A program made the position numbers and the translations under genes. Source: an uncultured Ruminococcus sp. (lineage in GTDB: Bacteria; Bacillota; Clostridia; Oscillospirales; Acutalibacteraceae). From it: 34,841 bases of DNA. The stretch covers positions 1 through 34,841 of the forward strand of contig CADBCC010000014.1 of assembly GCA_902793125.1 (NCBI GenBank), written 5' to 3'. The notes beneath the pieces were generated by a model. That model was not told the origin of the DNA, did not search any database, and worked only from the letters and a program-made list of their open reading frames with translations. Positions 1-34,841 of this stretch are shown piece by piece (position 1 is the first letter of the stretch; each line of letters opens with the position of its first letter).

Positions 1-1
1 G

Positions 2-154
2 AACCACCGTAAGATTAAGTTTGAATCTTCCAACACCAAGATCGCGACAGTTACCTCCAAGGGCAAGATCAAGGCTAAGAAGAAGGGCACATGCTACATT
101 TACGCTTACGCTCAGAACGGTGTTTACAAGAGAATTAAGATTAAAGTAAAATAA
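2..154 (+). CDS. C-terminal end of a Big2-type (bacterial Ig-like) surface protein, partial
   Basis: The frame is open from the window edge and ends at TAA 152-154, leaving about 50 residues. They match the second half of a bacterial Ig-like group 2 domain: a Ser-Ser-Asn-x-Lys-Ile-Ala-Thr-Val strand, the turn Ser-Lys-Gly-Lys-Ile, then Lys-Lys-Lys-Gly-Thr and a terminal Arg-Ile-Lys-Ile-Lys-Val-Lys strand. The same pattern recurs several times in the CHAP protein downstream. Big2 domains are usually part of secreted or cell-surface proteins. The N-terminal domains, and so the actual activity, lie outside the window. An intrinsic terminator follows. Confidence 0.75.
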   Translation, partial: NHRKIKFESSNTKIATVTSKGKIKAKKKGTCYIYAYAQNGVYKRIKIKVK

Positions 155-208
155 TCGCTTGTAACTTTGTCGGTAAAAAATAAATAATTTACCTAAATTA
201 TACAAGGT

Positions 209-239
209 GCGGATAGCTTTTCGCTATCCGCGCTTTTTT
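209..239 (+). terminator. Intrinsic terminator after the partial Big2 gene
   Basis: A perfect 9-bp stem GCGGATAGC / GCTATCCGC (209-217 with 223-231) with a five-base loop is followed by CTTTTTTA. It separates the left-edge gene from the next promoter. Confidence 0.85.
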
Positions 240-281
240 ATGTACAGAATTAATAAATTTCCTAAAAAGAATAATTATTTG

Positions 282-310
282 TTGACCTGAGAGAAAAAAT
301 GTGTTACAAT
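282..310 (+). promoter_or_regulatory. Sigma-A promoter of the CHAP/Big2 gene
   Basis: TTGACC (282-287), a 17-bp spacer and TACAAT (305-310). The expected start of transcription is near 317, giving a leader of about 135 nt before the ATG at 452, which is long for a simple gene. Confidence 0.75.
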
Positions 311-321
311 ATATAAAAATA

Positions 322-396
322 AGTGTCAAATTATGTCTTTACCGGATATAATAATACTAAGAAAGCCACTTATAATGGGGCTTTCCAGTTGACATT
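322..396 (+). promoter_or_regulatory. Structured 5' leader of the CHAP gene (candidate cis RNA element)
   Basis: Just after the predicted transcription start, AGUGUCAA (322-329) can pair with UUGACAUU (389-396), eight pairs including one G-U. This encloses a perfect 7-bp hairpin GAAAGCC / GGCUUUC (361-367 with 379-385). It was compared from memory with c-di-GMP-I, c-di-GMP-II and c-di-AMP aptamers and no match was recognised. It may be a regulatory RNA or a mRNA-stabilising structure; no ligand is suggested by the sequence. Confidence 0.35.
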
Positions 397-451
397 AGGA
401 CCAGCCGAGAAAAAACTAAGATGAACTTATTTTGATTTAGAGGAAAAAGTT

Positions 452-2656
452 ATGAACAAAGTAATTAAAAAAACAGCTTCTTATTTACTTATCGTTACGC
501 TGATTTTTACCGCGTTCGCAGGTTTGCAGATTGCAAGTGAAACAGAAGCTCAGGCAGCTTCTTATCCGACAGGATACCCTAATACATATAAAAACACAGG
601 GAATTACACTAACGATATTATCGGTGTAGCAAAAACACAGGTAGGTTATAAGGAGAATTCCGTAGGTACAAAGTACGGCTATTGGTATAGCCCGAGTTTT
701 GTTGGTTTGCCTTGGTGCGCAATGTTTGTAAGTTGGTGCGCGAATCAGGCTAAAGTTCCGCAGAGCGCAATTAAAAAATACGCTTCCTGCAGTACCCAGG
801 TTGCCTGGTTTAAATCCATCGGAAGGTGGCATAACAGCAAGTACTACGGAGGAAGCTATACACCTAAAAAGGGTGACGTAGTATTCTATCGGGACGGCGG
901 CAGCTCCGCTGTATCGACTCATACGGGTATTTTAGCAGGTTTAAACGGAAATTATCTTGACGTTATCGAGGGTAACGCTACTAACGAAAGTGTTACTCAT
1001 TATACTAAAAACTCATCCCGTACACTCACAAATAAATATGTAATAGGTTACGGCGAGCCTAAATACGGACAAGCTGTTACCGAAGAAAAAGAGCCTACTA
1101 CTTTTGAAAACTGGCAGGTAAATGTTGATTCGCTTACACTCAGAGCCCAGGCTACTACAAGCTCATCGAAACTGGCTTCAATAGGATTCGGTACCGTTTT
1201 AGAAGTAACTAAGTTTACTCTCGCGGGCGGATATCTCTGGGGTTATACCAACTATAATAATAAAGCGGGTTGGTGCGCTCTTAACTATTGCGACTACGTT
1301 AACGGAAGTATTAACGGAGCTTATTATCAGCTTCCGCCTAAAGCGGACACTAAGTCTTATACGATTTGTATAAACGAAACTAAAAAGTTCACTGTATCCA
1401 ATTCCAAGGGAGCCGCATACTCGTCTTCGGACAAGTCTATCGCTACAGTTTCCAAAAAGGGTAAGATGAAAGGTATTAAAGTTGGTACCGTTACAATAAC
1501 TTGTAAGACTAAAACAGGTTCTGTTAGCTGTAAATTAAATGTTGTTAATCCGCATATTAATAAGACTAACGCGATTTCATGTATCGGAGACAGCGTAACT
1601 CTTAAAGTTATCGGAGCCAAAGGCACCGTTAAGTGGAAGAGCTCAAAGAAGAAGACCGCTACCGTAAGCAGTAAGGGTAAGGTTAAGTGCCTTAAGAAGG
1701 GTACTGTTAAAATTACCGCTAAAGTTGACGGTAAGAAGTACACTTCTACAATTAAGATTTACAAGAACCCGAGAACTTACGAGAGATTTAAAACATCTAA
1801 AAAGATTTATCTGAAAAACGCTTATAAAGGTAAGATTAATGTTATCCAGATTCCGAAATCCAAGTTATTAAAGATTAAGGAAGTAAAATATTCCAAGACT
1901 CTTACCTGGGGCAGAACAACTTACAAAGGAAGAAGCGGCTGGGTACAGCTTAACAAGTGTAAGTATAAGAACGGTTCCTTTATGGGTAAAGTATTAAAGG
2001 TAAGACCTTATCTTACTACAACTTCCAAGAAGATGTATCTGCAGAATAAATTCGCGCTTAAGTTAAAATCCGCTTCGGGAACAATTTCGTTCGCGAGCCA
2101 GAATAAGAAGATTGCGAAGATTAATAAGAAGGGTGTTGTAACAGGTACCAAGAAGGGTACAACCTACGTTACAGCTACTGTCGGAAAGACAGTTCTTAAA
2201 TGTAAGGTTGAAGTAGATAACCCCGTTATCTCAAAAACTTCCGTAAGCATCCTTAAAGGAAAGACAAAAACTCTCAAGGTTACCGGAGGAAGCGGTGTAA
2301 TAAGCTGGAAGAGCTTGAATACAAGTATCGCAACCGTAAACGCCAACGGTGTTATTACCGCTAAGAAGTACGGCGAAACATCTATTATCGCTACAAGAAA
2401 CGGAATCTCGTTAAGATGTGTTGTAAGCGTTTTAGATCCTAAGCTTTCCGCGGCTAAGCTTACGCTTAAAGTCGGCGAGTCAAAGGAGCTTAAAGTTAGC
2501 CGTTCAACCGGAGCTAAACCAAGCTGGACATCGTCCGCTCTGCCTGTAGCAACTGTTGCTGACGGCAAGGTAACAGCTCTTAAAGAGGGTAACGCAACAA
2601 TTACATGTAAAGTCAACGGCGCGGTTCTTGTCTGCGAAGTTGAAGTAAAAAAATAA
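452..2656 (+). CDS. Secreted CHAP-domain peptidoglycan amidase/endopeptidase with SH3-like and Big2 domains
   Basis: A 734-residue exported protein. Residues 1-36 form a signal peptide (Lys-rich start, hydrophobic core, end near AQAA). A CHAP domain spans about 55-205, with probable catalytic Cys89 in PWCAMF, His157 in STHTGI and Asn175 in IEGN. CHAP enzymes cut amide bonds in peptidoglycan outside the cell. An SH3-like segment follows (about 222-290, ending in Ala-Gly-Trp-Cys), then two Big2 domains (about 298-440), a second degenerate SH3-like segment (about 448-515) and three more Big2 domains (about 525-734). The Big2 and SH3-like parts probably hold the enzyme at the wall. No LPXTG motif is present. 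The ATG at 452 has AGAGGAAAAAG just upstream. The gene is monocistronic, with its own promoter and terminator. The exact bond cleaved cannot be read from sequence. Confidence 0.85.
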   Translation: MNKVIKKTASYLLIVTLIFTAFAGLQIASETEAQAASYPTGYPNTYKNTGNYTNDIIGVAKTQVGYKENSVGTKYGYWYSPSFVGLPWCAMFVSWCANQAKVPQSAIKKYASCSTQVAWFKSIGRWHNSKYYGGSYTPKKGDVVFYRDGGSSAVSTHTGILAGLNGNYLDVIEGNATNESVTHYTKNSSRTLTNKYVIGYGEPKYGQAVTEEKEPTTFENWQVNVDSLTLRAQATTSSSKLASIGFGTVLEVTKFTLAGGYLWGYTNYNNKAGWCALNYCDYVNGSINGAYYQLPPKADTKSYTICINETKKFTVSNSKGAAYSSSDKSIATVSKKGKMKGIKVGTVTITCKTKTGSVSCKLNVVNPHINKTNAISCIGDSVTLKVIGAKGTVKWKSSKKKTATVSSKGKVKCLKKGTVKITAKVDGKKYTSTIKIYKNPRTYERFKTSKKIYLKNAYKGKINVIQIPKSKLLKIKEVKYSKTLTWGRTTYKGRSGWVQLNKCKYKNGSFMGKVLKVRPYLTTTSKKMYLQNKFALKLKSASGTISFASQNKKIAKINKKGVVTGTKKGTTYVTATVGKTVLKCKVEVDNPVISKTSVSILKGKTKTLKVTGGSGVISWKSLNTSIATVNANGVITAKKYGETSIIATRNGISLRCVVSVLDPKLSAAKLTLKVGESKELKVSRSTGAKPSWTSSALPVATVADGKVTALKEGNATITCKVNGAVLVCEVEVKK

Positions 2657-2670
2657 GCAGTTAGTTTTTA

Positions 2671-2697
2671 CGGTCGGCAAAATGCCGACCGTTTTTT
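2671..2697 (+). terminator. Intrinsic terminator of the CHAP gene
   Basis: A perfect 9-bp stem CGGTCGGCA / TGCCGACCG (2671-2679 with 2683-2691) with a 3-nt loop is followed by TTTTTT. Confidence 0.9.
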
Positions 2698-2792
2698 ATT
2701 GCAAAAATCATCTGCTGCTTTGGCGTGTTTTGTGCATTAAAAAGGAGAAAATGTCGAAAATGTTGTTTATTTTTTAACTTAATGCTATTCTA

Positions 2793-2821
2793 TTGACATA
2801 ATTATTTTGATAATATATAAT
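2793..2821 (+). promoter_or_regulatory. Consensus sigma-A promoter of the lipoprotein gene
   Basis: TTGACA (2793-2798), 17 bp, TATAAT (2816-2821): a full consensus match, implying strong constitutive transcription unless a repressor acts. Confidence 0.85.
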
Positions 2822-2867
2822 TGATTTGTGAATGGTCACATACTTTAAATTTGAAAGGTGGATAAAA

Positions 2868-3578
2868 ATGAAAAGAAGTTTAGTTTTATTAATGGCTTTA
2901 TTAATCGCGCTTTTGAGCGGATGCTCATTCGGCGGAAACCAGACTCCTACCGACGGTTCCAATAATGCTCAGAACGGTGCTACCGTAGCCGCTGATAATG
3001 AAAATCAGTCTGATTTTAATGAAGAAGAGATTGTTAAGAATATCAAAGTAACACCTTACCGCTATACTTCCTATTCTTATAACTATCTTGTTTTAGTATT
3101 AAAGAATAACTCGAAGGTTGACTGTAAATTAGAAGTTTCCGTTGACCTTTATGATGATAAGGGCGATATTGTAGGTACTGAGGACAGCACTATCCAGGCT
3201 TTTGCCGCTGGCACTGAAACTCTTGTTAAATTCAGCACAAAAGATAAGTTTAAGAAATTTGAGTATCAGCTAACCGCCGACAAGATTTCATCCTACTATA
3301 CTGCTGTATGTAAAGACTTAAAGTGCAAAGTTAACAAAGCTACCGATAAGATTATCGTAAGTGTTACAAACAAAGGTCAAAAGACAGCTAAGTATACAAA
3401 GGCTAACGCAATCTTCTTTAAGGGTAAAAAGGTTGTTTACTGCAACTTAGCTTATGTAGGCGACAGCAAGAACCTTATCAAGCCCGGTAAAACCGAAAAG
3501 GCTCAGATTACCTGCTATGAAAAATTTGACAGCTATAAGGTTTATTTAGACAGCTACGCTGATAATAACGCAAGCTGA
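2868..3578 (+). CDS. Lipoprotein of unknown function
   Basis: 236 residues. The start is ATG 2868, which has GAAAGGTGG about 7 nt upstream; an upstream in-frame start would place extra residues before the signal peptide. The N-terminus (Lys-Arg, then a Leu/Ala-rich core, then Leu-Ser-Gly-Cys at about residue 19) is a type II signal peptide, so the mature protein should be attached to the membrane. A low-complexity Asn/Asp/Glu stretch (20-50) is followed by two beta-rich modules (about 55-145 and 150-230), each with alternating hydrophobic strands that recall FxLYD/Ig-like extracellular domains. No catalytic motif was seen. It stands alone between a strong promoter and a strong terminator. A substrate-binding or envelope role is possible but not shown. 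Confidence 0.7.
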   Translation: MKRSLVLLMALLIALLSGCSFGGNQTPTDGSNNAQNGATVAADNENQSDFNEEEIVKNIKVTPYRYTSYSYNYLVLVLKNNSKVDCKLEVSVDLYDDKGDIVGTEDSTIQAFAAGTETLVKFSTKDKFKKFEYQLTADKISSYYTAVCKDLKCKVNKATDKIIVSVTNKGQKTAKYTKANAIFFKGKKVVYCNLAYVGDSKNLIKPGKTEKAQITCYEKFDSYKVYLDSYADNNAS

Positions 3579-3590
3579 TATAGAAAAAAT

Positions 3591-3620
3591 AAAAGTCCTG
3601 TTCAGATGAACAGGACTTTT
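3591..3620. terminator. Bidirectional terminator between the lipoprotein gene and the hydrogenase-maturation operon
   Basis: A 13-bp stem AAAAGTCCTGTTC / GAACAGGACTTTT (3591-3603 with 3608-3620) with a 4-nt loop. It has A-runs on the left and T-runs on the right, so it can stop transcription from both sides. It serves the plus-strand lipoprotein gene and the minus-strand hydF. Confidence 0.9.
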
Positions 3621-3625
3621 TAAAT

Positions 3626-4822
3626 TTACGGTGTTGCTATATTGTCGAGTATTCCGGTGAAATGGGCGATTGCTACGCCGTAATTTGTCATCGGAATATT
3701 TTTCGTCTTAGCCTTTTCAATTCGGCTCATTATATATTTACGGTTAAACATACATCCGCCGCATTGGATAATGAGGTCGTACTCGTCAAGGTCTTCCGGG
3801 AAATCGGTACCCGAAACAATGTCGATTTGTATTCCCGCTCCGGCGCGTTTTCTAATCATATTCGGAATTTTCTCGCGTCCGATATCCTCGCTGAGCGGAG
3901 CGTGAGTACAGCATTCCGCGATTAAAACTTTGCTGTTTTCTGTAAGAGAGTCAAGTGCCTTTGCGCCTTGGGTGTAATATTCCAAATCGCCCTTATATGC
4001 CGCAAATAAAACGGAAAAGCTTGTAAGCATACTTTTTTCGGGCTTGTTTTTATATACGAAATCAAAAACCTGCGAGTCGGTTATAATGAGTTTAGGTGTT
4101 TCGTTAAGATATTTTAAAGTGTTTAAGAATCTGTCGGTAGTGCATGAAACCACCGAGCATTTTTTCTCTAAGAGCTCCCTGATTGTTTGAACCTGGGGGA
4201 GAATAAGTCTGCCCTTGGGAGCCTGAATATCCTGCGGCATTACCAAAAGCACAAGGTCGTCTTCCGAGCAGAGCGAGCCTGTAATTGTCGGAATATTGCG
4301 GTCGGACGGAGCAAGTCTGATAAGCTGTTCTTTCAGCTCGTCGATTCCGATTTTATCAACCGCGCTGACCTGAAGCGGTTTTTCGCCGATTTTATTGCGC
4401 ACCTTAAAAACGTAAGCTGAGCCGTTTATAAGCATATCCGCTTTGCTGACTACGGGTATAACGGGAATTTTCTTTTCCTTAAAGAACTCGAACCATTCGC
4501 ACTCTTTTCCTATGTCGCTCCCGGAAAACAGCACCACGGCTATGTCGACTCTTTCCGCGGTTTTTTCGGTTTTTTTGATTCGCATCTCACCGAGTTCGCC
4601 TATGTCGTCGAATCCCGCGGTATCAACGATTACACAGGCGCCGAGTCCGTTTATTTCCATCGCTTTGTTTACAGGATCGGTGGTGGTTCCCGCAACTTCG
4701 GAAACTATGCTGACCTGCTGGCCCGTGAAGGCGTTGATAAGCGAGCTTTTCCCCGAGTTTCGTTTTCCGTAAAAACCAATATGCAATCGGTTCGCGGACG
4801 GTGTTTCGTTTAACGTTGTCAT
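3626..4822 (-). CDS. hydF: [FeFe]-hydrogenase H-cluster maturation GTPase HydF
   Basis: 398 residues, normal for HydF, which is the cytosolic scaffold that receives the 2Fe subcluster made by HydE and HydG and delivers it to apo-hydrogenase. The N-terminal GTPase domain has the P-loop GKRNSGKSS, the switch motif DTAG and the base-recognition motif SKAD. The C-terminal iron-sulfur domain keeps Cys305-x-His307 and Cys354-x-x-Cys357. The residue before the last Cys pair, His in the published CxHx(46-53)HCxxC pattern, is Gln353 here. It is the last gene of the operon, 12 bp after hydG, with ribosome-binding site AAGGTGAG. Identity is secure from the motifs and neighbours; the Gln may alter the exchangeable cluster ligand. 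Confidence 0.95.
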   Translation of the reverse strand: MTTLNETPSANRLHIGFYGKRNSGKSSLINAFTGQQVSIVSEVAGTTTDPVNKAMEINGLGACVIVDTAGFDDIGELGEMRIKKTEKTAERVDIAVVLFSGSDIGKECEWFEFFKEKKIPVIPVVSKADMLINGSAYVFKVRNKIGEKPLQVSAVDKIGIDELKEQLIRLAPSDRNIPTITGSLCSEDDLVLLVMPQDIQAPKGRLILPQVQTIRELLEKKCSVVSCTTDRFLNTLKYLNETPKLIITDSQVFDFVYKNKPEKSMLTSFSVLFAAYKGDLEYYTQGAKALDSLTENSKVLIAECCTHAPLSEDIGREKIPNMIRKRAGAGIQIDIVSGTDFPEDLDEYDLIIQCGGCMFNRKYIMSRIEKAKTKNIPMTNYGVAIAHFTGILDNIATP

Positions 4823-4834
4823 ATTCTCACCTTC

Positions 4835-6250
4835 TTAAAATCTGAAATCGCGTTTGTTGTTTTCTATATCTTTCAGATGCTCCTCGCAAATTTTCCTGAC
4901 CTTTTCGTTGGGAATATTAAGGAGCTCTTTTTTTATCATTTTTTCTCCGATTTCTTTTGTGTCATCACTCGCGTAGTCCATAAGATATTCTTTTAAAGTC
5001 ATAAGCGCGTTCGGATGACAGCAGTTTTGAATCTGCCTGTTTTTGCAAAGCGTCATAAATCTGTCGCCTGTTCTGCCTTCGCGATAGCACGCCGTACAGA
5101 ATGAGGGAATGTAGTCGTTTCGCATAAGCCAGTTTACAACTTCATCAAGTGTTCTGTGGTCGCTTACGTCGAACTGCTCGCTGTTCTGAGCTTCTTCTTC
5201 GTCGGCGTAACCTCCGACCGAAGTTTTTGAAGCTCCGCTTATTTGCGATACGCCGTAGTGGATTACTTTGTTTCTGACTTCTTCGCTCTCGCGGGTTGAA
5301 ATTATCATTCCCGTATAGGGAACGCAGATTCTTATAAGCGCGCAGATTTTTCCGAAAATCTCATCCGAAATTCCATTGTCAAAAACGTTGGGGTCAATAT
5401 CATCGGCTTTTTTTATTCTCGGAACGCTGATTGTGTGCGGGCCGACTCCGTGAACCGCTTCAAGGTGTTCGGCATGCATAAGAAGTCCCGCGAACTCATA
5501 ACGGTATAGCTCAAGTCCGAAAAGAACTCCAAGTCCTACATCGTCGATTCCGCCTTCCATGGCGCGGTCCATAGCCTCGGTGTGGTAAGCGTAGTTGTGC
5601 TTTGGTCCTGTCGGATGAAGCTTTTCGTAACTCTCCTTATGATATGTTTCCTGGAAAAGTATGTAGGTTCCGATTCCCGCTTCTTTAAGCTTGCGGTAAT
5701 TCTCGACAGTAGTCGCGGCGATATTTACGTTAACTCGTCTTATAGCTCCGTTTTTGTGTTTTATGCTGTAGATAGTTTTAATTGACTCGAGTATGTATTC
5801 AATCGGATTATTAACCGGGTCTTCGCCCGCCTCAATCGCGAGGCGTTTGTGCCCCATATCCTGGAGCGCGATTACCTCTTTTCTTATCTCGTCCTGAGTG
5901 AGCTTTTTTCGGCAGATGTGCTTGTTTTTAAGGTGATAAGGACAGTATACACATCCGTTTACACAGTAGTTCGAAAGGTAAAGCGGCGCGAACATAACAA
6001 TTCGGTTCCCGTAGAAATCTTTTTTTATCTGCTCGGCTAAAGCGAACATTTTCTGCATTCTTTCTTCATCTTCGCACGCTAAAAGTACGGAAGCTTCTCT
6101 GTGGGAAAGCCCTTTTAACTGCGCCGCTTTTTCAAGCAGGCTGTCAACAAGTTCTAAATTATCTTTATTTTCGTCGGCGTATTTTAAGGTTTCGAGGATT
6201 TCATTATGGTCAATAAACTCCTCGGCCTTTAATGATTTCGGATTATACAT
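4835..6250 (-). CDS. hydG: [FeFe]-hydrogenase maturase HydG (radical-SAM tyrosine lyase)
   Basis: 471 residues from ATG 6250. HydG cleaves tyrosine to p-cresol and dehydroglycine, which yields the CO and CN ligands of the H-cluster as an Fe(CO)2(CN) synthon. The radical-SAM motif CxxxCxxC is at Cys96, Cys100 and Cys103. The C-terminal auxiliary-cluster motif Cx2Cx22C is at Cys385, Cys388 and Cys411. A longer frame reaches a TTG at 6301 inside hydE, but HydG proteins usually begin near the MYNxKSxKAEEF segment, which supports the ATG. GGAG lies 14 nt before that ATG, an unusually long spacing; an in-frame TTG at 6262 is another option. The gene starts 22 bp after the hydE stop. Confidence 0.95.
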   Translation of the reverse strand: MYNPKSLKAEEFIDHNEILETLKYADENKDNLELVDSLLEKAAQLKGLSHREASVLLACEDEERMQKMFALAEQIKKDFYGNRIVMFAPLYLSNYCVNGCVYCPYHLKNKHICRKKLTQDEIRKEVIALQDMGHKRLAIEAGEDPVNNPIEYILESIKTIYSIKHKNGAIRRVNVNIAATTVENYRKLKEAGIGTYILFQETYHKESYEKLHPTGPKHNYAYHTEAMDRAMEGGIDDVGLGVLFGLELYRYEFAGLLMHAEHLEAVHGVGPHTISVPRIKKADDIDPNVFDNGISDEIFGKICALIRICVPYTGMIISTRESEEVRNKVIHYGVSQISGASKTSVGGYADEEEAQNSEQFDVSDHRTLDEVVNWLMRNDYIPSFCTACYREGRTGDRFMTLCKNRQIQNCCHPNALMTLKEYLMDYASDDTKEIGEKMIKKELLNIPNEKVRKICEEHLKDIENNKRDFRF

Positions 6251-6272
6251 TTTTATACTCAATTCTCCATTC

Positions 6273-7310
6273 TTAATTGTTTTTGCTGTCGCCTCTGTCA
6301 ATAACTATCTTGCATCCGACGCTCTCTATTCGCTTTTCAAGACAGCTTTTGCATTGGGCGCTTTCGTCACCGGTACAAACTTTGTTATCGTATAATTGGT
6401 AATCTTTTCTTACCGCTACGGGGGAAAGATTCGGCATAACAACGTTAGCTCCCGCTTTTATCCCGAGTTCTCTGCCGAGAGGATTAATTGTAGCCAAAGC
6501 CGTGGTTGCTGGCAGGAGCACTTTTGGAAGCATAATTCGGACTATGGAAATCATCAGAAGCGTCAGCTCAAGGGTTCCGTTGGGAAAATCCCTGAACTCG
6601 GTTTGAGCGTGGTGAATAAACGGCCCTAAACCGACCATCTGCGGATTAAGCTTTTTAATATAAATCAAATCTTCCGCTAAGTTTTCCGCAGTCTGGTACG
6701 GTGAACCTACCATAAATCCGCAGCCGACCTGGTATCCGATTTTCTTTAAATTCTCCAAACATTTAATTCGGGTTTCAAATTTTTGGTTTTCGGGATGAAG
6801 CTTTTCGTAGTGGGTTTTGTCGGCGGTTTCATGCCTTAAAAGATAACGGTCCGCTCCGCAGTCGAAGTAACGTTTATAGCTTTCTTTGCTTTTTTCGCCG
6901 ATAGAAAGAGTAAGAGCGCAGTCGGGATACTTTTCTTTTATTGCTTTTATTATTTCGCAAATCCGCTCGTCTGTAAAGTAAGGGTCTTCTCCTCCTTGAA
7001 GAACAAAGGTGCGGAATCCTAAATTGTAGCCCTCTTTACAGCATCTCATTATTTCATCAAAGCTTAAGCGGTAGCGACTGCAGTTTTTGTTATCCCGGCG
7101 TATACCGCAGTAAAGGCAATTTTGTTTGCAGTAATTTGTAAATTCAATCAGCCCTCGAACGTAAATTTCGTCGCCGTAGTTTTCCTTTCGAAGTTTTTCC
7201 GCCAATGCCCTCAGGCGTTCGCGGGTTTCAGCGTCCGAATTAATAAGCTCAACAAATTCCGGTTTCGACAGAATTTTATTCCGATATAATTTTTCTGCTA
7301 AATCAGTCAT
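6273..7310 (-). CDS. hydE: [FeFe]-hydrogenase maturase HydE (radical SAM)
   Basis: 345 residues, full length. HydE is the cytosolic radical-SAM enzyme that works with HydG and HydF on the 2Fe subcluster and its dithiomethylamine bridge. The radical-SAM motif is at Cys61, Cys65 and Cys68 in NYCKQNCLYCGI. The optional second-cluster motif Cx7Cx2C is also present (Cys312, Cys320, Cys323). The related family BioB is excluded by the neighbours and by this C-terminal motif. The ATG lies inside the end of the TM1266-family gene (8-nt overlap), which suggests translational coupling. Confidence 0.95.
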   Translation of the reverse strand: MTDLAEKLYRNKILSKPEFVELINSDAETRERLRALAEKLRKENYGDEIYVRGLIEFTNYCKQNCLYCGIRRDNKNCSRYRLSFDEIMRCCKEGYNLGFRTFVLQGGEDPYFTDERICEIIKAIKEKYPDCALTLSIGEKSKESYKRYFDCGADRYLLRHETADKTHYEKLHPENQKFETRIKCLENLKKIGYQVGCGFMVGSPYQTAENLAEDLIYIKKLNPQMVGLGPFIHHAQTEFRDFPNGTLELTLLMISIVRIMLPKVLLPATTALATINPLGRELGIKAGANVVMPNLSPVAVRKDYQLYDNKVCTGDESAQCKSCLEKRIESVGCKIVIDRGDSKNN

Positions 7311-7560
7311 TGAAAACGTATTTTGAGAAAGCGGTTTTAGCGCTTACCGCGTCAAGTTTTCCGAGGTTTCCCGAAAAAGCGGAAATTATATTCTGGGGAG
7401 CATCCATAACAACGCTTATTATTGAAATGCCGCGTTTTTTGTAAGGGATTCCCATTCTGCCGACAACGTAATCGCTGTAGTCGCTTATTAGTTTGTTTAC
7501 TTGTTCAACGGGATTTGAATTTTCTAAAATAATGCTTATTACCGCTACTCTTGTTTCCAT
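7303..7560 (-). CDS. TM1266-family iron-only hydrogenase system regulator
   Basis: 85 residues, the usual size for this family, whose fold resembles the ACT-like C-terminal domain of NikR. It reads as METRVAVISIILEN, then a helix with Val-Asn-Lys-Leu-Ile, VVGRMGIPY and GISIISVVMDAP. Members sit next to hydEFG genes in many Firmicutes and are presumed regulators, though they lack a DNA-binding domain and a mechanism is not established. It is the first gene of the operon, with AAGGAAAGG 7 nt before the ATG. Its leader holds an attenuator-like structure, so it is a plausible participant in controlling its own operon (inference). Confidence 0.9.
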   Translation of the reverse strand: METRVAVISIILENSNPVEQVNKLISDYSDYVVGRMGIPYKKRGISIISVVMDAPQNIISAFSGNLGKLDAVSAKTAFSKYVFND

Positions 7561-7600
7561 AATAATATCCTTTCCTTAAATCGGACAATACATATATAAT

Positions 7601-7648
7601 AAAAAAAGCTACACCGAAAGGCATAGCATTAAAATCGTTTTGCCTTTC
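7601..7648 (-). promoter_or_regulatory. Terminator/antiterminator pair in the leader of the hydrogenase-maturation operon
   Basis: On the minus strand an 8-bp stem GCTATGCC / GGTGTAGC (7627-7620 with 7615-7608, two G-U pairs, TTTC loop) is followed by seven T (7607-7601), the layout of an intrinsic terminator. It lies between the operon promoter and the first gene, and no minus-strand gene upstream needs a terminator here. Immediately upstream, GAAAGGCA (7648-7641) pairs perfectly with TGCCTTTC (7623-7616). That overlaps the terminator stem, so the two folds exclude each other. This is the geometry of an attenuator; the effector is unknown. Confidence 0.6.
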
Positions 7649-7679
7649 ACGTCAATAAAATTTCCGTGTCAGTGTTATT

Positions 7680-7708
7680 ATTTTAACACAGTTAAAGTTG
7701 AATTTCAA
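7680..7708 (-). promoter_or_regulatory. Promoter of the TM1266-hydE-hydG-hydF operon
   Basis: Minus strand TTGAAA (7708-7703), 17-bp spacer, TAAAAT (7685-7680). The predicted start of transcription near 7673 gives a leader of about 113 nt containing the attenuator-like fold. Confidence 0.65.
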
Positions 7709-7711
7709 CTT
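7695..7711. promoter_or_regulatory. 17-bp palindrome overlapping the -35 box of the hydrogenase-maturation promoter
   Basis: AAGTTGAA-T-TTCAACTT is a perfect inverted repeat with 8-bp arms and covers the whole -35 hexamer of the operon. A further GTTGAAA half-site lies at 7721-7727. A dimeric repressor bound here would block RNA polymerase. The regulator is not identifiable from the site alone. Confidence 0.45.
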
Positions 7712-7828
7712 ATTTCTTTCGTTGAAATACATAAATATTGTATTAGGATTTTGTAAGGGTATACAAAAATCTTTTATTCGTTTGCAAAGTGCGGTTATAA
7801 ATAGTAAAATAAAGCTGTGGTGAGATTT

Positions 7829-8107
7829 ATGAAATCAAAAAAGATAGCAAATATTCTTTTCTTTATCGGAATTTGTGTAATTATAATCGGAATACTTGCG
7901 GGCACGGTTCTCGGCTTTGTTATGAGTGAGGACGGGTTTAATTTTATACCGTCGGTTACGGTATGGCTTTTGTGCATTATAGGCGGTACAGGTTTTATAA
8001 CAATTTCCGGTACGCTTAATGAAACGGAAGAGAAGAAAAAGAATGACGAGGAGTTTATTAAACTTCTGATTGAAAATGTAAAAAATGAAAAAACAAAAGA
8101 GGATTAA
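7829..8107 (+). CDS. Small two-helix membrane protein of unknown function
   Basis: 92 residues from ATG 7829, preceded by GGTGAG; GTG codons at 7817 and 7820 are in frame but overlap this site. Two hydrophobic segments (about residues 8-32 and 42-62) are separated by a short Asp/Glu-containing loop. A charged tail (Glu-Lys-Lys-Lys, then Lys/Glu-rich to the end) is probably cytosolic. A weak promoter, TTTGCA-18-TAAAAT (7781-7810), lies just upstream and divergent from the hydrogenase-maturation promoter. No family was recognised. Confidence 0.6.
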   Translation: MKSKKIANILFFIGICVIIIGILAGTVLGFVMSEDGFNFIPSVTVWLLCIIGGTGFITISGTLNETEEKKKNDEEFIKLLIENVKNEKTKED

Positions 8108-8117
8108 TCGGCTTTTC

Positions 8118-8146
8118 TTGACGATAACATAAAAATAAGATATAAT
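8118..8146 (+). promoter_or_regulatory. Sigma-A promoter of the zinc-ribbon membrane protein gene
   Basis: TTGACG (8118-8123), 17 bp, TATAAT (8141-8146). A small hairpin GGCAG-ATG-CTGCC (8153-8165) falls at the expected 5' end of the transcript and could protect it. Confidence 0.8.
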
Positions 8147-8193
8147 CAATAAGGCAGATGCTGCCTAATTAAAAAATTGAGAGGTATATGATT

Positions 8194-8769
8194 ATGGCAT
8201 TTTGTAAAAACTGCGGACAGCAGATACCCGAAGGCGCGCAGGCGTGCGTCAATTGCGGAACTCCTGTTGAGCAGCCGATGTATCAGAACCAGGCTCAGCA
8301 GCCGTATCAAAACCCGCCTCAGCAGGGTACGACTCAGGCTTTTCAGGAACAGCCTGTGATGGATGATGACGTGAAGCAGAACCGTTCGCTCGCGTGGCTT
8401 GCGTATTTAGGAATCTTTTTACTTATTCCGTTATTCGCAAGAAAAAGCTCGCAGTTCTGTAAATACCACGTAAAACAGGGAGCTTTACTGTTTTGCGTAA
8501 ATATTGTGTATTTTATTGTAACCCGTATATTACTGGGTATAGTAGGCGCGATTTTCCCCGGACGTTTTTATTACTACGTTTATGTTCCGAGCGCGGTTTA
8601 CAGCGCGTTTAGCCTGATTTTTACTTTGGGCAGTATATTCTTCCTGGTGATTTCGATTATCGGTATTGTTAACGCGGCTACCGGAAAGTATAAGGAAGTT
8701 CCGATTTTCGGCAAGATAAAGATTTTGGATCCGATTATGGACTCAATTTACAACTCACTTAATAAATGA
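8194..8769 (+). CDS. Zinc-ribbon, Gln-rich linker, DUF4870-like membrane protein
   Basis: 191 residues. ATG 8194 is preferred to ATG 8188 because GAGAGG lies 9 nt before it rather than 3 nt. The N-terminus is a zinc ribbon with two CxNCG knuckles (CKNCG and CVNCG). Residues about 28-60 are a Gln/Pro/Tyr-rich flexible linker. From about 65 the chain has hydrophobic segments typical of DUF4870-like proteins: AWLAYLGIFLLIPLF, then the conserved Phe-x-Lys-Tyr-His-Val-Lys-Gln-Gly stretch, then two more membrane segments. The molecular role of this family is unknown. The zinc ribbon should be cytosolic. The gene has its own promoter and terminator. Confidence 0.75.
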   Translation: MAFCKNCGQQIPEGAQACVNCGTPVEQPMYQNQAQQPYQNPPQQGTTQAFQEQPVMDDDVKQNRSLAWLAYLGIFLLIPLFARKSSQFCKYHVKQGALLFCVNIVYFIVTRILLGIVGAIFPGRFYYYVYVPSAVYSAFSLIFTLGSIFFLVISIIGIVNAATGKYKEVPIFGKIKILDPIMDSIYNSLNK

Positions 8770-8779
8770 TTTGGTTTTA

Positions 8780-8813
8780 AGAGCTGTTCGTTTGAACGGC
8801 TCTTTATTTTTTT
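8780..8813 (+). terminator. Intrinsic terminator after the zinc-ribbon membrane protein gene
   Basis: A 10-bp stem AGAGCTGTTC / GAACGGCTCT (8780-8789 with 8794-8803, one T-G pair) with a GTTT loop is followed by a T-rich tail. Confidence 0.9.
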
Positions 8814-8850
8814 GTAAAAAAGTGTTAATATAAGATAGCGAGGTGTTATT

Positions 8851-9585
8851 ATGGATAAAATAGACCAACTTCAAAAAATTATAGATAGCAGCAATAATAT
8901 TGTTTTCTTCGGCGGAGCGGGAGTAAGCACCGAAAGCGGAATCCCCGACTTCAGAAGCGTAGACGGTCTTTATAATCAGAAATACGACTATCCGCCCGAG
9001 GAAATTTTAAGCCACACTTTCTTTATGAGAAAGCCCGAGGAATTCTTCCGTTTCTATAAAGATAAAATGCTGGAGCTCGATATTAAACCCAACGCTGCCC
9101 ATAAAAAGCTCGCCGAACTTGAAAAAGCGGGAAAGCTTAAAGCGATTGTAACCCAGAATATCGACGGCCTGCACCAGAAGGCGGGAAGTAAAACTGTTTA
9201 TGAACTGCACGGAACCGTGCACAAAAACCATTGTATATCTTGCGGAAAACTCTTTGGCGCGCGTTATATAAAATCGGCTGAAAATATTCCCTGTTGCGAC
9301 GAGTGCGGAGGAATAGTTAAGCCCGACGTTGTGCTTTATGAGGAAGGACTCGATGATATAACCGTACGCGGAGCTGTCAATGCAATAGCCAACGCCGACG
9401 TTCTTATAATTGCGGGAACAAGCCTAACCGTTTATCCCGCCGCGGGAATGGTACGTTATTTTGACGGAAGCAATTTAGTGCTTATTAACCGCGATCCGAC
9501 ATCTATGGATAAAGCGGCTAACCTTGTGATACACAGTAAAGTCGGAGAAGTACTCGGAAAAATAAAAGCAGGGGATTGGAATTGA
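8851..9585 (+). CDS. cobB: Sir2-family NAD-dependent protein deacylase
   Basis: 244 residues, the full length of bacterial class U/III sirtuins. These cytosolic enzymes remove acetyl or other acyl groups from protein lysines, using NAD+ and releasing nicotinamide and O-acyl-ADP-ribose. Visible motifs are the NAD-binding GAGVSTESGIPDFRS (22-36), TQNIDGLHQ (101-109), catalytic His120 in ELHGT, the zinc ligands Cys128, Cys131, Cys149 and Cys152, and GTSLTVYPA with LVLINR for the ribose. A typical target is acetyl-CoA synthetase, but none is encoded nearby. The ribosome-binding site is GAGGTG. The stop overlaps the start of the HAD gene (TTGA), so the two are probably co-translated. Confidence 0.95.
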   Translation: MDKIDQLQKIIDSSNNIVFFGGAGVSTESGIPDFRSVDGLYNQKYDYPPEEILSHTFFMRKPEEFFRFYKDKMLELDIKPNAAHKKLAELEKAGKLKAIVTQNIDGLHQKAGSKTVYELHGTVHKNHCISCGKLFGARYIKSAENIPCCDECGGIVKPDVVLYEEGLDDITVRGAVNAIANADVLIIAGTSLTVYPAAGMVRYFDGSNLVLINRDPTSMDKAANLVIHSKVGEVLGKIKAGDWN

Positions 9586-10388
9586 GAAATAAATATAAGC
9601 TTATCGCTTTCGATATTGACGATACTCTTTTGAATTCAGAAAAATTAATAACTCCGAAAACACGGAACTGTCTGCTTAATGCCCAAAGCGCGGGAATAAA
9701 ACTCTGTGTAGCTTCGGGAAGGCTTCCGTACGGAGTGAAACCCTACGCCGAGGAACTTGACGTTCTTAATAACGGCGGATATTATATGGGCTTTAACGGC
9801 GGAGCTGTTCTTGACAGCAACAGCAACTTAATCGGAACGACTTTCCTCGACAGCAAATATATAGAACCTGTTTACGAAGTTATAAGACCTACTAATATAA
9901 CGACAATTGTACATAAAGGCGACGTTATTTACGCTGATAAAAAGGTGAACGCTTACACCCATATCGAGCCCGACGTAATCGGACTGCCGCTTAATTTAGT
10001 TGATGATATAGTTGAGTTCGTTGATTGGGAGATTCCGAAAATTTTGCTTTGCGGAGAGCCTGACGAGCTTAAAGAAACAGAAAAAGCCCTTATAAAGAAG
10101 TTCGGATACGAAGTTGATATTTATTTTTCGGCTCCCTGGTTTTTAGAAGTTATGCCTAAGGGAATAAATAAGGGAATAGGAATAGAAATTGTATGCCGTG
10201 ATATGGGAATTGATTTAAGCGAGGTTATTGCCTTCGGCGACAACTATAATGATATTCCTATGCTAAAAAAAGCGGGGCTCGGTGTAGCTATGGGCAACGC
10301 CGACGAAAAGGTGAAGGCTTCTGCTGATTATGTTACCGATACCTGTGACTTGGACGGTATAGCCAAAGCGCTCAATAAATTTCTATAA
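9582..10388 (+). CDS. Cof-type HAD-IIB family sugar-phosphate or nucleotide phosphatase
   Basis: 268 residues from TTG 9582, which has AGGGG 7 nt upstream and overlaps the sirtuin stop codon. An earlier TTG at 9576 is too close to that site. HAD motif I is FDIDDTLL, with the nucleophile Asp first and the acid/base Asp third. Motif II is ASGR, motif III is the Lys in INKGIG, and motif IV is GDNYNDIPML. The large C2B cap between motifs II and III places it in the Cof/YidA-like group, cytosolic Mg-dependent phosphatases with broad activity on sugar phosphates and cofactor phosphates. The substrate cannot be predicted. An intrinsic terminator follows. Confidence 0.9.
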   Translation: MRNKYKLIAFDIDDTLLNSEKLITPKTRNCLLNAQSAGIKLCVASGRLPYGVKPYAEELDVLNNGGYYMGFNGGAVLDSNSNLIGTTFLDSKYIEPVYEVIRPTNITTIVHKGDVIYADKKVNAYTHIEPDVIGLPLNLVDDIVEFVDWEIPKILLCGEPDELKETEKALIKKFGYEVDIYFSAPWFLEVMPKGINKGIGIEIVCRDMGIDLSEVIAFGDNYNDIPMLKKAGLGVAMGNADEKVKASADYVTDTCDLDGIAKALNKFL

Positions 10389-10425
10389 TAATTGTACAAA
10401 AAATCGCGTCTAAATTTTACATCAG

Positions 10426-10470
10426 GGTTGGATTAAAATTCTTTATTAGAAAATTAATCCGACCTTTTTA
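10426..10470 (+). terminator. Intrinsic terminator of the sirtuin-HAD operon
   Basis: An 11-bp stem GGTTGGATTAA / TTAATCCGACC (10426-10436 with 10454-10464, one T-G pair) with an AT-rich loop is followed by TTTTTA. Confidence 0.8.
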
Positions 10471-10515
10471 TATTATAATTATAATGATTAGGTTTCTCTG
10501 TTCAGGAGGTTTGAA

Positions 10516-12711
10516 ATGAAAAACGTGAAAAAAGTTATAGCTATGATTCTCGCGTTATTGATTATCGTGAGCGTAGCCGTAATTTCTTCTTCTGCCGCAA
10601 CGGTCAGTAAAGAAAAAACAGCGGCTTCGAAAATTACGGTTCACTGTTACAGTGATAAGGGTACTCCGAATATCTATTACTGGAACAGTTTACCCGAGAA
10701 TATTTCCACCAATTACCCCGGTCCGTCTATGACAAGCGAGGGAAACGGCTGGTATAAATATTCTTTTGATAATAAGACAAAGATAAACATGCTCTTTGTT
10801 ACGGGCGGAGTTCAATCAGATGAACTTACCCGCGAAACAGGCGAATGGTGGTTTAAAAACGGCCGCTGGTATTCCAAGGATCCCGCCCAGTCCGGAGCCG
10901 TTGACCGCACCGATATGCGCGAAGACAGTATTTATTTTGTAATTACCACCCGTTTTTATGACGGTGATAAGAGCAATAACGTGCACTGCTGGGAAGATAA
11001 AAAAGCCAATAACCCCGATTCTGACCCTGCTTGGAGAGGCGACTTCAAAGGCCTTATCCAGAAGCTTGACTACATTAAGGCTTTAGGATTTACGGCTATC
11101 TGGGTTACACCTGTTGTTGATAACGCTTCCGGATACGATTACCACGGATATCACGCGTTTGATTTCAGCAAGGTCGATTCCCGTTACGAAAGCTCGGGCG
11201 CAACATTCCAGGATTTAATTGATGCCGCCCACGCAAAGGGACTTAAAATAGTTCAGGACGTTGTATGGAACCATACCGGTAACTTCGGCGAGAATTACCT
11301 TGAGAAAATGTTCAACAAGAAAGTTGTCAAGGGTACTTCAAGCGTACCGGGTACATATACAATGGACGTAATTAAGGGAAGTAACCTTGATAAAAACTAT
11401 CCCAATTACGACAGTATGCAGCCGGATCCTCAGTTCCAGGCCCGTCTTGACACAATGAAAGCTCATCAGGGCGGAAAATACAGTAACTCAAAAGAACATT
11501 ACCACCGTGAAAAAAGTATGGGTTATGAAACAGAAATCGAACAGACAGGCTCAATGGCGGGTGACTGTGTTGATATCAATACAGAGAATCCCGAAGTAGC
11601 TAAATATATCACAAGTACTTATCAGCAGTATGTTGATATGGGTGTTGACGCTTTCCGTCTTGATACCGAAAAGCATATCAACCGCTGGACACTTAACAGC
11701 GCTTACTTCCCCGAGTTCTCATCTTCAAAGTATAAGAACTTCTTTATCTTCGGTGAGGTTTGCGCGCGCGTAAGAGAAGTATGGAACCACGGCCTGCAGT
11801 CCGACGCTCCCGCTTTCTACGGCTGGAAAGAAACAGGCACATGGACGAGCAACTGGTCAAAAACCGACTGGAAATCCAACCTCAGCAACAGTCTTAAACA
11901 TTTTAACGCTTACGCTAATTCGTCGGGAGCTCCGACTTCCTCGAACGCTTTACTCAACGGTACAACCTACCATAATCCCGACTATAGTAAATCAAACGGT
12001 ACGGGCGTTATCGACTTCCTTATGCATTGGGCGTTCAAAAGTGCTAATGAAGCTTACGGCTCGGCTTTGGGAGAGGACCAGTACTTTAACGATTCAACAT
12101 GGAATGTAATGTACGTCGATTCTCATGACTACGGTCCTGACGGTCAGGAAAAAACACGTTACCAGGGCGGTACAACCGCTTGGAAAGAAAATATGAATCT
12201 TATCTTTACTTTCCGCGGTATTCCCTGTATCTTCTACGGCTCCGAGGTTGAGTTTAAAAAGGATATGGAAATTGACGTCGGTCCGAATAAACCTCTTGAA
12301 AACACAGGCCGTGCTTATTTCGGAGATTATCTCGAGGGCAACGTTACAGCTTCCGACTTCGGTAAGTATACAGCTTCGGGCAAAGTTAACGATACTCTGA
12401 GTAAACCTTTGGCTCAGCATTTAAGAATGCTTAATAAGATAAGACGTAAGGTTCCCGCTTTACAGAAAGGCCAGTATAAGTCCGTGGGCGATATGTGCTA
12501 TATCCGCCGTTATACCCAGGGAAGCAAAGATTCCGTAGCGTGCGTAGCCGTTACAAACGGAGCGACATTCTCGGGTATTCCCAACGGAAAATATACCGAC
12601 GCCGTAACCGGAAAAACCCAGCAGGTAAGCGGAGGCTCGCTGACTGTTTCGGCTCCCGGACAAGGAAACTTAGCGGTTTATGTAAAAGACCTTTCGGGTA
12701 AAATAGAATAA
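10516..12711 (+). CDS. Secreted GH13 alpha-amylase with N-terminal starch-binding-like domain
   Basis: 731 residues. A signal peptide (1-28, ending SSSAA) exports it. Residues about 38-122 look like a CBM26-type starch-binding domain (VHCYSDKGTPNIYYWN, then aromatic Trp-Tyr-Lys-Tyr strands). The GH13 barrel runs from about 136 to 620. Region I is DVVWNH (248-253), region II FRLDTEKH with nucleophile Asp383, region III FGEV with acid/base Glu414, and region IV VDSHD with Asp538. A C-terminal beta domain closes the protein. Endo-cleavage of alpha-1,4-glucans outside the cell is the expected activity. There is no dockerin, sortase signal or SLH domain, so it is probably released. The ribosome-binding site is AGGAGG. 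A TATAAT at 10474-10479 or 10480-10485 may be the -10 box, but no good -35 was seen. Confidence 0.93.
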   Translation: MKNVKKVIAMILALLIIVSVAVISSSAATVSKEKTAASKITVHCYSDKGTPNIYYWNSLPENISTNYPGPSMTSEGNGWYKYSFDNKTKINMLFVTGGVQSDELTRETGEWWFKNGRWYSKDPAQSGAVDRTDMREDSIYFVITTRFYDGDKSNNVHCWEDKKANNPDSDPAWRGDFKGLIQKLDYIKALGFTAIWVTPVVDNASGYDYHGYHAFDFSKVDSRYESSGATFQDLIDAAHAKGLKIVQDVVWNHTGNFGENYLEKMFNKKVVKGTSSVPGTYTMDVIKGSNLDKNYPNYDSMQPDPQFQARLDTMKAHQGGKYSNSKEHYHREKSMGYETEIEQTGSMAGDCVDINTENPEVAKYITSTYQQYVDMGVDAFRLDTEKHINRWTLNSAYFPEFSSSKYKNFFIFGEVCARVREVWNHGLQSDAPAFYGWKETGTWTSNWSKTDWKSNLSNSLKHFNAYANSSGAPTSSNALLNGTTYHNPDYSKSNGTGVIDFLMHWAFKSANEAYGSALGEDQYFNDSTWNVMYVDSHDYGPDGQEKTRYQGGTTAWKENMNLIFTFRGIPCIFYGSEVEFKKDMEIDVGPNKPLENTGRAYFGDYLEGNVTASDFGKYTASGKVNDTLSKPLAQHLRMLNKIRRKVPALQKGQYKSVGDMCYIRRYTQGSKDSVACVAVTNGATFSGIPNGKYTDAVTGKTQQVSGGSLTVSAPGQGNLAVYVKDLSGKIE

Positions 12712-12732
12712 TCTGTTCGAAGATAAAATAAG

Positions 12733-12761
12733 TTGCATTTTTTACAGATATATGATATAAT
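12733..12761 (+). promoter_or_regulatory. Promoter of the citrate synthase gene
   Basis: TTGCAT (12733-12738), 17 bp, TATAAT (12756-12761). The start of transcription near 12768 gives a leader of about 118 nt that contains the hairpin at 12815-12845. Confidence 0.7.
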
Positions 12762-12814
12762 ATATTTCTAAAGTATAAATAATGCACAAATATCCAAAAA
12801 CAAACAATTTATTA

Positions 12815-12845
12815 AAAAGGAGATGGTGCGAACCCATCTCCTTTT
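12815..12845 (+). promoter_or_regulatory. Leader hairpin before citrate synthase (possible attenuator)
   Basis: A perfect 12-bp stem AAAAGGAGATGG / CCATCTCCTTTT (12815-12826 with 12834-12845) with a 7-nt loop. Only four T close the stem and none follow it, so it may be a weak terminator, the amylase terminator, or an attenuator for the downstream gene. The only clear downstream promoter lies before it, so the citrate synthase transcript should pass through it. Confidence 0.5.
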
Positions 12846-12885
12846 GTACGCATTATAAAGAAACCGTTTAAAGGAAGTGATTTTA

Positions 12886-14253
12886 TTGCCGAAAGATTTA
12901 GCTTATTATGATACTAACCGAAGACTGACTTCTCTTACAGATAAGCTTATGCATAATTCCGTGATCAATAAGGATCTTTACGCGAAATACGACGTAAAAA
13001 GAGGACTCCGTGATATTGACGGTAAAGGAGTGCGTACGGGACTTACCGATATTTCCGAAATCCTTCAGAATAAAGTTGTTAACGGTGAAACCGTACCCTG
13101 CGACGGCCAGCTGTTCTACAGAGGTTATAATATAAAGGATATTGTTAACGGATTTGTAGATGACGGACGCTTCGGCTTTGAGGAAGTTGTTTACCTGCTT
13201 CTTTTCGGAGAAATGCCCGATAAAAAAGAACTTAATGATTTTACTGCTATGCTCGGAGCTTACCGTACATTGCCCACTAACTTTGTACGTGACGTAATTA
13301 TGAAAGCGCCTTCCGCCGATATGATGAATACTTTGGCGCGTTCGGTGCTTACGCTTTACTGCTACGACTCAAACCCTAACGATACTTCAATCGAAAATGT
13401 TCTGCGCCAGAGTATGCAGCTTATTTCGGTTTTCCCGCTTCTTTCCGTATACGGCTATCAGGCTTATAATCATTACTTGAGAAACCAGAGCCTCTTTATT
13501 CACGTTCCCGATCCGAAAAAATCGACGGCGGAAGTTGTGCTTACGCTTCTTCGTCCTGACCAGAAATATACCGATCTCGAAGCAAAAGTTCTTGATATGG
13601 CGCTTGTTCTGCACGCTGAGCACGGCGGCGGTAATAACTCGTCATTTACAACCCACGTTGTTACATCATCAGGAACTGATACATATTCTTCCGTTTCCGC
13701 GGCGTTATGTTCCTTAAAAGGACCTAAGCACGGCGGCGCTAATGTTAGAGTAAGCAAGATGTTTGAGGACTTGAAAATAAACGTTAACGACTGGGCTGAC
13801 GACGAGCAGATTGAAAATTATCTTTCTGATATTTTAGATAAAAAAGCTTTCGACCGCAGCGGCTTGATTTACGGTATGGGACACGCGGTTTATTCAATTT
13901 CCGACCCGAGAGCGAGAATTCTTAAAGACTATACGGGAATTTTAGCTAACGCGAAAGGGCTCAGCGACGAATACGAGCTTTACAAAAGCGTTGAGCGTTT
14001 AGCTCCCAAGGTTATAGCTGAAAAGAAGAAGATATATAAGGGCGTTTCCGCAAATGTCGATTTCTATAGCGGATTTATTTACAATATGCTCAATCTACCG
14101 ACCGAGCTTTATACACCCTTGTTCGCGATAGCGCGTATAGCGGGCTGGAGCGCTCACCGTATGGAGGAGCTTATTAACGGCAACAAGATTATACGTCCCG
14201 CGTATATGAGTATTTCGGAACATAAAGAATACAAAAAATTAGACAAAAGATAA
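12886..14253 (+). CDS. Citrate synthase (citrate/2-methylcitrate synthase family)
   Basis: 456 codons including stop, starting at TTG 12886. AGGAAG lies about 8 nt upstream; a GTG at 12877 is inside that site. Citrate synthase condenses acetyl-CoA and oxaloacetate in the cytosol. The catalytic residues are visible: His282 in GPKHGGAN, His333 in GMGHAVY and Asp392 in NVDFYSG, with the conserved ISDPRARIL after the second His. In anaerobes without a full cycle, citrate synthase feeds the oxidative branch to 2-oxoglutarate and glutamate. No aconitase or isocitrate dehydrogenase gene lies beside it. Methylcitrate synthase activity cannot be excluded. An intrinsic terminator follows. Confidence 0.9.
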   Translation: MPKDLAYYDTNRRLTSLTDKLMHNSVINKDLYAKYDVKRGLRDIDGKGVRTGLTDISEILQNKVVNGETVPCDGQLFYRGYNIKDIVNGFVDDGRFGFEEVVYLLLFGEMPDKKELNDFTAMLGAYRTLPTNFVRDVIMKAPSADMMNTLARSVLTLYCYDSNPNDTSIENVLRQSMQLISVFPLLSVYGYQAYNHYLRNQSLFIHVPDPKKSTAEVVLTLLRPDQKYTDLEAKVLDMALVLHAEHGGGNNSSFTTHVVTSSGTDTYSSVSAALCSLKGPKHGGANVRVSKMFEDLKINVNDWADDEQIENYLSDILDKKAFDRSGLIYGMGHAVYSISDPRARILKDYTGILANAKGLSDEYELYKSVERLAPKVIAEKKKIYKGVSANVDFYSGFIYNMLNLPTELYTPLFAIARIAGWSAHRMEELINGNKIIRPAYMSISEHKEYKKLDKR

Positions 14254-14256
14254 TTT

Positions 14257-14290
14257 AAAGCCGATTCATTAAGAGTCGGCTTTATTTTTT
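14257..14290 (+). terminator. Intrinsic terminator of citrate synthase
   Basis: An 8-bp stem AAAGCCGA / TCGGCTTT (14257-14264 with 14276-14283) is followed by ATTTTTT. Confidence 0.85.
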
Positions 14291-14416
14291 GAAAATAATC
14301 GTATTGTAAGATATCAGCGCCAAACTTTGGTTAATTTGACAGTAAATTTAGCATAATGCACAAAACTCGAACTTATTTTTTGTGCGGGTTTAAGTTTATA
14401 ATTTAAAAAAATTCTA

Positions 14417-14445
14417 TTGTGCAAAACTAACAAAAATGTTATAAT
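14417..14445 (+). promoter_or_regulatory. Promoter of the EF-G-like gene
   Basis: TTGTGC (14417-14422), 17 bp, TATAAT (14440-14445). The start of transcription is expected near 14452, about 60 nt before the TTG start codon. Confidence 0.65.
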
Positions 14446-14512
14446 TTTAAAGTAAAACGTTTGCAAATCAATAGATTTGCTAAAAATCTTATATGAAAGG
14501 GTTGTATTAATT

Positions 14513-16576
14513 TTGAAACAATATGACGCTAAAAACATTTTGAATATCGCTTTCGCGGGACACGCGGGATGCGGAAAAACTTCTCTTGCCGAGTCAATGC
14601 TCTATTTAGCAAAGGCAAGCGACCGTCTCGGAAAGGTTGACGACGGAAACACCGTATTGGACTATGATTCCGAGGAAATTAAACGCCACGTATCGCTGAA
14701 TACTGCCGTTGCTCCTTTGGAGTGGAAAAACACAAAAATAAATATTATCGATACTCCCGGACTCTTTGACTTTGAAGGAGGAGTTTCCGAGGGCATGCGC
14801 GCGGCTGACAGCGCTTTAATCGTTGTTTCGGGAAAAGACGGCGTAGGCGTCGGAACCGAAAAAGCGGTAAAGGCTGCTAATAAACAGGATATATCTAAAA
14901 TATTCTTCGTAAACGGTGTTTGTGATGAAAACGCTCGTTTCTACAGAGTGTTAGAGGACTTAAAATCTACTTTCGGACCTGCTGTATGTCCTGTAGTAGT
15001 TCCTTATATCGAAAACGGAAAAGCTGAAATATATGTAAATCTTTTTGAGTATCGTGCCTATCGCTATGAAAAAGGCGTTGCTGCTCCTTGCGATATGCCT
15101 GATTTAGGCGACCGTCTTGAAGGATTAAGAGAAGCTATTAAAGAAGCTGTTGCCGAAACAAGCGAAGAAATGCTCGATAAATTCTTAGAGGGCGAGGAGT
15201 TTACTCCGGAAGAAATCGTAGTAGGCGTATCCCAGGGCGTAAAAGACGGTTCAATTTGTCCCGTATTCTGCGGCGACGCTCATAATACATTCGCTATCGA
15301 TATGTTCCTTAATTCGCTTATCTGGCTCGCTCCCAAGGCTGAGTCCCACAGCGAGGTCGGTGTCGATCCAAACGGCGAACCTGTAGAGATTTCCGTATCC
15401 GCAGACGGCGCCGCGGCAGGTATTGTATTTAAGACAGTATCCGACCCGTTCGTAGGTAAGCTTTCCTATATTAAGGCTGTTTCGGGTAAGATTTCATCCG
15501 ATGTACCCGTTATAAATATGAGAACAGGCGAACCTGTTCGTATTACAAAGGTTCTTACAGTACGCGGTAAAAAGCAGGAAGACGCCAAGGCTATCGTTGC
15601 CGGCGATATCGGAGCAATTCCGAAGCTCAACGACGTAAAGACAGGCGATACACTCTGCTCACCGCTTAGAAAAGTAACTTTGGAAGGAATCTCCTACAAT
15701 GTTTCTTCTTACTCAAGAGCAATTAAACCCAAGACCAAGGGCGATGAAGATAAGGTTGCTCAGGCGGTTAAGAAGGTTATGGAAGAAGATCCCACAATTA
15801 AATATTTCCACAACCACGAAACCCATCAGATGCTCGTTTACGGTATGGGCGAACAGCATCTTGACGTTCTTATCTCCAAGATAAAGAGCAAATATAATGT
15901 TGACGCTGTTTTGGACGTTCCCAAGGTTGCGTACAGAGAAACTATCCGCAAGCCTGTTAAAGTACAGGGACGCCATAAGAAACAGTCCGGCGGCCACGGC
16001 CAGTTCGGCGACGTTTGGATTGAGTTCTCGCCCTGCGACAGCGACTCTTTAGAGTTCACAGAGTCAATCGTTGGCGGCGCGGTTCCCAAGGGATTCTTCC
16101 CCGCGGTAGAAAAAGGTCTGCGCGACGCTATCCAGAAAGGACCTTTAGCGGGTTATCCGGTAGTTGGTCTTAAAGCGAATCTGTACGACGGTTCCTACCA
16201 TCCTGTAGACAGCTCGGAGATGTCCTTCAAGATGGCGGCTATGATTGCTTACAAGAACGGACTTCCCCAGGCGAGCCCGACTCTTCTCGAGCCTATCGGT
16301 TCATTAGCGGCAACAGTTCCCGATGACCATATGGGCGATGTAATGGGTGAAGTTACAAAACGCCGCGGCAGAGTTACAGGTATGAACCCCGCCGAGGAAA
16401 AAGGAATGCAGGTTGTTGAAGCCGAAGTTCCCGTAGCCGAGATGGACGACTTCGCTACATTTATCCGCCAGTGTACTCAAGGACGCGGAAGCTATACTTT
16501 CGAGTTCGTTCGTTACGAGGACGCTCCCGCTAATGTAGCCGCTAAGGTTATTGAGGAAAGAAAAGAAGACGAATAA
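14513..16576 (+). CDS. EF-G-like translational GTPase paralogue with degenerate GTPase motifs
   Basis: 687 residues from TTG 14513 (GAAAGGG 11 nt upstream). The domain order is that of EF-G: GTPase domain, domain II, domain III, domain IV (GGHGQFGDVWIEF) and a C-terminal domain V. Canonical EF-G translocates tRNA and mRNA on the ribosome. Several key residues differ here. The P-loop is GHAGCGKT (16-23), switch II reads DTPGLFDF with Leu84 where EF-G has the catalytic His, and the base-recognition motif NKxD is Asn134-Gly-Val-Cys. It therefore resembles the accessory FusA2-type group rather than the housekeeping EF-G, and may hydrolyse GTP slowly or bind nucleotide atypically. A tetracycline-resistance role is possible but unsupported. 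It is transcribed alone from its own promoter. Confidence 0.85.
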   Translation: MKQYDAKNILNIAFAGHAGCGKTSLAESMLYLAKASDRLGKVDDGNTVLDYDSEEIKRHVSLNTAVAPLEWKNTKINIIDTPGLFDFEGGVSEGMRAADSALIVVSGKDGVGVGTEKAVKAANKQDISKIFFVNGVCDENARFYRVLEDLKSTFGPAVCPVVVPYIENGKAEIYVNLFEYRAYRYEKGVAAPCDMPDLGDRLEGLREAIKEAVAETSEEMLDKFLEGEEFTPEEIVVGVSQGVKDGSICPVFCGDAHNTFAIDMFLNSLIWLAPKAESHSEVGVDPNGEPVEISVSADGAAAGIVFKTVSDPFVGKLSYIKAVSGKISSDVPVINMRTGEPVRITKVLTVRGKKQEDAKAIVAGDIGAIPKLNDVKTGDTLCSPLRKVTLEGISYNVSSYSRAIKPKTKGDEDKVAQAVKKVMEEDPTIKYFHNHETHQMLVYGMGEQHLDVLISKIKSKYNVDAVLDVPKVAYRETIRKPVKVQGRHKKQSGGHGQFGDVWIEFSPCDSDSLEFTESIVGGAVPKGFFPAVEKGLRDAIQKGPLAGYPVVGLKANLYDGSYHPVDSSEMSFKMAAMIAYKNGLPQASPTLLEPIGSLAATVPDDHMGDVMGEVTKRRGRVTGMNPAEEKGMQVVEAEVPVAEMDDFATFIRQCTQGRGSYTFEFVRYEDAPANVAAKVIEERKEDE

Positions 16577-16593
16577 AGAATAAAAATCTTTAC

Positions 16594-16620
16594 AGGGGTT
16601 AGCGCTGAAAGCTAACCCCT
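16594..16620 (+). terminator. Stable hairpin after the EF-G-like gene, without a T-tract
   Basis: A perfect 10-bp stem AGGGGTTAGC / GCTAACCCCT (16594-16603 with 16611-16620) with a 7-nt loop is followed by AAATTA. Without a T-run it is a poor intrinsic terminator and may be a processing or stability element allowing read-through into the next gene. Confidence 0.5.
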
Positions 16621-16637
16621 AAATTATGCACAATTTT

Positions 16638-16701
16638 TAATTACCTCCATAATATGTAGTGTTAACAAGCAAAATGCTTAATACAAATTTGGAGGTAATT
16701 A
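16638..16701 (+). promoter_or_regulatory. Inverted repeat that can sequester the ribosome-binding site of the Cys-rich gene
   Basis: TAATTACCTCC (16638-16648) is the exact reverse complement of GGAGGTAATTA (16691-16701), which contains the Shine-Dalgarno of the gene starting at 16705. The 42-nt loop holds a small AAGC/GCTT hairpin (16667-16679). In an mRNA that includes both arms, the ribosome-binding site would be hidden. A possible -10 (TAATAT, 16650-16655) inside the region would instead produce an mRNA without the left arm and free translation. Confidence 0.5.
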
Positions 16702-16704
16702 CTT

Positions 16705-17505
16705 ATGCCGGATATAAAAAATCCCGCGAACAGCGACAACGCGGATTCTGCGGAGCAGTCTTTTTGTATAGATGCCGACCGCGTTTATGATTCCTGCGGA
16801 GACAAGGATTGTTTGTCGGAAATGAGAGTATTCTTTACCGAAGCTAACCAGGCGGTTATAAATTCCGCTGTGTCGGTAAGAATAAGAGAAGCCAATATTT
16901 TAAATACGGTTGTTAACGTTGAGCCCGTAACATACCACTGCGGATTCTACTCGGTTGATATGACGTTCTACTTTGAAATTGTTCTCGATGTCTTTACAAG
17001 CGACGGCTCCGCGCCGACAACGATAAACGGACTTTCCGTATTCGCGAAGCGCGTTATTCTTTACGGCGGAAGCGGAAATGTAGCGGTGTTCTCGAGCGAA
17101 CCCGAAAGCACCTGCGCCGATCCCGATGAATCGAGCCTGCCGGTCGCGAAAGTACAGGTAGCCCAGCCGATGGCTCTTACAGCCTGTCTTACCGAATGCT
17201 GCAGCCCGTGTATGCCGAGCGCGGCAATTCCCGACTGTGTAACCGATTATTTCGGCGGAGCTATTGTGCCGTCACAGGCTCGTTCCGTACTTGCTACAAT
17301 AGGCGTTTTCACAATAGTACAACTCAAACGCACCGTACAGATGCTTATTCCCGCTTTCGATTTCTGTGTGCCCGATAAGGAGTGCGTAACTTCTACGGAT
17401 AACCCCTGCGATATGTTTTCGAAGGTTGATTTCCCTGTAGAACAGTTCTTCCCGCCCAACTTAGCGGATATCGACCCGGATAATATTGAAACTTGCTGTA
17501 ATTAA
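16705..17505 (+). CDS. Cys-rich conserved clostridial protein of unknown function
   Basis: 266 residues with no signal peptide or membrane segment. The N-terminal third has a pattern recalled from other Clostridia: FCIDADRVYDSC, then KDCLSEMRVFF, a beta-rich middle (FYSVDMTFYFEIVLDVF, KRVILYG, VAVFSS) and a late VQMLIPAFDFCVPDKEC segment. Cysteines cluster at both ends and in the middle (CLTECCSPCMPS), suggesting metal binding or disulfide cross-linking. The chain ends in CC. A spore-coat or envelope-assembly role is attractive for such a soluble Cys-rich protein but is only an inference. GGAGG lies 9 nt before the ATG and is inside the inverted repeat. Confidence 0.7.
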   Translation: MPDIKNPANSDNADSAEQSFCIDADRVYDSCGDKDCLSEMRVFFTEANQAVINSAVSVRIREANILNTVVNVEPVTYHCGFYSVDMTFYFEIVLDVFTSDGSAPTTINGLSVFAKRVILYGGSGNVAVFSSEPESTCADPDESSLPVAKVQVAQPMALTACLTECCSPCMPSAAIPDCVTDYFGGAIVPSQARSVLATIGVFTIVQLKRTVQMLIPAFDFCVPDKECVTSTDNPCDMFSKVDFPVEQFFPPNLADIDPDNIETCCN

Positions 17506-17530
17506 ATAAAAATGAATAGTAAATAATTAT

Positions 17531-17573
17531 GGTCGGGAGACGTTGGTGAAAATACCGTTCTGTCTGCCCGACC
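17531..17573. terminator. Long hairpin between convergent genes
   Basis: GGTCGGGAGAC (17531-17541) pairs with GTCTGCCCGACC (17562-17573) with a single bulged G, and an inner GGT/ACC extension is possible. It lies between the Cys-rich gene and the minus-strand HAD gene and can fold from either strand; T-tracts are weak on both sides. Confidence 0.6.
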
Positions 17574-17588
17574 GTAATATTTTATATA

Positions 17589-18440
17589 TCAATCTCCGAT
17601 TGATTTCAACTGTCTGCTGTATTCTTCGTTGAGCTTGTCCGAAATAGCCATATTGCGGATAATGTCCTTGATTGTTTTATCGAGCCCCGAGCCTTCACTG
17701 TAGTCCGCGGGATAGATAAAATCAACTCTGTCTTTTTTCAGAAGCTCTTTTACCTTTTCGTCGAGCGTCTGATAAACCGCGATAGCCTTGCCGCCGTAGC
17801 TTTTCATCATTTTCATACAAGGTACGTCTGAAAGTCCGTCGCCTATGTAAATCATATTCTGAAACGGAATACGCTTACTGTCGTCAGGCATACTGCGGTT
17901 TAAGTCTATATCGTTGGAAACGTCAAGCACACCTTTGTTGATACGGTAAACGAACTGGGTTTTGTTGGTGTAGTTAACCGCGGTTTTAGGCCACACGGCT
18001 GTACCGCCGCTGTCGTAAAGATATTCGCAGGCGAAAATATTTTTAAACTCTCCGCTTATTACTGTTCCGTCAATAATCTCTTTCATACCCGACGAAATAA
18101 CGTAATGCTCAATTTTAACACCGTTATCTTCGCCGAATTTATTGATTCGGTTAAACCACTCAATTACCCCCGGAAAGAACTCTATGCCTTTTCCGTTTTC
18201 TTCGAGACGGCTTCTTTTAAGCGGAATATTTTTTTCTTTGGAGATTTTAATCGCCGCGTACATATAAGCAAGTACCGAGTCCATATGCTCGTTTTGCTGA
18301 ACTTCGTTTGTATAATCCCAAAATTCGCTTACCTGAAGCCCGAGGCTGGGGATAAAGCGGTAATTCTGCATATCCTTGGTGCAAAGCGTTTTATCGAAAT
18401 CATACATTACGGCGATAATCGGTTTAGAATCGCTGTTCAC
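17589..18440 (-). CDS. HAD-superfamily phosphatase (HAD-IB-like)
   Basis: 283 residues from GTG 18440, three bases after the stop of the cyclophilin gene, with AAGGAG in the end of that gene. HAD motif I is DFDKTL (nucleophile Asp, acid/base Asp), motif II is the Ser-Ser-Gly in YVISSGMKEI, and motif IV is GDGLSDVP with the metal-binding Asp. A helical cap between motifs I and II (about 20-110) suggests a PSPase/HAD-IB arrangement, but the short PSPase signature is not intact. It is expected to be a soluble phosphatase; the substrate is unknown. The close spacing suggests co-transcription with the cyclophilin lipoprotein. Confidence 0.8.
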   Translation of the reverse strand: MNSDSKPIIAVMYDFDKTLCTKDMQNYRFIPSLGLQVSEFWDYTNEVQQNEHMDSVLAYMYAAIKISKEKNIPLKRSRLEENGKGIEFFPGVIEWFNRINKFGEDNGVKIEHYVISSGMKEIIDGTVISGEFKNIFACEYLYDSGGTAVWPKTAVNYTNKTQFVYRINKGVLDVSNDIDLNRSMPDDSKRIPFQNMIYIGDGLSDVPCMKMMKSYGGKAIAVYQTLDEKVKELLKKDRVDFIYPADYSEGSGLDKTIKDIIRNMAISDKLNEEYSRQLKSIGD

Positions 18441-18443
18441 TTA

Positions 18444-19448
18444 TTATTTGTACTCCTTGATATCTATGCTCTTGATAGTGACGTCTTTTGCGGGTTTGTC
18501 CGAGCTGTCTGTTTTAACTGCCGCGATTTTGTCAACAACATCCATACCGTCGTAAACCTGAGCGAATACGGTGTGGCCGGCGTCAACAGCATTGTAAGCG
18601 CCGTCGAGAGACGGGTTGCCGCCGTTCTTCTCGTAAAGCGACTGGATTTCTTCGGGTACAACCGCGGCGTCGTAAGCCTGGGTTCCGATCTGGGAAACAA
18701 GCGACGCTAAGTTGGTTGAGTTGTCTTTGTTGTTCACAAAGTACGGTTTAATCTGATTGTTCCAGTTGTCGATCTGCGCTTTAAAACCGCCGTTGTTTTT
18801 AAATACATCTTTGTTCTGCTGGTTAATAAAGAACTGGCTTCCGTTTGTATCTTTTCCGCTGTTTGCCATAGCTACGGAACCGCGGATATTTACGAGTTTA
18901 TCGCAGAACTCATCTTCGAACTTTCCGCCGTTTGCGCTCTTACCGCCTGTGCCGTTGGCGTTTTCGTAATCTCCGCCCTGAATCATAAAGTCTTTAATAA
19001 CTCTGTGGAAAATGCAGTTGTTGTATTTTCCGCTTTCAGCGAGTTTTACGAAGTTATCAACGGTATTAGGAGCGTATTTCTTAAAGAGTCTCAAAGAAAT
19101 ATCGCCCATATTGGTGTGCATAACGGCTACTGTTTCGCCTTTTGAGGGTTTATCAAGCTGGAATCCGTATTTTTCTTTTTCGGCGTATGTTATTTGCGGG
19201 TCTACACCGAACTGTGTAACGTCAACTCCGCTCTTTTTTAAGTCGTCAACAGCGGCGCTGGTTTTCGCGTCTGAATCAGCGGGTTTGTTGTTGGAATTTT
19301 CAGCCTGTGTAGCAGCGTTGTTCTGAGCTTCGGTAACGGGAGCCTGGGTTTCACCGTTATTGCCTGAGCCGCATGATGTAAGCGCTGCCGCCGAAGCGGA
19401 AAGCAGAACCGCGGATAATAAAATGGAAATTATTTTTTTTGATTTCAT
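18444..19448 (-). CDS. Cyclophilin-type peptidyl-prolyl isomerase lipoprotein
   Basis: 334 residues. The type II signal peptide ends Ala-Leu-Thr-Ser-Cys26, so the enzyme should sit on the outer face of the membrane. A low-complexity Gln/Asn/Thr linker (27-70) precedes a cyclophilin domain (about 103-334): TNMGDISLRLF, CIFHRVIKDFMIQGGD, and SQFFI, which carry the active-site Arg, Phe, Met and Gln. Compared with the short bacterial type, there is an insert of about 75 residues after SQFFINQ (FKNNGGF to PSLDGAY) before the closing VFAQVYDGMDVVDKI. It probably speeds folding of exported proteins. Ribosome-binding site AAAGGGAAAG; promoter at 19487-19515. Confidence 0.92.
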   Translation of the reverse strand: MKSKKIISILLSAVLLSASAAALTSCGSGNNGETQAPVTEAQNNAATQAENSNNKPADSDAKTSAAVDDLKKSGVDVTQFGVDPQITYAEKEKYGFQLDKPSKGETVAVMHTNMGDISLRLFKKYAPNTVDNFVKLAESGKYNNCIFHRVIKDFMIQGGDYENANGTGGKSANGGKFEDEFCDKLVNIRGSVAMANSGKDTNGSQFFINQQNKDVFKNNGGFKAQIDNWNNQIKPYFVNNKDNSTNLASLVSQIGTQAYDAAVVPEEIQSLYEKNGGNPSLDGAYNAVDAGHTVFAQVYDGMDVVDKIAAVKTDSSDKPAKDVTIKSIDIKEYK

Positions 19449-19486
19449 AAACTTTCCCTTTCTTGAATTGAAATTTTTACTATATT

Positions 19487-19515
19487 ATTGTATTATAAAT
19501 TACCCTAAAATGCAA
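19487..19515 (-). promoter_or_regulatory. Promoter of the cyclophilin-HAD operon
   Basis: Minus strand TTGCAT (19515-19510), 17 bp, TACAAT (19492-19487), about 40 bp before the start codon. Confidence 0.7.
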
Positions 19516-19581
19516 GAGTAATAAATGCACATTATTTTTCATATGATTTTTTAGGAAATATCATTTACTGGAGGAATTTCA

Positions 19582-20514
19582 ATGTCAACATTCTTGCCTG
19601 AGGGTAACCTGCTGAAAACCGAGGAAAATCAGGTTTATATAAATAATCCCGAAAAGCTGAAAGAAGCGATGAATAAGCAGAAAATTCTCGAAGCTACCGC
19701 GATTGTGTGCGACCGCGAACATAATCTTCATTTAAAGCTTGGGAATATAAACGCGGTAATTCCCCGCGAGGAAGGCGCTTTGGGAATACGCGAAGGCACA
19801 ATCCGCGATATAGCCGTTATTTCGAGGGTTAACCGCCCGGTATGTTTTGTTGTAAGCGATATTACCTCGGACGAAAACGGAAATCCTTTGGCTGTTCTTT
19901 CCCGCGAAAAAGCCCAGCGTATGTGTTTTGATAATTACATAGATACTTTAATTGAGGGAGATATTATTGACGCGAAAGTCAGCCGTATGGAAACTTTCGG
20001 CGTTTTTGCCGATATAGGCTGCGGAGTCGCGGCGCTGATGCCGATTGATACAATATCTGTTTCCAGAATAACTCATCCGCGCGAACGGTTTTCTGTCGGA
20101 ATGAATATTAAAGCCGTAATTAAGTCCATCGAAAACGGAAGAATAAGTCTCAGCCATAAAGAACTTTTGGGAACATGGGAGCAGAACGCCGAGATTTTTT
20201 CGCCCGGAGAAACCGTAAGCGGAATAATAAGAAGCGTTGAAAGCTACGGTTCCTTTGTAGAGCTTACGCCGAATTTGGCGGGACTCGCGGAACCTTATCC
20301 CGGCGCGGAAGAGGGAATGAGAGTCAGCGTATATATAAAAAGCATTATCCCGAAAAAGATGAAAATAAAGCTTATTATAATTGATACTTTTCCGTATAAA
20401 AACTATCCGGAAAAACCCGAATACTTTATAAACGATTCCCATATTGATAAGTTTACTTATTCGCCCGCGGGAAGTTCGCGCCTTATTGAAACCGATTTTT
20501 CGGAAAACAGATAA
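19582..20514 (+). CDS. S1-repeat RNA-binding protein (ribosomal protein S1-like)
   Basis: 310 residues, soluble. The N-terminal third (about 35-110) looks like a degenerate S1-like barrel. Two recognisable S1 motifs follow. The first runs from about 123 to 192 (GDIIDAKVSRMETFGVFADI, then RFSVGMNIKAVIKSI, then GRISLSHKELLGTW). The second runs from about 207 to 272 (GETVSGIIRSVESYGSFVEL). Clostridial proteins of this kind are usually annotated as 30S protein S1 or S1-domain proteins and bind single-stranded RNA, possibly during translation. It is much shorter than the four-to-six-repeat S1 of Proteobacteria. GGAGG lies 7 nt before the ATG. The gene is alone, divergent from the cyclophilin operon. 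Confidence 0.85.
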   Translation: MSTFLPEGNLLKTEENQVYINNPEKLKEAMNKQKILEATAIVCDREHNLHLKLGNINAVIPREEGALGIREGTIRDIAVISRVNRPVCFVVSDITSDENGNPLAVLSREKAQRMCFDNYIDTLIEGDIIDAKVSRMETFGVFADIGCGVAALMPIDTISVSRITHPRERFSVGMNIKAVIKSIENGRISLSHKELLGTWEQNAEIFSPGETVSGIIRSVESYGSFVELTPNLAGLAEPYPGAEEGMRVSVYIKSIIPKKMKIKLIIIDTFPYKNYPEKPEYFINDSHIDKFTYSPAGSSRLIETDFSENR

Positions 20515-20519
20515 AAGAA

Positions 20520-20554
20520 AAAGGATGCCTCAAATGAGACATCCTTTCGTTTTT
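20520..20554. terminator. Bidirectional terminator between the S1-like and DUF6465 genes
   Basis: AAAGGATG (20520-20527) pairs with CATCCTTT (20540-20547), extended inward by CTC/GAG across one mismatch. The plus side continues CGTTTTT and the minus side TTTCTTTT, so it can serve both convergent genes. Confidence 0.8.
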
Positions 20555-20562
20555 AAAATTAA

Positions 20563-20967
20563 TTAGCAGAAAAATACATCCATTTCTTTTTCTACGCCGT
20601 CAGCAACGAAGTAAGCTTTGCTCTCTTCGGGCTTGATATAAACTGTAAGCTCCTTAGCGGACTTGCCGTTTGTCTTCTTAACGTTCTGAACTACCTCGTC
20701 GATAGAAACCTGAACTCCGCCGAACTCTACGAATACGTTAACCTTAGCGGCTGTTTTCTTTGTAGCAGCAGCCTTCTTAGCGGGAGCAGCCTTCTTAGCA
20801 GCAGTCTTCTTAGCGGGAGTTTTCTTAGCAGCAGCCTTTGTAGCTGTTTTCTTCTCCGCAGTTTTAGCAGCTGTCTTGGCAGCAGTCTTTGTTTCAGCCT
20901 TTGCAGCTGTCTTAGTTGCTGTCTTCTTCTCAGCAGCTTTAGTTTCAGTCTTCTTTGTTGTTGCCAT
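20563..20967 (-). CDS. Histone H1-like Lys/Ala-rich protein with C-terminal DUF6465 domain
   Basis: 134 residues from ATG 20967, which has GAGGAGGTC upstream; a longer frame to 21021 would add a hydrophobic stretch with no ribosome-binding site. Residues 2-75 consist almost only of Lys, Ala, Thr and a few Glu and Pro in AAK/TAAK-type repeats, like the tails of histone H1-like and HU-extension proteins. Residues 76-134 (VNVFVEFGGVQVSIDEVV to EKEMDVFFC) match what is recalled of DUF6465, a short clostridial domain of unknown function. The tail should bind DNA or RNA through charge, so a nucleoid-associated role is likely but unproven. A strong promoter drives it. Confidence 0.85.
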   Translation of the reverse strand: MATTKKTETKAAEKKTATKTAAKAETKTAAKTAAKTAEKKTATKAAAKKTPAKKTAAKKAAPAKKAAATKKTAAKVNVFVEFGGVQVSIDEVVQNVKKTNGKSAKELTVYIKPEESKAYFVADGVEKEMDVFFC

Positions 20968-21040
20968 TATAATGACCTCCTCATAAAAGATAAATATTAT
21001 TATTATACAAAGTGTAAGCAATTTTATGTTTACATCTCGT

Positions 21041-21068
21041 ATTATACTATAGTTTTTTTAAATGTCAA
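21041..21068 (-). promoter_or_regulatory. Strong promoter of the DUF6465 gene
   Basis: Minus strand TTGACA (21068-21063), 16-bp spacer, TATAAT (21046-21041): consensus hexamers, in keeping with an abundant nucleoid-type protein. Confidence 0.8.
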
Positions 21069-21199
21069 CGAATTTTCAAAACTTTGGTACATTGTACAAA
21101 TTGCACAATATTATTTTTTGTTTTTATACAAAAACAACAACGAAAAATTATTCAAATTCCCATAAAATCTGAAAAAATGAAATTGTAACAAGATTGATG

Positions 21200-21228
21200 T
21201 TGTAATTCATAAGCAATGTTGATATAAT
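21200..21228 (+). promoter_or_regulatory. Promoter of the AEC transporter gene
   Basis: TTGTAA (21200-21205), 17 bp, TATAAT (21223-21228). Confidence 0.65.
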
Positions 21229-21279
21229 ATAAAGTGATTTGTTATGTCCTGATAAACGGACAATGAAAAGGGTAATTAT

Positions 21280-22209
21280 ATGTGGGATAATCTGACGGTT
21301 GTAACAATACAGGTAGCGATTCTTTTTATTTTGATTGCTGTCGGTTTTATAAGCGGAAAATTTAAGCTCATAAATAAAACGGGAGCGAAATATCTTACCA
21401 ACGTTGTTTTATATATCGCAACTCCCTGTATAATGGTTCAGTCGTTTCAGAACGTAAAATTCAGCGTTGATATAATACGCAATTTCGGTATCTGCGTATT
21501 GTGCGCTGTTTTGATTCAGGTCCTCTCGATATTTCTTTGCAGGGCGATTTTCAGAAGCAAGTCCAAAAGCAGAGAAGTAGTGTTAAGATTCGCCGGTGTT
21601 TTTTCGAACTGCGGTTTTATGTCGCTTCCGCTTCAGCACGCGATTTTAGGCGATGAGGGTGTTTTTTACGGAACAGTCTTCGTAGCCGTATTCAATATTA
21701 TCGTTTGGAGCTACGGACTTGTTGATATGAGCGGAGACAGGGCGAACTTTAAGCTTAAAAAGATTATTATTAATCCGGGTGTGCTCGGAGCTGCGTGCGC
21801 CGCGGTTCTGTTCTTTTTGCAGATTCACCTGCCCGAAATAATACTCAGCCCGATTCAATATTTGGCGGCGCTTAATACTCCTTTGCCGATGCTGGTTATC
21901 GGTTATTATCTTACAAAATTCAACTTTAAAAAATCGGTCGCTGATCCCGGAATTTACGCGGTATCCGCGGTAAGGCTTATTTTAATTCCTCTATCGGCGC
22001 TTTTGTTAATGAAACTTTTTTCGGTTGACGCGGGTATTCTTACCGCCTGCACAATAGCGTCGTCAGCGCCCGTTGCCGCTACCACAACAATGTTCGCGAC
22101 AAAATTCAACCGTGACGTTGAGCTGTCCGTCGGGCTTGTTTCAACAACAACCCTGCTGTCGATAATTACTATGCCTGTAATTATCGCGTTAGCTCAGACT
22201 ATAGGATAA
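21280..22209 (+). CDS. AEC (auxin efflux carrier) family transporter
   Basis: 309 residues, almost wholly hydrophobic, with about ten transmembrane segments in two five-helix halves. The first half contains AKYLTNVVLYIATPCIMVQSF and FSNCGFMSLPL; the second contains INPGVLGAACAAVLFF and ACTIASSAPVAATTTMFA. The broken-helix Pro and Asn/Ser positions are typical of the bile/arsenite/riboflavin transporter superfamily. Bacterial members are reported to carry organic acids such as malate, but the substrate cannot be read from sequence. It acts in the cytoplasmic membrane. AAAGGG precedes the ATG. No terminator separates it from the WYL regulator 65 bp downstream, so partial co-transcription is possible. 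Confidence 0.88.
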   Translation: MWDNLTVVTIQVAILFILIAVGFISGKFKLINKTGAKYLTNVVLYIATPCIMVQSFQNVKFSVDIIRNFGICVLCAVLIQVLSIFLCRAIFRSKSKSREVVLRFAGVFSNCGFMSLPLQHAILGDEGVFYGTVFVAVFNIIVWSYGLVDMSGDRANFKLKKIIINPGVLGAACAAVLFFLQIHLPEIILSPIQYLAALNTPLPMLVIGYYLTKFNFKKSVADPGIYAVSAVRLILIPLSALLLMKLFSVDAGILTACTIASSAPVAATTTMFATKFNRDVELSVGLVSTTTLLSIITMPVIIALAQTIG

Positions 22210-22274
22210 ACGAGATTTCCGCAACTTACCTCTTATCTGTACCGACAGTCAAAAAGAAAGGCTATGAAATTATT

Positions 22275-23297
22275 ATGGCTAAAAACCCACGACAAAAACA
22301 AAAATTATTATATATTCAAAAGATACTGCTCGAAAAAACCGACGAGGAACACGGTATTACAATAAACGAGCTTATAAGCGCGCTTGAGTCGTACGGTATT
22401 AACGCCGAGCGTAAAAGTTTATATGACGACCTGCGTATTCTTGAGACCTACGGGCTCGATATTTGCAGCGAAAAGTCAAAAACCGTAAAGTATTATATCG
22501 GTTCGCGAGATTTTCAGATTTCCGAATTAAAGCTTTTGGTCGACGCGATACAAAGCTCAAAGTTTATTACCGAGAAAAAGAGTTTGGAACTTATTAAAAA
22601 AGTTGAGTCGCTCGCGAGTGAAAACGAAGCGAAACAGCTCCAGAATCAGGTAGTAATTTCGAACCGTGTAAAAACCTCCAACGAAACAATTTATTACAAC
22701 GTAGACCGTCTGCACGACGCTATAAATAAAGACAGGGCGGTTGAGTTTTACTACAACCAATGGAAGCTGAATTTGGGAAGTACGGAAAAAATAAAGCATG
22801 AAAGAAGACGCTCGGGAGAACGCTATAACGTCAGCCCGTGGGCGCTTTGCTGGGATGATGAAAACTATTATCTTATAGCTTTTGATGAGAAAAACGAGCA
22901 GATTCGTCATTACCGTGTAGATAAAATGGAAAAAATCGAACTCACCGAACGCAGACGCGCAGGAACCGATGAGTTTAAAAAAATTGACCTCGCGCAGTAT
23001 GCCCAGTCCACATTCGGAATGTTTGCGGGAGAAAATGTGCAGGTTACTTTGTCGGTTGATAATTCCCTTATCGGAGTAATAGCCGACCGTTTCGGTAAAA
23101 ATGTTTTTGTTACAAGCGACGAAGAAAACGAAAACCGTTTTCTCGTTCGCGTAAAGGTAAATATAAGCGCGCAGTTTTTCGGATGGCTGTTCGCTCTCGG
23201 CGAAAAGGCAAAGATTGTTGCGCCCGAGAATATTGTAAAAGATTTTAAAAAACATTCGAGGAAGGTTAGTAATATGTATAAGGAGGCGAGGTTATGA
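22275..23297 (+). CDS. WYL-domain transcriptional regulator
   Basis: 340 residues. An N-terminal winged helix-turn-helix of DeoR-like type (about 10-70; ISALESYGINAERKSLYDDLRILETYG) precedes a WYL domain (about 145-230). The latter shows the Tyr-rich YNVSPWALCWDDENYYLIAFD strand and the Arg in IRHYRVDKMEKIEL. A WCX-type C-terminal module (about 250-335) completes it. WYL proteins sense nucleic-acid or nucleotide ligands and often regulate DNA-damage or phage-defence genes; the ligand and targets here are unknown. AAAGAAAGG lies about 13 nt before the ATG, a long spacing. The stop overlaps the next ATG by 4 nt (ATGA), so the downstream protein is translationally coupled. Confidence 0.9.
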   Translation: MAKNPRQKQKLLYIQKILLEKTDEEHGITINELISALESYGINAERKSLYDDLRILETYGLDICSEKSKTVKYYIGSRDFQISELKLLVDAIQSSKFITEKKSLELIKKVESLASENEAKQLQNQVVISNRVKTSNETIYYNVDRLHDAINKDRAVEFYYNQWKLNLGSTEKIKHERRRSGERYNVSPWALCWDDENYYLIAFDEKNEQIRHYRVDKMEKIELTERRRAGTDEFKKIDLAQYAQSTFGMFAGENVQVTLSVDNSLIGVIADRFGKNVFVTSDEENENRFLVRVKVNISAQFFGWLFALGEKAKIVAPENIVKDFKKHSRKVSNMYKEARL

Positions 23298-24289
23298 TTT
23301 GTCCGCGATGCGCGAAAGAAATTCCGGATACAGAGACTTTATGTCCGTTTTGTATGCAGGAAATTGACCGGAATTTTGAGTTTAATAATTTTAGAGAAGA
23401 CGGATTTGTTCAGATACGCGCTAAAGACAGCGCGAACGTTTCGGAAAATCAGAACTATAAACCGAAATATTTTGATATCTCCGAGTACAATATTTTTGTT
23501 ATAGCGGTAATTTTTGTGCTTGCGGTATCGGTGTTTACGGTATTTTCACTTCGTTTTGTACAGAAACGAAACGCGGTTGAACAGAAAATTCCGAAGTATA
23601 TCTCAACCCAGGCTCCGACCGAAGCTCCTACAGAAAAGCCTACCGAAATTCCTAATTCCATTAAAAAGCAGGAGATAAAGAACCTCTACGGAAGCTGGAA
23701 ACTGTCGACAGACGAAGAGGAAAAATATAACGCGGTTCCGTATTATACTTTTGTTGAAGGAGGATATCTCCAGGAGAACTACGGTACAATTATTGTAAAA
23801 GGATCGTTTAAGGATATTTCCGATAAAGATGAGGCGGGAGTTTACCTCTCTATCGACTCGGGAATCAAAGGCGCCTATGACTTTGAAGTTAAAGGCAATA
23901 ATAAAGACGGATATTATCTTACTCTTGTAAACAGAACGAGCGGAAACACCTATGTCTTTAAAAAGACAGACGCCCAGATGAAAAAGCTCGGAACAATTTC
24001 GGGATATCGCACTGACAGAAAACTCTTAGGTTCCTGGCTTACAAAGGATAAGAAGAAAGGTTATAAATTCAGCAAAAACGGAAGGATGGAGCGCAAGAGC
24101 GTAAACACCTATACCTACGGAGTTTATACTGTCGATACCAAGGGCGAGGTTATTATCAAATATATGAAAGAGGAGATAAGTACCGTTAACCTTAACTACA
24201 AGGTTTCTCCCGACGGAAAGAAGCTCACTATCAACAACGTAACTTATTATAAAACTTCCAAGAAAGCTGCGAAAAAGAAAAGCAGATAA
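23294..24289 (+). CDS. Zinc-ribbon, single-pass membrane protein with extracytoplasmic lipocalin-like repeats
   Basis: 331 residues. The N-terminal zinc ribbon has CPRC (3-6) and CPFC (17-20). One transmembrane segment lies at about 68-90 (FVIAVIFVLAVSVFTVF). A Thr/Pro/Glu linker (TEAPTEKPTE) follows, then two beta-rich repeats that begin NLYGSWKL and LLGSWLTKD. These repeats, with Gly-Ser-Trp then alternating strands and a final LTINNVTYYK, resemble small lipocalin-like DUF5640-type domains. The probable topology puts the zinc ribbon inside and the beta domains outside, so it could relay an envelope signal to the coupled WYL regulator; this is inference. The start overlaps the stop of the regulator gene (ATGA). 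Confidence 0.75.
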   Translation: MICPRCAKEIPDTETLCPFCMQEIDRNFEFNNFREDGFVQIRAKDSANVSENQNYKPKYFDISEYNIFVIAVIFVLAVSVFTVFSLRFVQKRNAVEQKIPKYISTQAPTEAPTEKPTEIPNSIKKQEIKNLYGSWKLSTDEEEKYNAVPYYTFVEGGYLQENYGTIIVKGSFKDISDKDEAGVYLSIDSGIKGAYDFEVKGNNKDGYYLTLVNRTSGNTYVFKKTDAQMKKLGTISGYRTDRKLLGSWLTKDKKKGYKFSKNGRMERKSVNTYTYGVYTVDTKGEVIIKYMKEEISTVNLNYKVSPDGKKLTINNVTYYKTSKKAAKKKSR

Positions 24290-24359
24290 CCACAGTACGG
24301 TTTATAGTACAGCTAATCCTTTATAATGTAATTAAAGACATTAAAAAGGAGGAGCGGAA

Positions 24360-24473
24360 ATGTTAAATTTATGTGTTTTCGTATTTGTTGTTTACGCCGT
24401 TGCGGCGATTATCAAAATGCTGTTTTCAAAGAGGACCGAGCGTTTCAAAAAAGAACGGGAAAATATATTTTAA
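24360..24473 (+). CDS. Small single-pass membrane protein (37 residues)
   Basis: The ATG at 24360 has a near-perfect AAGGAGGAG 6 nt upstream. The 38 codons run uninterrupted to TAA 24471-24473. The product is a hydrophobic helix (about residues 4-22, CVFVFVVYAVAAIIKMLF) followed by a basic/acidic amphipathic tail (KRTERFKKER). A terminator sits 18 bp after the stop, which supports a real gene ending there. A TATAAT (24322-24327) upstream has no good -35. No known small-protein family was recognised; a small membrane regulator is possible. Confidence 0.6.
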   Translation: MLNLCVFVFVVYAVAAIIKMLFSKRTERFKKERENIF

Positions 24474-24490
24474 ATCTTTACTATTAAAAA

Positions 24491-24527
24491 CACAGGCGCG
24501 GCTTTACGCTGACGTCTGTGCTTTTTA
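24491..24527 (+). terminator. Intrinsic terminator after the small membrane protein gene
   Basis: CACAG (24491-24495) pairs with CTGTG (24516-24520), with imperfect inner pairing, followed by CTTTTTAATT. Confidence 0.7.
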
Positions 24528-24649
24528 ATTTAAGGTAAATAAAATTCTCTGTGCAAAGTGCATAAATACCGACGTTGATATTTGTACAGTATTTTTGAAT
24601 TAATTATGTTAAAATAATATTAATCTATAGCTTTCAGGAGGAAATAGTT

Positions 24650-26422
24650 ATGCTTAAAAAATCAGTCAGTATCGCTTTAGCGCTTTTGATGCTAATCAGT
24701 GTTTTTACTATTGTACCGCTGAGCGCCGGCGCTGAAACAAGCGGTGATTGGGAATATGAGATTCTTGAAGACGGAACAGCAAGAATTGCTAAATACAACG
24801 GTTCTTCTTCTCAGCCCGTAATTCCGTCGGAGATTGACGGTAAAACTGTTTCTTCCGTAGGTTATCAATCCTTTTATAACAACACAAAGATTAAAAGCGT
24901 TGTATTTCCCGACACGGTTAAATCTATTCGAGGTTGTGTTTTTGAGGGATGCGTAAATCTGAATAATGTTACTCTGCCTGAAAGTATAGAAGAGATAGGG
25001 ATGGAAGCATTTTTAAATTGTGAAAGTCTTTCGTATGTAACGCTTCCCGATAAAGGAATATTTATCGGCGAAAATGCTTTTGACAATACCGCTTATTATA
25101 ACAATGAAAGCAATTGGAAAGATGATGTGCTGTATTTAGGCAATAGCATTATAAAAGCTAAAGATACAGTATCAGGTCATTTTGAAATTGAGCAGGGAAT
25201 AAAGAATATAGCCGCCGAAGCTTTTTCTTACTGCAAAAAAATAACGAGTATTACTATAACCGACAGTCTTGTAGTTATAGGACAAAGCGCGTTTGAATAC
25301 TGCTGTTTTTCGGATTTAGTAATTCCCGATAGTGTTGTTTCAATAGCGCAAGACGCGTTTATCGGTTGTAAGAATCTGCTAAGTGTTAAAATCGGAAAAG
25401 GATTAAAAGAGCTCGGATTTCAAGCATTCGCGAGTTGTTCTTCTCTTGAAAGCGTAGAGATTGAAAGTGTAAGCGATTTTGATACATCCGTTTTCAGTGA
25501 ATGTGAGAGCTTAAAGGATGTTGTTCTTGGTGACAGCGTTACTGAGATAGGAAGCAGAGCTTTTGAAAAATGCGCGAGTCTTACGAGTATAATAATCCCT
25601 GATAGTGTTACCGAAATTGAAAATTTTGCTTTTGACGGTTGCGCAAGCCTTAGTGAGGTGTCAGTAGGCAAAAAGGTAACTACAATAGGCAATTACGCGT
25701 TTATTGCTTGTGATAGCCTAAAAAGCGTAACAATTCCCGAAAATGTTACATTTATCGGTGAATACGCTTTTGGGTATCATAGCCGCAACGAAAAAAATTA
25801 CGGTTTTAAGATTTACGGGGAATTGAACAGCGTTGCTGAATTATACGCGCAGGCTAACGATTTCGATTTTATTCATATTACATCAGATGAAACCGAGCCA
25901 ATGTCAACCGAGAGCTTAACCGAACCTGTCTCTACCGAGCCAACCATGACTCAGCCCGCTGAAACTATACCGATAGAAACCGAGGAGATTGATATTCCCG
26001 ACGTTACCAATCCTCCCTCAACCGATCCGCCTGTAACTTCTCCCGCGGTTACCAACCCGACTCAGCCGAGCAATCCGAAGCCTGCAGCTCCTAAAGCGGC
26101 AGCAAAAAAAGTTAATCCCCTTAAGGTAACGGTTAAAACTAAAACAGTTAAAGATAAAAAGCTGAAGAAGAAAGCTCAGAAAGTTAAAGCGATAACAGTT
26201 AAAAATAATCAGGGTAAAGTTACTTATAAGTTAGTAAAAAGCGGAATAACAAAGAAAATCCGCAAGCTCGTTAAGATTAACTCAAAAGGAGTTATCACGA
26301 TTAAAAAGTGGAAGAAAGCGAAGAAGGGTAATTACAAGATTAAAGTAAAAGTTACCGCTAAGGGCAACAATACTTATAACGCAAAAACAATTACAAAAGT
26401 TGTTAAAGTAAAAATAAAGTAA
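24650..26422 (+). CDS. BspA-like leucine-rich-repeat surface protein with Lys-rich C-terminal domain
   Basis: 590 residues. The signal peptide is residues 1-28. Residues about 55-410 are LRR_5 (BspA/TpLRR-type) repeats of about 23 residues, each with an IPDSVxxIxxxAFxxCxxLxxVxI pattern, for example at positions 210-390. A Pro/Thr/Glu linker (about 415-488) gives a flexible stalk. The last 102 residues (489-590) are Lys/Val/Ile-rich and 85% identical to the end of the minus-strand repeat protein ending at 30219. LRR_5 proteins mediate surface adhesion or ligand binding in gut bacteria; the ligand is unknown. No LPXTG motif is present, so the basic domain is the likely wall-binding element (inference). 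AGGAGG precedes the ATG. Confidence 0.85.
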   Translation: MLKKSVSIALALLMLISVFTIVPLSAGAETSGDWEYEILEDGTARIAKYNGSSSQPVIPSEIDGKTVSSVGYQSFYNNTKIKSVVFPDTVKSIRGCVFEGCVNLNNVTLPESIEEIGMEAFLNCESLSYVTLPDKGIFIGENAFDNTAYYNNESNWKDDVLYLGNSIIKAKDTVSGHFEIEQGIKNIAAEAFSYCKKITSITITDSLVVIGQSAFEYCCFSDLVIPDSVVSIAQDAFIGCKNLLSVKIGKGLKELGFQAFASCSSLESVEIESVSDFDTSVFSECESLKDVVLGDSVTEIGSRAFEKCASLTSIIIPDSVTEIENFAFDGCASLSEVSVGKKVTTIGNYAFIACDSLKSVTIPENVTFIGEYAFGYHSRNEKNYGFKIYGELNSVAELYAQANDFDFIHITSDETEPMSTESLTEPVSTEPTMTQPAETIPIETEEIDIPDVTNPPSTDPPVTSPAVTNPTQPSNPKPAAPKAAAKKVNPLKVTVKTKTVKDKKLKKKAQKVKAITVKNNQGKVTYKLVKSGITKKIRKLVKINSKGVITIKKWKKAKKGNYKIKVKVTAKGNNTYNAKTITKVVKVKIK

Positions 26423-26427
26423 TATGT

Positions 26428-26456
26428 ATCTCCCGGGTTTTTGGCCCGGGAGATTT
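26428..26456 (+). terminator. Hairpin terminator of the LRR surface protein gene
   Basis: A perfect 10-bp GC-rich stem ATCTCCCGGG / CCCGGGAGAT (26428-26437 with 26445-26454) with a 7-nt loop. The following TTACTC is T-poor, so termination may be incomplete. Confidence 0.7.
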
Positions 26457-26477
26457 ACTCGTTTATCAAAATTCCAA

Positions 26478-26539
26478 AAACAAACGTTCATAAAATTGTT
26501 GACTTTTTAGAACATATGTATTATAATAAACGTACGTTC
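26478..26539. promoter_or_regulatory. Three LexA-like boxes around the polymerase promoter
   Basis: The Gram-positive LexA consensus core is GAAC-N4-GTTC. On the minus strand GAACGTTTGTTT (26489-26478) and GAACGTACGTTT (26539-26528) each match with one change. On the plus strand GAACATATGTAT (26510-26521) matches with two and fills the promoter spacer. The last site begins one base after the -10 box. Together they imply SOS repression by LexA. Confidence 0.65.
26499..26527 (+). promoter_or_regulatory. Promoter of the Y-family polymerase cassette
   Basis: TTGACT (26499-26504), 17 bp, TATAAT (26522-26527). It is overlapped by LexA-like sites. Confidence 0.8.
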
Positions 26540-26552
26540 TAAGGAGTTCGCT

Positions 26553-28055
26553 ATGGAAAAATCAAGAAAATATATTTCAATAGATTTAAAGTCATTTTAC
26601 GCGTCGGTTGAGTGCGTCGACAGGGGAATAGATCCGCTCGACGCTTACCTTGTAGTCGCGGATTTATCGAGAACAGAAAAGACAATCTGCCTCGCGGTTT
26701 CTCCCGCGCTTAAAAAGTACGGCGTTCCGGGACGCGCGAGACTTTTTGAGGTTGTTCAGAAAGTAAAACAGATAAACGCCGAACGGCTTTCGAAATCCGT
26801 AAAAAAAGAATTTTCGGAAAAAACGGAGTTTTCATCCGTTTCTGATAAAAACCCCGATATCGCGGTGGATTATATAGTCGCTCCGCCGAGAATGGCGCGG
26901 TATATCGAAGTCAGCGCCGAAATTTTCAAAATTTATTTAAAGTACATTTCCGCCGAAGATATACACGTCTATTCCGTCGACGAAGTTTTTATGGACGTAA
27001 GCAATTATCTTTCGTCTTACGGCTTGACCGCGGAGCAACTTGCTGATAAAATAATTAAAGATGTATTAAGAACAACCGGAATAACCGCGACCGCGGGCGT
27101 AGGTACAAATCTCTACCTGTGCAAAGTGGCTATGGATATTGTGGCGAAACATATTAACTGTAAAAAGGGCGAGTCGCGAGTTGCGTATCTCGACGAATTA
27201 AGCTACCGAAAACTTTTGTGGGAGCATACTCCGATTACCGATTTTTGGCGAATCGGAAGAGGATATTCACGCTCTCTTGAGCGTTACGGAATGCGTACAA
27301 TGGGCGATATCGCAAGATGTTCTCTCGTGAATGAAAACCTGCTTTTCGGACTTTTCGGGGTGAACGCCGAGCTTTTGATTGACCACGCCTGGGGCAGAGA
27401 ATCCTGTACAATCGACGATATAAAAGCTTATAAACCGCGCGCGAAGTCGCTGAGTTCGGGGCAGGTTTTAAAGGAACCCTATACTTTCGAAAAAGCGAAG
27501 CTCATCGTTCGCGAGATGACGGAGCTTTTAACGCTCGATTTGGTGGATAAATCTTTGCTTACCGACCAGATCGTGCTGACCGTAGGTTACGATATAAAAA
27601 ATGTTACGGATAAAACCCGAAATTATAAAGGCGAGGTAAAATCCGATTTTTACGGAAGATTGGTTCCGAAACAGGCTCACGGAAGCGAAAACATCGGGCG
27701 CTTTACTTCCTCGACCAAGCTTATAACCGACGCGGTTATGAAGCTTTTCGAAAGAGTTGTCGACAAAAACCTTTTAGTCAGGCGTATGTATGTAGTAGCT
27801 AACCACACAAAATCCGAAGAAGATTTTAAAAATAAAACTCAATTTGAACAGTTGGATTTGTTTACCGATTATAATGTATGCGACGCCGAAATGAAAAGAG
27901 AAGAAGATTTTTTACAGCGCGAAAGAAATCTCCAGAAAGCTACGATAAGTCTGCATAAACGATATGGAAAAAACTCGGTTTTAAAGGGTATGAATTTTAA
28001 AGAGGGCGCGACCTCAATCGAAAGAAACGGCCAGATAGGCGGCCACAAGGCGTAG
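26553..28055 (+). CDS. Y-family translesion DNA polymerase (UmuC/DinB-like)
   Basis: 500 residues. Catalytic motifs are ISIDLKSFYASVEC (Asp11 region) and VYSVDEVFMDV, which supply the metal-binding Asp and Asp/Glu. TATAGVGTNLYLCKVAMDI and a helix-hairpin-helix-like FWRIGRGYSRSLERYG also support the family. At 500 residues it is longer than typical Pol IV and matches the UmuC-like group of Firmicutes, which often lies beside yolD genes. It should copy past DNA lesions with low fidelity during the SOS response. The ATG at 26553 has AAGGAG about 8 nt upstream. The stop is 3 nt before the YolD-like start. No umuD homologue is adjacent. Confidence 0.92.
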   Translation: MEKSRKYISIDLKSFYASVECVDRGIDPLDAYLVVADLSRTEKTICLAVSPALKKYGVPGRARLFEVVQKVKQINAERLSKSVKKEFSEKTEFSSVSDKNPDIAVDYIVAPPRMARYIEVSAEIFKIYLKYISAEDIHVYSVDEVFMDVSNYLSSYGLTAEQLADKIIKDVLRTTGITATAGVGTNLYLCKVAMDIVAKHINCKKGESRVAYLDELSYRKLLWEHTPITDFWRIGRGYSRSLERYGMRTMGDIARCSLVNENLLFGLFGVNAELLIDHAWGRESCTIDDIKAYKPRAKSLSSGQVLKEPYTFEKAKLIVREMTELLTLDLVDKSLLTDQIVLTVGYDIKNVTDKTRNYKGEVKSDFYGRLVPKQAHGSENIGRFTSSTKLITDAVMKLFERVVDKNLLVRRMYVVANHTKSEEDFKNKTQFEQLDLFTDYNVCDAEMKREEDFLQRERNLQKATISLHKRYGKNSVLKGMNFKEGATSIERNGQIGGHKA

Positions 28056-28058
28056 GCT

Positions 28059-28472
28059 ATGAACAGTAATTTTAAGTATAAAGATATACTGCACCTCGAA
28101 TACCGAATGTCGAAAAAGCGCGCGCCTATGACGGATTGCGACCGCGCGGCGCAGTTTATGCCTTTCGCGGCGCTTACGGGTTTCGGCGCGGTTATAAACG
28201 AAACTTCGCGCACTGTCTCAAAAAAACATATCCTTAACGATGAAGAGCTCAGAATATTAAACGAAAAACTAAATCGTATAATTTGTAATATTTCCCTTAA
28301 ACCCGAAGTCGAAGTGACCTATTTTATACCCGATTCAAAAAAACCGGGCGGACGTTACGAAACGTTCAAAGGCAGGGTCCGCCGAATAGATACATTTGAG
28401 AAAGAAATTATTTTTACGGATAAATCCAAAATCAAAATCGAAAATATTATGTTTATAAGCGGAGAAGTGTAA
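28059..28472 (+). CDS. YolD-like protein
   Basis: 137 residues. The segment MSKKRAPMTDCDRAAQFMPF followed by ALTGFGAVI matches the start of YolD-like proteins, whose genes are very commonly paired with umuC-type polymerase genes in Firmicutes and are thought to act as UmuD-like accessory partners. The C-terminal half is a small beta barrel (VTYFIPDSKKPGGRYETFKG, then IDTFEKEIIFTDKSKIKIENI). The ATG is 3 nt after the polymerase stop with only a weak ribosome-binding site, which implies translational coupling. The stop overlaps the next ATG by 1 nt (TAATG). The function of the family is not established. Confidence 0.88.
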   Translation: MNSNFKYKDILHLEYRMSKKRAPMTDCDRAAQFMPFAALTGFGAVINETSRTVSKKHILNDEELRILNEKLNRIICNISLKPEVEVTYFIPDSKKPGGRYETFKGRVRRIDTFEKEIIFTDKSKIKIENIMFISGEV

Positions 28473-29395
28473 TGAAAAAATTTTCAGCGATAATTTCGCT
28501 TTGCCTGTGCGCGCTTTTGTGCGCCTGCTCGTCGGGCGTAAACAGCGGAAAAAAGGCAATTGATCTTAGCGAAATTCCCGAGTATAAAAACTCGCCTTAT
28601 ATTGAGATTAATAACAACAATCCCGATTTTACCGAAAAAGAAAAAGAGAATAAAAAGTCGTTCGAAAAATATTCCCGCCTCGATAAGTTAGGACGATGCG
28701 GTACGGCGTACGCGAATATATCTACGGATTTAATGCCCGATAAAAAGCGCGGTTCAATAAGTTCCGTCCACCCGACAGGCTGGATGCAGAACGAATATGC
28801 CTTTATACAGGACGGACATATTTATAACCGCTGTCACCTTATCGGATATCAGCTTACGGGCGAAAACGCAAACGAGCGCAACCTTATAACGGGAACACGG
28901 TATATGAATGTCGAAGGTATGCTGCCGTTCGAGAACAAAGTCGCCGAGTACGTAACTTCTACCGAAAATCACGTGCTTTACAGGGTAACTCCCGTTTTTG
29001 ACGGGGATAACCTCTTGGCAGACGGAGTCGAGATGGAAGCCTGGTCGGTTGAAGACGGCGGAAAAGGCGTCTGCTTTAACGTTTACTGCTACAACGTACA
29101 ACCCGGTGTAATGATAACCTACGCCAACGGAAACAATAAAGCCGACGGTACCGTAAAGGGAAGATTAACGGTAAAATCCTCCCAAAAAGGCAACAAAAAC
29201 AATACTTATAAATACAAAAAAACAAAAAGCAATTCCGCCGAAAAATTTGTATTAAACACAAAAAGCAAAAAGTTCCATCTTCCGAGCTGCAGCGCGGTGA
29301 AAAAGATGAAAACAAAAAATAAAAAGGTATATAAGGGTAAGCGTTCCGAGCTTATAAACAACGGTTATGAGCCCTGCGGAATGTGCAGCCCGTAA
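28472..29395 (+). CDS. DNA/RNA non-specific endonuclease lipoprotein with C-terminal metal-binding motif
   Basis: 307 residues. The lipobox LCAC gives lipid-anchored Cys19, so the nuclease should act outside the cell membrane. The nuclease domain (about 43-215) is of the NucA/EndA type: NRCHLIGYQL carries the general-base His122 (the DRGH motif reads NRCH), and ERNLITGTRYMN carries the metal-binding Asn. The last 45 residues (KKFHLPSC at about 267-273, ending EPCGMC with Cys302 and Cys305) form a possible zinc site with His269 and Cys273, as in the small Ada-like metal-binding modules of surface nucleases. Related enzymes degrade or take up extracellular DNA. Placement after polymerase and yolD genes behind LexA boxes is unusual. 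Confidence 0.88.
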   Translation: MKKFSAIISLCLCALLCACSSGVNSGKKAIDLSEIPEYKNSPYIEINNNNPDFTEKEKENKKSFEKYSRLDKLGRCGTAYANISTDLMPDKKRGSISSVHPTGWMQNEYAFIQDGHIYNRCHLIGYQLTGENANERNLITGTRYMNVEGMLPFENKVAEYVTSTENHVLYRVTPVFDGDNLLADGVEMEAWSVEDGGKGVCFNVYCYNVQPGVMITYANGNNKADGTVKGRLTVKSSQKGNKNNTYKYKKTKSNSAEKFVLNTKSKKFHLPSCSAVKKMKTKNKKVYKGKRSELINNGYEPCGMCSP

Positions 29396-29405
29396 AGGAA
29401 AGATT

Positions 29406-30167
29406 ATGAGGTACTATAAAAGATTACCGCTCGAAAAAATGAGCAACTGCCGCGATCTGGGCGGCTATCCGACAAAATACGAAAAGATAACCAACTACGG
29501 CGTTTTTCTGCGAAGCGAAGCGCCTGTTGAACTTACGGAATACGATATTCAGTTTCTTAAAGATTACAAGGTGAGAAAATCGCTCGATTTCAGGGGTGAT
29601 TCCGACACCTCGCTTTTTCCGAGCAGTTTAAGAAATATCGAGGGAATAGAGTATATTCACCTGCCGATGTTCGGACGCGCCGACGCTATCGGTTTTGAGG
29701 ATAACGGAAAAGACCCTGCCGAAAATTTCACAGGCTGGGGAAAAAGCTATATCCAATGGATTGAAATTTATAAGGGCTGGGTAAAAGACGTAATGGGCCA
29801 TTTGGCGGGAACGCAGGACGTCTGCCACTTTAACTGTAACGCGGGCAAAGACCGTACGGGAATAACGAGCGCCCTCGCGCTCTCGATTGCGGGCGTAGAG
29901 CTTTCGGATATCGCGTTCGATTATTGTATAAGCCGTACAATGCTAAAGCCCCGATTTCCCGAGCTCGCTAAACAATGGGGAGATTACCTTAAAGATGAAA
30001 AGGGAAGACTTATCGTAAACCACCCCTTCCTCTATACGCCCAAAAGCGCAATAGAACAACTTTTTAAATATATTTATAAAGAATACAAAAACACCGAAAA
30101 CTTTTTATACAGCTGCGGTGTAAGCGAAATGGACGTAATAAAAATCAGGCAGAAGCTTATCGGATAA
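29406..30167 (+). CDS. Tyrosine-protein phosphatase-like protein (DSP/Y_phosphatase3 type)
   Basis: 253 residues. ATG 29406 is 10 nt after the nuclease stop, with AAAGGAAAG upstream; a longer frame starting at 29367 lies inside the nuclease gene. The active-site loop CNAGKDRTG (Cys144, Arg150) fits the Cx5R signature. The N-terminal NCRDLGGYPT, then LRSEAP and DFRGDSDTSLFP are typical of the Y_phosphatase3 group. Such enzymes remove phosphate from protein tyrosines, phosphoinositides or other small phosphates in the cytosol. It closes the four-gene run before a bidirectional terminator, so it may share the damage-inducible transcript. Its link to DNA repair is unclear. Confidence 0.9.
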   Translation: MRYYKRLPLEKMSNCRDLGGYPTKYEKITNYGVFLRSEAPVELTEYDIQFLKDYKVRKSLDFRGDSDTSLFPSSLRNIEGIEYIHLPMFGRADAIGFEDNGKDPAENFTGWGKSYIQWIEIYKGWVKDVMGHLAGTQDVCHFNCNAGKDRTGITSALALSIAGVELSDIAFDYCISRTMLKPRFPELAKQWGDYLKDEKGRLIVNHPFLYTPKSAIEQLFKYIYKEYKNTENFLYSCGVSEMDVIKIRQKLIG

Positions 30168-30186
30168 TATATCTAAACTTAATTTA

Positions 30187-30214
30187 AAAAGCTCAGGCAA
30201 TCGCCTGAGCTTTT
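30187..30214. terminator. Bidirectional terminator between convergent genes
   Basis: A perfect 12-bp stem AAAAGCTCAGGC / GCCTGAGCTTTT (30187-30198 with 30203-30214) with an AATC loop, usable from both strands. Confidence 0.9.
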
Positions 30215-30218
30215 GTGG

Positions 30219-32249
30219 TTATATAATTTTAACTTTAATAGTTTTTGTAACCGTCTTAGCGTTGAAATTCGTGTTACCCGCTGCGGTAATTTTTACTTTA
30301 ATCTTGTAAGTGCCTTTCTTAGCTTTCTTCCACTTCTTGATAGTTATAACTCCCTTTGAGTTAATCTTAACGAACTTGCGGATTTTCTTTGTGATACCTT
30401 TTTTTACTAACTTATAAGTTACTTTGCCCTGATTATTTTTAACCGTAATAGCCTTAACTTTCTGAGCTTTCTTTTTAAGCTTTTTAGCCTTTACGGTTTT
30501 GGTTTTAGCCGTTACCTTAATCGGGTTAGCCTGTTTAGCTTTAATTGTTGGAGAGGATGTGGTCGGCTGAGCGGGTTCGGTAACAACAGGATTGGTAGTA
30601 ATCGGATCGGTTACGTTCGGAGTAGATTCGTTCGGGTTAGTAACAGGCGGGTCGGTGAATTCGGGAGTTGTTTCGATTGGATTAGTCACGATTGGTTCGG
30701 ATGTTTCGGTAACTTCTTCTCCGATATTTAGCTCCTTTAAAACGGGAACTAACTCGTCAAGCTTTCCGGGCACATTCTGGTAGTCGTTTATGTCGTAGAA
30801 TTTATCTTCTTTTACATCGTAAACGCCGTAGCCTGTCTCAAAAGGAGAGAGAATTGCGTTCGAGTGAATCTTTAAATTGCCGACGAAAATATCCGTTTCG
30901 GCGCAAAGCTGCATACCCGAGTCTCCCTTAACTAATGCCCAGTCAATTTCGCCGTCTTTATCCTGATGATAATACAATTCATCGTAAACATATCCGAAAA
31001 CATTGGGCTCGAATTTATCCATTTCATATTGTTCGATAAATTTTTTCTCATACTTCCATAAATTCACGTTGTACGGTTGGATGTTTTCTCCGCAATCTAT
31101 GCTCTTAACTCTCTCGTCTTCGGCGATTTTATCAACGTTATAAGCGTAAGCGCGCGCTATTACAACGCCGAGAGTATCTCCCTGATATTGAATCTCATAA
31201 AAGTTTCCCGCGTTATCGTCTATGAATTCCTGAACCTGAGCGCTGATTCTCTTTTTGACTTCCTCGCGGTAGTGTTTGGCGAAAATGTTAGCGTCTTTAT
31301 CCGCGCCCAAGACGTTTGCGGATATATAATGCTCGAGTCCATCTTTATTGAAGTCAATATTTAATTCAATACCGATTTCGGCAATGTTGTCGTAAATATT
31401 GGTTTTTTTATTCAGTATCTCCCTGAGCTCAGGTGTGATTTTTTCGCTGACTTCTGTTCCGATATTCAGTTCTCTTAAGGCGGCTTCCAAATCCTCGGTT
31501 TTTACGTTTGTGTTTTTGTAGCTTGTTATATCGTAGAATTGATTATCTTCCGCGTTGTAGATACCGTATTTAGTTAAAAACGGATTGTAGTAACTAAAAG
31601 AGTGTATAAATCTGTTTCCGACAGTCGCTGATGTTTCCATAGCGCCGCAGGGCATAACATACGCTTCAACCAAAGCCCAGTCAACTTCATCGGCGCTGTT
31701 TTTATGATAGTATAATTCCGAGTAGTGATAGTCTTCGGGAGAAAGGTTTTCTATATCAAAATCACTGTTGTATTGGTCAAGGAAAACACCCTCATATTTT
31801 CCGCTGAATTCTGTTCCGATACCGTGTTGTTTTAAAACGGCTTCCAAATCCTCGGTTTTAATATTCGCGGATTTATAGCTGATTATATCGTAGAATTTAT
31901 CCTCTTTTACGCTGTAAATTCCGTATTGCGTACGAAACGGCATAGAGTCACAGTTAGAGAATATAAATCTGTTTCCGATGGTCGCGGATGTAAACATATC
32001 GCCGGAGCCTCCTACATACGCTCTGACCAAAACCCAGTCAATTTCTTCATCGCTGTCTTTATGGTAGTATAATTCCGAGTAGTGATAGTCTTCGGGAGAA
32101 ATGTTTTCTTTATCAAAATCATACTGATTAAGGAATTTATCCTCGTATTTCGTCTCGTTGTTCGGGCTTTCACCCTCAGCGTTTACAGCGGTAACCGCGC
32201 TCGATAAGAGTACGAGTACGCATAAAAAGATTGATAAAAGTTTTTTCAT
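30219..32249 (-). CDS. Secreted three-repeat protein of unknown function with Lys-rich C-terminal domain
   Basis: 676 residues from ATG 32249, preceded by AAGGAGGAAT; further in-frame codons upstream lack this and a signal peptide follows the chosen start. The signal peptide is residues 1-24. Three copies of a unit of about 113 residues lie at about 34-146, 151-265 and 399-512. Each has a Tyr-rich SELYYHKDSDEEIDW core, a GNRFIxS strand and a YGIYxxKEDKFYDI segment; the first two are closest to each other and the third is more diverged. A helical region (about 270-395) separates copies two and three. A Pro/Thr linker (about 515-570) leads to a 102-residue basic domain shared with the LRR protein. 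The repeat family was not recognised. Confidence 0.75.
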   Translation of the reverse strand: MKKLLSIFLCVLVLLSSAVTAVNAEGESPNNETKYEDKFLNQYDFDKENISPEDYHYSELYYHKDSDEEIDWVLVRAYVGGSGDMFTSATIGNRFIFSNCDSMPFRTQYGIYSVKEDKFYDIISYKSANIKTEDLEAVLKQHGIGTEFSGKYEGVFLDQYNSDFDIENLSPEDYHYSELYYHKNSADEVDWALVEAYVMPCGAMETSATVGNRFIHSFSYYNPFLTKYGIYNAEDNQFYDITSYKNTNVKTEDLEAALRELNIGTEVSEKITPELREILNKKTNIYDNIAEIGIELNIDFNKDGLEHYISANVLGADKDANIFAKHYREEVKKRISAQVQEFIDDNAGNFYEIQYQGDTLGVVIARAYAYNVDKIAEDERVKSIDCGENIQPYNVNLWKYEKKFIEQYEMDKFEPNVFGYVYDELYYHQDKDGEIDWALVKGDSGMQLCAETDIFVGNLKIHSNAILSPFETGYGVYDVKEDKFYDINDYQNVPGKLDELVPVLKELNIGEEVTETSEPIVTNPIETTPEFTDPPVTNPNESTPNVTDPITTNPVVTEPAQPTTSSPTIKAKQANPIKVTAKTKTVKAKKLKKKAQKVKAITVKNNQGKVTYKLVKKGITKKIRKFVKINSKGVITIKKWKKAKKGTYKIKVKITAAGNTNFNAKTVTKTIKVKII

Positions 32250-32401
32250 AGCGGATTCCTCCTTCACATTTCTATATACTATAACCCTGATTTTTAGAAT
32301 TTGTGACATTTTTTGTATTTTAATTATATCACAATTAAAAGGAAAATGCTCAACAAACTTCAGTGTGAATAATTGTGAATTGTTACTAAACCCGATAAGA
32401 T

Positions 32402-32433
32402 AATTCGTAATTCGCAATGCGCAATTCGTAATT
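32402..32433. repeat. 11-bp direct repeats with a GC-rich centre
   Basis: AATTCGTAATT occurs at 32402-32412 and 32423-32433, separated by CGCAATGCGC. Short AATTCG-rich repeats of this kind are scattered in many clostridial intergenic regions; function unknown. Confidence 0.5.
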
Positions 32434-32545
32434 ATTTTAGTATTTAAAACTAAGATAGATTATTCGGTTTAAAAAGCACTAAACGTACGGGGGATAGCAC
32501 ATTTTAAACAGGAGCTGAAATATCTGACGAGGACAATAAAAAAAC

Positions 32546-32574
32546 TTGACAGAACGGGGTAAAAAAATTATAAT
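32546..32574 (+). promoter_or_regulatory. Strong promoter of greA-lysS
   Basis: TTGACA (32546-32551), 17 bp, TATAAT (32569-32574): a full consensus match. Confidence 0.85.
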
Positions 32575-32615
32575 ATTATGGTATGCGAAAATCCATCTGA
32601 AAGGAATTTTTTAAT

Positions 32616-33089
32616 ATGGCTAAAAAAATAATGCTGACCGAAGAAGGTCTTGCGAATTTAGAAGAAGAACTTAAATATCTTAAAGGCGAAAAACGTAAGG
32701 AAATGGCGGAGAAAATTAAGCTTGCGCGTTCCTACGGCGACCTTTCCGAGAACAGCGAATACGACGACGCTAAAAACGAACAGGCGATTATGGAAGCCCG
32801 TATCCGCGATATTGAGGCAACTCTTAAAAACTACGAACTTATCGACGAAAGCGACGATAACGTACAGCACGTACGCCTCAGCTCAAGAGTTAAGGTTGAA
32901 ATGATTGGTACAGGCTCAACCCGCGAGTTTAAAATTGTCGGCGCGAACGAGGTTAACCCTTCCGAGGGTAAAATCTCCGACGAAAGTCCTATCGGACGCG
33001 CGTTAGTCGGCCACGGCGTGGGCGACGCTGTAGAGGCGGAAACTCCGGGCGGAACCGTAGGCTTGAAGATACTCGAAATCGGAAAATAA
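32616..33089 (+). CDS. greA: Transcription elongation factor GreA
   Basis: 157 residues, the family's usual length. GreA enters the secondary channel of RNA polymerase and stimulates cleavage of backtracked RNA. The N-terminal coiled coil has the acidic tip segment ARSYGDLSENSEYDDAK, whose Asp and Glu position the catalytic metal. The C-terminal FKBP-like domain contains the GREFKIVG-like strand (TREFKIVGANEVNP) and ends with the SPIGRALVGHGVGDAVEAETPGG motif typical of GreA. AAAGGAA precedes the ATG. It lies 39 bp before lysS without a terminator between them, a common arrangement in Firmicutes. Confidence 0.97.
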   Translation: MAKKIMLTEEGLANLEEELKYLKGEKRKEMAEKIKLARSYGDLSENSEYDDAKNEQAIMEARIRDIEATLKNYELIDESDDNVQHVRLSSRVKVEMIGTGSTREFKIVGANEVNPSEGKISDESPIGRALVGHGVGDAVEAETPGGTVGLKILEIGK

Positions 33090-33128
33090 AAAACACTTAA
33101 AAAAGAAAGTTTATAAGGAGTGTTAAAA

Positions 33129-34616
33129 ATGGCTGATAATCCTAAGCAGATTCAGATATCCAGCGATCCCGTAAAGGCTCGTTACGATAAATTAAATATT
33201 TTAAAGGAAATGGGCAGAAACCCGTTTGAGGAGACCACCTCCGACCGTGATACAATGTGCGCGGAAATCTCCGAGCGTTTCGAAGAGCTTGAGAATAAAA
33301 CCGTTTGTATCGCGGGACGTGTTATGTCCAAGCGCGGTAAGGGAAAGGTTACTTTTCTTGATGTTCACGATAAAAGCGGAAAAATGCAGGTGTTCGCTAA
33401 ACGCGACGATCTCGGCGAGGATGAATACGCTATCCTTAAGCGCTGGGATATTGGCGATATCGTAGAGGTAAAGGGTTTTGTATTTAAAACCCAGATGGGC
33501 GAAGTCAGCGTTCACGCCGAAAAGGTAAAGCTCCTCTCAAAATCGCTCCAGCCGCTCCCCGAGAAATACCACGGACTTACAAATACCGATTTACGTTACC
33601 GCCAGCGTTACGTGGATTTAATTATGAATCCCGAAGTTAAAGACACATTCGTTAAGCGTTCACAGATTATAAGCTCAATCCGCCGTTTCCTTGATGAGCA
33701 GGGCTTTATGGAGGTTGAAACTCCTATGCTCGTTTCAAACGCGGGCGGAGCAGCGGCAAGACCTTTCTTTACTCACTTTAACGCGCTCGACGAGGATTTA
33801 AAGCTTCGAATTTCCCTCGAACTTTACTTAAAGAGATTAATTGTCGGCGGACTTGAAAAGGTTTACGAAATCGGACGCGTTTTCCGTAACGAGGGTGTAG
33901 ATACCCGCCACAACCCCGAGTTCACTTTAATGGAACTCTACCAGGCTTATACCGACTACCACGGTATGATGGACTTAACCGAAAAGCTCTACCGCCATGT
34001 AGCTCAGGATGTGCTCGGCACAACTAAAATCACCTACAACGGCGTTGAGATGGATTTAGGCAAGCCGTTCGAGCGTATTACAATGCTTGACGCTGTAAAA
34101 AAATATTCGGGCGTAGATTTTAACGAGATTAATTCCGACGACGAGGCGAAAGCAATCGCTAAGGAAAAGGGAATTGAATTTGAGGATCACCATAAGAAGG
34201 GCGATATTCTTAACCTGTTCTTCGAAGAATTTGCCGAGGAGCATATGATCCAGCCCACATTCGTAATGGATCACCCGATTGAGATTTCTCCGCTTACCAA
34301 GAAAAAGCCCGAGGATCCGAACTATGTTGAGCGTTTCGAGTTCTTTATGAACGGCTGGGAAATGGCTAACGCGTATTCCGAGCTCAATGATCCTATCGAC
34401 CAGCGCGAGCGCTTTAAGGCTCAGGAAGAGCTTTTAGCCGCGGGCGACGAAGAAGCGAATACAACCGACGAGGACTTCTTAAACGCACTCGATATCGGTA
34501 TGGCTCCGACAGGCGGTATCGGCTACGGAATTGACCGTATGGTAATGCTCCTTACCGATTCCCCCGCAATCCGCGACGTATTATTATTCCCGACAATGAA
34601 ATCCTTAGATAAGTAA
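33129..34616 (+). CDS. lysS: Lysyl-tRNA synthetase (class II)
   Basis: 495 residues from ATG 33129, with AAGGAG 8 nt upstream. The enzyme charges tRNA-Lys in the cytosol. An OB-fold anticodon-binding domain (about 50-150; VCIAGRVMSKRGKGKVTFLD) precedes the class II catalytic core. Motif 1 lies near FMEVETPMLVSNAGGAAARPF, motif 2 is FRNEGVDTRHNPEFTLMELY and motif 3 is GGIGYGIDRMVMLL. The C-terminus (DVLLFPTMK) is complete. This is the bacterial LysU/LysS form, not class I LysK. It is downstream of greA in one operon. A strong terminator lies 134 bp after the stop. Confidence 0.97.
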   Translation: MADNPKQIQISSDPVKARYDKLNILKEMGRNPFEETTSDRDTMCAEISERFEELENKTVCIAGRVMSKRGKGKVTFLDVHDKSGKMQVFAKRDDLGEDEYAILKRWDIGDIVEVKGFVFKTQMGEVSVHAEKVKLLSKSLQPLPEKYHGLTNTDLRYRQRYVDLIMNPEVKDTFVKRSQIISSIRRFLDEQGFMEVETPMLVSNAGGAAARPFFTHFNALDEDLKLRISLELYLKRLIVGGLEKVYEIGRVFRNEGVDTRHNPEFTLMELYQAYTDYHGMMDLTEKLYRHVAQDVLGTTKITYNGVEMDLGKPFERITMLDAVKKYSGVDFNEINSDDEAKAIAKEKGIEFEDHHKKGDILNLFFEEFAEEHMIQPTFVMDHPIEISPLTKKKPEDPNYVERFEFFMNGWEMANAYSELNDPIDQRERFKAQEELLAAGDEEANTTDEDFLNALDIGMAPTGGIGYGIDRMVMLLTDSPAIRDVLLFPTMKSLDK

Positions 34617-34624
34617 CACCCAAA

Positions 34625-34647
34625 AAACCCAGTGTTTATGCGGGTTT
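34625..34647 (+). repeat. AAACCC/GGGTTT inverted repeat downstream of lysS
   Basis: AAACCC (34625-34630) and GGGTTT (34642-34647) can form a 6-bp stem with an 11-nt loop, but no T-run follows, so it is a poor terminator. Similar short hairpins lie at recombination sites of some integrative elements. Confidence 0.35.
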
Positions 34648-34669
34648 CGAGAGTTGCGATGTCTCGGAT

Positions 34670-34697
34670 TTACGCCATTTACGCCAAACTTACGCCA
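34670..34697 (+). repeat. Three TTACGCCA direct repeats (possible recombinase arm sites)
   Basis: TTACGCCA occurs at 34670-34677, 34679-34686 and 34690-34697. Tandem short direct repeats beside a conserved housekeeping gene are a feature of attachment sites used by tyrosine recombinases. No integrase gene is in the window, so this remains a suggestion. Confidence 0.35.
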
Positions 34698-34750
34698 AAC
34701 GATGCAGAAAGTTGTGCAGAGCTGAATCAATCGCATATTTGAATGAATTT

Positions 34751-34787
34751 GACCTTGATGGATTCGTTTTCATCAAGGTCTTTTTTT
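34751..34787 (+). terminator. Intrinsic terminator of the greA-lysS operon
   Basis: A perfect 10-bp stem GACCTTGATG / CATCAAGGTC (34751-34760 with 34771-34780) with a 10-nt loop is followed by seven T. Confidence 0.9.
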
Positions 34788-34797
34788 GTTTGACGGA

Positions 34798-34826
34798 TAG
34801 ACAAAATCAGGCTGAAATGATATAAT
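34798..34826 (+). promoter_or_regulatory. Outward promoter at the right edge
   Basis: TAGACA (34798-34803), 17 bp, TATAAT (34821-34826). It should drive a plus-strand gene beyond the window. Confidence 0.6.
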
Positions 34827-34841
34827 TATAGCAAGATAAAT

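What the first reader, a model, noticed from the sequence alone, without database searches (positions are those of the whole stretch)
7601..7673. Attenuator-like switch in the leader of the [FeFe]-hydrogenase maturation operon
Seen: on the minus strand a terminator-shaped hairpin (7627-7608) with seven T lies between the promoter (7708-7680) and the first gene. A perfect 8-bp competing stem (7648-7641 with 7623-7616) would break it. No upstream minus-strand gene needs a terminator there. Inference: transcription of TM1266-hydE-hydG-hydF is controlled by conditional termination, by a ligand, a protein (perhaps the TM1266-family product) or translation of a leader peptide. I know of no described riboswitch for this operon.
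Basis: partly seen in the sequence, partly recalled or inferred. Interest (0 to 1): 0.7.

Follow-up and report, generated by a model that had tools for sequence, protein, structure and literature searches.

The report
Conserved RNA switch before hydrogenase-maturation genes
The start of this bacterium's message for building [FeFe]-hydrogenases carries a small RNA shape that is conserved across many Clostridia, appears undescribed, and very probably decides whether the message is finished or cut short.

Summary
In detail: a terminator hairpin (7627-7608, seven U) and a perfect competing stem (7648-7641:7623-7616) lie between promoter and TM1266-hydE-hydG-hydF. The real feature is larger: a conserved 5' hairpin (7672-7643) with nearly two-fold symmetric purine loops, then an antiterminator/terminator pair. 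Both helices covary strongly. Gene-blind searches land on TM1266/hydEFG leaders: 114 of 116 assessable DNA-pattern loci, 27 of 27 best loci in other genera of the family, 32 of 37 matches in other families of the order, 21 of 21 outside the order. No Rfam family matches; the searchable literature does not describe it. Conditional termination is strongly supported; the effector is not identified. Best mechanism: TM1266, a NikR-C-terminal/ACT-like protein without DNA-binding domain, binds the hairpin and shuts the operon off. No tested genome with a convincing motif lacks TM1266, even where TM1266 lies elsewhere (11 of 11; one genome untested), and 0 of 22 HydG-positive, TM1266-negative genomes has the motif. 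But three of those still have a plain terminator before hydG, and TM1266 leads most motif operons, so linkage could explain much. A small-molecule riboswitch remains a serious rival; a leader peptide is unlikely.

The parts
7680..7708 (-). promoter: -35 TTGAAA (7708-7703), -10 TGTTAAAAT ending at 7680
   Evidence: In 93 of 118 pattern leaders a hexamer with >=5/6 match to TATAAT lies within 32 nt upstream of CUGA (median 11 nt), control 8 of 115. This puts the hairpin at or near the 5' end of the transcript; start about 7673 is inferred.
7643..7672 (-). conserved 5' hairpin (sensor): C7672-G7644, U7671-A7645, G7670.A7646, A7669.A7647, CACG7668-7665 : CGUG7651-7648, G7664.A7652, A7663.G7653, AAU7662-7660 : AUU7656-7654, loop 7659-7657
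   Evidence: covariation; C-G, U-A and G.A of the outer loop in 76 of 76 model-aligned copies
7641..7648 (-). 5' strand of antiterminator (GAAAGGCA); overlaps the 3' strand of the sensor hairpin
7616..7623 (-). 3' strand of antiterminator (UGCCUUUC); lies inside the 5' arm and loop of the terminator
7601..7627 (-). intrinsic terminator: hairpin 7627-7608 and U7 7607-7601
7568..7577 (-). Shine-Dalgarno-like AAGGAAAGGA before the TM1266 start codon
   Evidence: read
7303..7560 (-). TM1266-family protein, putative regulator (TIGR03959, PF21699)
   Evidence: fold; relative 2nzc by sequence
6273..7310 (-). hydE
   Evidence: TIGR03956
4835..6301 (-). hydG
   Evidence: TIGR03955
3626..4822 (-). hydF
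   Evidence: TIGR03918

Best explanation
It is a transcription attenuator built from a conserved RNA of its own family. SHOWN by comparative sequence: (1) a promoter places a 30-nt hairpin at or near the 5' end of the RNA; (2) the hairpin has two nearly identical, oppositely turned purine loops (CUGA / GAAAG around a 3-4 bp stem); (3) its 3' strand GAAAGG is also the 5' strand of an antiterminator that competes with the terminator in front of the first gene. INFERRED: when the hairpin is held closed, GAAAGG is masked, the terminator forms and the operon is off; when it is open, the antiterminator forms and TM1266-hydE-hydG-hydF is transcribed. INFERRED, less sure: the factor that holds it closed is the TM1266 protein, an ACT/NikR-C-terminal-like domain without a DNA-binding domain, perhaps charged with a small ligand or metal tied to hydrogenase cofactor supply. 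This gives feedback on TM1266 and the maturases. Confidence is about 0.95 for the conserved attenuator, 0.5 for TM1266 as the direct effector, and about 0.65 for binding meaning OFF.
For: Attenuator: terminator scan with controls. Covariation on an unfitted MAFFT alignment of 24 leaders: 15 of 20 pairs with both-sided changes, score 0.417 against shuffles 0.229 and slid versions at most 0.151. 76 fitted copies: 266 both-sided cells against 80 in shuffles. Antiterminator: 5 of 12 pairs with both-sided changes; own strands pair over 7.52 bases against 6.90 (sd 0.12) for swapped partners, 0 of 2000 permutations. Specificity: 27 of 27 best loci from other genera of the family adjoin TM1266; 32 of 37 matching genomes from other families of the order have the match at TM1266/hyd; 114 of 116 assessable pattern loci lead into TM1266 or hyd genes; 21 of 21 loci outside the order are TM1266/hyd loci. 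TM1266 as effector: the motif is in 42 of 128 HydG+TM1266+ and 0 of 14 HydG+TM1266- family genomes (Fisher p 0.011) and in 49 of 79 TM1266+ against 0 of 8 HydG+TM1266- genus genomes (p 8e-4). 9 of 9 genomes whose motif is not beside TM1266 hold TM1266 elsewhere, as do G702 and G427. 5 motif genomes have no HydG over the cut-off but all have TM1266. TM1266 has K/R at positions 4, 35, 41, 43, 65 and 75 (94-100% of 186 sequences), and its fold matches the NikR regulatory domain best after 2nzc.
Against: No binding or expression data exist here. TM1266 is the usual first gene of the operon, so loss of leader and gene together would also give the co-occurrence; sampled genomes are related, so the p-values overstate. 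TM1266 is present in 128 of 142 HydG+ family genomes, so 11 of 11 in trans is weak by itself. Three of the eight HydG+TM1266- genus genomes (G022, G048, G068) have a promoter-like sequence and a terminator before hydG though not the conserved hairpin; the terminators drew weak model matches in two (G022: 31.5 bits, 26.5; G048: 22.7 bits), so hydG can be under a terminator without TM1266. One genome with a good motif before hydG (G758, L389) has no TM1266 within the 7.5 kb read and could not be searched whole. Many TM1266+ genomes show no model match (86 of 128 HydG+TM1266+ in the family), either because variants are missed or because TM1266 does something else there. The direction (bound = OFF) rests on which strands overlap. 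A metabolite aptamer could look much the same.
Confidence: 0.55

Rival explanations
1. The 5' hairpin is a metabolite- or ion-binding riboswitch aptamer (OFF switch) for a compound tied to [FeFe]-hydrogenase cofactor making or uptake; TM1266 is only one of the regulated genes.
For: Very strict core (C-G, U-A, G.A in 76 of 76 model-selected copies), small size and expression-platform design are typical of riboswitches. Copies precede transporter genes too: an ECF S component (16 of 119 pattern loci, two with no TM1266 between), an ABC importer with a substrate-binding protein, a FecCD/ABC/NifH-like cluster. The motif sits directly before hydE or hydG without TM1266 in 7 of 119 pattern loci and before hydG in G758.
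Against: Every genome with a convincing motif that was searched for it has TM1266; none of 22 HydG+TM1266- genomes has the motif; the motif persists beside TM1266 in genomes without HydG over the cut-off.
Confidence: 0.32
2. Another trans-acting factor (a different RNA-binding protein, an sRNA) or a physical cue works the switch; TM1266 acts on enzymes or on another target.
For: Nothing here shows contact between TM1266 and the RNA; TM1266 also occurs without a detectable motif; three TM1266-less genomes keep a terminator before hydG.
Against: No other gene was seen to track the motif as TM1266 does, though only TM1266, Hyd and ECF genes were searched for systematically.
Confidence: 0.1
3. Leader-peptide (ribosome-mediated) attenuation, or a plain constitutive terminator/5' stabiliser with no switching.
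For: A six-codon AUG frame overlaps the terminator in the window (7628-7608, read).
Against: An ATG behind an SD-like string occurs in only 7 of 114 leaders within -30 to +60 of the hairpin's 3' end; the hairpin starts about where transcription is expected to, leaving little room for a uORF before it; the antiterminator strands covary, which a constitutive terminator would not need.
Confidence: 0.03

Closest known systems
Protein-operated attenuators: LicT/SacY-RAT, HutP, TRAP, PyrR (recalled, not from a call)
   Same: A conserved hairpin near the 5' end overlaps an antiterminator/terminator choice; LicT reads a hairpin with two similar internal loops.
   Different: Different sequence, different genes, and a NikR/ACT-like protein as the proposed reader; RNA binding by TM1266 is not shown.
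Small riboswitches with terminator platforms, e.g. preQ1, guanidine-II (recalled)
   Same: Small conserved hairpin, transcriptional expression platform, metabolic operon.
   Different: No Rfam family matches the window or 20 related loci at gathering scores; no ligand is known.
NikR C-terminal regulatory domain / TM1266 structure 2nzc
   Different: 85 residues, so no N-terminal DNA-binding domain; the invariant residues hold no His or Cys.

Membership tests
Transcription attenuator (intrinsic terminator with competing antiterminator) | promoter, then mutually exclusive antiterminator and terminator before the first gene | tested here: met
Transcription attenuator (intrinsic terminator with competing antiterminator) | condition-dependent termination in vivo | not testable with these tools
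   needs RNA-seq/Term-seq
Any RNA family of Rfam 15 | covariance-model score at or above gathering | tested here: not met
   0 matches in the window and in 20 related loci; only chance-level matches on short stretches
Riboswitch | direct binding of a small ligand by the RNA | not testable with these tools
   no ligand assay
Leader-peptide attenuation | conserved translated uORF in the leader | tested here: not met
   7 of 114 leaders have an ATG behind an SD-like string within -30 to +60 of the hairpin's 3' end
BglG/LicT RAT antiterminator | RAT consensus hairpin overlapping the terminator, read by a CAT domain | not tested
   recalled only; no CAT-domain gene looked for
TM1266 family (TIGR03959/PF21699) | score over curated cut-off | tested here: met
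   107.2 against 60.8 bits; 100.7 against 27 bits
NikR nickel regulator | N-terminal ribbon-helix-helix DNA-binding domain plus C-terminal regulatory domain | tested here: not met
   only the C-terminal-type domain is present in 85 residues

The most novel reading that the evidence does not exclude
A previously undescribed RNA family, spread through Clostridia, through which a stand-alone NikR/ACT-type domain (TM1266) reads a nearly two-fold symmetric hairpin and by transcription attenuation sets the supply of the [FeFe]-hydrogenase maturases and of several unassigned transporters. It would be the first RNA-binding role for this fold family that I know of (recalled), and would give the TM1266 family its function.
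Probability: 0.5. Interest if true: 0.9.

Novelty: new variant of a known kind. Interest (0 to 1): 0.8.

Why it matters
[FeFe]-hydrogenases make much of the hydrogen in gut and rumen fermentation (general knowledge), yet how cells set the making of the H-cluster is poorly known (recalled), and NCBIfam names the TM1266 family only a 'putative regulator'. A conserved RNA with a predicted protein partner and a small set of target genes makes both questions directly testable. Its transporter targets (ECF S component, ABC importer, FecCD/NifH-like cluster) may also point to an unknown nutrient or cofactor precursor.

Tried and rejected
Single-sequence folding of 7560-7680 gives only z -1.41, so conservation, not stability, was used. 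Leader peptide: rejected. Known Rfam family: rejected. Weak model matches away from TM1266/hyd genes were opened in part. Those in G143, G303, G334, G122 and G291 are plain terminators at or after the ends of other genes; so, by their alignments without the CUGA..GAAAG hairpin, are those in G464, G553, G595 and G623 (G553 has no TM1266). G041:C29 (39.8 bits, 42.4) lies at the end of an alaS-like ORF (label by recall). G078, G091:C79, G043, G016:C6 and G089 lack a convincing hairpin or gene link. False matches therefore occur down to E about 2e-6 per genome (G143), and motif counts are by gene neighbourhood. Of the family list, 54 rows have E of 2.4e-4 or better: 45 lie at TM1266 and 9 do not (five opened as above; G204, G269, G281 and G283 not opened; G269 was left out of the table by oversight). 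G230 and G383 (E about 2e-3) were added to the motif set because they lie at TM1266. The other rows to E 0.01 were not opened. Alignment A3 holds a few false rows and is fitted to the model, so its counts are not used.

Selections: A1 holds 24 of the 47 leaders in which my script found both hairpin and terminator, out of 79 loci; the 23 left out were near-duplicates, long linkers or odd variants. A further group of same-genus leaders has a variant hairpin (GGCG..CGCC stem, e.g. G006, G013, G073) that R1 mostly misses; these count as motif-negative. The 76 copies of A2 were picked by model score, which favours conserved ones. For one search, 89 of 119 leaders had a terminator by the script's rule (84 unique used, 30 dropped). 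Of the 21 genus genomes without TM1266 I examined the 8 with a full-length HydG frame, and besides these the hydE region of G091 (L185, no match). The 14 family HydG+TM1266- genomes were judged by the whole-genome R1 search alone; G307 and G366 have weak hits on contigs other than the HydG one. The sets were typed in. TM1266 was not sought in the genomes of the three pattern loci that run off their contigs (L239, L277, L342), nor in G758.

Literature: searches (listings only) and word searches in the main text of five riboswitch/ncRNA papers (PMC11109978, PMC8632094, PMC2864571, PMC6429828, PMC7266159) found no mention of hydE, hydF, hydG, hydrogenase or TM1266 in those five. The only library paper with TM1266 and hydrogenase is a genome note (PMC9679718, listing seen only). 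The 2017 survey of 224 RNA motifs (recalled; doi 10.1093/nar/gkx699) is not held, and supplements could not be read, so 'undescribed' means not in Rfam 15 and not in these searches.

Full report
Observation. The nearest upstream ORF with family support reads away. The two states are close in computed energy (-17.0 and -14.5 kcal/mol), and stepwise folding passes through hairpin, antiterminator and terminator in that order.

Conservation in the genus. TM1266 is present in 79 of 100 same-genus genomes. I fetched these 79 loci. A terminator lies within 250 nt before the start codon in 62 of 74 loci (5 of 74 antisense; 0 of 71 in an upstream control). The stem changes in step (CACC/GGUG, CACG/CGUG, CGCG/CGCG). 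The outer C-G, U-A and G.A are the same in 76 of 76 model-aligned copies. Each strand reads YUGA-stem-GAAA, so the hairpin is nearly two-fold symmetric.

Covariation. On an alignment not fitted to any structure, 15 of 20 pairs of hairpin plus terminator show both-sided changes (score 0.417; shuffles 0.229; slid versions at most 0.151). On 76 model-fitted copies there are 266 both-sided cells against 80 in shuffles. The antiterminator also covaries, more weakly because its core AAAGG:CCUUU hardly varies: 5 of 12 pairs (its score of 0.145 is nearly matched by one slid version, 0.140). A leader's own strands pair over 7.52 contiguous bases against 6.90 (sd 0.12) with partners swapped among leaders, 0 of 2000 permutations (relatedness of leaders is not removed).

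Range and specificity. Model R1, trained on the genus, was run over 300 genomes of the family without regard to genes: 99 genomes match at E 0.01 or better, many of them weakly. All 27 loci from other genera among the 30 best adjoin TM1266. Of 54 matches at E 2.4e-4 or better, 45 lie at TM1266; with two weaker ones the motif set is 47, of which 39 end 19-48 nt before the TM1266 match. Model R2 matches 51 of 345 genomes of the order. Of the 37 outside the family, 32 matches lie at TM1266 or hyd genes, one with a good hairpin runs off its contig (G613), and four are chance terminators. In the class 25 of 305 genomes match. All 21 loci outside the order are TM1266 and/or hydE/G loci: 19 have TM1266 in the locus, one has TM1266 after hydF (G982), one has hydG only (G758). 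A plain DNA pattern of the second hairpin type, scanned over 84,980 named genomes, stopped at 119 loci, titled as Clostridia or taxa within it, Bacillota, or 'bacterium'. Of these, 107 lead first into TM1266, 7 directly into hydE or hydG, 3 run off the contig, and 2 lead into an ECF S-component gene. A -10 hexamer lies before the hairpin in 93 of 118 (control 8 of 115), so the hairpin begins at or near the transcript start.

Where the RNA goes, and TM1266. The motif stands before TM1266-hydE-hydG-hydF most often, but also between TM1266 and hydE (G324) or hydF (G282), and before hydE or hydG with TM1266 elsewhere (G702, a single-contig genome; G427, where a GNAT-like gene, label by recall, precedes hydG). 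In G982 TM1266 follows hydF at the end of the operon, and in G497 apparently too, across a contig break. In 9 of 9 named genomes whose motif is not beside TM1266, TM1266 is found elsewhere, and only one of these remote copies has a motif of its own nearby. Two remote copies lie just after hydrogenase-like and Rex-like genes (names by recall of the sequences). Conversely, HydG-positive genomes without TM1266 lack the motif: 0 of 14 in the family against 42 of 128 with TM1266 (p 0.011), 0 of 8 in the genus against 49 of 79 with TM1266 (p 8e-4). Against this reading, three of those eight (G022, G048, G068) keep a promoter-like sequence and a terminator before hydG, without the CUGA..GAAAG hairpin, so some other control of hydG by termination may exist there; and G758 (motif before hydG) could not be searched for TM1266. 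Five motif genomes have no HydG over the cut-off, all with TM1266 (G164, G238 and G340 are 56-80% complete, G142 96%, G277 92%). There TM1266 is followed by an ABC importer (G277; a substrate-binding protein in G340), a FecCD permease-ATPase-NifH-like cluster (G142) or an ECF-S-like membrane protein (G238; that label is by resemblance, its fragment has no Pfam match); G164's contig ends soon after TM1266. The RNA thus follows TM1266 at least as closely as it follows hydrogenase maturation.

Mechanism. The hairpin's 3' strand GAAAGG is shared with the antiterminator. Closing the hairpin (by TM1266, by a ligand, or by TM1266 plus ligand) frees the terminator arm: OFF. Opening it lets GAAAGGC capture GCCUUUC: ON. 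Shown: the parts, their conservation and their mutual exclusion on paper. Not shown: termination in vivo, the effector, the direction.

Known or new. No Rfam 15 family matches the window or 20 relatives. The searches and papers listed under Tried and rejected do not mention it. The kind (attenuator or riboswitch-like leader) is well known; this family, its genes and its likely protein partner appear new.

Noticed in passing
L018, L025, L109 (G076, G059, G036), between leader and TM1266: An ORF of 115-123 aa resembling the four-helix-bundle / 23S rRNA intervening-sequence proteins (label from recall) sits between the attenuator and TM1266 in three same-genus genomes, apparently inserted into the leader.
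   Followed up: partly
L168, L171, L173 (G022, G048, G068), before hydG: In three TM1266-less genomes hydG has its own promoter-like sequence and a terminator in the leader but not the conserved hairpin; perhaps a second, different attenuator.
   Followed up: partly
L276, L279, L263, L333, L254, L234, L322 and others: An ECF transporter S component (PF12822) follows motif-TM1266, or the motif alone, in 16 of 119 pattern loci; its substrate is unknown and may hint at the signal.
   Followed up: partly
L358 (G142:C50): Motif-TM1266-FecCD permease-ABC ATPase-NifH-like-two NifDK-like proteins-substrate-binding protein in a genome without HydG over the cut-off: a nitrogenase-like cluster under the same leader (NifDK label by order and recall).
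   Followed up: partly
L356, L357, L369, L346, L359: TM1266 is followed by what looks like a substrate-binding protein of an ABC importer in several families, with permease and ATPase seen in L356 (labels by eye); substrate unknown.
   Followed up: partly
genus leaders such as G006, G013, G073, G075: A variant hairpin (GCUCAAGGCGGAAAUU..AUUGACGCCGAGACC) with different terminator arms; another sub-type not captured by R1.
   Followed up: no
L182 (G016:C6:71612-72056): Three weak model matches in a row on a repeat of about 180 bases before an ABC-F-like gene (label by recall); looks like a terminator-bearing intergenic repeat, not the motif.
   Followed up: no
window 452-2656: A 734-aa secreted protein with an N-terminal CHAP-like amidase region and repeated Ig-like segments (by eye, not searched).
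   Followed up: no
window 6273-6301: hydE and hydG ORFs overlap by 29 bases if the TTG start listed for hydG is used.
   Followed up: no
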